Source: Lacticigenium naphthae DSM 19658 (GTDB lineage: Bacteria > Bacillota > Bacilli > Lactobacillales > Carnobacteriaceae_A). Taken from it: DNA of 64,000 bases. The position numbers and the translations under genes were made by a program. Positions 1-64,000 of the stretch are shown one piece after another; positions within the stretch are counted from its first letter, which is position 1; each line of letters begins with the position of its first letter. The notes beneath the pieces are model-generated. The model was not told the origin of the DNA. It saw only the letters and a list, made by a program, of their open reading frames with translations, and did no database searches. Location of the stretch: contig NZ_AUEG01000002.1 in assembly GCF_000425865.1 (NCBI RefSeq), forward strand, positions 186,001 through 250,000. The letters run 5' to 3'.

Positions 1-1465
1 CGTTGCTTTTTTCTACTAATACACCCGCTTCTTTCAAAAGAGAAATGCTTTCTTCATAATTTTGAGGATCTAGATTGGTTCCCACAACGGTACCAATAAT
101 TTTTAGCGGCGTTCTTTTTTCTTTCGCATTTTCTAAAACTTCTTCTATGACCGGTTTTAAAGCCGATGCCATATCTGGATGTGCACCGTATCCTAAAACG
201 ATATCCAACAAAATAATTCCTGTTGTTTCGTCACTTGCGGCTTCTCGTATTTTTTTGATTCTAACTTCTGGATCGATCATTGGATGTGGTTTTCCTTGTG
301 TATAAACGTCATCCCCCAAATCCATGATTTCAAATCCTTTAGTGTTAAGAATATACCCCTCTTTTTTGGTTAATTCACCTAAATCTAAGGCTTCTGAAAC
401 AAGCATTCCTGCTTCGTTAGCTAATGTACCGCCAGAATATAACCCTTTGACCGTTGTTTTTTCTGAAAAATCAACAGTTACCGTTGTATCGATCGGACTG
501 AAATAAGAATCTTTGACTTTAGTACCATTGGCCAAATCAATAGCTATGTTAGCCGTTTCTTCTAAGGTATGTGCCAAATAGACATTACCAATATGACTTT
601 CTGGGTTCTCTCCCAAGAAAATTGCAACAACCGGTTTGGAAACGGCTTGTAACAATTCCATTACTTCATCACGCACTCTTTTTGCAGGCGGCTTGGAGAT
701 TACCACAATAACTTCTGTAGGCTCATGATTTTCCAGACCAATGATTGCATCTTTCATCGTCGTTCCACCAACTTTTTCATGAAGGTCACGTCCACCTGTG
801 CCTATAGCATGCACGACGCCTCCACCTAAACGCTCAATAATAGTAGTGACTTCTTGTATTCCCGTTCCTGAAGCTCCTACGATCCCAATATTTCCTGGGT
901 TGACAACATTTGTAAATGCCATCGGAATACTTGAAATGATTCCCGTCCCACAATCAGGTCCCATGAGTAATAGACCCTTTTCATGTGCTTTATTTTTTAG
1001 TCTTACCTCATCTTCTAATGAAACATTATCACTAAAAGAAAATACATGGAGACCTTTGTCTAAAGCTTTCTCGATTTCATCTGCAGCATACGTTCCTGGA
1101 ATTGATATTAAAGCCATATTACTATCTGGAAGTTGCTCTAAAGCGCCTTCCCAATTTCGTACATTTTTTATAGAATCGGTACTTCTCTTAACTGAAAGAT
1201 CATTTAAAAAATTATCGATTACTTCTAATACTTTATCTACTAACTCTTTATCTTCTGTATCCACCACGATCACCATATCATTTGGAGTTGCATTCCCTAC
1301 TTCAGGAGTATACAAATCGGCTGATTGAAAAATATCTTTATTGGCGTCTGTTCCCATCATTACCTGACTCTGATTAACTCCATCAAGAGAACTAACTTCG
1401 TTAGTCAAAAGCATTAAATTTATTGAATCTTGATAACTATTTTCTTTGATCACTGTATATAACAT
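1..1465 (-). CDS. fdrA: FdrA/AllF-like acyl-CoA synthetase family protein, partial
   Basis: The frame opens at ATG 1465, seven bases after AAAGGAGG, and runs leftwards off the window, so about 488 residues and no stop are visible. It begins MLYTVIKENSYQDS and shows the succinyl-CoA-synthetase-alpha-like segments GPDCGTGIISS, GIVGASGTGIQEV and GGRDLHEKVGG, which match enterobacterial FdrA along its length. Family knowledge: FdrA (AllF) is a subunit of oxamate carbamoyltransferase, acting late in anaerobic allantoin breakdown to yield carbamoyl phosphate. Partner genes (ylbE, ylbF, carbamate kinase) would be expected downstream, outside the window. It is divergent from a PucR-type regulator, which supports a purine or ureide role. 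Confidence in family is high; the exact substrate is inferred. Confidence 0.9.
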   Translation of the reverse strand, partial: MLYTVIKENSYQDSINLMLLTNEVSSLDGVNQSQVMMGTDANKDIFQSADLYTPEVGNATPNDMVIVVDTEDKELVDKVLEVIDNFLNDLSVKRSTDSIKNVRNWEGALEQLPDSNMALISIPGTYAADEIEKALDKGLHVFSFSDNVSLEDEVRLKNKAHEKGLLLMGPDCGTGIISSIPMAFTNVVNPGNIGIVGASGTGIQEVTTIIERLGGGVVHAIGTGGRDLHEKVGGTTMKDAIIGLENHEPTEVIVVISKPPAKRVRDEVMELLQAVSKPVVAIFLGENPESHIGNVYLAHTLEETANIAIDLANGTKVKDSYFSPIDTTVTVDFSEKTTVKGLYSGGTLANEAGMLVSEALDLGELTKKEGYILNTKGFEIMDLGDDVYTQGKPHPMIDPEVRIKKIREAASDETTGIILLDIVLGYGAHPDMASALKPVIEEVLENAKEKRTPLKIIGTVVGTNLDPQNYEESISLLKEAGVLVEKSN

Positions 1466-1491
1466 TTAATTGCCTCCTTTGTGTTACGCTC

Positions 1492-1596
1492 ATTATAATA
1501 CGCGTTGTTTACGCATACATTGCAAAGAAACACTAAATAATAGGTTTATTTTTATCCCCTATGGACAATTACTTTTAAATGGGCCATTATTATAAT
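1492..1596. promoter_or_regulatory. Divergent fdrA/pucR promoter region
   Basis: On the minus strand there is a perfect TATAAT (plus-strand 1492-1497) with no good -35 at 17 bases. Just upstream of it is the inverted repeat GCGT-AAACA-ACGC. On the plus strand TATAAT at 1591-1596 follows TTACTT at 16-base spacing. A strong -10 with a weak -35 on the fdrA side fits activator-dependent expression, with the inverted repeat as a possible PucR-type operator (inference). Confidence 0.5.
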
Positions 1597-1623
1597 TAGA
1601 AAAATAAAGAAAGTAGGTTTAGT

Positions 1624-3255
1624 ATGTCGATCGATATGGAAAAAGTACTTCACTATCCAAGTTTAGAGAAAGCTATATTATTATCAGAAAATGCTGGATT
1701 AAAAAATGAGGTTACCGGAGCAATGGTCATGGAGGCTTTAGATGTATCTAATTGGGGCCGACCAGGATTGATCCTATTTACGAGTTATTACGCTTTTGAA
1801 AACATTTCAGAAAAAGAACTGGAAGATTTTTTCAAAAAAGCTAAAGAAATCGGAATTGCCGGTTTTGTAATAAAAATAGATCGTTTCGTGGATGAAGTTC
1901 CACCTGTTTTTATAGAAAATTGTATAGAGAATGATATGACTCTCATACAAATTGGCAAGCAGACAAGATACGAAAAAATTATAAATGAGATTTTAGAATC
2001 TATAATAAATAAAAATGCTTATATTTTAAAAAATTATTATGCTATTCACCAACAATTTGTAAGGTTGATGATGACTCAATCAACTATCGATGAAGTGTTA
2101 AAAAATTTAGAAAATCTAATTCATCTGCCCGTCACCTTAATTGAAAAAGTTGATAATATAAAGATCGGAACAAAAGAGAGCCTCCATGAATATACTGTAG
2201 TTAAAAAAAATGCATCTGCTGAAAAACATTATATGAATATCAAATATTATGAGTCTACTGTTCGATATGCTTTTAGTGAAGAGGAAGGATTGATTTATTG
2301 TATTCCTGTTCCTAATTTAGGTTACGAAGAATATGAATTGATTATCCACGTACAACATAAACAAATTAGCGACATTGATTTAGTCGCAATTGAAAATACT
2401 GTTCTTGCCATCCAGACTGAACTTGTAAAAAAATATGCTTTAAGTCAACAAAGGCAAGCGCGGTTGAATGAAATGGCCTCAGACTTACTACATGGTCGGC
2501 TAAATAATCCCGAAGATATTAAAGATACCATTCACTATTTAGGATTAAAACAAGACATGGATTATAATATTATTATCTTTAACTTTGAAACAAAAAAAGC
2601 TAACTTAACTGACTCTATCTACACTCGTTTTACGGACTCTCTAATCAATCATACAAAAATTGAGTTCCCTGATCGACTCTATGTCAATAGAAAACACAAC
2701 CTTATTTTAATTACTCCAACTCAGTCTCTACCTGCACAGGAGATGAAGCGGAAAATCAAATCAATTTTTAATAAGATCTTCACGAATAATTTATTTGACA
2801 AGGTCAATATTTATACTAGTATGAGCAATACTATACATTTAAATGAACTAGCATCAGGATATAAACAAGCAATAAATGCGCAAAAAATTTTAGAATTAAT
2901 GAACGAAAACAAAAAAATAGTAACTTATGCCGACTTGGGTATTTATCAATTGTTTGTCAATACAGATAACTTAAATACATTAGAACAATTTATCCCTCAA
3001 AAAATCTGGAATTTAAAAGAAAATAATACTGAATTATTACACACATTAAATGTATTTCTGGATGTGAATCAAAATTACTCAGAAGCCTCACAATTGCTAT
3101 TTGTTCATCCAAAAACAGTACGTTACCGAGTCGACCGTCTAAAAGAAACCTATCAAATAGATTTTCATAATTCAGACGAATTGCTCCAATACAGCATAGC
3201 TTTAAGATTATTAAAATTATTGCCCGAAAAATTTAATCAAGGAGAATCAACATGA
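1624..3255 (+). CDS. PucR-family transcriptional regulator
   Basis: A 543-residue cytoplasmic regulator. The first 120 or so residues form the PucR (purine catabolism regulator) N-terminal domain, with motifs such as NWGRPGLILFTSYYAF. The middle resembles the GGDEF-like or CdaR region. The last 70 residues carry the PucR helix-turn-helix, FVHPKTVRYRVDRLKE around residues 495-510. Members usually activate neighbouring purine or ureide catabolic genes in response to a pathway intermediate. It is divergent from fdrA with a 158-base shared promoter region, the usual regulator-target arrangement. Its TGA overlaps the ATG of the next gene, so the two are probably translationally coupled. Family certain; effector unknown. 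Confidence 0.9.
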   Translation: MSIDMEKVLHYPSLEKAILLSENAGLKNEVTGAMVMEALDVSNWGRPGLILFTSYYAFENISEKELEDFFKKAKEIGIAGFVIKIDRFVDEVPPVFIENCIENDMTLIQIGKQTRYEKIINEILESIINKNAYILKNYYAIHQQFVRLMMTQSTIDEVLKNLENLIHLPVTLIEKVDNIKIGTKESLHEYTVVKKNASAEKHYMNIKYYESTVRYAFSEEEGLIYCIPVPNLGYEEYELIIHVQHKQISDIDLVAIENTVLAIQTELVKKYALSQQRQARLNEMASDLLHGRLNNPEDIKDTIHYLGLKQDMDYNIIIFNFETKKANLTDSIYTRFTDSLINHTKIEFPDRLYVNRKHNLILITPTQSLPAQEMKRKIKSIFNKIFTNNLFDKVNIYTSMSNTIHLNELASGYKQAINAQKILELMNENKKIVTYADLGIYQLFVNTDNLNTLEQFIPQKIWNLKENNTELLHTLNVFLDVNQNYSEASQLLFVHPKTVRYRVDRLKETYQIDFHNSDELLQYSIALRLLKLLPEKFNQGEST

Positions 3256-4112
3256 CGAAATTTCAACCGACTATCTTTTCTTATGATACGATTCAAGAAA
3301 AAGATATCCCTTTATTTTTCTTTCCTGCTAAAAATAACAGAAAAAACAAAACACTTATTTATCTGCATGGTGGCGGGCTCATTTATGGTGAAGCAAATGA
3401 CTTGTCAGATGTGTATATTGAAAAAATACTTGCTGCTGGATTTGATTTGATCACACTAGCTTATCCTCTAGCACCTGAGGTGAAAATAGAAACAATAGTA
3501 AGCTCGGTAATCACCGGCATAGAATGGTTTCAGAAGAATTACGAAAAGAAACTCAACTTATCTGACAATGGATTTGTTCTTTTCGGAAGATCTTCTGGAG
3601 CTTACCTTTCTTTATTAGCTACCTCTAAACTTCGTTTTAAGCCTGAAGCACTGATCCTTTTTTATGGATACTATTCATTAAAAGAAGCCAGTTTCCATGT
3701 ACCTAGTCGGTATTATTTAACACATACTCTTGTCAAAGAGGAAACGGTAAATAAATTGATCGAAAAGAATCCCAGAGTGAACGGCTCTAAAAATATACGT
3801 TATTCCATTTATGTACACTATAGGCAAAAAGGAACATGGATAAAAAATATTATGGATCCCACATCTGAATTAACAGATTATTCTCTTTCAAAAGAGCAAT
3901 TAAAAGAAATGCCTCCTTCTTTTATAGTAGCTAGTAGGAATGATCCTGAGATACCCTTTTCTCTATCGAAAAAAATGAATAATCTAATTCCACTTTCTCG
4001 TCTAGAAGAAATCGATTCTACTTTGCATGATTTCGATCGTGTAGATATTATAGGAAAAGGAAGCCAGACCTATGATCGGTTCATCAATTGGTTATGTGAT
4101 GGTAGTTATTAA
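3252..4112 (+). CDS. Alpha/beta hydrolase (HSL/esterase-like)
   Basis: A 286-residue soluble hydrolase with the HSL-type oxyanion motif HGGG (about residues 39-42), nucleophile elbow GRSSG (about 117-121), and candidate acid and base in ASRNDPE and LHDFDR near the C-terminus. No signal peptide, so cytoplasmic. ATG 3252 lies in an ATGA overlap with the pucR stop and is preceded by a GGAG-type ribosome site inside pucR. Its coupling to pucR suggests a role in, or a signal for, the ureide pathway, but no substrate can be read from the sequence. It is followed by a copy of the dispersed repeat (4135-4310). Confidence 0.8.
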   Translation: MTKFQPTIFSYDTIQEKDIPLFFFPAKNNRKNKTLIYLHGGGLIYGEANDLSDVYIEKILAAGFDLITLAYPLAPEVKIETIVSSVITGIEWFQKNYEKKLNLSDNGFVLFGRSSGAYLSLLATSKLRFKPEALILFYGYYSLKEASFHVPSRYYLTHTLVKEETVNKLIEKNPRVNGSKNIRYSIYVHYRQKGTWIKNIMDPTSELTDYSLSKEQLKEMPPSFIVASRNDPEIPFSLSKKMNNLIPLSRLEEIDSTLHDFDRVDIIGKGSQTYDRFINWLCDGSY

Positions 4113-4134
4113 CTCTTCATATGTGAATACAATC

Positions 4135-4312
4135 GAGAGTGGGGCAAAAAACGTTCAGACCCGAATAGAGCAACTGGAGCGGATATTCGAAAGATAGTCG
4201 TAGACTATCGAAGAGTATCCGTGAAGTGGCTGTCGGGTCTGTTTTTTGGAGCGCATTTGGGAAAGTAACGTTTGGGAAATGATTAGAGGCTGGGACAAAA
4301 GTCCCAGCCTCA
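4135..4312 (+). repeat. Dispersed two-hairpin intergenic repeat, copy A
   Basis: Starts GAGAGTGGGGCAAAAAACG. The first structure has outer arms CAGACCCGA and TCGGGTCTG followed by TTTTTT, enclosing GATAGTC-gta-GACTATC. The second is AGGCTGGGAC, loop AAAA, GTCCCAGCCT at 4287-4310 (10 bp perfect). It sits between convergent genes, so it may act as a terminator in either direction. Related copies are at 26056, 39806 (reversed) and 60054. This copy lacks the CATACTCTATCCGTAAG module seen in copy B. Confidence 0.9.
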
Positions 4313-4330
4313 TCAACTTTCTATCATTTT

Positions 4331-5593
4331 TTACGCAATTTCAGCTTTTGGTGTTTCTTTAGCCATTACAGCAAAGATTATTAAACCAACAACCATCAAT
4401 CCTGAAGCCGCATAAAATCCTATTTGCATCGATCCTACTGTATCAGATAAATATCCAGTTATATAAGGAGCTAGGATTGCACCTGACATTCCTATAAAGT
4501 TATAGGCACTTAAAGCAGTACCCAAAGCTCTACGGGGAGCATTTTTACTTACATAAGCTACCAAAATAGGATCTATCGCTAATTTACCTGTCAAACCGTA
4601 AACAATCAACATAGTGATCAATAAAGTCCGATTAGTAACAAAGGCAATTAAAAATACGGATACAATCGCTATTGGCATTAAAATATAAACTAATTTTTTT
4701 GTACTTCCTAGCTTATCAGCACGACTTGCAAAAAAGAGTGCTCCAGGAATAGAAGCCCACGGAACAAGTGAAGAAATGAAACCTACACTAGATCCTACAA
4801 ATCCTCTCTCTTCAATTAGAAACGATGGCAACCAAGTTAGGATAACAAAGTTAGCATAAATACTTACAAAACAAAGAATAAATACTGCTAATAAATTTTT
4901 ATTTGAGAATATTGCACCTAAAGAAACTTTCGGTTGATTACTATTATCTTCGACTGGAGTATTGTCCTGAGCATCCGCTTTCGTTTGATCTTCAGGGCGT
5001 ATTACTTTTTCTTTTAAAATAAAGTAAAATAGAAGTCCAACGATCACCGTTGGTAATGCCATCATAAAGAAAGGTTGGCTCCAATCTCCACCTTTTTCCA
5101 AAACTAAATAACTTGAGAGAAGGTAACCACCAGAAGTACCAAAAGCCATCCCACTATTAATAATTGCAGTTCCTAATGTTAATCTTCTTGTTGGAATAGC
5201 TTCAGTAGACAAAGCATATTGTGGGCCATAATAAGATCCCTGTCCAATGCCTGCCATTGCACGAATAATTAAAAACATGACGAATGATGAAGCTAGGCCA
5301 CTAAAAAAGGTCATAGCTCCAAAAAGTAAGAACCCACCCATGATAACTAGCTTCCGACCTATTTTATCACTTAAAGCTCCAAAAGGGATTTGAGCGGCAG
5401 CATAGGTAAGAAAGAAAATACTATTTGCTAGTCCTAAATCAGCATTACTAAGGCCAAACTCTTCACCTATCACAGGCATAAGGGGATTGAAAATAGTTCG
5501 TGTTGCATACATCAGTATCCATCCAAAAAAGCTTAACATGACAACACGAATCCAATATTTTTCTGAAACGGGCATTGCTTTACCATTATTCAT
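4331..5593 (-). CDS. MFS transporter
   Basis: About 420 residues with twelve hydrophobic segments and the MFS signature between helices 2 and 3 (FGALSDKIGRKLV). A hydrophilic loop rich in D, Q and N lies near residues 210-225 between the two halves. A longer frame begins at a GTG at 5602, but AAGAGG overlaps that codon, so the ATG at 5593 (eight-base spacing) is preferred. The general look is of an organic-anion or phosphate-ester type symporter, but the substrate cannot be assigned. It could serve the neighbouring ureide locus, though it is separated by a repeat and oriented the other way. Confidence 0.85.
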   Translation of the reverse strand: MNNGKAMPVSEKYWIRVVMLSFFGWILMYATRTIFNPLMPVIGEEFGLSNADLGLANSIFFLTYAAAQIPFGALSDKIGRKLVIMGGFLLFGAMTFFSGLASSFVMFLIIRAMAGIGQGSYYGPQYALSTEAIPTRRLTLGTAIINSGMAFGTSGGYLLSSYLVLEKGGDWSQPFFMMALPTVIVGLLFYFILKEKVIRPEDQTKADAQDNTPVEDNSNQPKVSLGAIFSNKNLLAVFILCFVSIYANFVILTWLPSFLIEERGFVGSSVGFISSLVPWASIPGALFFASRADKLGSTKKLVYILMPIAIVSVFLIAFVTNRTLLITMLIVYGLTGKLAIDPILVAYVSKNAPRRALGTALSAYNFIGMSGAILAPYITGYLSDTVGSMQIGFYAASGLMVVGLIIFAVMAKETPKAEIA

Positions 5594-5824
5594 TCTATTC
5601 ACCTCTTATATTTATTGTCCCTTTTCCATCCTAACAGCTTGTAAAAAGGATTTATTTCAGTATAACCGCTTTCATTTCAATAAAACTATGATTCCTCCGC
5701 TCAACCTCCTTCTTTACTCTTAACTAATTCTAGCGAATAATTCTTAGAAATTCTTTATCCAATATGACTAACATATTCCATAATGATTATCGCTTATGAG
5801 CATTCTGTTTCTCTATCGATTTTT

Positions 5825-7048
5825 TCACAACTGGATCAACACTTTAATAAGTCCCCATATCCCTAATCCCAAAGTAGTTAATACTGAGATGCTTCCTAAG
5901 ATGTTTTGTAAAAGATTGTTTTTGTGTTCACCCATTAACTGTTTATTATTTGCTCCAATCATCAATAAAATTGCAACAAATGGGAGGAAAAAACCACTAT
6001 TTGCTTGAGCTAGTAAAATGATTTGCGTTGGACTCGTTCCGAACATAGCGAAAATTGTCCCGAAGACAACGACTGATCCACCTGCTAATTTAGCTTTTGA
6101 TCCTTTTTCATCCCAGTGAAATATGCGAGAAAAAGTGACCTTCATAACTAGAGGGGTCGCAATCGCACTAGATAAACCTGCAATAGAAATACCTATATCA
6201 CCAAAAATTCTAGCATATGATCCCAAAATAGGTTCCAGTTGCAAAGAGAAAACAATCGGACTATTAACATTTGTCCCCGTACCGAATAAAACTGTTCCAC
6301 TAGTAACAACGATTGCAATCGTCACTAGAGCGCCGATAAAGACATTTAAATTAATATCAAACCTAGAGTCAGCTAAATATTTTTCGCCCTGCCATTTTTC
6401 TGCACTGGTAATAGAATGTAAAATCAAATTGATTCCTATTAAAGTTGTTCCGATCAATGCAATTGTTGCTATGGCAGAACCCTCCGGCATAGTGGGTATA
6501 AATATTCCTTTTAGAACTTCACCGATGTCTGGTTTGACAAACAACATAGTAAATACAAAAATGATACCCATACCGCTAACAAAAATTAACATCATCTTTT
6601 CCAATGTTTTTGCAGTACCTTTAATTACTGCAATCAATGCCAGTAACCCTAAAATTAACGCAGAAAACCATTGAGTGAAACCTGTTGCATCAGCTAAACC
6701 AAGTGCACCTCCTATTAAATTTCCAGCTTCGAACGCAAAAGCTACTGTAACAACGGTCACAATAACAAGGATTTTTACGAAATAAGCCCAGACCTTTGAT
6801 CGAGGAAATGATTCTATCGCCGCTTCAACTATATCTTTATTTGCAATAATCCCTATTCTAGATGCCATTTCCATCAATATTGCTAATGAAATACACGAAA
6901 AAACAACAGCCCACAATAAATCATACTGATAATTCACACCAGCTAATGTTGCTGTAGTTATTGTCCCGGGTCCAATGAATGCACTTGTCACTATAGCTGC
7001 TGGTCCAAGGTTTTTGAGTCTGCTTTTTAACGATCTTTTTTCTTTCAC
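5825..7048 (-). CDS. Nramp-fold transporter lacking canonical metal-binding motifs
   Basis: About 407 residues, eleven or so membrane segments, clearly Nramp-like (GPxxIVTSAFIGPGT ... LLWAVVFS). The helix-1 metal motif DPGN is GPGT here, and the helix-6 MPH motif is replaced (GTTLIGINLILHS where Nramps have GAxxMPHNLxLHS). The Asp, Asn, Met and His expected for Mn/Fe coordination are therefore all absent. Such divergent Nramps may carry Mg or another solute (inference). A GTG at 7048 after AAGGGG is the preferred start; an upstream ATG at 7114 would add an unlikely charged extension. A single-gene unit between the MFS gene and jag. Confidence 0.8.
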   Translation of the reverse strand: MKEKRSLKSRLKNLGPAAIVTSAFIGPGTITTATLAGVNYQYDLLWAVVFSCISLAILMEMASRIGIIANKDIVEAAIESFPRSKVWAYFVKILVIVTVVTVAFAFEAGNLIGGALGLADATGFTQWFSALILGLLALIAVIKGTAKTLEKMMLIFVSGMGIIFVFTMLFVKPDIGEVLKGIFIPTMPEGSAIATIALIGTTLIGINLILHSITSAEKWQGEKYLADSRFDINLNVFIGALVTIAIVVTSGTVLFGTGTNVNSPIVFSLQLEPILGSYARIFGDIGISIAGLSSAIATPLVMKVTFSRIFHWDEKGSKAKLAGGSVVVFGTIFAMFGTSPTQIILLAQANSGFFLPFVAILLMIGANNKQLMGEHKNNLLQNILGSISVLTTLGLGIWGLIKVLIQL

Positions 7049-7257
7049 ATACAATACTCCCCTTCTAAATTCATTTAATACGAATATATTTGAAGGTATA
7101 AAAATTGTTATCACACTATAAATAAATTCTTATTCGTTTCTTCTACTTATTCGATACCAAAATTTTATCAAATTATTTTTTATCCGGAAAGGGCTTTCAA
7201 AGTAAGTATTTGCTTTTTTTTTTAGACATTTCAGTACTTGTTTTTTTTTTCAAAAAA

Positions 7258-7299
7258 AAGACCCTCAAAAGCATGAGTAATTGTACTTTTGAGGGTCTT
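7258..7299 (-). terminator. Terminator of the rpmH-rnpA-yidC-jag region
   Basis: A 14-bp inverted repeat AAGACCCTCAAAAG / CTTTTGAGGGTCTT just after the jag stop, with a run of A on the plus strand (T on the leftward transcript) beyond it. A T-rich stretch on the other side could also let it stop rightward transcription. Confidence 0.85.
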
Positions 7300-7308
7300 G
7301 CTATTTTT

Positions 7309-8166
7309 TTAAATAAATTTCTTTCGTGAAAGTTCTACCACTAGATAGCGATGTGGATCTTTCCCTTCAGAATGTGTTTCAATTCCTTTATCTTCTGATA
7401 AGTAACGATGGATCTGTTTTCTTTCAAAAGAAGGCATAGGCTCTAAAATGACCGGTTGTTTCGTCTTTCTTACTTTATCAGCTGTCCGTTTGGCTAATTT
7501 TTTCAGTGTCTGTTCTCTTCGTTCACGGTAGCCTTCAGCGTCAACGATTGCCGTAATTTTAGAATCAGCACGTTTGTGCAATTGTGTCTGAACAAGCATT
7601 TGTAAAGCATTTAATACTTTTCCATGACGTCCAATCAACATACCTGCCTTTTGGGAATAGATGGTGAAGGTGACAGTATGATCTTCCATTTTATGTTTAA
7701 CAGTTGTATGTGTAGCCCCCATTTGATGGGCAATAGATACAATATACTCTGCTACATCCTCAATAGCTTGCTCATCTATTCCATCCTGTTTTTCTTGGAC
7801 GAGAGCATCTTTTTGAACTTCTTCAGGAATCTCCAGATCATCATCTATCTCAGCAGTTTTTGTTCCTTCTTTTAAAGGAGTAACTTCTTCCTTTTGAGCT
7901 GTTTTAATATCTTCTTCTAAGTTTTCTATTTCTTTTTCAATCTTGATATCTGTTGTATCTTTTGAAAAAATATCATCTAATTCAATTTTAGAATCTTTAC
8001 GACGAACAGTAACTACCGCATCTCTATGTCCAAAACCTAAAAATCCTTTTTTACCGTCTTCAACAATATCTATTAGGGCCTCATCTTTTTTCATACCTAA
8101 AGCTTTTAAGCCTTTTTCAATTGCCTCTTCAGTTGTAGGGGCTTGGGCAGTGTATTTATCTATCAC
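7309..8166 (-). CDS. khpB: RNA-binding protein Jag/KhpB
   Basis: About 285 residues: Jag_N domain (VIDKYTAQAPTTEEAIEKGL ... KKGFLGFG), a long acidic linker of about 95 residues, a KH domain with IGRHG, and a C-terminal R3H domain (FERKQIHRYL ... DPHRYLVV). The GTG at 8166 is the best start because GGAGGAATATAC precedes it and the Jag_N domain begins there; the longer frame to 8208 would add 14 poorly supported residues. KhpB binds RNA with KhpA and affects cell division and elongation in related bacteria. It follows yidC as in most Firmicutes. Confidence 0.93.
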   Translation of the reverse strand: MIDKYTAQAPTTEEAIEKGLKALGMKKDEALIDIVEDGKKGFLGFGHRDAVVTVRRKDSKIELDDIFSKDTTDIKIEKEIENLEEDIKTAQKEEVTPLKEGTKTAEIDDDLEIPEEVQKDALVQEKQDGIDEQAIEDVAEYIVSIAHQMGATHTTVKHKMEDHTVTFTIYSQKAGMLIGRHGKVLNALQMLVQTQLHKRADSKITAIVDAEGYRERREQTLKKLAKRTADKVRKTKQPVILEPMPSFERKQIHRYLSEDKGIETHSEGKDPHRYLVVELSRKKFI

Positions 8167-8250
8167 TCGTATATTCCTCCATTCCTTTATCGCGTCTATA
8201 TTAGTCATTAACTATTTTATCACGAAAAAAGATAGAAAGTAGAAAAAGAA

Positions 8251-9090
8251 TTATTTTTTCACATTTCTTTTTGTTTTTTGCGCTCTTCTCAAGGCCCGTT
8301 TTCTTTGTCTCTCAGCCTCACGCATTTGTTCTTCTTTTTCTTCTCTCTCTTTTCTAATTTTAAACGGGTTGTTTAATGCCATTGTCTGCGCAACAGAAGC
8401 AGCATTACTCGTTACAAAATAGAGAGCTAAAGCACTTGGTAAAGTCATACTGATGAACAAAATCATCAACGGAGCAATATAAGTCATTAAGGCTCCACCT
8501 TGTTGCTGAGCACTAGCCATGCTTGTTAATTTAGAATTGGCTAATGTAAACAAAGCAGCTAATACAGGCAAAATGAAATAAGGATCTGTTTCTCCTAGGT
8601 TTACCCATAAAAAGTTTCCACTACTTAAGACTTCAGTCCGGCTGATTGCTTGATAAAGAGCAATCAAGACTGGCATTTGAACAACTAAAGGCAAACAACC
8701 CATATAGGGATTGACACCCGCTTCTTCATATACCTTAGCCGTCTCTTCTTTTAACTTTTCTTGCGTTTCGGTATCTTTCGAAGAATATGTTTGTTTTAAA
8801 TCTTGTAACTTAGGATTTACGTCTCCCATTTTCCGCATACTTTTTGTTTGGAAATGAGTCAGTGGTAAAAGAATAATACGTGTGATCATGGTAAAGAGAA
8901 TAATACCAATTCCATAATTTCCTCCGAAAAATTCAGAAAGCCAAATGATTGTGCGAGAAAATCCGTATATGATTCCTCCATCCCAAAACCCTGTACTGTC
9001 AGCTGTAATAGGTTCTGAAGAACAGGCTGAGAGGAACACCATTACCGCAAGTAAACCAACTGTTAAAAGCAATCGCTTATGTTTTTTCAC
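8251..9090 (-). CDS. yidC: Membrane protein insertase YidC (lipoprotein type)
   Basis: 279 residues. The N-terminus is a lipoprotein signal with lipobox LSAC (Cys 23), followed by the five-helix Oxa1/YidC core (IILFTMITRIILLPLT, YMGCLPLVVQMPVLIALYQAISR) and a basic C-terminal tail (KRALRRAQKTKRNVKK) for ribosome contact. It inserts proteins into the cytoplasmic membrane with or without SecYEG. Start GTG 9090 after GGGGGG. It lies between rnpA and jag in the conserved origin order; a second copy probably exists elsewhere, as is usual in Firmicutes (inference). Confidence 0.95.
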   Translation of the reverse strand: MKKHKRLLLTVGLLAVMVFLSACSSEPITADSTGFWDGGIIYGFSRTIIWLSEFFGGNYGIGIILFTMITRIILLPLTHFQTKSMRKMGDVNPKLQDLKQTYSSKDTETQEKLKEETAKVYEEAGVNPYMGCLPLVVQMPVLIALYQAISRTEVLSSGNFLWVNLGETDPYFILPVLAALFTLANSKLTSMASAQQQGGALMTYIAPLMILFISMTLPSALALYFVTSNAASVAQTMALNNPFKIRKEREEKEEQMREAERQRKRALRRAQKTKRNVKK

Positions 9091-9175
9091 AAAGATCCCC
9101 CCTTGTTAACCTATTTACTTATTCAGAAAAAGGAGTGGCTTGTATCTGTTTAACCAAACACAACCACTCTTTTTC

Positions 9176-9511
9176 TTAAATTAATTTTGCGAGTTTGCAT
9201 ACATGTTGCAAACTACTTTTTACTTCATTCATTGTCATGGAAGCTGCTGGTTTCCTGGCAATCACTATAAAATCTACGTCTTTTTTAAGCATATCCTTCA
9301 TTTCGGATAAACTTTGTCGTACTTTTCGTTTTACAGCGTTACGTACTACCGCATTTCCAATTTTTTTCCCTACCGAAATACCGACTCGAAAGTGAGATTG
9401 GTTTGGTTTATTTAAAACGTAAACCACAAATTGACGATTTGCAGTCGATTTTCCTTGATGAAATACTTCTTGAAAATCAGCTTCTTTTTTTACTCGATAA
9501 GCTTTCTTCAC
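9176..9511 (-). CDS. rnpA: Ribonuclease P protein component
   Basis: 111 residues with the RNR signature region [19 protein letters not shown] (about residues 49-67) and an N-terminal [17 protein letters not shown] typical of RnpA. It forms RNase P with the catalytic RNA to mature tRNA 5' ends. GTG start 9511. It lies between rpmH and yidC; a terminator-like hairpin overlaps the rpmH stop upstream, so its expression may be reduced relative to rpmH. Confidence 0.95.
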
Positions 9512-9634
9512 TCACTCTCACACCTTTAAAAATACTCCTGCTTAGCGTCTAATTCCAATCTATTAGTTACACTTTTCGTCTGTCTCTTGATGTAGTGAAG
9601 ATATAACTCTATTGAATAGATTAAACAACTAACT

Positions 9635-9671
9635 AAAAGAAAAAAAAGACCACTGAGACGGTCAGTGATCA
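9635..9671 (-). terminator. Partial terminator overlapping the rpmH stop
   Basis: Inverted arms at 9648-9656 and 9662-9670 (GATCACTGA / TCAGTGGTC on the leftward strand, one G-U pair) followed on that strand by a T-rich run at 9635-9647. The hairpin includes the rpmH stop codon. It would let abundant L34 mRNA end before rnpA while some transcripts read through. Confidence 0.65.
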
Positions 9672-9803
9672 TGCAGACAATACTTTTCTACCTTTACGGC
9701 GTCTACTTTGAATTACTCGACGACCATTTTTTGTACTCATTCTTTTACGGAAACCATGAACTGTTTTACGTTGACGTTTTTTTGGTTGATAAGTTCTTTT
9801 CAT
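9669..9803 (-). CDS. rpmH: 50S ribosomal protein L34
   Basis: A 44-residue very basic protein, [18 protein letters not shown] and onwards, ending GRKVLSA. This is the standard L34 sequence and length. ATG 9803 follows a CAGGAGGTGTAA ribosome site. A strong promoter lies about 70 bases upstream. It is the first gene left of the origin, as in almost all bacteria. Confidence 0.98.
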
Positions 9804-9870
9804 AATTTAATTACACCTCCTGAAATCTTGACTGGCTCACTCTGACTATTTTGCTTAGACAGACTTTGTC

Positions 9871-9900
9871 ATTATAAAGAAAAAGAGAGCACTTTGTCAA
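9871..9900 (-). promoter_or_regulatory. rpmH promoter
   Basis: On the minus strand TTGACA (plus 9895-9900), 18-base spacer, TATAAT (plus 9871-9876). Both hexamers are perfect, fitting a highly expressed ribosomal protein gene. Confidence 0.85.
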
Positions 9901-9995
9901 GCTAATGTTAAATCATCTTTTTTAATAATATAAATGTGAATACCTCGGTAATGTTTTAAATCCTTATTTCTCCGAACGTTCCCTTTTTTAAAAGT

Positions 9996-10334
9996 TTATC
10001 CACAATTGTATTAGAAAGATTCTTTCTTTTATTATCTTAACATTTATCCACAACCTTGTGTAAACTTTCGCTTTCTATTTTTTTATCCACCGGTTCCTCC
10101 ACCTCCTTATCCACAATCCAAAGGCTGTGGACTTCCCCGTCTTTTTATTTTGTTAGCTTTGTGGATAACTAGTTTTCGCACCTTCACAAAAGGCTCTGTT
10201 TCTTTTTGTTTATCCACAATCTAGCTTTACGAGTTTTCCAACTCTAAGTTATGCACATCTCCCCTATGAGTTGTGGATAACTTTAACCACACCCTTGGGA
10301 TTATTTATGCACACCTGAAATAATCTGTGGAAAA
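9996..10334. other. oriC part 1: DnaA-box cluster upstream of dnaA
   Basis: Within the rpmH-dnaA gap (9804-10386) I count perfect TTATCCACA boxes or their complement at 9996, 10044, 10107, 10160, 10210 and 10272. One-mismatch forms are at 10083 (TTATCCACC), 10249 and 10305 (TTATGCACA) and 10326 (TGTGGAAAA). Boxes occur in both orientations. This is the upstream half of a bipartite origin and probably also where DnaA represses its own gene. A possible dnaA -10, TAAAAT, is at 10351-10356. Confidence 0.93.
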
Positions 10335-10386
10335 CTTCTTTCATGCGTGCTAAAATAAAAAAGCACCCTTTCAAAGGAGGAAAATT

Positions 10387-11721
10387 ATGAACGATTTAAC
10401 ATCCGCATGGAATTATTTACAAGAACAATTTCAAGAATCATTATCCAAAGTCAGTTTTGATACTTGGATTTCAAGTGCTTCAATCGTTTCCCTTTCTGAG
10501 CAAACTATTTTAATTGAAGTCCCCTCCTCTTTGCATAAAGAATATTGGAAGAATAATTTGGCTACACGAACAGTTGAATTTCTATATGAGTTTTTAGGTA
10601 GAGAGGTCACTCCTACCTTTATTACAAAAGAAGAACAAGATGCGCGCAAGGAAACCAGTTCATTAAATCAAGAAGTGAATTCTTTACCCAGTTCAAAACG
10701 TCCGAGTCCATTAAATGATAAATACACTTTCGACACATTCGTTATTGGAAAAGGTAATCAAATGGCTCATGCAGCTGCTTTAGTGGTTGCGGAGGAACCG
10801 GGAACTATTTACAATCCTCTCTTCTTTTATGGGGGCGTTGGATTGGGAAAAACTCACTTGATGCACGCGATCGGTCATCAAATGTTGAGTCTAAGACCAG
10901 ATGCAAAAGTAAAATATGTTTCAAGCGAAAGTTTTGCAAATGATTTTATTAATTCCATTCAAAATAAGACACAAGAGCAATTTCGAAGAGATTATCGCAG
11001 TGTCGATTTGCTTTTAGTGGATGATATTCAATTTTTTGCAGATAAAGAAGGAACGCAAGAAGAATTCTTTCATACATTCAACGCCTTATATGATGAAAGA
11101 AAACAAATTGTCTTAACAAGTGACCGATTACCAAATGAAATCCCTAAACTTCAAGAACGCTTGGTTTCTCGCTTTGCATGGGGATTATCCGTTGATATTA
11201 CCCCTCCTGATTTAGAAACACGCATAGCCATTTTGCGTAAAAAAGCAAACGCAGAAAGGCTAGAGATCCCTAATGACGCTTTGAGTTATATTGCTGGTCA
11301 AATTGACTCGAATATTCGTGAACTTGAAGGAGCTCTAGTTCGCGTACAAGCCTATGCTGCTATTGAAAACAATGAAATTACAACCAGTCTAGCCGCTGAT
11401 GCATTGAAGAGTATGTTACCGAACTCCAAGAAAAAATCGATCACCATACAGTCTATTCAGCAAGCAGTCAGTAAATTTTATCAAATTCCTATCAGTGATT
11501 TAAAAGGTAAAAAGCGTGTGCGTTCAATCGTTATGCCTCGTCAAATAGCGATGTACTTATCGAGAGAAATGACTTCCTCTTCTCTACCCAAAATTGGTCA
11601 AGAATTTGGTGGCAAGGATCATACGACAGTTATTCACGCTTATGAAAAAATTGTTCAATCAATTAAAAATGATGCACAGTTGAAACAAGAAATTGGACAA
11701 ATCAAAAAAACTCTCTCATAA
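10387..11721 (+). CDS. dnaA: Chromosomal replication initiator DnaA
   Basis: 444 residues with domain I (about 1-80), a short linker, the AAA+ core with Walker [11 protein letters not shown] (about 149-158) and Walker [11 protein letters not shown], and C-terminal domain IV with the DnaA signature [15 protein letters not shown]. It binds the 9-mer boxes on both sides of the gene and melts the origin. ATG 10387 follows AAAGGAGG at seven bases. A GAGAG-type hairpin overlaps its stop codon. Confidence 0.98.
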
Positions 11722-11745
11722 AAAACGAGAGAGTTGGACTTTTTC
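11709..11745 (+). terminator. Hairpin across the dnaA stop, weak terminator
   Basis: Arms AACTCTCTC (11709-11717) and GAGAGAGTT (11727-11735) enclose the TAA stop, followed after a few bases by TTTTT. The T-run is short and displaced, so termination may be partial. Confidence 0.5.
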
Positions 11746-11768
11746 GTATTTTAGTGTGAAAAGAAGTC

Positions 11769-11897
11769 TGTGTATAACTGTGCTATTTGTGCACAACTTT
11801 TTGAACAGGTTATACACAAGTGGATAACCTTGCTATGCAAAGAATTTTCCTGTTCTCCACAGTATCCACAGGCCCTACTACTATTACTAGTATTACT
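11769..11897. other. oriC part 2: DnaA boxes and DnaA-trio unwinding element
   Basis: The dnaA-dnaN gap holds box-like 9-mers at 11769 (TGTGTATAA), 11810 (TTATACACA), 11819 (AGTGGATAA) and 11862 (GTATCCACA), then a short GC stretch (GGCCC). After that comes the triplet series CTA-CTA-CTA-TTA-CTA-GTA-TTA at 11875-11895, leading into AT-rich DNA. This is the order known from Bacillus oriC, where repeated DnaA-trios next to the last boxes guide DnaA onto single strands. Melting is therefore predicted at about 11875-11945. Confidence 0.85.
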
Positions 11898-11927
11898 CTA
11901 TAAATATTAATACAATAAAAATTCTGT

Positions 11928-11933
11928 TATACT
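11928..11933 (+). promoter_or_regulatory. dnaN extended -10
   Basis: TGTTATACT, an extended -10 with core TATACT at 11928-11933, lies 33 bases before the dnaN ATG. No strong -35 is seen. Confidence 0.5.
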
Positions 11934-11965
11934 ATCACTATATACTGATTATCGGAGGGTAAAAA

Positions 11966-13102
11966 ATGAAATTTACAATAAAACGTACTGTATTTTTAAA
12001 AAGTTTAGCAGATGTACAATTAGCTATTTCTTCTAAAACGACTATTCCTATTTTGACAGGAATAAAACTAGAAGCGAATGATGAAGGATTAAAATTAGTG
12101 GGTAGTGATGGAGACATTTCTATAGAAACAACTATTTCTTCTACAGATGAAGCAGCAGAATTGGTAATCGAATCTACCGGAGCAATTGTTTTGCAACCTG
12201 CTCGTTTTTTCAGTGATATTGTTAAAAAATTACCAGATGATACCTTTACCCTAGAAGTATTGGATCGTTTTCAAACTGCCATTACATCATCTTCTTCTGC
12301 ATTTACGATAAATGGATTAGATGCAAACAATTATCCTAGATTGCCTGAAATCGACTCACAAGAGGCTTTCAAACTACCTGTTCGTTTATTTAAACAAGTA
12401 ATTAAACAAACTGTCATTGCGGTATCTTCTCATGAGAGCCGCCCCATTTTAACTGGGGTCAATTTGACGATCAATGAAAATCAACTAAAAGCAGTCGCAA
12501 CTGACAGCCATCGTTTAAGTCAAAGAATCATTCCTTTAGAAACAGATCAGGGAAAACAATACAATATAGTGATCCCTGGAAAAAGTCTGCAAGAACTTTC
12601 ACGGATTTTAGATGATCAATTAGACGATTTTGAAATGTTTATTACAGATAACCAGGTTTTATTTAAAACCACCAATACTTTTTTCTATTCTCGTTTACTT
12701 GAAGGCAATTATCCGGATACCTCTCGTTTGATTCCTGAAAATTCAGCAACCCAAATCACACTAGATGCGACAACATTCTTAGGAGCCGTTACAAGAGCTT
12801 CTCTTCTTTCGCATGAAGGTAAAAATAATGTAGTCAAATTAACTGTTAAAGATAATAGTGTAGAAATTTCGGGGAACTCTCCTGAAGTCGGAAAAGTTCA
12901 AGAACAAGTTGCCTTTAATTCAATTAAAGGAGAACCACTAGAGTTATCTTTTAATCCTGACTATATGAAAGATGCATTAAATACATTTGGACCAGCAGAA
13001 ATAACGTTACATCTTATTTCTCCACTCCGTCCATTTGTTTTAGTACCTAGTGAAGACAATCGTGAGTTTATTCAATTGATCACCCCGATTCGCACAGCCT
13101 AA
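11966..13102 (+). CDS. dnaN: DNA polymerase III beta subunit (sliding clamp)
   Basis: 378 residues, the normal clamp length, with three repeated clamp folds. Recognisable segments include RPILTGVNL in domain 2 and the C-terminal LRPFVLVPSEDN ... FIQLITPIRT (family: MPMRL-type end). It encircles DNA and tethers polymerase and repair proteins. ATG follows CGGAGGG at six bases. It is transcribed from its own promoter in the dnaA-dnaN gap and closed by a strong terminator. Confidence 0.98.
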   Translation: MKFTIKRTVFLKSLADVQLAISSKTTIPILTGIKLEANDEGLKLVGSDGDISIETTISSTDEAAELVIESTGAIVLQPARFFSDIVKKLPDDTFTLEVLDRFQTAITSSSSAFTINGLDANNYPRLPEIDSQEAFKLPVRLFKQVIKQTVIAVSSHESRPILTGVNLTINENQLKAVATDSHRLSQRIIPLETDQGKQYNIVIPGKSLQELSRILDDQLDDFEMFITDNQVLFKTTNTFFYSRLLEGNYPDTSRLIPENSATQITLDATTFLGAVTRASLLSHEGKNNVVKLTVKDNSVEISGNSPEVGKVQEQVAFNSIKGEPLELSFNPDYMKDALNTFGPAEITLHLISPLRPFVLVPSEDNREFIQLITPIRTA

Positions 13103-13131
13103 ATAATACTAAAAACCTGATATAGTGTTTG

Positions 13132-13191
13132 CTCTCCATTTATTTAAGAGGTGAAAGAATCTTGAATAAATGGAGAGTTTTTTATTTTTTT
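13132..13191 (+). terminator. dnaN terminator
   Basis: A long stem with arms CTCTCCATTTATT (13132-13144) and AATAAATGGAGAG (13165-13177), extended inward by AAG/CTT with one wobble, then a T-rich run to 13191. It separates dnaN from the yaaA operon. The rest of the 13103-13420 gap holds the yaaA promoter and leader hairpin. Confidence 0.9.
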
Positions 13192-13323
13192 ATGAAAATT
13201 TCTGAAAATAGCATTATTTCTTTAACAGCTTATTTTTATCGTTTAAGCTATTTTAATCAGAGCAAAGGGGTTTAGTCGAATCTATGACAAAACTCACTGT
13301 AACTACCAAATTTCAGACTTAGT

Positions 13324-13352
13324 TTGATAAAATATGGTCAATGAAGTATAAT
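13324..13352 (+). promoter_or_regulatory. Promoter of yaaA-recF-gyrB-gyrA
   Basis: TTGATA (13324-13329), 17-base spacer, TATAAT (13347-13352). Transcription would start near 13359, giving a 60-base leader that contains a hairpin. Confidence 0.8.
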
Positions 13353-13374
13353 AAAGGTACCAAATAAATAATTT

Positions 13375-13406
13375 GCGTGGACAAAAAAATCCACGCTTAT
13401 TTTATT
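13375..13406 (+). promoter_or_regulatory. Leader hairpin upstream of yaaA
   Basis: GCGTGGA (13375-13381) and TCCACGC (13390-13396) form a 7-bp stem followed by TTATTTTATT. It lies about 16 bases after the predicted transcription start, so it could be an attenuator-like or mRNA-stabilising structure. The T-run is imperfect. Confidence 0.5.
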
Positions 13407-13420
13407 GAGGAGTCGAAAAA

Positions 13421-13659
13421 ATGGAAACAATAATTTATATAAAAGAGGAGTTTATAACGTTAGGTCAATTTTTAAAACATGCGAATATTATTCAGAGTGG
13501 AGGTATGGCGCGTCCATACTTAGAAACTTATCCTATTTTTGTTGATGGAGAATTGGAAAATAGACGAGGAAAAAAACTCTATTCAGGAACAATTGTTGAA
13601 ATTCCTGAAGAAGGTAAATTTATTGTGCAGACAGCGCTTGACAATGAGCCGGAAATTTA

Positions 13660-13660
<1 letters not shown>
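13421..13660 (+). CDS. yaaA: S4-domain protein YaaA (RlbA)
   Basis: 79 residues forming a single S4-like RNA-binding fold: ITLGQFLKHANIIQSGGMA ... FVDGELENRRGKKLYSGTIVEI. The family lies between dnaN and recF in most Firmicutes and is linked to ribosome assembly. ATG 13421 follows TGAGGAG. Its TAA overlaps the recF ATG by one base, so the two are coupled. Confidence 0.92.
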
Positions 13661-16721
<3,061 letters not shown>

Positions 16722-16765
16722 ATATTGGGTGCATGTAAAAGGTCAAAGAGGAGGATTTTAAAAGA

Positions 16766-19327
16766 ATGGCAGATGAATACTCGAATGATCAAAGGGTAGA
16801 AGGTATTAATCTATCAAAAGAAATGCGTAATTCATTTTTAGAATACGCTATGAGTGTTATCGTTTCACGTGCATTACCAGATGTCCGAGATGGATTAAAA
16901 CCTGTTCACCGCAGAATTTTATATGGTATGAACGAATTAGGTATCACTCCAGATAAAGCACATAAGAAATCAGCTCGTATTGTTGGGGATGTAATGGGGA
17001 AATATCATCCTCATGGAGATAGTGCTATCTATGAATCTATGGTGCGTATGTCTCAAGACTTTAGTTTCCGTTACCCTTTAGTAGATGGACATGGGAACTT
17101 TGGTTCAATAGATGGCGATAGTGCTGCAGCAATGCGGTATACTGAAGCCAGAATGAGTAAAATGGCAATGGAAATGTTACGTGATATTAATAAAGATACC
17201 GTTAATTATCGCGATAATTATGATGGAAATGAAAAAGAACCCGTTGTCTTACCAGCACGTTTTCCTAACTTATTAGTGAATGGTGCTTCTGGAATTGCAG
17301 TAGGAATGGCAACCAATATTCCTCCCCACAATTTAACTGAAATTATTGATGGGTTACGTATTTTGATGGAAAATAGTGAAGCAACTACAGCGGAATTGAT
17401 GGAAGCTATCCCGGGTCCTGATTTTCCAACTGGCGGAATCGTTTTAGGAAAGTCAGGAATTAGAAAAGCTTACGAAACAGGGAGAGGATCTATTCAAGTT
17501 CGTGCAAAAGCGACCATAGAAACCCTCAAAAATGGCCGTGAGCGGATTCTTGTACATGAACTGCCCTATCTAGTCAATAAAGCGAAACTAGTCGAGAAGA
17601 TAGCTGAATTAGCTCGAGACAAACGTATTGAGGGCATCACGGATTTAAATGACGAATCAGATCGGGATGGCATGCGTGTCGTAATCGATGTGAGAAAAGA
17701 CTCTTCAGCGGGAGTTATTTTAAATAATTTATATAAGCTGACACCGATGCAAACCTCTTTTGGTTTTAATATGCTTGCTATTGTCGATGGTATTCCTAAA
17801 GTTCTAGGATTAAAAACATTTTTAGAAAAATATCTTGAACATCAAGTGGAAGTTATCACGCGAAGAACGCGCTACGATAAACGCAAGGCAGAAGCGCGTG
17901 CGCATATTTTAGAAGGTTTGCGTATAGCATTGGATCATATTGATGAAATCATCTCCATTATTCGTAGTTCCAAAAACGGTGAAGAAGCTAAGGGGACATT
18001 AATTGAGCGTTTCTCTTTATCAGAACGCCAAGCACAGGCTATCTTAGATATGAGAATGGTACGCTTAACTGGTTTGGAGAGAGATAAAATTGAAGGTGAA
18101 TACCAAGATTTGGTCTCTTTGATTTCTGATCTTGCTGATATTCTTTCTCGACCAGAGCGAATAAATGAAATTATTTATACTGAATTAATTGAAATTCAAG
18201 AAAAATTTGGAGATGACCGTAGAACTGAATTGTTGATTGGGGAAGCCTTGAGTATTGAAGATGAGGACCTGATCGAGGAACAAGATATAGTTGTTACACT
18301 TACTCATAATGGATACATGAAACGCATGCAAGTTGATGAGTTTAAAACTCAAAACCGTGGAGGACGCGGGGTAAAAGGAATGAAAACAAATGATGACGAT
18401 TTTGTTGAAACCTTGGTCACCTGCTCTACGCATGATTTATTATTGTTCTTTACCAATACTGGTAAAGTATATAAAGCAAAAGGATACGAAATTCCTGAGT
18501 ACGGACGCACAGCGAAAGGGATTCCAGCAATCAATTTCCTAGGAATCGATCCAGGAGAGAGTATTCAAGCAATCATTAATATGCGTGGTGAAATAAGTGA
18601 GGAAGAACAATTATTCTTCACTACCCGCAAAGGGACTGTGAAACGAACAGCATTCAATCAATTTGCCAATATCCGGACAAGTGGTCTAAAAGCAATTGTA
18701 CTGAAAGATGACGATGAATTAATTGATGTAACATCTACAAACGGGGATCAACACATCATCATTGGGACACATTTAGGTTATGCTGTGAGTTTCCACGAAA
18801 AAGATGTCCGCAGTATGGGAAGGTCAGCTACTGGAGTACGAGGAGTTCGTTTGCGAAAAGATGATTATGTCGTAGGGATGAGTATTCTCGATCCTGATTC
18901 AGAAGTATTAGTTATAACAGAAAGAGGTTACGGGAAACGTACACCAGCTAAAGAATACAATATTCGTAGCCGTGGTGGTAAGGGTGTTAAAACTGCACAT
19001 ATAACAGAAAAAAATGGACCCATCATTGGGTTGACAACCGTTACTGGTGAAGAAGATATAATGTTAATGACAGATGGTGGAGTTATTATCCGTTTCCAAG
19101 TTGGAAATATTTCCAGAACAGGCCGTGATACTCAAGGCGTCCGTTTAATAAGAATTGAAGAAGGCTATAAAGTCTCAACATTAGCAGTTGTTGAACCTGC
19201 TGATGAGGAGGAAGAAGGGATCAAAGAATCCAATTCTGAAGAAGCCGTATCAGAATATACAGAGCCCCTTGAAAAAACAGAAGAATCAATCGAAAAGGCC
19301 GAAGAAAATCAAGTAGAGGAAGAATAA
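16766..19327 (+). CDS. gyrA: DNA gyrase subunit A
   Basis: 853 residues: winged-helix core with catalytic Tyr in [10 protein letters not shown] (Tyr 125), coiled coil and a six-bladed C-terminal domain containing a gyrase box (RGGRGVKGM). The quinolone region reads [10 protein letters not shown], with Ser 86 and Glu 90, the usual sensitive-type residues. The last 45 or so residues form a very acidic Glu-rich tail, which in other gyrases tunes supercoiling. ATG follows AGAGGAGG. Confidence 0.98.
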
Positions 19328-19386
19328 GAAGTGTGAAAGTAGGGCGAAGTTTAAGGTCAAACTTAGATTGATCCTTGCACAAAACG

Positions 19387-19444
19387 GGAGAGTATGATAA
19401 CATGTTTTGAAGTGAGTAATCTATTAAAACATAGAATACTCTCC
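19387..19444 (+). promoter_or_regulatory. Two-tier hairpin between gyrA and rpsF
   Basis: Outer arms GGAGAGTAT (19387-19395) and ATACTCTCC (19436-19444), inner arms ATGTTTT (19402-19408) and AAAACAT (19426-19432). A pyrimidine-rich stretch follows. It could end gyrA transcripts, or be a leader structure for the S6-SSB-S18 operon, whose mRNA leaders in other bacteria bind S6:S18. A TTGCAC -35-like hexamer lies just before it. Confidence 0.5.
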
Positions 19445-19499
19445 TTGCTCTTCTCTCTTAATAGAAGGGCCAAAGTCCATAAGGAGGTGACAGTCAAAG

Positions 19500-19799
19500 A
19501 TGAGTCAAACAGCTAAATACGAAATTTTATATATTATCCGTCCAGATATGGATGAAGCATCAAAAAAGGAATTAGTAGATCGTTTTGATACTATCCTTAA
19601 AGATAACGGAGCTGAAATTACTGAATCAAAAGACTGGGCGAAACGTCGCTTTGCATATGAAATCAAAGGTTTCCGCGAAGGAGTTTATCATTTAGTTAAA
19701 CTCAGCGCAAACGATGCACAAGCAATCAATGAATTTCAGCGTCTAGCTAAATTCAGCGAAAGCATTTTGCGTCATATGATCGTCCGCGAAGAAGACTAA
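19500..19799 (+). CDS. rpsF: 30S ribosomal protein S6
   Basis: 99 residues, with the S6 ferredoxin-like fold ([23 protein letters not shown]) and [20 protein letters not shown] in the middle. S6 binds S18 on the platform of the small subunit. ATG follows AAGGAGGTGA. It begins the conserved rpsF-ssb-rpsR operon. Confidence 0.97.
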
Positions 19800-19810
19800 T
19801 TAAGTTCCAT

Positions 19811-19826
19811 TGTTTCACGTGAAACA
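19811..19826. other. parS site 1
   Basis: TGTTTCACGTGAAACA, a perfect 16-bp palindrome equal to the bacterial ParB/Spo0J loading site. It lies in the 50-base gap between rpsF and ssb, about 9 kb right of the dnaA start. Confidence 0.95.
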
Positions 19827-19849
19827 ATTTAAGGAAGGAGCAGAACAGT

Positions 19850-20356
19850 TTGATAAATAATGTTGTACTAGTTGGAAGATTAACTCGAGATGTTGAATTA
19901 CGCTATACGTCTAACGGCACTGCCGTTTCAACTTTTTCAATAGCTGTAGATCGTCCATTTACGAATGCAAGTGGAGAAAGAGATACAGATTTTGTAAACG
20001 TTGTGGCTTGGAGAAAAACAGCAGAAACAGTTGCAAACTTCACACGTAAAGGTTCATTGATTGGTGTTCAAGGACGTATTCAAACACGTAACTACACAAA
20101 TGCAAATGGACAAAAGGTTTATGTGACAGAAGTAGTTTGTGAAAATTTCTCGATGTTAGAACCTAAATCCGTTACTGAACGTCGTGCGCAACAAGCAGAT
20201 GGAAATTCCAGCAATCAATCGAATAGTACCAATAATGTTAAACAAAATTCTGATAACAAAGCTCCTGGAAATCAAAACTTTCCGAATTTCGATAGTGATC
20301 CATTTGAAAAAAGTGGAGATCCAATCGACATCTCGGATGACGACTTACCATTCTGA
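19850..20356 (+). CDS. ssb: Single-stranded DNA-binding protein
   Basis: 168 residues: N-terminal OB fold (INNVVLVGRLTRDVELRYT, TDFVNVVAWRKTAETVANF), a low-complexity Asn/Gln-rich linker (about 115-150), and the acidic C-terminal tip DISDDDLPF that recruits partner proteins. The start is TTG at 19850 after AAGGAAGGAG. It coats single strands in replication and repair. In operon with rpsF and rpsR; parS lies just upstream. Confidence 0.97.
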   Translation: MINNVVLVGRLTRDVELRYTSNGTAVSTFSIAVDRPFTNASGERDTDFVNVVAWRKTAETVANFTRKGSLIGVQGRIQTRNYTNANGQKVYVTEVVCENFSMLEPKSVTERRAQQADGNSSNQSNSTNNVKQNSDNKAPGNQNFPNFDSDPFEKSGDPIDISDDDLPF

Positions 20357-20382
20357 TTTATTTGTAAAAGGAGGATAATGAA

Positions 20383-20619
20383 ATGGCTCAACAACGTAGA
20401 GGCGGAAAGAAACGCCGGAAAGTTGACTTTTTTGCAGCGAACCATATTGAACATATAGACTACAAAGATGTTGATCTTTTGAAACGTTTTATTTCTGAAA
20501 GAGGCAAGATCTTACCACGTCGTGTGACTGGGACGTATGCTAAAAACCAACGTAAATTAACTAAAGCAATCAAACGTGCGCGTATTATGGCATTATTACC
20601 ATTCGTAACTGGAGAATAA
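20383..20619 (+). CDS. rpsR: 30S ribosomal protein S18
   Basis: 78 residues: basic N-terminus ([17 protein letters not shown]), core [21 protein letters not shown] and [10 protein letters not shown]. Partner of S6 in the small subunit. ATG follows AAAGGAGG at seven bases. Last gene of the operon, closed by a terminator. Confidence 0.97.
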
Positions 20620-20633
20620 TAGAATAAAAACAA

Positions 20634-20692
20634 AAAAGAGGGGCTTGGATAGCGATTTAATCCAGCTCCTCTTTCTTGTTTTTTAGGAGTTC
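20634..20692 (+). terminator. rpsR operon terminator
   Basis: AAAGAGGGGC ... GGAT pairs with ATCC ... GCTCCTCTTT with a small bulge, followed by TTCTTGTTTTTT. It ends the rpsF-ssb-rpsR unit. Confidence 0.8.
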
Positions 20693-20693
20693 G

Positions 20694-20729
20694 TTTTTTA
20701 AATTGTTTCACGTGAAACAATTTAAAAAA
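20694..20729. other. parS site 2 inside a 36-bp perfect palindrome
   Basis: The core TGTTTCACGTGAAACA at 20704-20719 is flanked symmetrically by AATT and A/T tracts, so the perfect palindrome covers 20694-20729. It is about 890 bases after site 1, between rpsR and gdpP. The core is the ParB loading site; the extended symmetry goes beyond the 16-bp consensus. Confidence 0.93.
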
Positions 20730-20840
20730 ACTTTTGCTTGCTTAAAAAAGTATAAGTAAAGAGGTAAATATGAAATGTAGATTATCCCTCTTAATCATGT
20801 TAAAATAAGGCTAATGCTTGAAGCGAGAAAAGGAGAAAGT

Positions 20841-22838
20841 ATGAATAAAAATATATCTGATGAGAAACTCCCGAGGTTTATTGATAATCAAAAACTAAGA
20901 AATATGGGAGTTATTTTTTTGATCGCTCAAATTTTTGCGATTTTGTTTAGTTTTTTTGTAAGTATTCCTCTCGGTTTTATTCTCGTGCTTTTGTTTATTC
21001 TATCTTTACTATTTTTTAAAAATGCAAGCGAAGAATTCTTTTATGAAATCAATCAATATATTTTGAACCTTTCTTACCGCATTAAAAGAGGAGAACAAGA
21101 GGCGTTGATAAAAATGCCGATAGGGATCTTAATGTTAAATAATGAGGGTGATGTTGATTGGGTGAATCCTTATATGTTAACAGAACTTTCAGATAACGAA
21201 ATAGTAGGACGAAAGTTAAAAGATATTGATGAGGATTTATACAGAGAACTTGAAAATGTTAAAGAGACAGATATGTATACAATAAGATGGAACGAAAAAA
21301 TATATCAGGTCCATGCTCAAAATGATATTCATGTAATCTATCTTATGGATGTTACAGAGTATGCTCAAATCAAAGAGAGATATGAAGAAGATCGGCCGGT
21401 TATCGGTTATCTTTTCTTTGATAATTACGATGAACTGACACAAGGATTAGATGACCGTGCTGTATCCAGCTTTGATAACATGCTGACAACCTATTTATCA
21501 AATTGGGGAAAACAACATGGAATATTTTATAAGAGAATATCCGACGATCGTTACTTCTTATTAATGGACCGCAAAGAATTGAGACGTATGGAAAACGAGC
21601 GCTTCAGCATAATCGACAACATACGTGAAAGAACTTCTAAGAGAAATCTTCCATTAACAATTAGTATTGGTCTCACTTATGGAAGTGCTACATTTGATCA
21701 GCTAGCAGATTTAGCTCAAAACAACCTTGATTTAGCATTAGGACGTGGTGGTGACCAGGCAGTTGTCAAACCAATTGATGGTGATCCTCGTTATTATGGT
21801 GGCAAAACAAATCCTATGGAAAAAAGAACGCGTGTCCGTTCAAGAATGATTAGTCAAGCAATGCAAGATATAATGCTTGAAACTGATAATATTTTTGTTA
21901 TGGGACATAAAAATCCTGATATGGATGCGATTGGTTCTTCTTTAGGGATCCAACGGATTGCAAAAATGCATCACAAAGCCTGCTGGATCGTTATTGATAA
22001 AGAAGACTTAGGTGCAGATGTTACCAAGCTAATGGCAGAAATCGAAAAAGATAGTCAAATTAGCCGATATATCATATCGCCAGAAGTGGCAGAAGAAATG
22101 GTAACACCGGAAAGCTTAATTGTTCTGGTTGACCATCACAAACCTTCGATGTCGATTGCTCCAAATTTACTGAAGAAAACGAAGAAAAATATGGTCATTG
22201 ATCATCACCGTCGTGGCGAAGAATTTGTTGATAGTCCATTACTAGTCTATATTGAGCCTTATGCATCCTCCACAGCTGAATTGATTACTGAATTATTTGA
22301 ATATGTCCCTACTGAGGGAGACCCCATCAATAAAATCGAGGCAACGGCACTTTTGGGAGGAATTATTGTTGATACAAATAATTTTTCGCTTCGTACAGGT
22401 TCTCGTACATTTGATGCGGCTAGTTATCTCCAATCGGTGGGTGCGAATAGTACCTTGATTCAACGGATGCTAAAAGAAGATCCTGAAGTATATTTAAAAC
22501 GAAGTCATTTAATAGAAACAATGGAATTCGTTGAAGAAAACTATGCAATCGCCCATGGAAATGAAGATGTTCTATATCATCCAGTAGTAGCAGCTCAAAC
22601 TGCGGATACGATGCTTGCCATGACGAATGTAGAAGCCTCTTTTGTTATTACTAGAAGAGATAGTAAAACTGTAGGCATCAGCGCTAGAAGCCTAGGGAAA
22701 ATAAATGTGCAACGTATTATGGAAAAAATGGGTGGTGGTGGACATTTGTCTAATGCAGCCACACAAATTTCAGATCAATCAATTGAAGAGGTAAAACAGC
22801 AATTGATCGATGCTTTACATGAATATAAAAATAATTAA
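20841..22838 (+). CDS. gdpP: Cyclic-di-AMP phosphodiesterase GdpP
   Basis: About 665 residues: two N-terminal membrane helices (about 15-60), a PAS domain, a degenerate GGDEF domain, then the DHH-DHHA1 phosphodiesterase with NPDMDAIGSS, VDHHKPS, IDHHRRGEEF and the DHHA1 motif MGGGGHLSNAA. It hydrolyses c-di-AMP to pApA. ATG 20841 follows AAAGGAG at six bases; a longer frame from 20814 lacks a ribosome site. Adjacent rplI follows as in Bacillus. c-di-AMP controls KtrAB-type potassium uptake, also encoded in this window. Confidence 0.95.
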   Translation: MNKNISDEKLPRFIDNQKLRNMGVIFLIAQIFAILFSFFVSIPLGFILVLLFILSLLFFKNASEEFFYEINQYILNLSYRIKRGEQEALIKMPIGILMLNNEGDVDWVNPYMLTELSDNEIVGRKLKDIDEDLYRELENVKETDMYTIRWNEKIYQVHAQNDIHVIYLMDVTEYAQIKERYEEDRPVIGYLFFDNYDELTQGLDDRAVSSFDNMLTTYLSNWGKQHGIFYKRISDDRYFLLMDRKELRRMENERFSIIDNIRERTSKRNLPLTISIGLTYGSATFDQLADLAQNNLDLALGRGGDQAVVKPIDGDPRYYGGKTNPMEKRTRVRSRMISQAMQDIMLETDNIFVMGHKNPDMDAIGSSLGIQRIAKMHHKACWIVIDKEDLGADVTKLMAEIEKDSQISRYIISPEVAEEMVTPESLIVLVDHHKPSMSIAPNLLKKTKKNMVIDHHRRGEEFVDSPLLVYIEPYASSTAELITELFEYVPTEGDPINKIEATALLGGIIVDTNNFSLRTGSRTFDAASYLQSVGANSTLIQRMLKEDPEVYLKRSHLIETMEFVEENYAIAHGNEDVLYHPVVAAQTADTMLAMTNVEASFVITRRDSKTVGISARSLGKINVQRIMEKMGGGGHLSNAATQISDQSIEEVKQQLIDALHEYKNN

Positions 22839-22857
22839 TTAACAGGAGGAATTTTTG

Positions 22858-23313
22858 ATGAAAGTTATTTTTTTAGAAGATGTTAAGGGTAAAGGTAAAA
22901 AAGGTGAAATAAAAAATGTGGCAGATGGTTATGCAAATAATTATCTTTTAAAAAATAATTTGGCAAAAGAAGCTACTCCTGCAAGTGTAAGTGAATTGCA
23001 AGCAAAAAAGAATGCAAAGAAAAGAGAAGAGATTGAAATAAAAGCTGAAGCTCAAGAGATAAAGGGAATTCTTGAAAAAGAGGAAAATGCAATTGAGATT
23101 CACACAAAGTCTGCTGAAGATGGAAGATTGTTTGGCTCTGTCACTACCAAGCAAATAGCTCAAGAGGCTAAGAGACAGTTGGGAATTAAATTGGATAAAA
23201 GAAAAATAGATATGAAGGTCCCCATGCGTACAGTAGGGACTCAAAAGATGGATGTAAAGATTCATCCAGAAGTTACAGCAGAGATTACTGTACGAGTTTT
23301 ACCTGAAAAATAA
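22858..23313 (+). CDS. rplI: 50S ribosomal protein L9
   Basis: 151 residues with the L9 signature region [20 protein letters not shown], a long central helix and a C-terminal RNA-binding domain ([13 protein letters not shown]). ATG 22858 is preferred over the adjacent in-frame TTG because AGGAGG is seven bases upstream. It follows gdpP and precedes a terminator. Confidence 0.96.
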
Positions 23314-23320
23314 GAATAAA

Positions 23321-23360
23321 GAAAGGGATTGAGGCAAATAGCATCAATCCCTTTCTTCTT
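23321..23360 (+). terminator. rplI terminator
   Basis: GAAAGGGATTGA (23321-23332) pairs perfectly with TCAATCCCTTTC (23344-23355), then TTCTT. It closes gdpP-rplI. Confidence 0.8.
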
Positions 23361-23502
23361 ATAGATTTTTAAAAAAGAACAAGTGTTCGCGTTAATTCTA
23401 TAGCATTTTATGGGAAAATTAAGTAAAATAAAAGATGAAATAAGGTATAATGAAGAAATTGAATTGGATTGACTAAAGTTTTTCTGGAAAGGAAAGAAAA
23501 TT

Positions 23503-24882
23503 GTGGTAGTAGAAGCATTTCAAGATCGAATTCCACCTCAGAACATTGAAGCGGAACAAGCAGTATTGGGATCCGTTTTTTTGAATCCGGATGCTTTGAT
23601 TTCAGCTATGGAATTTATAGAATCAAGAGATTTTTATCGCAGAGCCCACCAATTGATTTTTCAGTCAATGGTAGAATTGAATGAAAAAAATGAAGCGATT
23701 GACGTGGTCACTATAACCAATGCCCTCGAATCGAAAAAGCAGATAGAAGATATAGGTGGAATGCCTTACTTAGCCGATTTAGCTGTAATCGTGCCAACTG
23801 CAGCGAATATTGAACATTATGCTAAAATAGTAGAAGAAAAATCTGTTGTGAGGCGACTCATAAAAACAGCAACGGATATAGCCACTAAAGGTTATGAAGA
23901 AGGGGATAATATTCCCGATTTGCTGGATGAAGCAGAAAAAAACATTCTTGAAGTCTCCGAAAAAAGGAATAAGAATGGATTTACTCCAATTGCTGACGTT
24001 TTAAATCGATCGATTTCTCAAATTGATCAATTGTATCAGAATAATGAAGATATTACTGGATTGTCTACCGGATATAAAGCATTAGATCAAATTACTGCTG
24101 GTCTGCATGATGATGAATTAATTATACTCGCTGCTCGACCAGGTGTAGGGAAAACAGCTTTTGCATTGAATGTTGCTCAAAACATAGGTACGAAAACAAA
24201 TGAAACAGTGGCTGTATTTAGTTTAGAAATGGGAGCAGAACAATTAGTTAACCGTATGCTTTGTGCAGAAGGAAGTATTCATGCTTCCCATTTAAGAACC
24301 GGAAATTTAACTGAAGAAGAGTGGCAAAGTTTGATTGTTGCCATGGGGAGCTTATCTAAAGCAAATATCTACATCGACGATACACCGGGTATTCGTACCG
24401 CAGAAATTCGTGCAAAATGTAGGCGATTGAAACAGGAACAAGGAAACATAGGGTTAATAGTCATAGATTATCTGCAACTCATTGAAGGATCAGGTCGTGA
24501 AAGTAGACAACAAGAAGTTTCTGCGATTTCACGGCAACTAAAGAAATTGGCAAAAGAATTGTCAGTACCTGTTATTGCTCTTTCTCAATTATCGCGTGGT
24601 GTTGAACAAAGACAAGATAAACGTCCCATTTTAAGTGATCTAAGAGAATCTGGATCAATTGAACAAGATGCTGATATTGTAGCCTTTTTATATAGAGATG
24701 ATTATTATCGAAAAGAAGAAGGCGAAGAAGAAGTGGAAGACGTTGGAGAAGATAATGTAGTGGAAGTGATCGTTGAAAAAAACAGGAGTGGTGCTCGTGG
24801 GACTATAAAATTACTCTTTGTTAAAGAATACAATAAGTTTAGTTCGTTGGCTTACTATCCAGAAGATCAAATTCCAAATTAA
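23503..24882 (+). CDS. dnaB: Replicative DNA helicase
   Basis: 459 residues: N-terminal domain (PQNIEAEQAVLGSVFLN), linker, and RecA-like ATPase with Walker A AARPGVGKTAFALN (about 209-222) and GLIVIDYLQLI. This is DnaB (called DnaC in Bacillus subtilis), the ring helicase that unwinds forks. GTG start 23503 after GGAAAGGAAAG. It keeps the rplI-dnaB neighbourhood of other Firmicutes. Confidence 0.97.
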   Translation: MVVEAFQDRIPPQNIEAEQAVLGSVFLNPDALISAMEFIESRDFYRRAHQLIFQSMVELNEKNEAIDVVTITNALESKKQIEDIGGMPYLADLAVIVPTAANIEHYAKIVEEKSVVRRLIKTATDIATKGYEEGDNIPDLLDEAEKNILEVSEKRNKNGFTPIADVLNRSISQIDQLYQNNEDITGLSTGYKALDQITAGLHDDELIILAARPGVGKTAFALNVAQNIGTKTNETVAVFSLEMGAEQLVNRMLCAEGSIHASHLRTGNLTEEEWQSLIVAMGSLSKANIYIDDTPGIRTAEIRAKCRRLKQEQGNIGLIVIDYLQLIEGSGRESRQQEVSAISRQLKKLAKELSVPVIALSQLSRGVEQRQDKRPILSDLRESGSIEQDADIVAFLYRDDYYRKEEGEEEVEDVGEDNVVEVIVEKNRSGARGTIKLLFVKEYNKFSSLAYYPEDQIPN

Positions 24883-24889
24883 AATTAAC

Positions 24890-24919
24890 TTGGAATAAAA
24901 TTAATTTGAATGGTATACT
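24890..24919 (+). promoter_or_regulatory. tRNA-Lys promoter
   Basis: TTGGAA (24890-24895), 18-base spacer, TATACT (24914-24919) with an upstream TG (extended -10). The tRNA starts 17 bases further on. Confidence 0.7.
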
Positions 24920-24935
24920 AATTGGGTAATAAATA

Positions 24936-25008
<73 letters not shown>

Positions 25009-25026
25009 TACCCAAATCACTATTAG

Positions 25027-25075
25027 CCTTTATTTTTTCTTGGACAGCTATCCTGGAATCAATAAAGGTTTTTTT
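25027..25075 (+). terminator. tRNA-Lys terminator
   Basis: CCTTTATT (25027-25034) pairs with AATAAAGG (25061-25068) around an inner TCTTGGA / TCCTGGA-type loop, followed by seven T. Confidence 0.8.
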
Positions 25076-25183
25076 GTATTGACTCCAGGTGTGCAGATGA
25101 AATGTAGGCTGAGGAAAATATTTTATGTTATGATAAGAGTGGAAAATTTTTATTAGAAAAACGAAAAGTAGAAGAGAGGAAGT

Positions 25184-26005
25184 ATGGAAATGGTCGAGTG
25201 GTTTTTAAATGCCAGCCCAATGGTACAAGCATTGTTAGCAACATTATTTACGTGGGGCATGACAGCTTTAGGAGCTGCTTTAGTATTTACTGCTAAAACT
25301 TTCAATCAAAAAATTATGGACGCTATGTTAGCTTTTGCAGGTGGAGTTATGATCGCGGCTAGTTTTTGGTCACTTATTTCTCCTGCTCTTGAAATGGCTG
25401 AAGATGGTCCCTTACCTCCGTGGATACCTGCAGCTATTGGCTTTATGTCAGGTGGTTTATTTTTATGGGGAGTAGACAAACTATTACCGCATTGGCATCC
25501 AGAAGAAACAGATGAAGGTCCAGAAGGGATTCATCCGGAAAGTTTTCGCCGGAGTACTTTATTAGTATTAGCAATTACATTGCACAATATTCCTGAGGGT
25601 CTCGCAGTCGGTGTTGCATTTGGTAGTTTGGCGTATGGAAATGATTTGGCTCAAGTAGCCGGTGCTGTAACTTTAGCGATCGGGATGGGAATTCAAAACT
25701 TTCCAGAAGGAACGGCAGTCTCTATGCCATTGAGAAGGGAAGGCATGTCAAGAGGAAAAGCCTTTTGGTATGGTCAATTATCTGGAGTCGTAGAACCCAT
25801 ATCTGCCGTACTTGGTGTATGGTTAGTCACGGTTATGGAACCTTTATTACCTTACGCATTGACATTTGCTGCCGGAGCCATGATTTTTGTTACGGCTGAA
25901 GAAGTTATTCCGGGCTCACAAGAGAATGGGAATAAGGACTTAGCAGCAATATGGTTAATGATCGGTTTTACAGTGATGATGATATTAGATGTGGCTCTAG
26001 GGTAG
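25184..26005 (+). CDS. ZIP-family metal transporter (paralogue 1)
   Basis: 273 residues with about eight membrane helices. The ZIP metal site motifs are plain: [15 protein letters not shown] in helix 4 and GIQNFPEGTAVSMPLRREG in helix 5. A His/Glu-rich loop (HWHPEETDEGPEG) lies at about residues 104-120. It probably imports zinc or another divalent metal, in the GufA/ZupT subgroup. A close paralogue is at 49257. RBS GAGAGGAAG before ATG 25184. Followed by repeat copy B. Confidence 0.92.
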   Translation: MEMVEWFLNASPMVQALLATLFTWGMTALGAALVFTAKTFNQKIMDAMLAFAGGVMIAASFWSLISPALEMAEDGPLPPWIPAAIGFMSGGLFLWGVDKLLPHWHPEETDEGPEGIHPESFRRSTLLVLAITLHNIPEGLAVGVAFGSLAYGNDLAQVAGAVTLAIGMGIQNFPEGTAVSMPLRREGMSRGKAFWYGQLSGVVEPISAVLGVWLVTVMEPLLPYALTFAAGAMIFVTAEEVIPGSQENGNKDLAAIWLMIGFTVMMILDVALG

Positions 26006-26055
26006 AAAAGAATGCTCTCCAAAAATGAAAAGAGATAAGTGATTTTTAAAAAGAA

Positions 26056-26281
26056 GAGAGTGGGACAAAAAACGTTCAGACCCGAATAGAGCTCCGCATA
26101 CTCTATCCGTAAGCCACTAAAGTGTCAACGAATACAGCAACTGGAGCGGATACTCGAAAGATAGTCGTAGACTATCGAAGAGTGTTCGTGAAGTGGACGT
26201 CGGGTCTGTTTTTTGGAGCACGTTTTAGAAAGGAATGTTTGGAAAATGATTAGAGGCTGGGACTTTTGTCCCAGCCTCTTC
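26056..26281 (+). repeat. Dispersed two-hairpin intergenic repeat, copy B (longest)
   Basis: Starts GAGAGTGGGACAAAAAACG and has the outer arms CAGACCCGA / TCGGGTCTG followed by TTTTTT. Its interior contains both variable modules: CATACTCTATCCGTAAG and the GATAGTC-gta-GACTATC stem. The 3' hairpin AGAGGCTGGGAC, loop TTTT, GTCCCAGCCTCT (26252-26279) is a perfect 12-bp stem. It lies between the convergent ZIP and hydrolase genes and may terminate both. Confidence 0.93.
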
Positions 26282-26306
26282 CTACGTTTAGTCAAGGCAA
26301 AAGATT

Positions 26307-27032
26307 TTAGTCAGTAATAAAATCAAGGATTTCTACTGTAGTAATACGTTGTTGCTCTTCTCCGGAGATTGTTGCTACGCCATCCCCCTTCTGAGGACCA
26401 TAATCACCGAACTGAGCGTGATTCCCACCATCTATGATTAATTGCCTTAAATTGTTTGATTCATCTGCAAACGAAGTGTAATTGTCTTTATTGAGTATCA
26501 AATCGCGATTCCCATAGATAGATAAGACGGGTAAATCTATAGTAGAGAAATCTTTTGTAGAATAGGCACCTAAAAGAATCACTCCTTCAAATAAATGAGG
26601 TCGATCATAGGCTACTGAACTTGCCATTGCTCCTCCCAAGGAATGGCCCCCAATGAACCATTCAGTTATATTTGGATGATCAGTCATGATTTCTTCAGCT
26701 AAATCAGCATTAAAGACTGCCAAATTGAAAGGCATTTTGGACAGAAATACAGTAATATCTTCTTCGACCAATCTAGATAGAAGAGGATAATAAGCTTTTT
26801 CCTCTACTTTCCCACCTTGATAAAATATAAAACCCCTGTTGGTTTGTTCCATTGTTGAAGAAAGCAATATATAATCGTCTTCTTCGACTAATTGAATAGA
26901 AGCATCAGTTGGTGAATTTAGAGCTGCAGAAGAAGGCTCGTAACTGGATGATAAATAATAAAAAAGGCCTCCCAAAATGAGGAGCAATAAAAGGAATAAG
27001 AGCCGTAATAATTTCTTGGTTTTCATTTTCAC
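26307..27032 (-). CDS. Membrane-anchored alpha/beta hydrolase
   Basis: 241 residues: one N-terminal membrane helix (about 8-30, LLRLLFLLLLLILGGLFYYL), then an extracytoplasmic alpha/beta-hydrolase domain with nucleophile elbow GGHSLGGAM, an Asp in YGNRDLI and His in GGNHAQFGDYG. It resembles the dienelactone-hydrolase or Abhydrolase_5-type proteins common in lactic acid bacteria; the substrate is unknown. GTG 27032 follows AGGAGG at seven bases. The next gene upstream (27127) is co-directional. Confidence 0.85.
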   Translation of the reverse strand: MKMKTKKLLRLLFLLLLLILGGLFYYLSSSYEPSSAALNSPTDASIQLVEEDDYILLSSTMEQTNRGFIFYQGGKVEEKAYYPLLSRLVEEDITVFLSKMPFNLAVFNADLAEEIMTDHPNITEWFIGGHSLGGAMASSVAYDRPHLFEGVILLGAYSTKDFSTIDLPVLSIYGNRDLILNKDNYTSFADESNNLRQLIIDGGNHAQFGDYGPQKGDGVATISGEEQQRITTVEILDFITD

Positions 27033-27126
27033 CTGTGTTCCTCCTAATAAAAAAAAGAGCGGCTTAAAATGTTAAAGCCACTCTTTATAAATATGAAAGC
27101 CAGTATCTAGCTTTCAAACCCCATTT

Positions 27127-27942
27127 TTATTTGCGTATATCTCTCATATGAGAGAGAGTCTTGACATCTTCTGATGAAATTTTAAAGTCTAATTGTTTAT
27201 TTTCAATAATTCTTTTTTCATGTGTAGATTTTGGAAGGGGAAGAGTCCCGCGTTCCAAGCAATAACGGATAGCCAATTGTGCGACAGTTACGTCATATTT
27301 TTTAGCCATTTCCTGTAATTCAGGATCATCTAATAATTCTCCTGTAGCAAGCGGAGAATAAGCTTCCACCAAGATATTATGTTTTTTACAAAATTCAAGC
27401 AATTCTTCTTGATCGCGACCAATATAGAATGGTATTTGGTTTACCATTGGAACAATTTCACAGTTATCCAGTAAAGCCTGTATATCAGAAATTGAAAAGT
27501 TTGAAACACCAATAGAACGAATTTTTCCTTCGTTATATAATTTTTCCATTGCTTTCCAAGATTGAATATTTTCTTGAGTACAATCTTTTCCAATTTCATT
27601 CCAAGGCCACGGAGCATGGATAAGATATAAATCCAGATAATCTAGTCCTAAATTTGTTAGTGTTTCCTCAAAAGCTGAAAGTGTTTCCTCGTAACCCTTG
27701 ATCTGAGCAGGTAGTTTACTTGTCACAAATATATTTTCGCGGGGTTGTTTGCATTCTCTGATAGCTTTTCCAACATTTTCTTCATTATGATAAGCAAGTG
27801 CAGTATCAATGTGTGTATAGCCATTTTTAAGGGCCATCATGACAGCGTCGTAAGCTTCCTCATTGGGTATTTGCCATGTTCCAAAACCAATTAAAGGAAT
27901 CTCCACATCATTGTGCATTACAAAAACATTTTCTTTCATCAT
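27127..27942 (-). CDS. Aldo/keto reductase
   Basis: 271 residues, a TIM-barrel NAD(P)H oxidoreductase. The catalytic tetrad is visible: Asp and Tyr in HIDTALAYHNEENVG, Lys in FVTSKLP and His in LIHAPWPW. The C-terminal nucleotide site LPLPKSTHEKRI is present. Closest in look to the 2,5-diketogluconate or methylglyoxal reductase-like AKR5 group. Start ATG 27942 after AAGGAGG (an adjacent ATG is also possible). A cytoplasmic enzyme of broad carbonyl specificity (family knowledge). Confidence 0.92.
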   Translation of the reverse strand: MMKENVFVMHNDVEIPLIGFGTWQIPNEEAYDAVMMALKNGYTHIDTALAYHNEENVGKAIRECKQPRENIFVTSKLPAQIKGYEETLSAFEETLTNLGLDYLDLYLIHAPWPWNEIGKDCTQENIQSWKAMEKLYNEGKIRSIGVSNFSISDIQALLDNCEIVPMVNQIPFYIGRDQEELLEFCKKHNILVEAYSPLATGELLDDPELQEMAKKYDVTVAQLAIRYCLERGTLPLPKSTHEKRIIENKQLDFKISSEDVKTLSHMRDIRK

Positions 27943-28121
27943 TTAAAAAAATCCTCCTTATAATCTGTTTGATACAAGGTTTAGTTTAGGTCAAAAGGAT
28001 AAAAATGTAAACGATTTAGTTTTATGCAATGATAGAAATAAGAAGAGAAAAAAACGATAGAAGCAGAGTGACCCCCAGTAGCAGTGTGAAATGAAGGATG
28101 AGTCTGAATTTCGGGACACTG

Positions 28122-28189
28122 TTAAAAAAAGGGCTGCTCAAGCAAAAAGAGAGACCACGACAGTTGTCGCAGCCTCTCTTTTTGCTTGA
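28122..28189 (-). terminator. ktrBA terminator with 16-bp stem
   Basis: TCAAGCAAAAAGAGAG (28138-28153) pairs perfectly with CTCTCTTTTTGCTTGA (28174-28189) around an inner ACGAC-agtt-GTCG-type stem. On the leftward transcript a run of T follows (plus 28124-28130). Very strong terminator right after the ktrA stop. Confidence 0.9.
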
Positions 28190-28193
28190 ACAA

Positions 28194-28865
28194 TCATTTC
28201 AGCTGATTAGTATAATCTAAATGCTCAAATGTTTTAGATTCTCCAATAGCTACTAAAATATTGTCTTTAGTAATACGTGCATTCGGATCAACGTTTACGG
28301 ACATAGAATCAAACTTGCTTTTTTTCATACCAATAATATTAATTTTGTATTTTTTTCTTAAATCTAAATCCATCAATGTTTTACCCACCCATTTCATAGG
28401 GGGTCTGAACTCAATGATAGTGTTCTCATCATCTAATTCAACCACATCCAGAATGTGATTGCGCATCAAATTCCGAGCAACTTTATCACCCATTGCTTTT
28501 TCAGGACGAATAACTTCACTTGCTCCGATTTCTATAAGGATTTCCTTAAAAGATTTATTTTTTGCTTTAGCTATTATGTGAGGGATGCCTAATTTACGAC
28601 AGTTTAATACACCTAACACGCTTGCTTCTAAATTAGAACCCGTACCGATAACTGCGACGTCTACTTTTTCAAATCCAATTGATTTAAGCAATTCAATATT
28701 TCTGAAATCGCCCTGAACACCTTGAACTACGTAGGGTTCTATACGTTCAACATCTACAAGATTTTTGTCTACAGCGATGACATCGTAGTCATTTTCACCT
28801 AACTCTTTTGCAATGGTAGATCCAAATACACCTAATCCCAATACACCAATAATTTTATCACTCAC
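28194..28865 (-). CDS. ktrA: Potassium uptake regulatory subunit KtrA
   Basis: 223 residues: RCK_N Rossmann domain with GVLGLGVFGSTIAKEL (about 7-22), and an RCK_C domain at the C-terminus (about 135-215). It forms a cytoplasmic octameric ring that gates KtrB and binds ATP/ADP, and c-di-AMP at RCK_C in related proteins. GTG 28865 follows AGGAGAG. It lies 12 bases after ktrB in the same operon. The GdpP gene in this window would influence it through c-di-AMP (inference). Confidence 0.94.
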   Translation of the reverse strand: MSDKIIGVLGLGVFGSTIAKELGENDYDVIAVDKNLVDVERIEPYVVQGVQGDFRNIELLKSIGFEKVDVAVIGTGSNLEASVLGVLNCRKLGIPHIIAKAKNKSFKEILIEIGASEVIRPEKAMGDKVARNLMRNHILDVVELDDENTIIEFRPPMKWVGKTLMDLDLRKKYKINIIGMKKSKFDSMSVNVDPNARITKDNILVAIGESKTFEHLDYTNQLK

Positions 28866-28877
28866 AACTAATCTCTC

Positions 28878-30266
28878 CTAACCAATTAATATATTTCCAG
28901 AAGTATACACTAAATCTTTCTTTTTCTTTTGTCGCATTCCAAGGGCAGTAAAGATTGTGATGGGCCCGATACGTCCGATCAACATCATTACCATAATAAC
29001 GGATTGACTCATCCGCGATAACGTAGGCGTTAAGTTTGCAGTAACACCAACGGTTCCTAAAGCTGATACGGCTTCAAAAAACAAGTATTCAAAAGGAACA
29101 TCCGGATCGAATAATGCCAACAGGATCAATCCCATAAATAAAACTCCCAAAAACACACTGACAATAACCAATGCTCGTCGGATCAACTCGATTGGAAGGC
29201 TATGATTTTTATAATTGACATTTCTATGTCCCTTCACTTCAGAAGAAACTAATTTCGTTACCAAAGCAAAAGTAGAAGTTTTGACCCCTCCAGCAGTCCC
29301 ACCAGGAGAACCCCCGATGAACATTAATATACAAAAGATGATTAAAGTGGACAGGCTAACAGTTGTAAAGTCTATTGTTCCAAAACCAGCTGTTCTCATT
29401 GTAGTAGATTGAAAAAATCCAGCTTGAAATTTACCGGCAATGGATAATTTCCCAATAGATTCAGGATTATTCCATTCAATTAATAAAAATAAGAAAGTAC
29501 CGATAAATAGAAGCACACTCGTCCAGTTTAAGACCAAACGAGAATGGAGAGAAAGTTTACGGTATTGTTTTTTCCACCCTTTCATATTTCGATCGATAAT
29601 AAATTCTTTGAGATTCCGTGCGACATCAAACCAAACTGAAAAACCAATTCCCCCCATGATGATTAAAAAGGGAACGGCGATATTAATAATGGGATTAGCC
29701 ACATAAGGTTGTAAACTTAATGTACCCAAATTATCAAAACCAGCGTTATTAAAAGCAGATGCAGCAAGATATAAAGAAGTAAAGAGTCCTTTTCTCCATC
29801 CCATTGCAGGAACAAAATGGAAAGCGAGTAAAGTCATACCAATTAATTCAATTAACAGCGAATAACGGATGACTGACAGAAGAAAACGTTTAAAGTTAGT
29901 TAACTTATCACGATTTAAAGCCTCTTTTAGAGTGATTTCATCTTTAATACTCACACTTTTACCAAACTGCATGATGACAGCGGCAACGATCGTAATCAAG
30001 CCAAGACCACCGAAGTGAAACAAGAAGAGATGAATAAATTGACCAAATAATGAGTAGGTATGAGCCACTGGTACTGAATATAAACCTGTTACAGCGACCA
30101 TAGAAACTGCAGTAAATAGATGATCAAAGTACGTCGCCGTAGACGTCGGTATCTGACTTATTGGGAGCGACAGAATTATTGAACCTATTAACGCAGCCGA
30201 TATGAAACTTACTATGATTTTTATAGGAACCGGTAAATTAGTAAACTTTTGTAAAGCAGTTTGCAT
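28878..30266 (-). CDS. ktrB: Potassium uptake channel subunit KtrB
   Basis: 462 residues, TrkH/KtrB superfamily with four M1-P-M2 units. The selectivity-filter segments are visible as VAVTGLYSV, NNAGFDNLG, RTAGFGTID and GTVGVTANL. It imports K+ with Na+ dependence in its family. ATG 30266 follows GAAAGGAT. Transcribed from a clear promoter at 30359-30386. No ydaO-type c-di-AMP riboswitch was recognised in the 95-base leader. Confidence 0.95.
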   Translation of the reverse strand: MQTALQKFTNLPVPIKIIVSFISAALIGSIILSLPISQIPTSTATYFDHLFTAVSMVAVTGLYSVPVAHTYSLFGQFIHLFLFHFGGLGLITIVAAVIMQFGKSVSIKDEITLKEALNRDKLTNFKRFLLSVIRYSLLIELIGMTLLAFHFVPAMGWRKGLFTSLYLAASAFNNAGFDNLGTLSLQPYVANPIINIAVPFLIIMGGIGFSVWFDVARNLKEFIIDRNMKGWKKQYRKLSLHSRLVLNWTSVLLFIGTFLFLLIEWNNPESIGKLSIAGKFQAGFFQSTTMRTAGFGTIDFTTVSLSTLIIFCILMFIGGSPGGTAGGVKTSTFALVTKLVSSEVKGHRNVNYKNHSLPIELIRRALVIVSVFLGVLFMGLILLALFDPDVPFEYLFFEAVSALGTVGVTANLTPTLSRMSQSVIMVMMLIGRIGPITIFTALGMRQKKKKDLVYTSGNILIG

Positions 30267-30358
30267 CAGAATGATCCTTTCTTCTTATGAGGCTTGTATA
30301 ATATGTAATTAGTCAGATTATTTCAGTGAAAATTTTCAAAAAGGGGAAACAAACCCTT

Positions 30359-30386
30359 ATTATAGACTGTTTTTCTAAAATGTAAA
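30359..30386 (-). promoter_or_regulatory. ktrBA promoter
   Basis: On the minus strand TTTACA (plus 30381-30386), 16-base spacer, TATAAT (plus 30359-30364). The rest of the gap up to the amylase gene at 30555 shows nothing else clear. Confidence 0.75.
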
Positions 30387-30554
30387 CCAAATAGTAATAA
30401 AAAGTAAAAAGAGTGATTCGGTATAGGGATCTCTCAGAAGAATAACTTGTAGAAGAGCGGAGCTATTTATTTGCCGGAAGTATTTATAAAAGGTAAAATG
30501 AAGGATAAACAAATTAGAACTACAGATTAGTTTCTAAAGATTGAGAGGATTATT

Positions 30555-32006
30555 ATGGGAAACGGAACGATGATGCAGTATTTTGAGTGGTATCTAGAAA
30601 ATGATGGAAAACATTGGCAACGACTAAAAGACGATGCTATACATTTGAAAGAAATGGGAATAACAGCAGTATGGATTCCTCCCTGTTTTAAATCAACGAG
30701 CACAGATGATGCCGGTTATGGAATTTATGATTTATATGACTTAGGTGAATTTGATCAAAAAGGATCAGTGCGCACAAAATATGGGACGAAAGAAGAATTA
30801 ATAGAGGCCATTAAGGCGCTCCACGAACAAAATATTCATGTATACGCAGATGTGGTCCTCAATCATAAAGCGGGAGCAGATGGAACAGAAAAATTCTATG
30901 CGACCGAAGTCTCACGAGAAAATAGAAAAGAAGAAATTAGTGATCCCCATGAAATCGAAGGCTGGACTTTCTTTGACTTTCCCGGTAGAGATGGGAAGTA
31001 TTCTGATTTTGAATGGCACTGGTATCATTTTTCAGGGGTCGATTATGATGATGTCACCGGAGACGATGGGATTTTTCGTATAGAAGGAGAAGGTAAAGGA
31101 TGGGCTCCAGATGAATCAGTCGGAAACGAATTCGGAAATTATGATTATTTGATGTTTGCGGATATCGATTATGGGCATCCGGAAGTTGTCGAGGAAACAA
31201 AAAAATGGATTTCCTGGTTCATTAAAGAGACTGGGATCGATGGCATTCGTTTGGATGCTGTCAAACACATCCGGCAAGATTTTATTCACGATTTGGTTGA
31301 ACATGTGCGAGCTGAATTTGGGGAAGAGTTCTTTTTTGTTGCTGAGTATTGGGAACAAGATCCTAGCGAATTAGAACAGTATCTTCAAGGAAGTGAATTT
31401 AAAATTTCTTTGATGGATGTGCGTTTCCACTATGCATTATCTAATGCCTCTAAAAAAGGTAATGAATTTTCACTTCCTCAATTATTTGATGGAACTTTAT
31501 ATAAAGAGTATGCGGAACAAGCAGTGACATTTGTGGATAACCATGATTCACAGCCGGGTCAATCGCTAGAATCACCAGTAGACGATTGGTTTAAACCGAT
31601 AGCTTACGGTGTTATCTTATTGAGTTCATACGGCTATCCAACAGTTTTTTATGGGGATTATTATGGATTGAAAGGACCCGACACACAAGAGCGACATCAA
31701 GAAACTATTGATAAACTACTAAAAGTACGCTGTAAATATGCATATGGAGAGCAAACGAATTATTTAAATCATACGAACTGTATTGGCTTTACTCGTTCTG
31801 GGGATGAACAGCATCCGGAAGGTTGCGCTGTGGTTCTGTCTAACAGTGAAGAAGGGTTTAAAAATATGTTTGTCGGGGAAGAAAATGCGGGAAAAATTTA
31901 TTATGATTATTTAGGGCATCACGAAACAGAAATTGAAATCGACGAATCTGGAAAAGCAGATTTTCCAGTTAGTGCGGGATCTATTTCTGTATGGATCAAA
32001 AAGTAA
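30555..32006 (+). CDS. Cytoplasmic alpha-amylase (GH13)
   Basis: 483 residues, no signal peptide. The four GH13 regions are present: DVVLNHKAGAD, GIRLDAVKHI (nucleophile Asp), FVAEYW (acid Glu) and FVDNHDS. The N-terminus MGNGTMMQYFEWYLENDG is characteristic of the AmyS-like GH13_5 intracellular amylases, which cut maltodextrin or glycogen inside the cell. ATG follows GAGAGGAT. A single-gene unit closed by a strong bidirectional terminator. Confidence 0.94.
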   Translation: MGNGTMMQYFEWYLENDGKHWQRLKDDAIHLKEMGITAVWIPPCFKSTSTDDAGYGIYDLYDLGEFDQKGSVRTKYGTKEELIEAIKALHEQNIHVYADVVLNHKAGADGTEKFYATEVSRENRKEEISDPHEIEGWTFFDFPGRDGKYSDFEWHWYHFSGVDYDDVTGDDGIFRIEGEGKGWAPDESVGNEFGNYDYLMFADIDYGHPEVVEETKKWISWFIKETGIDGIRLDAVKHIRQDFIHDLVEHVRAEFGEEFFFVAEYWEQDPSELEQYLQGSEFKISLMDVRFHYALSNASKKGNEFSLPQLFDGTLYKEYAEQAVTFVDNHDSQPGQSLESPVDDWFKPIAYGVILLSSYGYPTVFYGDYYGLKGPDTQERHQETIDKLLKVRCKYAYGEQTNYLNHTNCIGFTRSGDEQHPEGCAVVLSNSEEGFKNMFVGEENAGKIYYDYLGHHETEIEIDESGKADFPVSAGSISVWIKK

Positions 32007-32012
32007 GTAAAC

Positions 32013-32062
32013 AAAAAAAGTCTTGGGATCAGCTAAATCAGCTGACCTCAAGACTTTTTTTT
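32013..32062. terminator. Bidirectional terminator, amylase and ytxH-like gene
   Basis: AAAAAAAGTCTTG (32013-32025) pairs with CAAGACTTTTTTT (from 32049), with an inner TCAGCT / AGCTGA stem. A-run on one side and T-run on the other suit the two convergent genes. Confidence 0.9.
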
Positions 32063-32065
32063 GGA

Positions 32066-32506
32066 TTAAAGTGGTTTACTATCTAATTCGTTATCTTCTA
32101 ATGCTTCTTCTAATGAATCAGAAGGGACGGTTTCATCTGTTTGTGGCTCGTAAGGGGTGTCTTTCACATCTCCTACAGCAGCTTCTGTTGGATCTAAGGA
32201 AGACTGGTCCATTTCCTCCTGATTGCTTATAGGAGAAGAGTCCTCCTGCAAATCTTTCTCAATTTCAGAAATCGTACGGGCTAATTCGTCTTGTTTGTAT
32301 CCCATTTCTTGATCTACCTCGTGTATGGATGATTTAACGTCATCCATCAATTCCCGTACTTTTTGATTTCCTTCATCTTTCATTCTTACTCCTTCATCTT
32401 TCAAGTCTTGCCGCAATTCTTTTCCCGATTTTGGTGTAAAAAGCAAAGCTGCACCTGCGGAAACTACGCTGAGTAATAGAGCTTTTGACAAACTTACTTT
32501 TGGCAT
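32066..32506 (-). CDS. YtxH-domain protein
   Basis: About 146 residues: N-terminal hydrophobic segment LSKALLLSVVSAGAALLFTPKSGKELRQ (the YtxH/gas-vesicle-like motif), then a charged helical region and a very acidic Glu/Asp/Ser-rich tail. The function of the family is unclear; it is linked to envelope stress. ATG 32506 (MPKVSLSK) follows AAAGGAG at seven bases, so the upstream GTG at 32530 is not used. Co-directional with the DUF948 gene 30 bases upstream, the usual pairing in lactic acid bacteria. Confidence 0.85.
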   Translation of the reverse strand: MPKVSLSKALLLSVVSAGAALLFTPKSGKELRQDLKDEGVRMKDEGNQKVRELMDDVKSSIHEVDQEMGYKQDELARTISEIEKDLQEDSSPISNQEEMDQSSLDPTEAAVGDVKDTPYEPQTDETVPSDSLEEALEDNELDSKPL

Positions 32507-32538
32507 ATTATTTCTCCTTTCCATTTTCACGATAGTAT

Positions 32539-32982
32539 TTACTGACGGTAACGATTTTTTTGTTTAGCGACAGTTTTTTGTGTTACTTTTTTCATACGTT
32601 CAGCCTTTAATGGAATTTCTGTTTTTACTGTGTATTTAGCACGCTCAGCAAAAAATTTAGAAACCTCACTACTTTGACCTTTCAAATCTGAAAGTGATTG
32701 ACCGAATTCTGTGGTTTGTTGCGATAGAACGGTAAAGTGTTGCTGACTCTCTTGAAATCTACTAGTTAATCCTTCGACACGTTCCTGAATGGTCTGTACA
32801 CGATCGGTCAATATATCCGATTCATGTGTAAAATGATTCAGTTGATCTTGAATAGTATCTTGAACAGTTGTTGCTTGCTTCATCGTTCTTTTCATCCGGT
32901 TAAAAGCCAGGATTCCTCCGACGATCAGCCCGACAAGTGCTAGTCCAACGATGATCAATGCAATGATGTACCCTAACGGCAT
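32539..32982 (-). CDS. DUF948 family membrane protein
   Basis: About 147 residues: one N-terminal membrane helix (about 4-28, YIIALIIVGLALVGLIVGGILAF), then a long coiled-coil region with heptad-like Leu, Gln and Val, and a basic C-terminus (KVTQKTVAKQKNRYRQ). Function unknown. The ATG at 32982 after AAAGGGAG is preferred to the longer frame at 33006. It is first in a two-gene unit with the YtxH protein, suggesting a joint role at the membrane. Confidence 0.85.
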   Translation of the reverse strand: MPLGYIIALIIVGLALVGLIVGGILAFNRMKRTMKQATTVQDTIQDQLNHFTHESDILTDRVQTIQERVEGLTSRFQESQQHFTVLSQQTTEFGQSLSDLKGQSSEVSKFFAERAKYTVKTEIPLKAERMKKVTQKTVAKQKNRYRQ

Positions 32983-33294
32983 AGCTCGTTCACTCCCTTT
33001 AATCAAAATAGGCCAGGATTTGTGCCTACTCGTTTATGGTATCTATTCTAACAATACCATTTATTAAAAAAAGCACCAAACAAAAAGAATGGAGCTTCTA
33101 TTCAATTGAATGGACAAAAAATAGGGTAGAGCTTCCTATTTCTGGAAAAGCAAGATCAAACAAATTACGAATCAGTTCTGAAAACAATTTCATCTTTTGT
33201 AAAATTAGGGTGGAAGTACGTAGGAGAAAAGAGTACACTATATCTACATGAAAATGGATAGAATCGAATCCAGAGATCAGGAGGAAAGCAAAGG
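32983..33294. other. Intergenic region between DUF948 and EIIA genes
   Basis: About 310 bases, divergent promoters expected. I see an inverted repeat ATGGTAT (33036-33042) / ATACCAT (33054-33060) with 11-base spacing, close to where the leftward promoter should lie, so it could be an operator. An open frame of 71 codons at 33036-33251 has no ribosome site and no family resemblance and was not called. Confidence 0.4.
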
Positions 33295-33792
33295 GTGAAT
33301 CATTCACAAGAAGTTACGCAGAAAGAGAATATTTTCCATTTATGGGCTGCTGCAACAGGAAGTATCATTCCTTTAGAAGAAGTTCCAGACGATGTATTTT
33401 CTCAAAAGATGATCGGGGAAGGCTATGCCATTATCCCAGCTGGAGGAAATGTCCTCTCTCCAATAGAAGGTAAACTGACAAATGTCGCAGACGCCCATCA
33501 CGCATATTATATTGAGAATGATCAGGGCTTTAAAGTGTTGGTTCATGTTGGTTTGGATACATTAATGTTAGATGGAGAAGGATTTCATACTACATTACGG
33601 TCTGGAATGCGTATAGAAAAAGGCGATACATTAGTAGAGGTAGATTGGTCACTGCTGAAAGATAAAGGATATAATACGGTTATTTCTATTGTTGTGATCG
33701 AAAATGGTCAAACGGCCTATAATTATGAACTGAATCCGGAAGCCGATGCTGTAGTAGGCGAAACAATTGCTTTAACATTTCGTAAAAAATAA
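33295..33792 (+). CDS. PTS glucose-type EIIA protein (stand-alone)
   Basis: 165 residues, a single EIIA-Glc (PTS_EIIA_1) domain. The phosphorylated His lies in FKVLVHVGLDTLML (about residue 82), and the neighbouring His in DAHHAYYI is present. It carries phosphate from HPr to one or more EIIBC partners not encoded nearby. GTG 33295 follows GGAGGAAAG. No PTS genes flank it, so it probably serves remote permeases or has a regulatory role (inference). Confidence 0.93.
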   Translation: MNHSQEVTQKENIFHLWAAATGSIIPLEEVPDDVFSQKMIGEGYAIIPAGGNVLSPIEGKLTNVADAHHAYYIENDQGFKVLVHVGLDTLMLDGEGFHTTLRSGMRIEKGDTLVEVDWSLLKDKGYNTVISIVVIENGQTAYNYELNPEADAVVGETIALTFRKK

Positions 33793-33802
33793 AGAGACAC
33801 TT

Positions 33803-33846
33803 CCCCTCAATCGAGCAAAAATGCTCTTTGGGGGGCTGTTTTAATA
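33803..33846 (+). terminator. EIIA terminator (moderate)
   Basis: CCCCTCAATCGAGC pairs imperfectly with GCTCTTTGGGGGG around AAAAAT, followed by TGTTTT. The T-run is short. Confidence 0.55.
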
Positions 33847-33877
33847 TCTGTTGACGTGTATAAAACCGGGTCATTTG

Positions 33878-33906
33878 TTGCTTTACACCCCTGTGTTTTG
33901 TATAAT
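33878..33906 (+). promoter_or_regulatory. wal operon promoter
   Basis: TTGCTT (33878-33883), 17-base spacer, TATAAT (33901-33906), 65 bases before walR. The wal genes overlap or abut, so this probably drives walR to walJ. Confidence 0.7.
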
Positions 33907-33970
33907 ACAAGGTGAGCGAGTTTGACTTATTTAAATAAAAAATAAAGAGAATTCCTGAGGAGGGAACATC

Positions 33971-34684
33971 TTGAAAAAAATATTAGTCGTTGATGACGAA
34001 AAACCAATTTCAGATATAGTGAAGTTTAATTTAACAAAAGAAGGGTACGAAGTTTATACTGCTTACGATGGAGAGGAAGCCTTAGAAGTAGTGAATGAAG
34101 TTGTGCCAGATTTAATTCTTTTAGATTTGATGTTGCCAAAAATTGATGGCTTAGAAGTTTGCCGTCAAGTACGCAAAGATCACGATATGCCGATCATCAT
34201 GGTGACGGCAAAAGATCAGGAAATCGACAAGGTCCTGGGTCTAGAATTGGGAGCGGACGATTACGTGACCAAGCCATTTTCAAATCGGGAATTGGTTGCC
34301 CGTGTGAAAGCCAATTTACGTCGGCAAGGACAGCCGGCAGCGCCTGTTGAGGAAGTGCCGGAAAACAATGATATCGAAGTCGGAGCACTCACCATTCATC
34401 CAGATGCTTATATTGTATCGAAGCGTGGAAAGTCTATCGAGTTAACGCATCGGGAGTTCGAATTGCTGCATTATCTAGCGCGGCATCTTGATCAAGTAAT
34501 GACACGAGAACATTTACTGCAGACGGTTTGGGGTTATGATTATTTTGGGGATGTACGGACGGTAGATGTCACTGTACGTCGTTTACGGGAGAAGATTGAA
34601 GATGCACCTAGTCATCCAACGTGGTTGGTAACAAGACGAGGAGTCGGTTATTTTTTGAGAAATCCTGATCAACAGGAGTCATAA
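33971..34684 (+). CDS. walR: Response regulator WalR
   Basis: 237 residues: receiver domain with acidic pocket VVDDEK, phosphoacceptor Asp in [13 protein letters not shown] (about residue 53) and Lys in [13 protein letters not shown]; then an OmpR-type winged helix ([22 protein letters not shown]). The essential cell-wall regulator WalR/YycF. The start is a TTG (33971) after GAGGAGGG. Three bases separate it from walK. Confidence 0.97.
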
Positions 34685-34687
34685 ACT

Positions 34688-36544
34688 ATGAAAAAAATAC
34701 GAATTTATCAATCGATCAATACGAAAATTGTATTTGTGATCGTCATGTTGCTGATTTTCGCCCTGCAATTAATCGGGGCGAATTTTATTACCCAATTAGA
34801 GAGAGAATCTGTTGAGACTTACCAAAATGATCGGCATACTCAAATCGATTTTTTGGAGTCTACGATCCAACCGTTGCTTTTAACCGATCAAAATGGAACG
34901 GATGAAGAAATAGATATCGAGACAGAAGTATCTTCTTTATTGGCAGAATTTTCAGGAAATGGAATTACGGAAATTCAATTGGTAGGATCCGATTCTTTTG
35001 TGTTGGGAACGAGTGATTCAACTCAACAGACACTGGTCGGACAGTTATCCAATGATACCGATATTCGGCAGGCACTAGTTGTTGGAGAACGCGTTACACG
35101 TCAATACGTAGATCCAGGAACGAATACCAGAAGATGGAAGATCGTGGCTCCAGTGATTGCTGATGGGGAAGACCAAGCTATATTGGGCGCCATCATGATG
35201 GAAAGTAATATTGAAGCTGTGTACAATCAAGTATCCGATATTACATGGATATTTTTGAACTCCTCTTTGTTAGCCATTGTTTTGTCATTGATTTTAGCTA
35301 ACATGGTTTCCCGGGCATTGACAACTCCGATCAAAGAAATGCAGAAACAAACAGAAGCAATTGCTGGGGGAGATTATTCAGGTCAATTGACTGTTTATGG
35401 TGAGGATGAACTCGGCCATTTGGCTTTGTCGATCAATGATTTATCCAATCGTGTATCGGAAGCGCAGGAATCGATCGAATCGGAACGGCGTCGCTTAGAT
35501 AGCGTTCTTACACATATGACGGATGGCGTGATCGCTACCGATCGTAGAGGGAAAGTCGTTATTGTTAATGATATGGCTCAAACAATGTTAGAGATCCAGG
35601 CAGAAGATGCCCTCGGTCAGAATATTTTGACGCTGTTGCGTGTGGAAGAAGAAGTGACCCTACGAAATATTTTGGAAAATCAAGAAGACTTAATGATTAC
35701 GGTGAAGAGTGAAGAATCGCCTACCATTTTACGCGTATCCTTCTCTTTGATTCAAAGAGAATCCGGCTTTATTAGTGGAATGGTGTGTGTGTTACATGAT
35801 GTTACGGAACAAGAAAAAATTGAACGGGAACGCAAAGAATTCGTTTCGAATGTATCACACGAATTGCGTACACCCTTGACAAGTATGCGGAGTTATTTGG
35901 AAGCTCTAGCTGACGGTGCTTGGAAAGATCCTGAAATTGCACCCCATTTCTTAGAAGTCACCCAAAGTGAAACGGATCGCATGATCCGGATGATTCAAGA
36001 TCTCTTGCATCTCTCACGAATCGATTCAGGACGCAGTCACTTGGAATTGGAGATTGTCAATTTAACGGAACTGATCCATCACGTGTTCAGCCGCTTTGAA
36101 ATGCTCTTGAATTCTTCTGAATACAAAGAAAAAAATTATCAATTGAAATTAGAATTGTTGGATGAACCGGTATGGGTAGAAATCGATGCAGACAGGATCA
36201 TTCAGGTATTTGACAATATTTTAAATAACGCAATCAAGTATTCGCCTGACGGTGGAACAATTTCTGGTAAGATGCGTATCATCCAAAAAAGAGTGATCAT
36301 CAGTATTTCTGACCAAGGAATGGGTATTCCCAAAGCAGATCTACAAAAGATATTTTCTCGTTTTTATCGTGTCGATGGCGCACGTTCCCGTGCTATGGGC
36401 GGGAGTGGTTTAGGTCTAGCCATATCAAAAGAAGTGATTGAACAACATAGTGGAAGAATTTGGGCAGAAAGCACTGAAGGAAAAGGAACGACGTTTTACG
36501 TCTCGCTTCCATTTGTGCCTGTTGAAGAGGAGGAATGGGAATGA
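34688..36544 (+). CDS. walK: Sensor histidine kinase WalK
   Basis: 618 residues: membrane helix near the N-terminus, extracellular Cache-like loop (about 35-180), second helix, HAMP, PAS (LTHMTDGVIATDRRGKVVIVND), HisKA with SHELRTPLTSM, and HATPase with NNAIKYSPDG, DQGMGIP and GGSGLGLAISK. It phosphorylates WalR in response to wall metabolism. Its TGA overlaps the walH ATG. Confidence 0.97.
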   Translation: MKKIRIYQSINTKIVFVIVMLLIFALQLIGANFITQLERESVETYQNDRHTQIDFLESTIQPLLLTDQNGTDEEIDIETEVSSLLAEFSGNGITEIQLVGSDSFVLGTSDSTQQTLVGQLSNDTDIRQALVVGERVTRQYVDPGTNTRRWKIVAPVIADGEDQAILGAIMMESNIEAVYNQVSDITWIFLNSSLLAIVLSLILANMVSRALTTPIKEMQKQTEAIAGGDYSGQLTVYGEDELGHLALSINDLSNRVSEAQESIESERRRLDSVLTHMTDGVIATDRRGKVVIVNDMAQTMLEIQAEDALGQNILTLLRVEEEVTLRNILENQEDLMITVKSEESPTILRVSFSLIQRESGFISGMVCVLHDVTEQEKIERERKEFVSNVSHELRTPLTSMRSYLEALADGAWKDPEIAPHFLEVTQSETDRMIRMIQDLLHLSRIDSGRSHLELEIVNLTELIHHVFSRFEMLLNSSEYKEKNYQLKLELLDEPVWVEIDADRIIQVFDNILNNAIKYSPDGGTISGKMRIIQKRVIISISDQGMGIPKADLQKIFSRFYRVDGARSRAMGGSGLGLAISKEVIEQHSGRIWAESTEGKGTTFYVSLPFVPVEEEEWE

Positions 36545-37854
36545 CGATCGATCATATTCGGAGGATAATACTCGCCATCGTCATCCTTGCGAGTCTGATA
36601 TTGAGCTGGCTGACATGGTCTGCAGGCCGTTTATCTGAAGTTGCTGAAACATCTGGTGGAGTAAGTGGACCTGCAGTAACTTTTACGCGTGATCTTTCCA
36701 GTGTCTTCGGACCTACACAAATTGTTTTTCATGATGATATAGAGAGCATTTATGCGACTACAGATGAATCGGTTTTTTCTTTGATTCAAGACAGCTATGG
36801 TGAATGGGAGTTTTCATCTATCGAAGATCCGCAAACTATGACAAATGAAGGATATATGAATCGGCTCATGAATGAGAATGCAGTCGAGTTAGTATTCGAT
36901 GGGGACATCTCGTTTGGATTATATGAAAACTTATTCAGAAATGTTCCATCTGATTTTGAAAATCGGACATTTAATCGAATAAGCATTTCTAGAACGGATC
37001 CAAATCAGGTCAATTTTTATAATGTGACTTCAAATACCTATTATTCTGTTGAATCAGAAGGAATTGAAGAAGGATTCGTTCGAAGTTTGCAAAGTGTTGA
37101 AGGAACGACCTATTTACAAGTTGACCCCATAGAATTGGGAGATAAGGTAGTTTATTTACCCAGCACGCAAACAGAAATTCCTTATAAAGAATACTTTATC
37201 GAGCGGTTACCAAATAGTTTATTTGTAAATCGGTTCTTCGCAGATACATCTGAAGTGGATGTACGTAGAACAGGGGATGTAACACGCTACATCGATTTAG
37301 TTTCTGAAATGCGTATTGATGAGAATGCTAACATTATTTCTTATACGAGGCAGCGGTCAACGAACGAAACGATGCAACTATCTGATCGCCTAAGAAATAG
37401 TTATCAAGAAATGACCTTAGTGGAAAATTGGACAGAACAAACGCATTTTGACGGATTTTTTCCGCAAAGTAATCTAGCGACATTTCGTCGCTATGTAGGG
37501 GGGCTGCCGATCTATAGTCCGAACGAAGAAGGATTGGTCCAAATCAGTGTTGTTCCGAATGGTCTAAATTATTTGAGGGTACCTTTGAATGTGGTTCAAA
37601 CGCCTCTTGCCCCTGTGGGTGATGCTCAGATGAAAGAAATCATTCCGGGAAATGAAGTGTTGACTCGTATTGAAGAGACTGGGTATAAAATTGAGGACAT
37701 AGATAATATTCGACTAGGTTATAGATGGAAATTGAGCGACGAATCTAGTCAGGTTGTTCAGTTTGAACCAGAATATTATCTTTATGCAGAAGGTAGCTGG
37801 CTTACGCTCGAACAGTTCGTTGCTAGACAAGGAGGTTCGGCTCGTGGACTTTAA
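36541..37854 (+). CDS. walH: WalK regulatory protein WalH (YycH)
   Basis: About 437 residues: one N-terminal membrane helix (IRRIILAIVILASLILSWLTW) and a large extracytoplasmic domain, matching YycH by length, position and topology. With WalI it modulates WalK in the membrane. The ATG at 36541 in an ATGA overlap with walK is nine bases after GAGGAGG, so the slightly longer frame from 36535 is not preferred. Confidence 0.93.
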   Translation: MTIDHIRRIILAIVILASLILSWLTWSAGRLSEVAETSGGVSGPAVTFTRDLSSVFGPTQIVFHDDIESIYATTDESVFSLIQDSYGEWEFSSIEDPQTMTNEGYMNRLMNENAVELVFDGDISFGLYENLFRNVPSDFENRTFNRISISRTDPNQVNFYNVTSNTYYSVESEGIEEGFVRSLQSVEGTTYLQVDPIELGDKVVYLPSTQTEIPYKEYFIERLPNSLFVNRFFADTSEVDVRRTGDVTRYIDLVSEMRIDENANIISYTRQRSTNETMQLSDRLRNSYQEMTLVENWTEQTHFDGFFPQSNLATFRRYVGGLPIYSPNEEGLVQISVVPNGLNYLRVPLNVVQTPLAPVGDAQMKEIIPGNEVLTRIEETGYKIEDIDNIRLGYRWKLSDESSQVVQFEPEYYLYAEGSWLTLEQFVARQGGSARGL

Positions 37855-38803
37855 ACGAATAGAGATTATTTTTCTCTTGTCTTTTTTATTGTTGGATATC
37901 TTTTTACTGAATAGTTATTTTGATCGTACGAATCTGAACTACGCGACTATTGGAACAAATCAGGTCAATCTTGTACGAGAAATGGAAAATCAAGGAATCT
38001 CTTTGCCAGAAATGGTAGAACTGGAAGAAGAATTATCCTATTTTCAGGTCGAAGCACACACACTGCTGGAAGATCAATCTGATGAGTTGAAAAATCAAAC
38101 GGGTACAATTAATGAAGTAGGCACGCTTTACAGTAGTATTTTATCAAATCCGCTTGCATTGTCTGACAACGAAGATGAACTGACAGAAGCAGATAGAGCC
38201 ATGATAGATGCTTTTGTAAATAGTGAAAATATTTTGTATGGCGAAGAATATGCATTTTTTGAATACCTACCAAATCAAAATAAAATCATTTATAGTCAAT
38301 TAGTTGAAGGGATCCCGATTGCAGATGGAACTTCTAGTATCACTTTTTATATAGATAATACAAATGAAATTATTTCATATGAACAGACGTATGCTGGGGA
38401 AGGAACGATGCAAGGTTCACCTGTTGAAACAATTACAGACAGAGAAGCGGTAGAAATGTTATTTCAAAATAATGAAATTCCGCGCAACTCGATTGTTTTC
38501 AAGCCACGTTTGACTTATTATCGGACACTTAGTTTAGAGGATTTGAGTATGTATGCCCCAAGTTGGTATGTGAAGATCCAAAGTAGTTCAGGTACTGAAA
38601 TTTTACGTGTAGATGCTTTAAACCACAACATTATTACCGGTTTACCTTCTATCCCATCTGCACCTGAACCGAAACCTGACAGCGAAGAAAACATGGATGA
38701 AAATGACGATGAAAATGCTGAAACAGAGGATTTAGGAAGCATAGAAACGACTGCTCCTGAAGATTCACACTCTTCTGCACACGTAATTTTACCAGTCATT
38801 TAA
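37844..38803 (+). CDS. walI: WalK regulatory protein WalI (YycI)
   Basis: About 319 residues: membrane helix at the start (VDFKRIEIIFLLSFLLLDIFLLNSYF, shown in part) and an extracytoplasmic YycI fold, with an unusually acidic C-terminal tail (EENMDENDDENAETEDLG). The GTG at 37844 follows AAGGAGG and overlaps the walH stop by 11 bases; a longer frame from 37754 runs inside walH and is unlikely. The tail is longer than in Bacillus YycI (from memory). Confidence 0.92.
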   Translation: MDFKRIEIIFLLSFLLLDIFLLNSYFDRTNLNYATIGTNQVNLVREMENQGISLPEMVELEEELSYFQVEAHTLLEDQSDELKNQTGTINEVGTLYSSILSNPLALSDNEDELTEADRAMIDAFVNSENILYGEEYAFFEYLPNQNKIIYSQLVEGIPIADGTSSITFYIDNTNEIISYEQTYAGEGTMQGSPVETITDREAVEMLFQNNEIPRNSIVFKPRLTYYRTLSLEDLSMYAPSWYVKIQSSSGTEILRVDALNHNIITGLPSIPSAPEPKPDSEENMDENDDENAETEDLGSIETTAPEDSHSSAHVILPVI

Positions 38804-38976
38804 TAGAGGAAAGTGTTAGCGAAAAAAGCCATTGGAGGAAAATAAGCCAAATTTATTTTCCTCTTTGTAGCTTTTTTCGTTTTTGTGTTTTCTATGAAGA
38901 ATCGCTCATAATGGTAGGATTTTAAGGCGATTTATTGTAAAATAATGGAGAGTTTAAGAGGAGAGGAATCGAAAAA

Positions 38977-39789
38977 ATGCTTGAACAACAATCGAACGGG
39001 TTGCGTATCAGTATCCTAGCTAGTGGAAGTACTGGCAATATTACATACGTTGAATCTGACAAAATGAAACTTCTCATCGACTGTGGTATTAGTGGGAAAA
39101 AAGCAAAAATTTTATTAGATAAGATCGGTCGCAAACCCGAAGATTTAGACGCCATCCTGGTGACCCATGAGCATGGGGACCACATCAAAGGCGTGGGAGT
39201 GATGGCTCGTCGCTATCAGCTACCTATTTATGCCAATAAAAAGACATGGGACGAGATGGAGAAAAAAATTGGCAATATTGATTTAGAACAAAAGTTTTTG
39301 TTTGAAATGGAACAGCGCCTTACTTTAGGCGATATCGACATTTCCAGTTTTGGAGTCTCCCACGATGCGGTCGAACCGCAATTTTATACATTTGAAAAGG
39401 ATTCGAAAAGGTTCGTGATGCTGACCGATACGGGATACGTGAGTGACCGCATGCGAGGGTTGGTTTCCAATGCTGAAGCGTACTTATTTGAGGCTAATCA
39501 TGACTTGGGTATGCTACGGATGGGGAAATATCCATGGTCATTAAAACAGCGTATATTAGGTGACAAAGGTCACTTATCGAATGAAGATGGTGCCTTAGCA
39601 TTGGCAGAAGTAATCGGCGATCGAACGAAACAAATTTATTTGGGTCATCTTAGTAAAGAAAATAATTTAAAAGATATCGCTCACTCTACGACGGAAGACA
39701 TTTTGCTCCGTAAAAACAAAGCGGTTGGGTATGATTTCTTTGTAGAAGATACCGATCCAGAAGAACCAAATGCATTGTATACACTTTGA
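38977..39789 (+). CDS. walJ: Metallo-beta-lactamase-fold exonuclease-like protein WalJ
   Basis: 270 residues with the MBL metal motif THEHGDHIKG (about 62-71), a further Asp in MLTDTGYVS and His in KGHLSNEDG and LGHLSKENN. The YycJ/VicX family, placed last in the wal operon and linked to DNA damage and cell-wall phenotypes. ATG 38977 follows GAGAGGA. Followed by the reversed repeat copy D, whose hairpin lies 16 bases after the stop. Confidence 0.95.
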   Translation: MLEQQSNGLRISILASGSTGNITYVESDKMKLLIDCGISGKKAKILLDKIGRKPEDLDAILVTHEHGDHIKGVGVMARRYQLPIYANKKTWDEMEKKIGNIDLEQKFLFEMEQRLTLGDIDISSFGVSHDAVEPQFYTFEKDSKRFVMLTDTGYVSDRMRGLVSNAEAYLFEANHDLGMLRMGKYPWSLKQRILGDKGHLSNEDGALALAEVIGDRTKQIYLGHLSKENNLKDIAHSTTEDILLRKNKAVGYDFFVEDTDPEEPNALYTL

Positions 39790-39805
39790 TCATAAGCGTA
39801 AAAGG

Positions 39806-39940
39806 AAAGCTGGGGCAAAAGTCTCAGCTTTTTCTTATTTCATGATTTTTGCTTTCTAAAACGTGCTCAAAAAAGAAGATTCGATAACCACTTACAAAAG
39901 AGTATGTGGAGCTCTGTTCGGATCTGAACGCTTTTGTCCA
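39806..39940 (-). repeat. Dispersed two-hairpin repeat, copy D (reverse orientation)
   Basis: Read on the minus strand it carries GTTCAGATCCGAACAGAGC, CATACTC, TTTTTTGAGCACGTTTTAG and the hairpin AAAGCTGAGAC / GCCCCAGCTTT. On the plus strand the hairpin is AAAGCTGGGGC, loop AAAA, GTCTCAGCTTT (39806-39831) followed by TTCTTATTT, a terminator for walJ. The two odd pairs are G-U wobbles on the plus transcript but A-C mismatches on the minus transcript, so it seems kept as plus-strand RNA. Confidence 0.85.
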
Positions 39941-40078
39941 GTTGAAAAAGCTTTGCGATCTCTATTTGAATTAAAATTGTGCTAAACTAAAAGAGAAGAA
40001 AAGTTATAAATTTTTCAAATTTTTTTCATATTTTTCAGCTATTATTTAAGTAGAGAGAAAGAAAGGAAATGAGCATCA

Positions 40079-41254
40079 ATGAAAAATTGGAAGCAGTTTT
40101 TAAAAGCAATGCTGACCCTATCAACGGTAAGTATAGTTATTGCCGGTTGTGGCTTATCCGACTCAGGACCTGAAAGTGATTCAAGTACAACAAAATCAAA
40201 TAATCAACCAACTGAAATTTCTAAAATGCGTGTAGATGTTTCTTCCGGAATAACGGATGCGGTAGAAATTGTCGATGAAGCCGTTGTTTCTGTTATCAAT
40301 CTCCAACAAGTTGATTATTCTGAATGGGGACTTGGGGGAATGGATGCAGAAGAAGAGGAAGATTTGCAACAAGCCGGAACGGGTAGTGGGGTCATATACA
40401 AAACTTCTGGTGAAAAAGGCTATGTTGTGACCAATTACCACGTTGTCCAAGACTCTGATGGAATAGACATTCTATTCAAAGATGGGAGTAGGGAATCAGC
40501 CAAGGTAATCGGAAGTGATGAGTGGACTGATTTAGCTGTCTTAGAAATTTCTACAGAAAACATCAGTATGGTTGCCGAATTTGGTGATTCAGAAAACTTG
40601 ACTGTTGGGGAACCAGCTATTGCGATCGGCTCTCCTCTGGGAACAGATTTTGCTTCTTCAGTTACTGCTGGAATCATTTCTGCAACCGAACGAACAGTTC
40701 CTGTAGATACAGACCAAGATAACCAAGCGGATTGGGAAATGACGGCAATCCAAACAGATGCCGCAATTAATCCGGGAAATTCAGGAGGGGCTTTGATCAA
40801 TATTGCTGGCCAAGTCGTTGGGATCAACTCTATGAAAATATCTACGGATACAGTAGAGGGGATGGGGTTTGCGATTCCGGCAAATGATGTGGTAGACATT
40901 GTTAATCAGTTAGAAGAAAGTGGTGAAGTGATTCGCCCCGTTTTAGGAATCAGTTTGATCGATGTCTCTATGATTTCGGAGCAACAACAAGAATCGGTAC
41001 TCAATTTACCCGAAGATTTAGATGGGGGAGTTGTAGTGCAGCAAGTCAATGAAGGTTCGGCTGCAGATGTGGCTGGTATGCAGCGCTACGATGTGATCGT
41101 AGAATACAATGGTGTGAAAGTGACAAACAGTATTGAATTGCGTAAAGAAATTTATAAGACTGAAGTTGGAGAAGAAGTAGAGGTAAAATATTATCGTGGT
41201 GGGGAGCTAGAAACTACCCGATTGATACTGACAACGAGTGACACAATGATATAA
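40079..41254 (+). CDS. htrA: Serine protease HtrA/DegP-like, putative lipoprotein
   Basis: 391 residues. The trypsin-like triad is seen in NYHVV (His), EWTDLAVLEI (Asp) and NPGNSGGAL (Ser), followed by one PDZ domain (about 290-385). It degrades or refolds misfolded exported proteins. The N-terminus ends in a lipobox, IAGC with Cys 24, followed by a Ser/Asp-rich linker, unlike the plain membrane anchor of Bacillus HtrA. ATG follows GAAAGGAAATGAG. Conserved position after the wal operon. Confidence 0.94.
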   Translation: MKNWKQFLKAMLTLSTVSIVIAGCGLSDSGPESDSSTTKSNNQPTEISKMRVDVSSGITDAVEIVDEAVVSVINLQQVDYSEWGLGGMDAEEEEDLQQAGTGSGVIYKTSGEKGYVVTNYHVVQDSDGIDILFKDGSRESAKVIGSDEWTDLAVLEISTENISMVAEFGDSENLTVGEPAIAIGSPLGTDFASSVTAGIISATERTVPVDTDQDNQADWEMTAIQTDAAINPGNSGGALINIAGQVVGINSMKISTDTVEGMGFAIPANDVVDIVNQLEESGEVIRPVLGISLIDVSMISEQQQESVLNLPEDLDGGVVVQQVNEGSAADVAGMQRYDVIVEYNGVKVTNSIELRKEIYKTEVGEEVEVKYYRGGELETTRLILTTSDTMI

Positions 41255-41261
41255 AATAGAG

Positions 41262-41298
41262 AAAAAGGAAAGTGGCAGTGGCTACTTTCCTTTTTTTT
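41262..41298 (+). terminator. htrA terminator
   Basis: AAAAAGGAAAGT (41262-41273) pairs with ACTTTCCTTTTT (41284-41295), continuing into a run of eight T. Confidence 0.92.
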
Positions 41299-41381
41299 TA
41301 TAACTAAAGCTCAGAGTAAAAAAATGGCATGAGCAATCACTAGAGGAAAGACTTCCGGGATAACTAAAAACTTATAGGGAA

Positions 41382-41755
41382 AGTCCACATGTGGACAAGA
41401 GAAAAATAATCGCAAGAAAAACTGTGGATAACTATTGTGAAAGCTTAAAGAATGGGATGGAAAATCGGGAGATAAGTTATCCACATTTTCAAAAGAGACT
41501 GTGGATAAATTTGTTTTTTAAGAAATGAAATAGCAGAGTAACGTTGATTTGACAATGTTTTTTTGCAAAAAGGCAAGTCGTTTAGAGGGGAGAGAAAATG
41601 TTGATAACTATAAACTTATTGAAAAATCCAAACACAACATGTGGTGACGAACAAACTTTCTACCGCTAAATACGGGATAAAAATTGTGGGTATGTGCATA
41701 ACTCCTGTGGATAACTTGTGAGTCGTGGGGGATAACTAAAGAGTATTGTGGGAAA
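41382..41755. other. Second DnaA-box cluster, between htrA and rlmH
   Basis: In the 549-base gap before rlmH there are four perfect boxes: TGTGGATAA at 41422, 41499 and 41706, and TTATCCACA at 41476. One-mismatch 9-mers are at 41599 (TGTTGATAA), 41693 (TGTGCATAA) and 41747 (TGTGGGAAA). A 14-bp perfect palindrome GTCCACATGTGGAC is at 41382-41395. It resembles the DnaA-box cluster known near the rlmH orthologue yydA in Bacillus subtilis, which titrates DnaA. No gene was found in the gap. Confidence 0.85.
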
Positions 41756-41803
41756 CTATTTTTGGTATACTAAATGTGACCATATGGAGGAAGGAATGAC
41801 AAG

Positions 41804-42283
41804 ATGAGTATTACGATAATAAGTGTAGGGAAATTAAAGGAAAAATATTTAAATAGTGGGATTCAAGAATATAAAAAACGGTTGGATCGGTATACCGCTA
41901 TGAAATTGATAGAAGTTCCAGATGAAAAAGCTCCCGAAAATTTGAGTGAAGCGCAAATGGAAGAAGTCAAAGAAAAAGAAGGGGAACGAATCCTTGCAAA
42001 AATCGGACAAGATGACTATGTCATCACATTGGAAATAGAGGGACAGCAACTGACATCAGAAAAGCTAGCGAGTCATCTCGATCAATTGGCTACATACGGG
42101 AAAAGTAAAATCACATTCATTATCGGCGGTTCTCTAGGCTTGAGTGAAAAAGTGAAACAGCGAAGTGATTTTGCTCTATCTTTTTCAAAAATGACATTAC
42201 CACACCAACTCATGCGACTAGTCTTACTTGAACAAATTTATAGGACTTACCGTATCAACCGGAATGAACCGTATCATAAATGA
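41804..42283 (+). CDS. rlmH: 23S rRNA (pseudouridine1915-N3)-methyltransferase RlmH
   Basis: 159 residues, a SPOUT methyltransferase with the SAM loop [11 protein letters not shown] and the C-terminal [28 protein letters not shown], which is nearly invariant in the family. It methylates pseudouridine 1915 of 23S rRNA. ATG follows TGGAGGAA. It ends the conserved origin-right block; accessory DNA follows. Confidence 0.97.
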
Positions 42284-43173
42284 ATGAGGTTTTTTATTAA
42301 ATTGATTGTATTCTTTAACTTAAATGTCAGGTCGTAGATTAATGAGATTCTAGAATATTTATGATAGTCGTCAAAATAAAACAAATAGTTCAGAATTTTC
42401 TGGTTAAGAAGTATAGCCAAGTGATTCTCATTTAATTATTCGTGTTTGTTTTTTTATTTCAAATGGAGAACCGCTTGTTCAGCAAAGATAGTTTTTTTAA
42501 GAAGGTTAGGCTAATACGTAGGACCAAACTGCAGGGAAAATTGCCATAGTTGGAGAGACAAGTCAAGTTGCTGTCTAGAGTGAATTATTATTAAGAAATA
42601 CAAAATGTAATATGGCCAAGTACGGAAGAAGATTTGACAATCATTAGTAACAGAAAATTGACACCTCACTATGTAAGGCTGATCTGGTTAATAATTATCT
42701 TACGTAAGTATCTAGGAGCGATCAAATAAAATATTTTTATTTCGATATTCAGAGAAAGCCTCAATCTGTATCCCATAAAAAATCTGATCAAAGCTTCCCT
42801 TAAATAGCGAACTTCATAAGAAATTACATGTTCATCTATATGTTGTATTAGCTTAGAATATTTTTCATAAGTAAAATCATAAACCTAACAACCTGTGTCT
42901 CGTATTCTGTGATAGTAATGGTGATGTCAGCAAAGAACCACAAAGATTTTTAATTGGTCTTAAGCTTTGTAGTTGTCAGTTTCCCCATAATAATATGGGA
43001 TATTTTTTTACTTTTGATAAGTTGACAAATATATATTTATCAAGTTGGGATTAATTTATTTTTAGAGTGGTATAATTATTTCATATATTACGGGATTTAA
43101 TAATATTCGCAAGAATTACATAGAGTATAGCAGGGTGAATTAGCTTTTATATTAGATAGGAGGAAAAGTTAAC
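42284..43173. other. 890-base gap with an orphan terminator and an operator-like palindrome
   Basis: No convincing coding frame is seen; short frames are broken by stops in all directions, which could reflect decayed genes. Two structures stand out. CCCATA-ATAA-TATGGG at 42984-42999 is followed by ATATTTTTTT, like a small terminator with no gene before it. TTGACAAATATATATTTATCAA at 43022-43043 is a 22-bp palindrome with one mismatched pair. A TGGTATAAT extended -10 near 43068 may start the GTPase transcript. Confidence 0.5.
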
Positions 43174-44340
43174 ATGGAGAGAGGAAATGTATTAGTGATT
43201 GGAAATTCTGGAGTAGGAAAATCAACTTTGATAAATTCTGTTCTTGGAGATGAAATGGCGAAGACTGGATTTGGTTCTTCTGGTACTACGGAAAAACTGG
43301 ATATATATGAAAGTGAAGAATTTCCTTTTAGAATTATCGATACGGTGGGCTTTGAACAATCATTAGTTAAACAATTCAAGGCGATTAATGCAGTAAAAAA
43401 ATGGTCGAAGGACAGTATTAAAGATGGGAAAGAAAATACTAAAATCAACCTAATTTGGTTTTGCATTGATGGAACATCGAGTAAGTTGTTTCCAGAGACT
43501 ATCAAGAATCTTTCAAGAGCAACTGCAATGTGGAAGACTGTTCCGATTATCGTAGTTATTACGAAATCTTATTCTGTTCCTGAGAGAGCGGAGAACAAAA
43601 AAATGGTATATAATGCCTTTGCAAAACAAAAGAAATATTCGAAAAATCTTAAACATACTATTCCTGTAGTTGCATCCACTTATGTACTTAATAATACTGC
43701 ATTTGCACCTCCTGAAGGGATTACAGAGCTAATTGGTACGACAAATGAATTGATGCCAGAAGGAATAAAAGCTGGGGAGAATGATGTTTACAAGTTTAAA
43801 TTAAAGCGGAAAAAGGCTCTTGCACAAAGTGTTGTTGGATTTTCAACTACGTCCGCAGTAACGGTAGCTGCCATCCCTGTTCCATTTTCTGACGCATTGT
43901 TATTGGGTCCAATTGAACTGGCACAAATAAAAGCTCTTGCCCAAATATATGAAATTGACAAGAGCAAAGAATCAAAAAAGTTTATAAATTCGATTGTTGA
44001 AGTAGGGACAGTTAGCGTAGCTGCGAAAGGTGCAATTAGCTCTTTAAAAGCTATTCCAGGGATTAATATAGCAGCGAGTGTGCTAAATGCTATAATTGCG
44101 GGTGCAATTGTTGCAGCAATTGGGGAAGGGTCTATTTATGTATTTGAAAAAATTTATACTGGAGAAAAAAGTATTGAAGATATCGAATGGGTAAAAAATG
44201 TAATGGAATCTAAACTATCGTCTCAGTTTATAGAAAATGTAACGGAAGTTGTAGAAAAAATGGCGAAGACTGGTAATACTAAGAATGTTGGTGAAATAAT
44301 CAACTGGTTGTTACCTTTAAAGATCAAGGCAAAAGTATAA
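43174..44340 (+). CDS. Small GTPase with DUF697-like hydrophobic domain
   Basis: 388 residues. The N-terminal G domain has G1 GNSGVGKS (10-17), a GTTEK segment as G2, and G3 DTVG (56-59). The expected G4 [NT]KxD is TKSY (130-133), without the Asp. The C-terminal half has long Ala/Val/Ile helices (about 215-262 and 285-325) of the DUF697 type, suggesting membrane association. The role is unknown; such GTPases occur in accessory regions. ATG follows AGGAGG. A single gene closed by a long terminator, flanked by gaps, which suggests it was acquired. Confidence 0.75.
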   Translation: MERGNVLVIGNSGVGKSTLINSVLGDEMAKTGFGSSGTTEKLDIYESEEFPFRIIDTVGFEQSLVKQFKAINAVKKWSKDSIKDGKENTKINLIWFCIDGTSSKLFPETIKNLSRATAMWKTVPIIVVITKSYSVPERAENKKMVYNAFAKQKKYSKNLKHTIPVVASTYVLNNTAFAPPEGITELIGTTNELMPEGIKAGENDVYKFKLKRKKALAQSVVGFSTTSAVTVAAIPVPFSDALLLGPIELAQIKALAQIYEIDKSKESKKFINSIVEVGTVSVAAKGAISSLKAIPGINIAASVLNAIIAGAIVAAIGEGSIYVFEKIYTGEKSIEDIEWVKNVMESKLSSQFIENVTEVVEKMAKTGNTKNVGEIINWLLPLKIKAKV

Positions 44341-44368
44341 AACACAAGTTAGGTAAAGAAATAGGACA

Positions 44369-44416
44369 AAAGAGCAAGACAAACTATGTTATAAGATAGT
44401 TGTCTTGCTCTTTAGG
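44369..44416 (+). terminator. GTPase gene terminator
   Basis: An 18-bp stem with one bulge: AAAGAGCAAGACAA plus ACTAT on the left, ATAGT plus TGTCTTGCTCTTT on the right (to 44413), then TTT. Confidence 0.8.
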
Positions 44417-44647
44417 TTAGCTTTCAGTATAAATACTAATAGCAGACTTGAATTCCACTGATAAGAGATAATTGTATTATACTGAGTATATTGATAGAAA
44501 CGGTATCCCTAACTTTGTTGAAGCTAGTAAATAACCGCAAGGACATATGTCACACAGACCTGTACAGTAAGTATTTCTATAAAAAATGAAAGACAGTTAA
44601 TAGTACTTCATACTACTAACTGTCTATTTAAAAGGGGCTAAAAAAAA
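44414..44647. other. Gap before the 200-residue hypothetical gene
   Basis: Little is seen except an inverted repeat with arms AGACAGTTA (44591-44599) and TAACTGTCT (44617-44625) plus inner TAGTA / TACTA. It lies about 25 bases before the ATG, without a T-run, so it may be a leader structure of the next gene. Confidence 0.4.
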
Positions 44648-45250
44648 ATGAGGCCAATGCAATTTGAACCGCCGACGGATCATTATGATGAACGGATTGC
44701 AGCAACAGACGAACAAATTTATAAATTAATCAAACAGCGTAAAGAAATATCGTGTAATAACCCTGGCTTTCCGACTAAAAGATACATTACAGAATTTTCA
44801 AAAAAATACAAATTTGATGAAAATTTTCTAAATTATATTTTCGTAAATTTATTAAATGAGGATTTATATAAACCTATTGTAGAACCAAAGAATTTTCTTA
44901 AAAACACACCTATTTTAAAGGCTTTTGAAAAAGATGATATTTTTTATTCGGTTACTTTCATCCGTCAGTTTGAGAATGCAAGTGTGGTTCATTTAAATAT
45001 TAATAGCAATTTTACAGGTGATGTGTCTGACTGGAATCATTCTGAAGATAGCCATTTTGAACTTTCAATAAAATCAGAAGATACCCAATTTGAATGCCGA
45101 AACGAAGGAGGCGGCGGTACTTTAGGAAACGAAACTTATTCATTCATAGTATCTCCTGCTTTACCTGATGACGTATCTAAATATAAATTGGTCTTCAAAG
45201 AATATAAAATGCCATTTAAAAAAGAAACAGCTTTTGAAGTTGTTATATAA
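44648..45250 (+). CDS. Hypothetical protein, 200 residues
   Basis: I do not recognise a named family. The N-terminal 45 residues (EPPTDHYDERI ... QIYKLIKQRKEIS) form a charged helix reminiscent of chorismate-mutase-type or coiled-coil openings, followed by a helical middle (about 45-80). A beta-rich C-terminal half (about 95-200) contains ECRNEGGGGTLGNE. No signal peptide or membrane segment. Similar soluble proteins, as I recall, occur in Bacillus as single genes of unknown function. RBS AAAAGGGG precedes ATG 44648. Located in the accessory stretch between the GTPase and DUF2238 genes. Confidence 0.7.
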   Translation: MRPMQFEPPTDHYDERIAATDEQIYKLIKQRKEISCNNPGFPTKRYITEFSKKYKFDENFLNYIFVNLLNEDLYKPIVEPKNFLKNTPILKAFEKDDIFYSVTFIRQFENASVVHLNINSNFTGDVSDWNHSEDSHFELSIKSEDTQFECRNEGGGGTLGNETYSFIVSPALPDDVSKYKLVFKEYKMPFKKETAFEVVI

Positions 45251-45533
45251 ACAATATAAAATAAGTTAGTAATTTATACTCAGCTAGAATTAACCGATGA
45301 TGAATCAGGAATAACACTTCTGATTTTCTAGTCTGGATAAAGGGGTGTCACCATTAATTCCTAGAAAAACTTATGAAAATCCTACCATAAGAGAATGAAG
45401 GCTTTTTCGAGAATTTTTTCTCTTCAGGGAGAGACTAAAAACTCATTTAGACGTACTATGGAGAACCTGTATAATTAAAAATGAAAATTATGGTAAGTGT
45501 AATTTGAAAATGGAACAGGGAGGAGCAAAAGAC

Positions 45534-46187
45534 ATGGTGGATCATGAAAAAAAGTCTAAAATATTACACCTTATTCTTTTGGCGTGTGTCGCCGTGGCCT
45601 ATGTTTTCTCGGCTATCCATCCCTTTGACCGCTTGGCCTGGTTTGGTCAAATGATGCCAGCGGTCCTACTCGTACTTTTACTCGTGGCTAGTTACCATCG
45701 TTTTCGTTTTAGTACATTCGTCTATGTGATGGTATTTTTTCATGTCTTGTTATTGTTATACGGTGCTCACTATACATATTCCCAAAACCCCTTATTCAAT
45801 TATTTTCAAGAGCAGTTTGCTTGGCAACGCAATCATTTCGACCGTGTGGGGCATTTTGCCCAAGGATTTGTACCGGCCTTTTTGTTCAAAGAATTTTTTG
45901 TTCGCGGTGGTTATGTAAAAAAGGGGAAGGTCCTGTGGTTGATCGTAATCCTATCCTGTCTCGGTTTAAGCGCAGCCTATGAGCTGAGTGAGTTTGCTCT
46001 TGTCAAAATTTTGGCTGTACCCGCTGATTTAGTTATGGGAACACAAGGAGACTACTTTGACAGCCATTGGGATATGCTGTGGGCACTGATTGGTGCAAAC
46101 ACAGCTACCGTTATGTTTGGGTCATTTCATGACAAACAGATGGTAAAGATGGAAAAGCGTTCAATTAAGGGGAAAGAGTCCAAATAA
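45534..46187 (+). CDS. DUF2238 (YjdF-like) membrane protein
   Basis: About 217 residues with six or so membrane segments. The conserved family stretches are seen: FDRVGHFAQGFVPAFLFKEFF and YELSEFALV ... TQGDYFDSHWDMLWALIGAN, with acidic and His residues inside the membrane. The function is unknown. ATG 45534 follows AGGGAGGAG at eight bases, so the frame start at 45504 is not preferred. A single gene in an accessory region. Confidence 0.85.
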   Translation: MVDHEKKSKILHLILLACVAVAYVFSAIHPFDRLAWFGQMMPAVLLVLLLVASYHRFRFSTFVYVMVFFHVLLLLYGAHYTYSQNPLFNYFQEQFAWQRNHFDRVGHFAQGFVPAFLFKEFFVRGGYVKKGKVLWLIVILSCLGLSAAYELSEFALVKILAVPADLVMGTQGDYFDSHWDMLWALIGANTATVMFGSFHDKQMVKMEKRSIKGKESK

Positions 46188-46370
46188 ATATATGTATCAA
46201 AAGTGAATACTGTTTTTTTAAAAAAACAGAGCTCAATCTGATGTGGTTCGCTAAGCTGATTTTAAAAGTCAGTCACAATTGAATTCGATGGAAATGAATT
46301 AGGCTTATGATAAATAAGGAGAGCCATTTCAAAGCGAGAGATCCAATGAATTATTGAGGGGATTGATAGG

Positions 46371-46982
46371 ATGTTTTCTGATGTCAAAGCTAAATTTAAA
46401 CGAAAGAATAAAATATTATTTTCTCGAGACAGCGAATGTTTACAAGAACTGATCCAGTTAATTCAAATACAGACTCATCGAACACTAGTGATGTGGACTT
46501 TAGATTGTGCGAGAATACCTCTAATAGAATTTGAAGAAAAATATCCTGAAGAGAGGAGACCAAGAATTTGTCTGGACATATGCGAAGATTGGGCTAGGGG
46601 AAAAACTAAAATGGGTAAAGCCAAACGTGCTATTTTAGATTCTCATGCTGTAGCGAAAGAAATTAACGACCAACGGTATGAGACCTTATGTCATGCGATC
46701 GGACATGCCGGAGCAACTGTCCATGTTGAAACACATGCTTTAGGATTGCCCATGTATGAATTAACTGCACTTATTTTAAAATATGGAATCGATAATTTTG
46801 AAGAACCAGTTCATGATAAGATTGAATTTTATCAGAAACGTCTATTGTATTGGCAAGAAAATACGGATAAATTGAAACTTGAGTGGGCCGACTTCCTATT
46901 GGATGATACGAAACCGAATAAAGAGTGGTTGTTGAGTAAAAAAGAAAACAAGGCGCTAAATGAAAATAACCAAGAGTTATAA
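46371..46982 (+). CDS. Imm5-family putative immunity protein
   Basis: 203 residues, all-helical. It matches the Imm-5 family pattern: LVMWTLDCARIPLIEFEEKYPEERRP (shown in part), DWARGKTKMGKAKRAILDSHAVAKE and CHAIGHAGATVHVETHALGLP, with conserved Trp, Asp, Arg and His residues. Imm5 proteins are predicted to neutralise polymorphic toxins; many occur alone, as here. No toxin gene is within the window, so this may be an orphan immunity or a protein with another role. Start ATG 46371 after GAGGGGATTG. A terminator follows at 47041. Confidence 0.8.
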   Translation: MFSDVKAKFKRKNKILFSRDSECLQELIQLIQIQTHRTLVMWTLDCARIPLIEFEEKYPEERRPRICLDICEDWARGKTKMGKAKRAILDSHAVAKEINDQRYETLCHAIGHAGATVHVETHALGLPMYELTALILKYGIDNFEEPVHDKIEFYQKRLLYWQENTDKLKLEWADFLLDDTKPNKEWLLSKKENKALNENNQEL

Positions 46983-47040
46983 AATGTACATGTATTTCTC
47001 ATAGGGACTAATCGATTAATTAAATGAGTTTAGACGAAAA

Positions 47041-47076
47041 GAGTCAACAGCAAACAAAAATGCTGTTGGCTCTTTT
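47041..47076 (+). terminator. Terminator after the Imm5 gene
   Basis: GAGTCAACAGCA (47041-47052) pairs with TGCTGTTGGCTC (47061-47072, one G-U), then TTTT. Confidence 0.8.
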
Positions 47077-47309
47077 GCTGTGAGGAGGTCATTAAGCTAA
47101 TTATTTATAGGGGATATTACGGTATAGTCATAGAAAGAATCTAAATAGTTGATACGATAACCCTAATGATTTTGATGATATTAAAAATCTGATTTATTTG
47201 TGATACGGAGAACCGTACCATAAGTAGATGTTGTCATTTTTTGAAGAAAACAGGGTTTGAAGGCGTTCCTGATGGGATGTGCGGTATGGATATAAGCATA
47301 AATAAGCCT

Positions 47310-47349
47310 AGGCAGCAACCTTGTATTAAAGGGTTTACTGCCTTTTTTT
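47310..47349 (+). terminator. Orphan intrinsic terminator
   Basis: AGGCAG (47310-47315) pairs with CTGCCT (47338-47343) with inner AACC / GGTT, followed by seven T. No gene lies in the 230 bases before it, so it may end a small RNA, or be an attenuator if a promoter lies further upstream. Confidence 0.75.
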
Positions 47350-47591
47350 CAATCCAATTCCATGAACGATAGTACGTTTTCAAGGAGTAAAAAGGGTAAA
47401 ACTTCTGTTACACTAGAGAAGGAGCAACAATAAATTTTAGAAGTGATAAAACCATGTATTGATACGTATCAGAATGGTATACTCTAGACCGTGGAAGAGT
47501 CAGTATGAAGATTTTACGCATTTTTAGAAAAACAGTCAATCGGTTGAAATCTGTAACAATAATTCAGTAAAGAAAAAGAAAGCAGGAGAAT

Positions 47592-49055
47592 ATGAATATG
47601 AACAAGAAATCATTTGAAACATTTGGGATCAGTCCCGAAATAGTAACAGCGTTAACGAGTTTGCGTTACTTCAATCCAACAGCAGTACAGGAAGCAGTCA
47701 TTCCATTGGCCTTAGAGAAACAGGACATTATCGTCGAGTCCCAGACGGGCAGTGGCAAGACCGTTGCTTTTGGTATTCCGATTTGTGAACAAGCAGAGTG
47801 GGAAGAAAATAAACCGCAAGCCTTGATTTTAGTTCCTACTCGGGAACTAGCCTTACAAGTCAAGGACGACATCATGAATATCGGTCGGTTGAAGCGGATC
47901 AAAGTTACTGCGGTATTCGGTAAGTCTTCCTTTAAAACACAGAAATCTGAACTGAAACAAAAAAGTCACATTGTTGTCGGTACTCCCGGTCGGATACTGG
48001 AACATTTAAAAGAAGGCACATTAGTAGTAGATAAAATCGGTAGCTTGGTTTTAGATGAAGCGGATGAAATGCTCAATATGGGATTCATTGATCAGGTAGA
48101 AGAAATTATTGGCTACTTACCGAATGAACGTCAAACGATGCTCTTTTCTGCCACTTTGCCACCACAAATAGAGCGGTTAGCGAGTTTTTACATGAATCCT
48201 GATCGGGCTTCTGTCCGAATGGAACCATCAGCCGAGAACACGCCTAAGATTTTACACTCTTATATCAACGTGGAAGAATCATCTAAGGAAAAACGACTCT
48301 TAGATTTATTAACTATTGAAAATCCAGATTCTTGCATTATCTTTTGTAATACTAAAGATGCCGTGGATACGGTTGAAAAGTATTTAAACAAAGCTGATTT
48401 ACCCATCGATAAGTTGCACGGCGGTATGGATCAAGACGATCGCTTGGAGGTCATGGATGAGTTCCGTTCTGGGAAACTCCGTTATTTAGTAGCGACCGAT
48501 GTTGCTGCTCGTGGGATCGATATTGACAATGTGACACATGTCATCAACTATGATGTTCCTTTTGAAAAAGAGAGCTATACGCATCGGACAGGACGGACAG
48601 GTCGAGCAGGCAAAACGGGACTGGCTCTAACGATGGTAAGCGATCAAGACAGAGGACGCTGGCAGGAAATTCGTGACTATGCCTTCGATGATAGCCTTGA
48701 GCTTACAGAAGTATTTGCTCCTAACGAGCGCTTAGTCAACCGTTCAAAGGCAGCTTTTGAAAAGAAAATAAACGCACGAGTTGCACCGAAAATCGCCCGC
48801 AATAAAGAGTTAAATAAAGACATTACTAAGGTTTACTTTAACGGCGGCAAGAAGAAAAAACTGCGCGCTGTTGATTTCGTCGGAACGTTGACGAGTATCA
48901 AGGATGTGTCGGCCGAAGATATTGGCATTATTACGATTCAGGAAAATGTCACCTATATTGAAATTATGAACGGTAAAGGGCCTTATGTCATTTCCGAAAT
49001 GCAAGACCGTACGATTAAGGGAAAAACGTTGAAAGTCCGTAAAGCACACAAGTAA
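47592..49055 (+). CDS. dbpA: DEAD-box RNA helicase, DbpA/YxiN-like
   Basis: 487 residues: helicase core with [27 protein letters not shown] in [15 protein letters not shown] and [13 protein letters not shown]. The C-terminal 75 residues are a DbpA-type RNA-recognition domain ([37 protein letters not shown]). DbpA/YxiN binds hairpin 92 of 23S rRNA in large-subunit assembly. Two in-frame ATGs (47592, 47598) follow AGGAG; either may be used. A long leader precedes it. Confidence 0.93.
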
Positions 49056-49256
49056 ATAGAAGAATAAATTGAAGAAGCCGTTTAAATTGATAGAGAATAG
49101 CACGTTATAGTTAGCGGGAGTATCTCAGTAGTTTATATGAAAACCGTAACGATTTAATAACGAGTAGAAACAGCATTCAGGAATCATTTCTTTTGGTGTT
49201 GGTTTCAGCTTTGATTACAACGGAATTTACAATCTATAATATAAGGAGAATGAGCA

Positions 49257-50060
49257 ATGGAATGGTTTATCGAGCAACATCCTGTAATGCAAGCTTTATT
49301 GGCGACATTATTTACTTGGGGCGTCACAGCATTAGGTTCAGCTCTAGTATTCTTCTTTAAGGAGATCAATAAAAATGTATTGACTGGTATGTTGGGATTT
49401 GCGGCAGGCGTTATGATCGCTGCGAGTTTCTGGTCATTGCTTGCGCCGGCCATTGAGATGACAGAACTGACAGACACACCCGCGTGGTTTCCTGCAGTCG
49501 TCGGATTTTTACTGGGTGGTTTGTTTCTTCTCGTCACAGATAAAGTACTTCCTCACTTTCATCCAGGAACTGAGGTAAAGGAAGGGATCAAAACAGACTG
49601 GCAACGAAGCGTCTTATTAGTGTTAGCTATTACGTTGCATAATATTCCGGAAGGGTTAGCTGTTGGGGTAGCATTTGGAGCAGCGGCCGCTGGTTATCCT
49701 ACGGCTACAGTAACAAGTGCTATCGCCTTAGCTATCGGTATCGGCCTTCAAAACTTTCCTGAAGGGGCTGCAGTCTCTGTACCTTTAAGAAAAAATGGAT
49801 TCAGCCGAATAAAAGCCTTCACATATGGCCAGGCTTCAGGGATTGTTGAACCAATCGCTGGAGTTGTCGGAGCGGCTTTAGTCATAATGATGCAACCTCT
49901 CTTGCCCTATGCTCTTTCATTTGCTGCCGGTGCGATGATTTATGTTGTTGTCGAAGAGCTCATACCGGAAGCGAAACTTGAACGTTGGAACGATGTCGGA
50001 ACGATTGGAGCCATGCTTGGATTTGCAGTCATGATGTTCTTAGACGTGGCTTTAGGATAA
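49257..50060 (+). CDS. ZIP-family metal transporter (paralogue 2)
   Basis: 267 residues, eight or so membrane helices, with the ZIP motifs [15 protein letters not shown] and [19 protein letters not shown]. The N-terminus ([22 protein letters not shown]) and whole layout closely match the protein at 25184, so the two are paralogues. The His-containing loop is shorter ([12 protein letters not shown]). Probably divalent metal import. ATG follows AAGGAG. No regulator nearby. Closed by a very strong terminator. Confidence 0.92.
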
Positions 50061-50229
50061 AAATAGTCTAAGTGGTTTAATTGGTGAGAAAAGAAAATTG
50101 TTCTATTATAAATTGAACACAATGAATCCCAGGACGTTTTTTCTTCTCCTTTTGAGCTGGTTCTAATGTACTTGCAGCTTCTCAAAGGGTTGCAGGACCC
50201 TTTTGGTTTTCTGATGTGATTTCATTCAT

Positions 50230-50286
50230 AAGAAGGCTCTTGATCTAGTGTGTCGTGATATCTAGATCAAGAGCCTTCTTTCTTTT
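50230..50286 (+). terminator. Terminator with 19-bp perfect stem
   Basis: Left arm 50230-50248 (AAGAAGGCTCTTGATCTAG), right arm 50262-50280, loop 13 bases, then TTCTTTT. It ends the ZIP gene. The remaining 50061-50457 gap shows nothing else except the fabV terminator. Confidence 0.9.
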
Positions 50287-50383
50287 ATACATAGGATTCT
50301 AAGCTGAAGATCAAATAAAACACTGAATAAAGTGGGTGAAAGAACATGTATGCCCATCGCCAGCAGAGTAATAGATCACAACA

Positions 50384-50416
50384 AAAAGAAGGGTATGACT
50401 TCACAGTCATACCCTT
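50384..50416 (-). terminator. fabV terminator
   Basis: AAGGGTATGACT (50389-50400) and AGTCATACCCTT (50405-50416) form a perfect 12-bp stem; the leftward transcript continues with CTTTTTGTTG. Confidence 0.85.
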
Positions 50417-50457
50417 TAGCGTTCATATCGGGATAATTTGATGCGGCACCAAAACAA

Positions 50458-51654
50458 TCAATAGGTTAATGCTTTTAATTCTTCTAAAGTAACCTCTTGA
50501 TCAACATAGTTGTCGACCATAAATCCACTTAAAATGGAAAATTCTTTATAGAAAAGGTTATATGCTGTGAGATCAGAATTAAAATTATCTTCGTTTAACT
50601 CTGCAATCAATGCTTTTGTTTTAGCTTGTGTGTCACTATCTAACTCCCAGCTATCGGGTCTGAGACGGCCAACTTCATCATACTCAGCTTTATCACCGTA
50701 AATCATTTCCCGGTAAATGCGATCCTGATGCATGATGGGTGTTTCGTGTGTGCCTTTTTCTGACATTATTTTGTAAAGGCCGATACAATACACTGGGAAA
50801 AACGGAATAACGGAACTTGCTTTAGTAGTGACTGCAGTAGCTACCACCATTAGGGCCTTACCGTTGATGTCATCCAGTAAGCCATTTATAGTATTCGCTT
50901 TTTCATCGCAATCTGCTTTGGCACGGCCAAGCGTACCACCGCCATAATAGGGGTGATTCAATTCTGTTCCTAGATATGAATAATTAGTTGTCAAAACGTT
51001 ATCAGCCAAAACGTCGGCTTCTTTTAGTGCTCTCATCCAGAGTTCCCAATCTTCTCCACCCATCACCTTAACTGTATCAGCGATTTCTTGGTCAGTTGCG
51101 GGTTCTAGCGTTTCAGTGTAATAAGTCTGCTTTTGCATATTGATATTCGGACCGACCACGGGCTCGCCGATGGCTTTGATCGAGGAATAGTATGTCTCCC
51201 CAGTATCGGGATCTGTTCTTCGACCACTTGCCAGACTATAAACGACTAAATCTACTTTACCCCCAAATTTGTTCTTTATATAATCGATGACCTCTTGCTT
51301 GGTTTCATGGCTAAATGCGTCTTGCACAAAATTCTTGGCAGTCAATCCTTCTTTTTCAGCTGCTTCTCGAAAAGCGATGTTATTGTACCAGCCAGCTGTA
51401 CCCAAAGATTTTTCGCTCTTGGGTCCCTTTTCAAAAGAAATACCAATGGTATCTGCTCCTGTACCAAATGCTAGGCTGATTCGGGTGGCTAAACCATAGC
51501 TGGATGATGCACCGATGATCAGTACCTTTTTCGGCCCGTGATAAGACCCTTTATTTTTCACATAGTCGATTTGATTTAATACTTCTTGTTTGCATCCAAG
51601 TGGATTTACCCCTAAGGCTACATTTCCCCGTATATTTTGTTTGAATTTCACCAT
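50458..51654 (-). CDS. fabV: Trans-2-enoyl-ACP/CoA reductase FabV
   Basis: 398 residues, the usual FabV length. It opens MVKFKQNIRGNVALGVNPLGC, has the NADH-binding region VLIIGASSSYGLATRISLAFG (shown in part) and the Tyr-x8-Lys catalytic motif in YYGGGTLGRAK. FabV reduces enoyl thioesters in the last step of fatty acid elongation and is insensitive to triclosan in studied species. ATG 51654 follows GGAGGAGAA. It stands apart from any fab cluster here, so it may back up or replace FabI/FabK. Confidence 0.95.
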   Translation of the reverse strand: MVKFKQNIRGNVALGVNPLGCKQEVLNQIDYVKNKGSYHGPKKVLIIGASSSYGLATRISLAFGTGADTIGISFEKGPKSEKSLGTAGWYNNIAFREAAEKEGLTAKNFVQDAFSHETKQEVIDYIKNKFGGKVDLVVYSLASGRRTDPDTGETYYSSIKAIGEPVVGPNINMQKQTYYTETLEPATDQEIADTVKVMGGEDWELWMRALKEADVLADNVLTTNYSYLGTELNHPYYGGGTLGRAKADCDEKANTINGLLDDINGKALMVVATAVTTKASSVIPFFPVYCIGLYKIMSEKGTHETPIMHQDRIYREMIYGDKAEYDEVGRLRPDSWELDSDTQAKTKALIAELNEDNFNSDLTAYNLFYKEFSILSGFMVDNYVDQEVTLEELKALTY

Positions 51655-51930
51655 AATTAGTTCTCCTCCATTACATCGTCTTAGGAATATAATAGCAGAA
51701 AATGATTCCTAAGAGAAATTACTTGCCATGATTTCAAGGGAGACGTACACTATGTGATAAGTAAATAATGAGGTTTTATAGAAAAGAACGACAGCGACAT
51801 AGTACGCAGAACTGTACTATAAGTTAATATGGGTTTTTGAAAAGATGGAAGTAGATTTCAATGCATATTGTGATCAACTAGTCTCTAAAAACGACAAGGG
51901 AATAGATACATATAAGGAGGAGTATCAAAG

Positions 51931-52404
51931 ATGCTAATCGATCTGGAAGAATTCTTAAGAGAACGATCCATTTATTTTGAACTATACAACCATGATCCTA
52001 TTTATACAAATGAAGATGCTGTGCGCATGAAAGAAGAAAAAGGATTTACGGGTACTGAAACCAAAGCCCTTTTTCTGAAAGGAAAATCTGGGCAATACTA
52101 TTCATTTATAACCTTCACAACAAAACGTACCGACTTCAAGCGATTAAAGCAAATTGTAGGTGAGAAAGTGACCATTGTGAAGTCAGATGAAATGGAAGAG
52201 ATCACTGGTCAAAAAGCAGGAGCAGTCACACCCTTGGGCTATGAAGCGACCATTCCGATGATAGTAGATGAGGAAATGCTGGAACAAGAAAAACTTGTTT
52301 TTGCTCCTGGAAAGCCCAATCAAACCATGGTCATCCTGGCTAAAGATTTGAAAAAAATCATCGGGTTAATTGGAAATAAACTCTTTATTTACAGTGAAAA
52401 ATAA
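51931..52404 (+). CDS. YbaK/ProX-type aminoacyl-tRNA deacylase
   Basis: 157 residues, a single YbaK/EbsC-like domain with KALFLKGKSGQYYSFIT, KSDEMEEITGQKAGAVTPLGY and the C-terminal FAPGKPNQTMVI. The layout matches the free-standing PrdX (ProX) editing proteins that hydrolyse mischarged Ala-tRNA-Pro. Cytoplasmic. ATG 51931 follows AAGGAGG. A single gene convergent with rluF, sharing a terminator. Confidence 0.88.
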   Translation: MLIDLEEFLRERSIYFELYNHDPIYTNEDAVRMKEEKGFTGTETKALFLKGKSGQYYSFITFTTKRTDFKRLKQIVGEKVTIVKSDEMEEITGQKAGAVTPLGYEATIPMIVDEEMLEQEKLVFAPGKPNQTMVILAKDLKKIIGLIGNKLFIYSEK

Positions 52405-52472
52405 AGAGGGGCAGAAATGGACACTCACCTGAGCAGGAAGGTTTCTGGTAGGAGAAAAATGATTCAAAAAAT

Positions 52473-52529
52473 AATAAAACAGCAGCGCAGTTTGAGGAGA
52501 ATAGACTCAAAGTGTGATGCTGTTTTATT
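52473..52529. terminator. Bidirectional terminator between ybaK-like gene and rluF
   Basis: AATAAAACAGCA (52473-52484) and TGCTGTTTTATT (52518-52529) plus inner TTTGAG / CTCAAA. A and T tracts on both sides serve both directions. Confidence 0.85.
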
Positions 52530-52599
52530 AAAAAACGACAGAATCATTTTTAATTGGCCACGTGCTTATCGATAATTTGAATAGACTATCCATAGTTTT

Positions 52600-53307
52600 T
52601 TACCATTCTCGTGGCGTATAGTTTAGTTCTTTAAACAACTGGGTTTTCTCTTTCTTGGATAAGTAACGCCATTGGCCTATAGGGAGGTTGCCTAGTTGAA
52701 TGTTCATGATTTGAAGTCTCTGTAATCGGTAGACGTTGTAGCCCAATTCTTCACACATACGACGTATTTGTCGATTGAGTCCCTGAGTCAGAATGATTTG
52801 AAAATCATATTTGGAAATTTGTTCTACTTTGCAAGGAAGTGTCGTTGTACCTAATATTTTGACACCTTCCGACATATTCTTCAGAAATTCCGGAGTGATG
52901 GGGCGATCAACGGAAACAACATATTTCTTTTCGTGCTTATTCTCAGAGCGCAGAATTTCATTAACGATATCTCCATCATTCGTAAGAAGGATCAATCCCT
53001 CAGAATCTTTGTCGAGCCGCCCAATATTAAAGACTCGAAATGGGTGATTGACTAAATCAACAATGTTCCCTTTGACATCTTTTTCGCTAGTACTCGTAAT
53101 ACCTACGGGTTTGTTTAAAGCAATATAGACATTGTTCCTTGCTACGTAGATTTGGTTTCCACCGACTCGCACATCGTCACCTGGTTCAACTTGACTACCT
53201 ATCGTTGCCCGTTTCCCATTAACGGTAACTTGGCCTTCAGCAATCAATTTATCGGCACCTCGTCTAGAAGCTTTTCCCGCTTCACTAATATATTTATTTA
53301 TGCGCAT
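52600..53307 (-). CDS. rluF: 23S rRNA pseudouridine synthase RluF-like
   Basis: 235 residues: S4 domain (MRINKYISEAGKASRRGADKL), then the RsuA/RluF catalytic core with GRLDKDSEGLILLTN (catalytic Asp) and the family-typical LTQGLNRQIRRMCEELGY. The NDGDIVNEILRSENKHEKKYVV type segment is closer to RluF than to RluB or RsuA. It makes pseudouridine near position 2604 in its family. The visible ribosome site before ATG 53307 is AAGGAAG. Confidence 0.93.
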   Translation of the reverse strand: MRINKYISEAGKASRRGADKLIAEGQVTVNGKRATIGSQVEPGDDVRVGGNQIYVARNNVYIALNKPVGITSTSEKDVKGNIVDLVNHPFRVFNIGRLDKDSEGLILLTNDGDIVNEILRSENKHEKKYVVSVDRPITPEFLKNMSEGVKILGTTTLPCKVEQISKYDFQIILTQGLNRQIRRMCEELGYNVYRLQRLQIMNIQLGNLPIGQWRYLSKKEKTQLFKELNYTPREW

Positions 53308-53515
53308 ATTGACACTTCCTTAAATGTGAGTAATTATTATTCAATACTCACTATACTTCATATTAGACGTAAATCAAGCTACTCTATCAAAAAGTTAAGA
53401 TTAGCAGTGTAAATTTCACCTTTATTGGGGGATCGCTATTCACTTGTTATTTCTAAAAATGAATTTGCTTTTTTTACAATAAGGTTGTTATGAATAGTAC
53501 AGAAGGAGATACAAG

Positions 53516-54226
53516 ATGATGAATTTCCATACGGTTATGCAAGAACTGGAATCTTTGAGTAAAGAAAGAATGAAGAAAATATATTTATCCAATGGTGCAC
53601 ACGAGCCACTTTTTGGTGTGACCACCGGAGAAATGAAACCTTTATCAAAGAAAATAAAAACAAATCAGCTTTTAGCGGAAGAACTTTATGCTACGGGAAA
53701 CTATGATGCAATGTATTTCGCGGGTATTATTGCAGATCCCAAAAGCATGACCGAGTCAGATTTCGACCGTTGGATCGAGGTGGCGTATTTTTACATGTTG
53801 TCTGATTTTGTAGTAAGTGTAACATTGGCTGAGTCCCCAATTGCACAAGAGGTGGCTGATAGATGGATCGCAAGCGGCCACGAACTAAAAATGTCAGCGG
53901 GCTGGAGTTGTTATTGTTGGCTTTTAGGTAATCGTTCAGATACTGAGTTTTCCAAAAGTAAAATTTCAAACATGCTCGATAGTGTGAAAAATACGATCCA
54001 TGATTCACCAGAACGAACGAAAGCGTCAATGAACAATTTTCTGACTACGGTAGGGATCTCATTTTCCCCATTAACTGAAAAAGCACTTGAAACAGCAGCG
54101 CAAGTTGGTACAGTGGAAGTTAAACGGGCAAATAAAAAAGATGAACACTTAAATGCTTATGAAAGTATTCAAAAACAAGTGGATAAAGGAAGGATCGGTT
54201 TTAAACGTAAATTTGTCAGATGCTAA
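53516..54226 (+). CDS. AlkD-like DNA alkylation repair protein
   Basis: 236 residues, all-helical, HEAT-like repeats of the DNA alkylation repair family (PF08713). Recognisable parts are EPLFGVTTGEMKPLSKKIK near the start, YDAMYFAGIIADP, DRWIEVAYFYMLSDFVVS and WSCYCWLLGNR. AlkD-type glycosylases remove bulky or positively charged N3 and N7 alkyl bases without flipping. ATG 53516 follows AGAAGGAGA (a second ATG is adjacent). A single gene with a strong terminator. Confidence 0.88.
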   Translation: MMNFHTVMQELESLSKERMKKIYLSNGAHEPLFGVTTGEMKPLSKKIKTNQLLAEELYATGNYDAMYFAGIIADPKSMTESDFDRWIEVAYFYMLSDFVVSVTLAESPIAQEVADRWIASGHELKMSAGWSCYCWLLGNRSDTEFSKSKISNMLDSVKNTIHDSPERTKASMNNFLTTVGISFSPLTEKALETAAQVGTVEVKRANKKDEHLNAYESIQKQVDKGRIGFKRKFVRC

Positions 54227-54347
54227 AACGGATTTCAACTAGTCTTATTGGATCAGCGGAGTGACTTGTTTAAAACGCAGCTAAGTTTATGGAGAAGAAC
54301 TGTAGCATAAGTGAATTATCTACCACAATAAAGAATGTGGAAATAGC

Positions 54348-54383
54348 AAAGAGCCATTTGAGTTTGTCCTCAAATGGCTCTTT
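54348..54383 (+). terminator. alkD-like gene terminator
   Basis: AAAGAGCCATTTGAG (54348-54362) and CTCAAATGGCTCTTT (54369-54383) form a perfect 15-bp stem with a six-base loop. Confidence 0.85.
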
Positions 54384-54494
54384 GTGTCTTATCTTAATAG
54401 GATCTTTTTACTGCTTGAATCAATAGTATCCTCAAAGAATCTGATCAGTAGAGAACTGTGTATTGAATTAAAAAGTAGATTTGATTTCTAATTT

Positions 54495-55853
54495 TTAAAA
54501 CAACATGGTGTCGCTGCCGTATGATTCGCCTAAGGCTTTCATTGCGAGGACATTCAAGTAGTTCCATGGACGGTTGTATTCTGGTTGAAAGAAGAAGTCG
54601 GTACGAGCTAAGTGTTCGAGCGTCCATCCTGCTTCTATCACAACAGCCATTGTGTTGATCGATGCGGTAATGTCTTCTTTAGACATTAATTGTGCACCTT
54701 TAATGATATGAGATTCTTTTTCATAATAAATTTTCATCATTACGGTATTATCTTTCTCGTACATAAAGTCTGGACGGATTTTTTCTTCCACATAACAACT
54801 AGTGACCTCTTCTTCACATTGATAAGCATCAAGAGCCTTGACACCTGTAGTCGCGAAATGGTAGTCAAATAGTGCCAATCCAGAAGTTCCTTGTACGCCC
54901 ATCATTTTCATCACAGGTTTTGAGATGTTTTTTGCTGCGACAATTCCTTGACGACGTGCGTTGGAAGCCAATGCGATGTTCACTTTACTGTGTGTAGGGT
55001 TAAATGGAATAGTGGTAGCATCTCCAGCCGCAAAAATGTCTGCTTCTGAGGTCTGCATGTACTCATCCACTTCGATCATACCTTTAGAGTCCAATTTGAC
55101 AAGCCCTTTTAGCCACGCAGTCGCTGGTCTAATACCGGATGCAATGACAACGGTGTCTGCTTCATATTCGCCTTTATTCGTAATAACTTTTGTGACGGCT
55201 CCGCTTTCACCAATAATTTCTTTGACCATTTCCTTCGTTTGAACTTTTACGCCTCTTTCTTTGAGGTCTTTTTCTAGAATAGTTGTAAATTCCTTATCTA
55301 AATAAGTGGGGAGGATTTGATCGAGAGTATCAATGATGGTCGTATCCATACCCTTTTTAGCAAAAGCTTCCATCACTTCTACACCGATATAGCCAGCTCC
55401 GATGACAACTGCTTTTTTTGCTGAATCCATGCGGTTTTTTACTTTGTCAGCCCAATTGCGTCCACGAAGATAAAAAACATTTTCTAAATCTGTTCCTTCT
55501 ACGGGTAATTGGAATGGGATCGCTCCAGGAGTAAGAATAAGTTTGTCGTAATTTGTTTTAGATTCACCGTCTGCTGTTTGTACAGTAATCGTTTTTGCTT
55601 TAGCATCGATGTCTGTCACTTCACTGTTGGTATGAACATGAACACCTTGTTCTTCATAGGATACCTCATTAGCATAATGCAATTCGTCCAAGGAGTTTGA
55701 AACCCCTTCTAAATAGGATTGAATCCCACAAGATAAGAATGAGACAGTCGAACCTTTTTCGTAAAGATGAATATCACTCTCGGGTGTGTCTTTTAACAAT
55801 GTTTGAACAGCCTCATAGCCTGCATGAGATGAACCAACTACTATAATTTTCAT
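54495..55853 (-). CDS. nox: NADH oxidase (FAD-dependent, CoA-disulfide reductase family)
   Basis: 452 residues: FAD motif VVGSSHAGYEAV with His 10, redox-active Cys 42 in SFLSCG, NADH-binding VVIGAGYIGVEVMEAF, second FAD motif ADIFAAGDA and a C-terminal dimerisation domain. His 10 and Cys 42 match the NADH oxidase/peroxidase group, so a four-electron, water-forming oxidase is likely; peroxidase or CoA-disulfide activity cannot be excluded. It regenerates NAD+ under oxygen. ATG follows GGAGGA. A 14-bp palindrome TGTTAACTTTAACA lies about 100 bases upstream. Confidence 0.92.
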   Translation of the reverse strand: MKIIVVGSSHAGYEAVQTLLKDTPESDIHLYEKGSTVSFLSCGIQSYLEGVSNSLDELHYANEVSYEEQGVHVHTNSEVTDIDAKAKTITVQTADGESKTNYDKLILTPGAIPFQLPVEGTDLENVFYLRGRNWADKVKNRMDSAKKAVVIGAGYIGVEVMEAFAKKGMDTTIIDTLDQILPTYLDKEFTTILEKDLKERGVKVQTKEMVKEIIGESGAVTKVITNKGEYEADTVVIASGIRPATAWLKGLVKLDSKGMIEVDEYMQTSEADIFAAGDATTIPFNPTHSKVNIALASNARRQGIVAAKNISKPVMKMMGVQGTSGLALFDYHFATTGVKALDAYQCEEEVTSCYVEEKIRPDFMYEKDNTVMMKIYYEKESHIIKGAQLMSKEDITASINTMAVVIEAGWTLEHLARTDFFFQPEYNRPWNYLNVLAMKALGESYGSDTMLF

Positions 55854-56329
55854 AAAAATAATCCTCCATGTCTAATTCACTAAGAGAAACAAACAGCTAC
55901 CACTTAAAGTGCCAGTTGCTATTCACTCTACAAATGAGCTATATATTTTATTACTTGTTAACTTTAACACAGAGATAAGGGAGATAGAAAATGAAAGGCT
56001 TCCGTTTAAATAAGAAGAAGGTTTTCATCTATTTTAAATAAAAATAGGGTCGATGGAAAATAAATTTCATTGTTAAATAGCGAATCATCCATGTGGGGAT
56101 TTTACTTTCATTAGTGATGGTTCTGTAGTGTTGATCAAGATAAATGGAGAAGAATAGTATCCAGAAAATCTTCAAGGAGACCGGTAGTTTGGTGAAAACG
56201 GAGAGAAAATCAGAAACGACCAGAAACTACCTTGACAAAAGCAAAGAAAACGCTTAAAATTAAAAGTCCTACATACATTTAGTAGGGAACTGAATCAGTT
56301 CATTTCAAAATTAGAGGATGACTACTGAT
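55854..56329. other. Gap between nox and cdd
   Basis: Contains the palindrome TGTTAACTTTAACA (55956-55969) near the expected nox promoter, and the cdd promoter at 56232-56260. The stretch 55990-56220 shows no coding frame or structure I can support. Confidence 0.45.
56232..56260 (+). promoter_or_regulatory. cdd promoter with possible CcpA-like site
   Basis: TTGACA (56232-56237), 17-base spacer, TAAAAT (56255-56260). The overlapping GAAAACGCTTAAA resembles the core of a catabolite-responsive element but has about three mismatches, so that part is weak. Confidence 0.75.
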
Positions 56330-56728
56330 ATGGAAAAAGAAAAATTAGTTGAAATGGCAAGAGATATTAATAAACGAGCATATGTTCCTTACTCTCATTT
56401 TCCAGTTGGGGCAGCAATTCTCCATCCCGATGGAAAAGTTACCAAAGGAGTCAATGTAGAAAATGTATCTTTCGGTGCAACAAACTGTGCAGAGAGAACA
56501 GCATTCTTCACTGCAATAACCAATGGATATAAAAAAGGTGACTTTAAAGCAATTGCAATTGCAGGAGATACAGAAGACTTTCTTCCTCCGTGTAGCATTT
56601 GTCGCCAAGTCATGGCTGAATTATGTTCGCCTGAAATGCCGGTTTATTTGACAAACGAAAACCATGAAATCAAGGAACTAACATTAAGAGAATTACTTCC
56701 TTACGCATTCACTGATTTGGATATGTAA
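56330..56728 (+). CDS. cdd: Cytidine deaminase
   Basis: About 132 residues, the tetrameric Cdd type. The zinc and catalytic motifs are CAERTAFF and PPCSICRQVM; PVGAAIL and GVNVENVSFG are also conserved. It converts cytidine or deoxycytidine to the uridine forms for salvage. ATG 56330 is eight bases from AGAGGATGA; an upstream ATG at 56318 overlaps that site and is less likely. A single gene with its own promoter and terminator. Confidence 0.96.
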   Translation: MEKEKLVEMARDINKRAYVPYSHFPVGAAILHPDGKVTKGVNVENVSFGATNCAERTAFFTAITNGYKKGDFKAIAIAGDTEDFLPPCSICRQVMAELCSPEMPVYLTNENHEIKELTLRELLPYAFTDLDM

Positions 56729-56752
56729 GATTAGTACGTAGAGGTAAATAGT

Positions 56753-56791
56753 AAGACCCTTTTTAGATTCTTTCTAAAAAGGGTCTTTTAT
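56753..56791 (+). terminator. cdd terminator
   Basis: AAGACCCTTTTTAGA and TCTAAAAAGGGTCTT pair around TTCT, followed by TTA. Confidence 0.85.
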
Positions 56792-56895
56792 TATGGTCAG
56801 AAAAAAGCAAATAGAGCAAAGGGTCATACCGAATTTTAAAAAACGGGAAAGACTTACAAAAAGTAATAAAAAATGGTTGCAATTTAATTGTGTAC

Positions 56896-57020
56896 CCGCT
56901 ATTATTATAAGGTCACGTTATCAAGCTATTACAATAAGTAATCGTAGCGGAAAAGCATTTCGGAAAAAATGCTTTTCTAGGGCCTTTAACCCTATGATGA
57001 TTTCTTTTCTTCGGAAAAGG
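56896..57020 (+). promoter_or_regulatory. Structured leader of the tcyP-like gene
   Basis: Four consecutive stems precede the ATG: CCGCTA (56896-56901) / TAGCGG (56945-56950) enclosing ATTAC-aataa-GTAAT; GAAAAGCATTT (56950-56960) / AAATGCTTTTC (56967-56977); TAGGG / CCCTA (56978-56994); and CTTTTC-UUCG-GAAAAG (57004-57019). There is no T-run, so it is not a simple terminator. No S-box, SAM-III or T-box consensus was found. An 83-codon frame overlapping this region was not called. Confidence 0.5.
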
Positions 57021-57040
57021 CAATTAAAGGAGAGTCTATT

Positions 57041-58432
57041 ATGAATATAATAGGAATAATCAGTGTTCTAGCCCTTTTTGTTTTAACCCTATTTGGTTTG
57101 TGGAAATTACAGCAAAAGCATGTAAAGTTTTCCACACGGGTATTTGCTGGGTTAGGTGCAGGAATCGTGTTTGGTGGGATTTTGCAACTTGTGTTTGGAT
57201 CCCAAGGTGAAGTTACGAATGGAGCTATGGAATGGATCAATATAGTAGGAAACGGATATGTCGCGTTCTTACAAATGTTGATCATGCCGTTGATTTTTGT
57301 ATCCATCATTGGTGCCTTTACCAAAATTCAAGGAAGTAAAGATCTAGGTAAAATAAGTTCTTCTGTTTTGATCACATTGATTGCGACCACTGCAATTGCG
57401 GCGTTTATCGGAGTAATGAGCATCAGGGCATTTAATTTAGATGGTGCTGAATTTGTTCAAGGTGAGCAAGAAACGCAGCGAATCGAACAATTGCAAGAAA
57501 CTCAAACTCAAGTCGCAGATTTATCCATTCCGGAACAAATTACAAACTTTATCCCTCGGAATGTTTTTGCAGATTTATCCAATTCAAGAAGTACAAGTAC
57601 TATTGCTGTGGTAGTTTTCTCTGCATTTGTTGGAGTGGCGTACCTCGGAATCAAACGGAAAGATCCTGAGCAAGCTGAATTCTTCAAAAAAATAATCGAT
57701 AGTTTGTATACTATTGTGATGCGGATCGTAACACTCGTATTGCGCCTGTCTCCATATGGGATATTTGCGCTGATGACCAAAGCGCTGGCGACAAGTGATT
57801 TTGCAGCGTTGCTCAACCTTGGTTTATTCGTAGTGGCTTCGTATGTGGCGATAGCCGTCATGTTTATCATTCACTTGATCATATTAGCAGGTTATAAAGT
57901 CAACCCGATCACTTATGTTAAAAAGGTTTGGCCTGTATTAAGTTTCGCGTTCACATCTCGTTCGAGTGCAGGAACGTTGCCCTTGAATATTGAGACACAA
58001 ACGAAGGCCTTAGGAGTCGATTATGCTTCGGCTAACTTCGCAGGGACATTTGGCTTATCTATCGGGCAAAATGGGTGTGCAGGTATTTATCCTGCAACAC
58101 TGGTAGCGATCGTGGCCCCTTCGATGGGAATCGATATTACGAATCCGATGTACATTTTGACGATCATGGCTGTCGTAGCAATCAGTTCATTTGGTGTTGC
58201 TGGTGTAGGTGGCGGAGCAACTTTCGCTGCATTGATCGTTTTAGGTTCTTTGGGTCTCCCCATTTCTATTGTGGGATTAGTTATCTCAGTCGAACCCATT
58301 ATTGATATGGCAAGAACAATGTTGAATGTTAATGACAGTATGGTAGCTGGTATTATTTCATCAAAAAACATCAATCAGTTTGATGAATCCATGATGAAAA
58401 ACACCCAGGCTGTAATTGAAACAGAGATATAA
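57041..58432 (+). CDS. tcyP: L-cystine sodium symporter TcyP-like
   Basis: 463 residues, dicarboxylate/amino acid:cation symporter family with eight helices and two re-entrant loops. Notable segments are FTSRSSAGTLPLNIETQ in HP1, GLSIGQNGCAGIYPATLVAI in helix 7 and GVAGVGGGATFAALIVL in HP2. The pattern with GQNGCAGIYPA is that of TcyP/YhcL cystine transporters rather than glutamate carriers (GltP). ATG follows TAAAGGAGAG. Expression may be controlled through the structured leader. Confidence 0.9.
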   Translation: MNIIGIISVLALFVLTLFGLWKLQQKHVKFSTRVFAGLGAGIVFGGILQLVFGSQGEVTNGAMEWINIVGNGYVAFLQMLIMPLIFVSIIGAFTKIQGSKDLGKISSSVLITLIATTAIAAFIGVMSIRAFNLDGAEFVQGEQETQRIEQLQETQTQVADLSIPEQITNFIPRNVFADLSNSRSTSTIAVVVFSAFVGVAYLGIKRKDPEQAEFFKKIIDSLYTIVMRIVTLVLRLSPYGIFALMTKALATSDFAALLNLGLFVVASYVAIAVMFIIHLIILAGYKVNPITYVKKVWPVLSFAFTSRSSAGTLPLNIETQTKALGVDYASANFAGTFGLSIGQNGCAGIYPATLVAIVAPSMGIDITNPMYILTIMAVVAISSFGVAGVGGGATFAALIVLGSLGLPISIVGLVISVEPIIDMARTMLNVNDSMVAGIISSKNINQFDESMMKNTQAVIETEI

Positions 58433-58436
58433 AAAA

Positions 58437-58478
58437 AGAGTCTACTTCACTTTAATGTGGAAGTAGGCTCCATTTTTT
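58437..58478. terminator. Terminator between tcyP and sortase genes
   Basis: GAGTCTACTTC (58438-58448) and GAAGTAGGCTC (58460-58470) with one wobble, A-run before and TTTTTTT after, so it can act both ways for these convergent genes. Confidence 0.85.
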
Positions 58479-59245
58479 TATTCACCGGATGTTTCGATAG
58501 CATGAACGTATAAGCGCCCTTCGTCGACGACATAATTGCAAGTAAGCAAACTGAGCATTTTCATATCTTTAGTAGCCTCAGCAGTCAAAGGAACAATGGA
58601 TTTTTCTTTTAAGGACTGAAAATAAGATGCCAATTCTTCTTCTTCAAAAGAAGTTTGAATAAAGTAAGGATCAGCTGGGGCAATATGAACTGAAAAAATT
58701 TCATAAGTCCTTTCGGTATACATATCCTCGAATGTAAAAGTAGGATGGGCAAGTAAGAAGTCTTCTGTCAAAAAGTTCTCTAAATCAGCAAACATATGAC
58801 CATACGCACTATGATGACCGTAAATGATCCCGTGATCATCTTTACCTAAACCAATATTTCGATGATCCATAAAAATCGCACCTAAAACATCTTTTTCTTT
58901 GTAAAAATTATGAGTGAGGTAAAATTCATTGTCTCTTCCTCTTACGACAGGGTAATCAATCTTAGTGTCGTTGAGAGTCAGCCAGCCAACATAATCGGGA
59001 TTTTGAAAAACATACTCAGAAGCCGGATTGGGAGTAAAGGAGTCTTGACTATAAGAAGAGAGGGGTGTCAGAGTTTCAGAAATAGTTGTTTCTTGATCAT
59101 TGTTTGCTTCATTCGAACTTGTTGTGGCATCTTCAACACGCGGAACTGTTACTGGATTCATTTGAGCGTAAATATCTTGGAAGAGAAAAAACAATTGAAT
59201 AAGAAAAGCGAGACTTAAAAAGGTCACGAGTATTTTCTTTTTCAT
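58478..59245 (-). CDS. srtB: Class B sortase
   Basis: About 255 residues: N-terminal membrane helix (ILVTFLSLAFLIQLFFLF), a Ser/Thr/Glu linker, then the sortase barrel with GWLTLNDTKIDYPVV, GAIFMDHRN, catalytic His in IIYGHHSAYGHM, Cys in LSLLTCNY (about 236) and Arg in DEGRLYVH (about 244). The pattern is class B. It cleaves a sorting signal and links the protein to peptidoglycan. The start is one of two adjacent ATGs (59248, 59245) after GAGAGGA. Divergent from a fasciclin-domain gene, its likely substrate. Confidence 0.92.
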   Translation of the reverse strand: MKKKILVTFLSLAFLIQLFFLFQDIYAQMNPVTVPRVEDATTSSNEANNDQETTISETLTPLSSYSQDSFTPNPASEYVFQNPDYVGWLTLNDTKIDYPVVRGRDNEFYLTHNFYKEKDVLGAIFMDHRNIGLGKDDHGIIYGHHSAYGHMFADLENFLTEDFLLAHPTFTFEDMYTERTYEIFSVHIAPADPYFIQTSFEEEELASYFQSLKEKSIVPLTAEATKDMKMLSLLTCNYVVDEGRLYVHAIETSGE

Positions 59246-59379
59246 CACAATTTTCCTCTCTGTTGGAAAGTTTTGAAAACGGGTGTTACTTAATTGATAT
59301 CGCTTTCATATAAAGTTAGTATAAGGTAGTAAAGTTGGAATTGCAACTTTATAAAATCAGAAAAAAGGAGAGAATGGCT

Positions 59380-60033
59380 ATGAAGAAAGTAGTTAATGCG
59401 TTCTTATCTCTCGTCACTTTACTTGCACTTGTCTTTTCCTTTTCGTCACAAGTTTTTGCTGATAATCACGAGGAAGGCTCTCAAGACATTGTCGAAACCG
59501 CTATGGGGAATGAAGATTTCAGTATTTTAGTTTCTGCTTTACAAAAAGCTGAACTAGTAGAAACGCTTCAAGGTGAAGGACCATTCACAGTATTTGCACC
59601 GACCAATGCAGCTTTTGAAGAATTGCTTGCACAACTCGATATTACTGCTGAAGAGTTACTTGCCCAACCTGATTTAGCAAATGTATTGACCTACCATGTA
59701 GTGTCAGGTAAAGTATTGGCCGCTGATTTGACCGATGGAATGGAAGCTGAAACAGTTAACGGAGAAATGATCACGTTTGATTTGAGTGGAGATCCTATGG
59801 TAAATGAATCCATGATTTCTACAACAGACATCGAAGCAACTAATGGTGTGATCCATGTTGTCGATTCTGTTCTTGTTCCATCTAACTTCACATTACAAGA
59901 AGTAGATATGGTAGAAGATGAAGTAGCTCAAACAGGCATTGAAACCAATATTTTCCTTCTTGTTTCATTAATCGCAACTGCATTCGTTGTCATTTATCTC
60001 TTGATCAAAAAACCAGCGAAAATCAACCAATAG
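59380..60033 (+). CDS. Fasciclin (FAS1) domain surface protein with sorting-like tail
   Basis: About 217 residues: signal peptide (cleavage near AxxVFA-DNHEE), one FAS1 domain (DIVETAMGNEDFSILVSALQ, GPFTVFAPTNAAFEEL, NVLTYHVVSGKV, ATNGVIHVVDSVLVP), then an acidic linker. It ends VAQTGIETN, a 19-residue hydrophobic helix and KKPAKINQ. That end has the shape of a cell-wall sorting signal with AQTG in place of LPxTG. FAS1 domains mediate adhesion. ATG 59380 is ten bases after AAAGGAG; upstream ATGs are too close to it. Divergent from srtB. Confidence 0.88.
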   Translation: MKKVVNAFLSLVTLLALVFSFSSQVFADNHEEGSQDIVETAMGNEDFSILVSALQKAELVETLQGEGPFTVFAPTNAAFEELLAQLDITAEELLAQPDLANVLTYHVVSGKVLAADLTDGMEAETVNGEMITFDLSGDPMVNESMISTTDIEATNGVIHVVDSVLVPSNFTLQEVDMVEDEVAQTGIETNIFLLVSLIATAFVVIYLLIKKPAKINQ

Positions 60034-60053
60034 GTTTTTGTCTTACACAAAAG

Positions 60054-60228
60054 AAAGTGGAGCAAAACCGGTCAGACCCGAATAGAGCTGCACGTACTCT
60101 ATCCGTAAATTGCAGGCCAATGACTATAGCACCATCAAGTGGCTGTCGGGTCTGTTTTTTGGAGCACCTTTTAGAAAGTACGATTTGTAAAATGAGTAGA
60201 AGCTGAGACTTTTGTCTCAGCTTCTTTT
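60054..60228 (+). repeat. Dispersed two-hairpin intergenic repeat, copy C
   Basis: Outer arms CAGACCCGA / TCGGGTCTG followed by TTTTTT, with the ACTCTATCCGTAAAT module inside but without the GATAGTC / GACTATC stem. The 3' hairpin is GAAGCTGAGAC, loop TTTT, GTCTCAGCTTC (60199-60224). Compared with copy A two stem pairs have changed on both sides, so pairing is preserved. It follows the fasciclin gene and may terminate it. Confidence 0.92.
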
Positions 60229-60370
60229 GTCGTGGATAGTTATAATTTGAGTAGAATACATTCTTGAAGCGTAGTTGATTTCTGGAAGAGAGATTATTTG
60301 CTATACTGAAATTAAAGAAAGCCTATACAATAGTGAGAAAAAGGGTTCAATAGAAAGTCGAGGAATCGGT

Positions 60371-62242
60371 ATGACAATTCTAGAAAAAAGACAAATAGAC
60401 ACCATACTTAGCCAGCTTGAAAACATATGGCTATTGGTAGAAGAAAAAGATACGCTCTCTTTTGAAAATGAAATGAAACGGTATCAGTTAATGAAAAATA
60501 AGAATACTGCGGGGAAAGAGCTTGAAAAAGAATGGGTAAAAATGCAGGCTGCAGTAGACAATTTGAACTACCGAGTAACCGGTAGTCTGCGAAAGCTAGT
60601 GCATTATTTAGAGGAAGAAAAGTTAGATAGCTCCTTTTTTGAAAAGGAGAACCGCATGTTTCCTATATATAGGAAGTTCTCACTTGTTCCAAAAAAATGG
60701 ACATTGAAACGTATTCCGTTTACGGATCGTGTGAACCAGGCACGTTCTTTTGCCACACTCTCTTTTTTTAAAGAGGAAAATAGTGCAGAATACAAAAAAG
60801 CAATCCTTGCAACTATGCAGAAGAGGAATCAATATTTTACAGAGCATAAAAAATGGTTTGAACTGAAGAGATGGTTGATTCAAATTTTTCAAAATAGCAT
60901 CACAAGAAGCCAAGCAAACCTATTGAATAAAACAAAGAAAAAAAGTGGTGTATCTGATTTGATCAAAGAAAGACTGCTGATGCAAGAATTGCTTTTATTT
61001 GAATATGAAAAGTTCTTTTATACAAAGACAGAGCAAAGAGCTTATATTCAGTGGTTGATTTATCGGCATACAAAGGAAATATGGTCCACCATCGAATATA
61101 TAGATGCTCGTGAGTCGTTGCCTTCTTTACAGACCTCAGGATTTTCTGGTTCAGCGCTGATTGTTCATTCAAATGAAGAATCAGAAGTATTGTATAACTT
61201 TAAAGGAAGTGAGAATTCTTTAAAGGTATTGAAAAACAAACTGCCGACACACTTTTATCAAGATTTTTTGTTAGAAGCATACAAAGATTGGAAGTATAAT
61301 GTAGAATCCGTCATGATTGGAGTGGGCACAGAACAATTGGACGATGCTCAGAAATTTATTCAGGTCATCGATAATAAAATCTCAACTAAAAGGTTTGCAG
61401 CTTATGGTATAGGTCATTCACTTGGTGGAAATCTACTGCAAATGATCCAACTGATCGATCAGCCATTTAAACACATCTATTCGGTGAATGCTTCACCGAT
61501 CCAAATGAAGCAAGTTTTTCAAGTGGCTCCTGATCTTTTTCAAAAGGAAGAATGGGAAGAAATATTTACTTCTCCTGCTTCCTGGGATTCATCGACAAAC
61601 ATGGATTTAAAAAGGCGGTTAGCAAAAAAAGAATTTCACAGTTTCCATGACCGTTTTCAACAAGATTTTACAGGTTTGTTCTTATTTATCCATTCGACAG
61701 CATTTCTGGGAGATACAGAACAAGTGACGATGCCTGTTTTTACTTTTCACTTTCCAAAAAATATGCGCTTATACATTAGCGAGAAAGATATGTATGTCTG
61801 GTATGATACGATTTATCAGGTGTTCGCCTCACTAGATGAACAACCGTCACTGGGTGATTTTTATCATGAATTGACGGAACGATTGAAACATACTTTATTG
61901 ACGGATCACCCTTCTTTAAATCAACAAGCGTTGTTTACGTTGATCCGACATTTTTTTGATTTTGTCGAGGCAGCTCAAATGATACAAACAGAAGATTTAC
62001 AGTCAGTATATCGGACGTTGGATACACTTGAACATACACAGTGGGAAGAGAAGAATCACGAAAAAGATCAAACGTATAGAAGGGAAGTACTTTTACTATT
62101 CCAGCAAGTATTTAGTTTACGCCATGTCATCGATACCGAAACGATTAAACTGTTAAGTTATTTTCATCGATTGGATGGTTTTAAAGAATTATATAAAAAA
62201 ATGGAATTAAAAAGGAATAAAAAGGAGAGTAAAAGCAATTAG
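60371..62242 (+). CDS. Large GHSLGG alpha/beta-hydrolase-like protein
   Basis: About 623 residues, no signal peptide. The N-terminal 230 residues are Lys/Glu-rich and helical. A lipase-like nucleophile elbow GIGHSLGGNL (Ser about 350) is preceded by a region that fits a class 3 lipase fold (SGSALIVHSNEESEVLYNFKGS, shown in part). The C-terminal 250 residues are helical with no family I know. The substrate is unknown; it may act on lipids or esters inside the cell or be released without a signal. ATG 60371 follows CGAGGAAT; a longer frame from 60275 lacks a ribosome site. Confidence 0.75.
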   Translation: MTILEKRQIDTILSQLENIWLLVEEKDTLSFENEMKRYQLMKNKNTAGKELEKEWVKMQAAVDNLNYRVTGSLRKLVHYLEEEKLDSSFFEKENRMFPIYRKFSLVPKKWTLKRIPFTDRVNQARSFATLSFFKEENSAEYKKAILATMQKRNQYFTEHKKWFELKRWLIQIFQNSITRSQANLLNKTKKKSGVSDLIKERLLMQELLLFEYEKFFYTKTEQRAYIQWLIYRHTKEIWSTIEYIDARESLPSLQTSGFSGSALIVHSNEESEVLYNFKGSENSLKVLKNKLPTHFYQDFLLEAYKDWKYNVESVMIGVGTEQLDDAQKFIQVIDNKISTKRFAAYGIGHSLGGNLLQMIQLIDQPFKHIYSVNASPIQMKQVFQVAPDLFQKEEWEEIFTSPASWDSSTNMDLKRRLAKKEFHSFHDRFQQDFTGLFLFIHSTAFLGDTEQVTMPVFTFHFPKNMRLYISEKDMYVWYDTIYQVFASLDEQPSLGDFYHELTERLKHTLLTDHPSLNQQALFTLIRHFFDFVEAAQMIQTEDLQSVYRTLDTLEHTQWEEKNHEKDQTYRREVLLLFQQVFSLRHVIDTETIKLLSYFHRLDGFKELYKKMELKRNKKESKSN

Positions 62243-62403
62243 TTTGCTCTTTTTTACAGTATTGCGAACAAATTGAAAAGTTTATAAAATAATTTGCACT
62301 AAACCCTTGAATAAAAGATTGAGCTTTCATATAATGATAAAACAATTAAAATTTTATAATCGTTTTATCATTTTTGGACAGGAAGTAAAAACTAGGGGGA
62401 ATA

Positions 62404-63567
62404 ATGATGAAAAAGTGGGTAGCGGGTGTGACAGCAATGACTGCTTTGGTATTGGCAGGATGCGAAGCAGGAGATGTAGAAAACCAGACAGGTGATGAAG
62501 GATCCGTGAAATTGGGCTCCATGTTTGAATTGACAGGAGCTGTTTCGGCGTACGGAAATGCAGAGGCGAATGCGGTGAGTTTGGCTATCGATGAAATCAA
62601 TGAAGAGGGTGGAATCGATGGAAAAACGATCGAGTTATTTGAATACGATACAAAATCAGAAGATACAGAGGCGGCGAGTGTAGCAACTAAATTAGCAACT
62701 CAAGATGGTGTAAGTGCCATTATTGGACCCGCAACTTCTGGGGCTACTAAATCAGCAATTCCAAGTGTGAACAGGGCAGAAGTACCATTGGTCTCACCAT
62801 CAGCTACAGACGATACGGTGACTATTGACGGAAACGGCGATGTCCAACCATTTGCATACCGAATCGGATTTCAAGACTCATTCCAGGGTGTATCTTTAGC
62901 AAAATTTGCTGAAACTGAATTAGATGCGCAAACAGCTATTATTTTGGGCGACAACTCGAGCGATTATGCCACCGGATTATCCGCTACATTTAAAGAAAAT
63001 TTTAGTGGTGAAGTGGTAGGGGAAGAAAACTTCACTGCTGATGAGTCTGATTTTAGTGCGGTCCTAACACGTATTAAAAATGAAGACTTCGATGTACTCT
63101 TTGTACCAGGCTATTATGAGCAAGCTGGTTTGATCATCAAACAAGCCCGTGAAATGGGAATCGAACAACCTATTTTAGGACCAGATGGATTCGGGAATGA
63201 TACATTGATCGACTTAGCAGGTGCAGGGAATGTGTCGGATGTTTATTATACATCGCATTTTTCTGTAAATAGTGAGGATCCAAAAGTCCAAGGATTTATT
63301 GAAAGTTATGAAGAAACGTATGGTTCTGAACCGGATATGTTTTCGGCTTTAGCTTATGATGCAGTCTTTGTAGTCAAGCAAGCAATCGAAGAAGCAGGAG
63401 ACAATGCGCCGACAGCTGTTAATGATGCTTTAGCAGAATTGTCAGACTTTGAAGGAATTACTGGTGCCTTTTCATTTGATGAAAATCACAACCCTATTAA
63501 ATCTGTCACGATCGTTGAATTGCAAGATGGAGAAGAAGTCAATACGACAGAAGTCTCTCCTAAGTAA
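62404..63567 (+). CDS. livJ: Branched-chain amino acid ABC transporter substrate-binding lipoprotein
   Basis: 387 residues: lipoprotein signal with lipobox LAGC (Cys 20), then a type I periplasmic-binding fold (KLGSMFELTGAVSAYGNAEANAV, shown in part; IGPATSGATKSAIPSVN; DVLFVPGYYEQAGLIIKQAREMG). It captures leucine, isoleucine, valine or a related amino acid for the Liv ABC transporter. ATG 62404 follows AGGGGG. An attenuator-like terminator lies between it and livH. Confidence 0.92.
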   Translation: MMKKWVAGVTAMTALVLAGCEAGDVENQTGDEGSVKLGSMFELTGAVSAYGNAEANAVSLAIDEINEEGGIDGKTIELFEYDTKSEDTEAASVATKLATQDGVSAIIGPATSGATKSAIPSVNRAEVPLVSPSATDDTVTIDGNGDVQPFAYRIGFQDSFQGVSLAKFAETELDAQTAIILGDNSSDYATGLSATFKENFSGEVVGEENFTADESDFSAVLTRIKNEDFDVLFVPGYYEQAGLIIKQAREMGIEQPILGPDGFGNDTLIDLAGAGNVSDVYYTSHFSVNSEDPKVQGFIESYEETYGSEPDMFSALAYDAVFVVKQAIEEAGDNAPTAVNDALAELSDFEGITGAFSFDENHNPIKSVTIVELQDGEEVNTTEVSPK

Positions 63568-63580
63568 AGAATACGGCAAA

Positions 63581-63618
63581 AAAAGGTCTGGAGAGATACT
63601 CTCTTGGCCTCTTTTTTC
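63581..63618 (+). terminator. Attenuating terminator between livJ and livH
   Basis: AGGTC ... GAGAG pairs with CTCTC ... GGCCT (one wobble), followed by CTTTTTTC, 15 bases after the livJ stop. It would allow more binding protein than permease to be made. Confidence 0.7.
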
Positions 63619-63635
63619 TAAAAGGGGTGAAACAC

Positions 63636-64000
63636 ATGGAAAATTTAATTCAACAATTGATCAACGGGCTTTCGTTAGGTAGTATTTATGCGTTGTTGGC
63701 TCTAGGATATACAATGGTTTATGGAATAATAAAGTTGATCAACTTTGCTCATGGAGAAATTTATATGATCGGAGCATTTGTTGGGTATTATGTCATTAAT
63801 TATTTAGGTGTAGGGTTGATTCCTGCTTTACTTTTATCAATGTCCTTTACAGCCGTTTTAGGAGTCATTATCGAGAGAGTCGCATACAAACCCTTAAGGA
63901 AATCTTCAAGGATCGCGGCCTTAATAACGGCTATAGGGGTTTCTTATTTATTGCAAAATGGCATGATTTACTTTGTAGGTCCGGAAGTACGCTCTTTTCC
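63636..64000 (+). CDS. livH: Branched-chain amino acid ABC permease LivH, partial
   Basis: The frame starts at ATG 63636 after AAAAGGGGTG and is open to the window end, about 121 residues. It opens MENLIQQLINGLSLGSIYAL and continues LALGYTMVYGIIKLINFAHG, the LivH signature with several membrane helices, then ERVAYKPLRKSSRIAALI. The rest of the operon (livM, livG, livF) should follow outside the window. Confidence 0.93.
   Translation, partial: MENLIQQLINGLSLGSIYALLALGYTMVYGIIKLINFAHGEIYMIGAFVGYYVINYLGVGLIPALLLSMSFTAVLGVIIERVAYKPLRKSSRIAALITAIGVSYLLQNGMIYFVGPEVRSF

What the first reader, a model, noticed from the sequence alone, without database searches (positions are those of the whole stretch)
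58478..60033. Class B sortase facing a fasciclin protein with a non-standard sorting tail
The fasciclin protein ends VAQTGIETN, a 19-residue hydrophobic helix and KKPAKINQ, the shape of a sorting signal but with AQTG rather than LPxTG or NPQTN. The class B sortase next door, in divergent orientation, is the natural enzyme. This could be a dedicated sortase-substrate pair with a new recognition motif and an adhesive FAS1 domain.
Basis: partly seen in the sequence, partly recalled or inferred. Interest (0 to 1): 0.55.

Follow-up and report, generated by a model that had tools for sequence, protein, structure and literature searches.

The report
Dedicated class-B sortase–fasciclin wall-anchoring pair
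A bacterial surface protein with a fasciclin domain and the enzyme that probably glues it to the cell wall travel together as a two-gene unit in three bacterial families, and the attachment signal differs from those of the well-studied enzymes of this class.

Summary
In detail: a class B sortase (58478-59248, -) lies divergently beside a FAS1 protein (59380-60033, +) ending VAQTGIETN + 19 hydrophobic residues + KKPAKINQ. Of 395 genomes sampled from the order, 25 have FAS1; 22 of these have the tailed form, and all 22 carry a class B sortase divergently next to it. Distinct FAS1 frames read: 23 with tail and no lipobox, 11 with lipobox and no tail. The conserved signal is V-[A/P]-x-T-G-[IVLF]-E (V, T, G, E invariant in 23 of 23), so not "QTG". 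In 4 of 22 genomes this sortase is the only one found. In the 395 genomes the tail profile strongly hits only these tails and one relic. The 22 sortases group together (98/98); in all, the position of a serine that contacts P4 Asn in a model of Bacillus anthracis SrtB is I/V/M/L, fitting P4 Val. Best reading: a one-enzyme, usually one-substrate class B system that cuts V[AP]xT|G and fixes FAS1 to peptidoglycan. Cleavage, wall linkage and adhesion are inferred, not shown. New variant of a known kind.

The parts
58478..59248 (-). Class B sortase gene (256 aa from GTG; ATG at the second codon also possible)
   Evidence: TIGR03064 170.3 bits over cut-off 153.75; best solved relative Lmo2181, 5jcv, E 1.2e-39
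58814..58816 (-). Codon of catalytic His145
   Evidence: Invariant in 23 of 23 paired sortases; aligns with H140 of B. anthracis SrtB
58538..58540 (-). Codon of catalytic Cys237
   Evidence: Invariant in 23 of 23; aligns with C233 of B. anthracis SrtB
58514..58516 (-). Codon of catalytic Arg245
   Evidence: Invariant in 23 of 23; aligns with R243 of B. anthracis SrtB
58544..58546 (-). Codon of Leu235, at the position of the P4-contacting Ser231 of B. anthracis SrtB
   Evidence: I 9, V 6, M 6, L 1 in the 22 pairs of the order, A in L005; two places before the Cys the 30 other class B sortases printed read S (they come from only 4 genera)
58661..58663 (-). Codon of Phe196, at the position of the P4-contacting Tyr191 of B. 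anthracis SrtB
   Evidence: F in 17, Y in 5 of 22 pairs, A in L005
59249..59379 (.). Divergent intergenic region, 131 bp, with promoter-like sites facing both ways
   Evidence: sites at 59294-59322 (+) and 59346-59318 (-), 9 of 12 matches each; in the stretch scanned 5 found, 5.2 expected by chance
59365..59370 (+). AAGGAG, likely ribosome-binding site of the FAS1 gene
   Evidence: Read; 9 nt before ATG 59380
59380..60033 (+). FAS1 (fasciclin) surface protein gene, 217 aa
   Evidence: PF02469 117.6 bits
59380..59460 (+). Signal peptide MKKVVNAFLSLVTLLALVFSFSSQVFA (cleavage point by eye)
   Evidence: Sequence and hydropathy; no lipobox by pattern
59515..59880 (+). FAS1 domain, residues 46-167
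   Evidence: PF02469 match
59923..59949 (+). Sorting motif VAQTG|IETN, predicted cut between T185 and G186
   Evidence: V, T, G, E invariant in 23 of 23 tails (alignment of 18 of them)
59950..60006 (+). Hydrophobic helix of the sorting signal, residues 191-209
   Evidence: Mean hydropathy 2.95
60007..60030 (+). Positively charged end KKPAKINQ

Best explanation
This is a dedicated anchoring pair. The FAS1 protein is exported by its signal peptide and held at the membrane by the C-terminal helix. The neighbouring class B sortase cuts the tail between Thr and Gly of V-[A/P]-x-T|G-x-E and transfers the FAS1 protein to peptidoglycan. Shown here: the gene pair, catalytic residues in place, conserved motif, constant neighbourhood, genomes where it is the only sortase found, no other protein with this tail in the genomes searched, and a changed residue at a P4-contact position. 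Inferred from sortase biochemistry: cleavage and wall linkage. Inferred from other FAS1 proteins: a role in adhesion or cell contact.
For: Adjacent and divergent in 22 of 22 genomes with a tailed FAS1 (of 395 searched), in 7 genera of 3 families; within family f1 the pair sits in three different gene neighbourhoods. 23 tails keep V, T, G, E without exception while most helix columns vary (18 of 23 aligned). Tail and lipobox exclude each other in the frames read, 23 to 11. The 3 of 25 FAS1 genomes whose FAS1 is only a lipoprotein (G017, G147, G228) have no TIGR03064 match. In G011, G035, G069 and G083 the paired enzyme is the only PF04203 match and TIGR01076 finds none. Tail profile: 24 strong matches (E 3.2e-16 or better), the 23 tails and the G004 relic; next best E 3.8e-4. 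The 22 sortases group together, 98/98. Ser231-equivalent is aliphatic in 22 of 22, matching Val at P4. In G004 both genes are broken.
Against: No biochemistry. The window's own tail is not listed for PF00746 at E 0.1; of 23 intact tails 5 pass that family's cut-off, 5 are listed below it, 13 are not listed. Published work cited in PMC5148588 (passages) finds alanine at P3 unfavourable for class A and B sortases, yet 14 of 23 tails have it, and the P3-contact residues are unchanged. 18 of 22 genomes have other sortases that might act on the tail. Promoter-like sites are no more than chance. The genomes are related, so 22 is not 22 independent events. Two FAS1 proteins outside the order have LPETG or MPNTG tails and no sortase within the 9.6 and 15 kb read.
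Confidence: 0.86

Rival explanations
1. The housekeeping class A sortase anchors FAS1 and the class B sortase is a neighbour with another task.
For: Another sortase away from the pilus-like cluster exists in the window's genome (G000:C6:17553; class A by recall); the tail is LPxTG-like, and 5 of 23 tails pass PF00746.
Against: In 4 of 22 genomes no other sortase was found and the tail is kept. Adjacency is 22 of 22. P3 is Ala in 14 of 23 tails, and S. aureus SrtA does not hydrolyse an alanine-P3 peptide (PMC5148588, passages). The two LPxTG proteins beside the pilus-like sortases of this genome carry LPSTG and LPQTG, not VAQTG.
Confidence: 0.07
2. The tail is only a membrane anchor: FAS1 stays in the membrane and the motif is not cut.
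For: A hydrophobic helix plus lysines would anchor by itself; lipoprotein FAS1 paralogues show that membrane tethering is used by this family.
Against: V, T, G, E before the helix are invariant in 23 of 23 while most helix columns drift; in 22 of 22 genomes the tail comes with the sortase.
Confidence: 0.04
3. The sortase polymerises FAS1 into a fibre, as pilus-type class B enzymes do.
For: A class B sortase takes part in S. pyogenes pilus assembly (PMC3019223, PMC7900414, search listing); two tailed FAS1 genes flank the sortase in G012.
Against: 21 of 22 genomes have a single tailed FAS1 with one FAS1 domain. No second pilin or SipA-like gene was noticed beside the pair; this, and a pilin lysine motif, were not searched for.
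Confidence: 0.03

Closest known systems
Class B sortase SrtB with IsdC (S. aureus NPQTN, B. anthracis NPKTG)
   Same: Class B by sequence, same catalytic triad, one known substrate per enzyme (PMC11987632, passages and section 6 part 1); that the two are encoded together is recalled. Acidic residues just after the pentapeptide matter there (P2' Asp, with P3' Glu also tested) and an acidic residue (P3' Glu) is invariant here
   Different: Substrate is FAS1, not a haem-pathway protein; P4 is Val, not Asn; the Ser231/Tyr191 contacts to P4 are I/V/M/L and mostly Phe; Cys-to-Arg distance 8 instead of 10
Clostridioides difficile SrtB, (S/P)PXTG, sole sortase
   Same: A class B enzyme that cuts an xPxTG signal and is its genome's only sortase (PMC4155245, abstract and passages)
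   Different: There seven (S/P)PXTG substrates are predicted (eight with NVQTG, which it did not cleave), with Ser or Pro at P4; here one linked substrate (two in G012) with Val at P4 and Ala or Pro at P3
Class E sortase, LAXTG
   Same: Alanine at P3 (PMC5148588, abstract and passages); VAXTG signals were noted in Bifidobacterium bifidum with a class E enzyme (PMC8603203, passages)
   Different: Different sortase class; class E enzymes there act on several or many proteins
Bacterial FAS1 proteins (mycobacterial Mpb70/Mpb83, Rhodobacter Fdp)
   Same: Bacterial FAS1 proteins; Fdp is described as important for adherence (PMC7561615, abstract start in the listing); Mpb70/83 are reviewed in PMC6032426 (12 passages seen)
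   Different: None of the passages seen describes sortase anchoring; fasciclin with sortase found one paper, on another subject

Membership tests
Class B sortase (TIGR03064) | Profile score over curated cut-off | tested here: met
   170.3 bits against 153.75; the 22 paired sortases are over the cut-off
Class B sortase (TIGR03064) | Catalytic His, Cys, Arg | tested here: met
   H145, C237, R245, invariant in 23 of 23
Class B sortase (TIGR03064) | N-terminal membrane anchor | tested here: met
   Hydrophobic stretch from residue 6, mean hydropathy 2.28
Class B sortase (TIGR03064) | Sequence relatives with solved structure are class B | tested here: met
   15 hits, most named sortase B, the rest unnamed or hypothetical, none named another class
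Class B sortase (TIGR03064) | Sortase fold | tested here: inconclusive
   AlphaFold model from two sequences has mean pLDDT 54.8; no fold search was run
NPQTN/NPKTG haem-type SrtB subfamily | Substrate motif with Asn at P4 | tested here: not met
   P4 is Val in 23 of 23 tails
Sortase substrate (cell wall sorting signal) | Signal peptide, pentapeptide, hydrophobic helix, positive end | tested here: met
Sortase substrate (PF00746 Gram_pos_anchor) | Score over the family's cut-off | tested here: not met
   Window copy not listed at E 0.1; 5 of 23 intact tails over the cut-off
Sortase substrate | Covalent linkage to peptidoglycan | not testable with these tools
   Needs fractionation or mass spectrometry
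Fasciclin family PF02469 | Profile score over cut-off | tested here: met
   117.6 bits against 22
Class E sortase system (LAXTG) | Enzyme of class E | tested here: not met
   Enzyme passes the class B equivalog cut-off

The most novel reading that the evidence does not exclude
The FAS1-linked enzymes are a separate specificity group of class B sortases: P4 switched from Asn to Val with loss of the hydroxyl contacts, Ala accepted at P3, and an extended motif V[AP]xTGxE. They serve one linked substrate and can be a genome's only sortase, so some Lactobacillales keep a whole sortase pathway for a single fasciclin protein.
Probability: 0.65. Interest if true: 0.6.

Novelty: new variant of a known kind. 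Interest (0 to 1): 0.5.

Why it matters
Class B sortases are little studied, and the best-known ones read Asn, Ser or Pro at P4. A compact natural pair in which enzyme and signal appear to have changed together gives a clean test of how P4 and P3 specificity is set, adds a possible signal orthogonal to LPxTG for protein labelling, and shows how a fasciclin domain, elsewhere in these bacteria a lipoprotein, comes to be placed on the wall.

Tried and rejected
A first sortase finder by regular expression found no partner sortases and was replaced by blastp; the same kind of pattern missed known sortases, so the statement that G418 and G527 have none nearby was checked again with profiles (no match at E 1 in L202, L207-L210; the control rows L211, L212 were found, but by a profile built from themselves). 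Structure prediction with a two-sequence alignment gave mean pLDDT 54.8 and was not used; no fold search was run. Plasmid searches: 26 records match the sortase and 208 the FAS1 protein, all under 60% identity; adjacency was not checked there. Promoter scan: no more than chance. Rfam: nothing in 56000-62500. That N114/D120 of the sortase (D/H in the VPxTG genus; 14 against 8 sequences; a third column, 30, also separates them) set Ala or Pro at P3 is kept only as a lead: one phylogenetic switch. That the Tyr after the catalytic His (21 of 22) equals the class E P3 tyrosine was dropped, since that one is in the beta3/beta4 loop (PMC5148588). The pair as a general trait of the phylum was rejected: 6 of 398 genomes have FAS1, the window's own included; of the other 5, G418 and G527 have LPETG and MPNTG tails without a sortase in the stretch read, and G485, G644 and G787 have no such tail. 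Novelty of VPxTG as letters was not claimed: VPETG occurs in two streptococcal papers and VAXTG in one on Bifidobacterium (listing, passages).

Full report
What is there. The window lies in a 2.13 Mb genome (G000, 32 contigs). The tools name neither it nor its order; Lactobacillales is my inference from gene content and relatives. At 58478-59248 (-) is a class B sortase and at 59380-60033 (+) a FAS1 protein, 131 bp apart and divergent. Profile scores are 170.3 bits on TIGR03064 and 117.6 bits on PF02469. The genome has three further sortases: two beside two LPxTG proteins of 911 and 579 aa (a pilus-like cluster; LPSTG and LPQTG) and one on contig C6.

Is the pair real? In the same family (27 genomes) 12 match the FAS1 protein and 11 the sortase. 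Ten carry the intact pair. G004 has remains of both: the sortase match begins at residue 73 and is interrupted, and it abuts a 38-aa relic of the FAS1 tail. G017 has FAS1 without tail and no sortase match. Over 395 genomes of the order, PF02469 matches 25 and TIGR03064 matches 106, 92 of them over the cut-off; so 70 genomes have a class B sortase over the cut-off without a tailed FAS1. Reading the tails gives 22 genomes with a tailed FAS1; coordinates and refetched stretches show the class B sortase beside it and divergent in all 22. The other 3 FAS1 genomes (G017, G147, G228) have lipoprotein FAS1 and no TIGR03064 match. The 22 come from 7 genera of 3 families. Within family f1 the neighbours differ between genera while the pair persists (in g2 beside a 181-aa protein that looks like PyrR and one of about 568 aa, other genes in g1 and g9). 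Neighbours in the other two families were not compared. Fisher tests: 1.4e-15 by genome, 3.7e-5 by genus, to be read with the relatedness in mind.

The signal. 23 tailed proteins (G012 has two: one divergent from the sortase, one beyond its 3' end) all read V-[AP]-x-T-G-[IVLF]-E-[STG]-[NS] before the helix. P3 is Ala in 14 and Pro in 9; all nine Pro are in genus g2. In the alignment of 18 of the 23, V, T, G and E are invariant while most helix columns vary; two columns upstream (F, L) are invariant too. x is Q, E, K or A, so QTG is not the conserved unit. A profile of the tail finds in 395 genomes 24 strong matches (E 3.2e-16 or better): the 23 tails and the G004 relic; the next is E 3.8e-4. 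So no second substrate with this tail was seen. On PF00746 5 of 23 tails exceed the cut-off, 5 are listed below it and 13 are not listed at E 0.1, the window's among them. The distinct FAS1 frames read from the loci fall into 23 with tail and no lipobox and 11 with lipobox and no tail, plus one frame cut by a locus end (lipobox by a loose pattern); one of the 11 is interrupted (G006). Three further FAS1 matches (G035:C1:1172299, G097:C236, G372:C1:2302671) were not read.

Which enzyme? In 22 of 22 genomes PF04203 finds the paired sortase; in 4 (G011, G035, G069, G083; completeness 95-100%) it finds nothing else, and TIGR01076 finds nothing in these four at E 0.1, while it finds the three other sortases of G000 and one in G103. 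In G011 and G035 the only PF00746 match at E 0.1 is the FAS1 tail. This is the strongest evidence that the class B enzyme handles the tail.

Anatomy of the enzyme. A tree of 53 class B sortases (23 paired; 30 others, the best-scoring and from 4 genera only, many near-copies) puts the 22 paired enzymes of the order on one side of a branch (98/98); the Clostridiaceae MAG enzyme joins them with weak support (87/35) and a long branch, and the root is a midpoint. Against the residues that PMC11987632 (section 6, part 1 read) assigns in an AlphaFold2 model of B. anthracis SrtB, the P3 contacts L106, F121, Y138 are unchanged in 22 of 22, whereas Ser231, which contacts Asn at P4, is I 9, V 6, M 6, L 1, and Tyr191 is F in 17 and Y in 5. 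The 30 others read Ser two places before the Cys. The paired enzymes also have Cys and Arg 8 apart instead of 10 as in the first 18 other rows, and Tyr after the catalytic His in 21 of 22 (the window has His). An aliphatic S4 site fits the invariant Val at P4; this is an inference from alignment with a modelled complex. It does not explain the Ala at P3.

Outside the order. A Clostridiaceae MAG (L005) has the same divergent layout, with two FAS1 domains and MPQTG; it was the only one of the 19 loci whose surroundings I read. In a phylum sample of 398 genomes 6 have FAS1, the window's own included; G418 ends LPETG and G527 MPNTG without a sortase in the 9.6 and 15 kb read, and three have no such tail. 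So FAS1 with an LPxTG-like tail is wider than the pair.

How it works. Most likely the FAS1 protein is exported, paused at the membrane by the tail helix, cut between T and G by the neighbouring sortase and joined to peptidoglycan; the lipoprotein paralogues stay at the membrane. Adhesion is suggested by other bacterial FAS1 proteins (PMC7561615, listing; PMC6032426, passages). None of these steps was tested.

Known or new. Class B enzymes with one known substrate (NPQTN, NPKTG; PMC11987632, passages) and a sole class B sortase ((S/P)PXTG, C. difficile; PMC4155245, abstract and passages) are known; Ala at P3 is known for class E (PMC5148588, passages); VAXTG was noted in Bifidobacterium with a class E enzyme (PMC8603203, passages), and VPETG occurs in two streptococcal papers (listing). 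A class B sortase with a FAS1 substrate was not found in print: fasciclin with sortase gave one paper on another subject, with sortase B none, with LPXTG none, and sortase B with Carnobacterium one paper on meat spoilage (listing). The library holds open-licence papers only.

Noticed in passing
L211 378-6588 (G000:C2:176377-182587, about 3.4 kb before the window starts): Pilus-like cluster: two LPxTG proteins of 911 and 579 aa (LPSTG, LPQTG) followed by two sortases, class C by recall.
   Followed up: partly
60073-60160 (+): Between FAS1 and the next gene a long hairpin whose arms read CAGACCCG (60073-60080) and CGGGTCTG (60147-60154), followed by TTTTTT. A 31-base piece occurs once in the window; a 26-base piece occurs in 5 of 212 loci, all copies of this same place. 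A second hairpin with 12 pairs lies at 60198-60225.
   Followed up: partly
L057 5243-6672 (G004): Both genes of the pair have decayed: the front parts of both are missing, the sortase remainder is interrupted, a 38-aa tail frame of FAS1 remains, and frames that look like an IS3-type transposase (by eye) lie beside them.
   Followed up: partly
L064 4836-7221 (G012): Two tailed FAS1 genes flank one sortase, the only case of two substrates among the 22 genomes.
   Followed up: no
L034, L037-L042, L102, L112, L122, L125: FAS1 frames with a lipobox and no sorting tail occur in several of the same genera; G147 has one with three FAS1 domains in a 623-codon frame.
   Followed up: partly
G023:C21:17875-18159: Weak partial match to the class B sortase model (23 bits, profile 8-97) in a genome of the same family without FAS1.
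   Followed up: no
60275-62242 (+): A 655-aa protein after the FAS1 gene has a lipase-like GHSLGG motif; not examined, and not beside the pair in the other genera.
   Followed up: no
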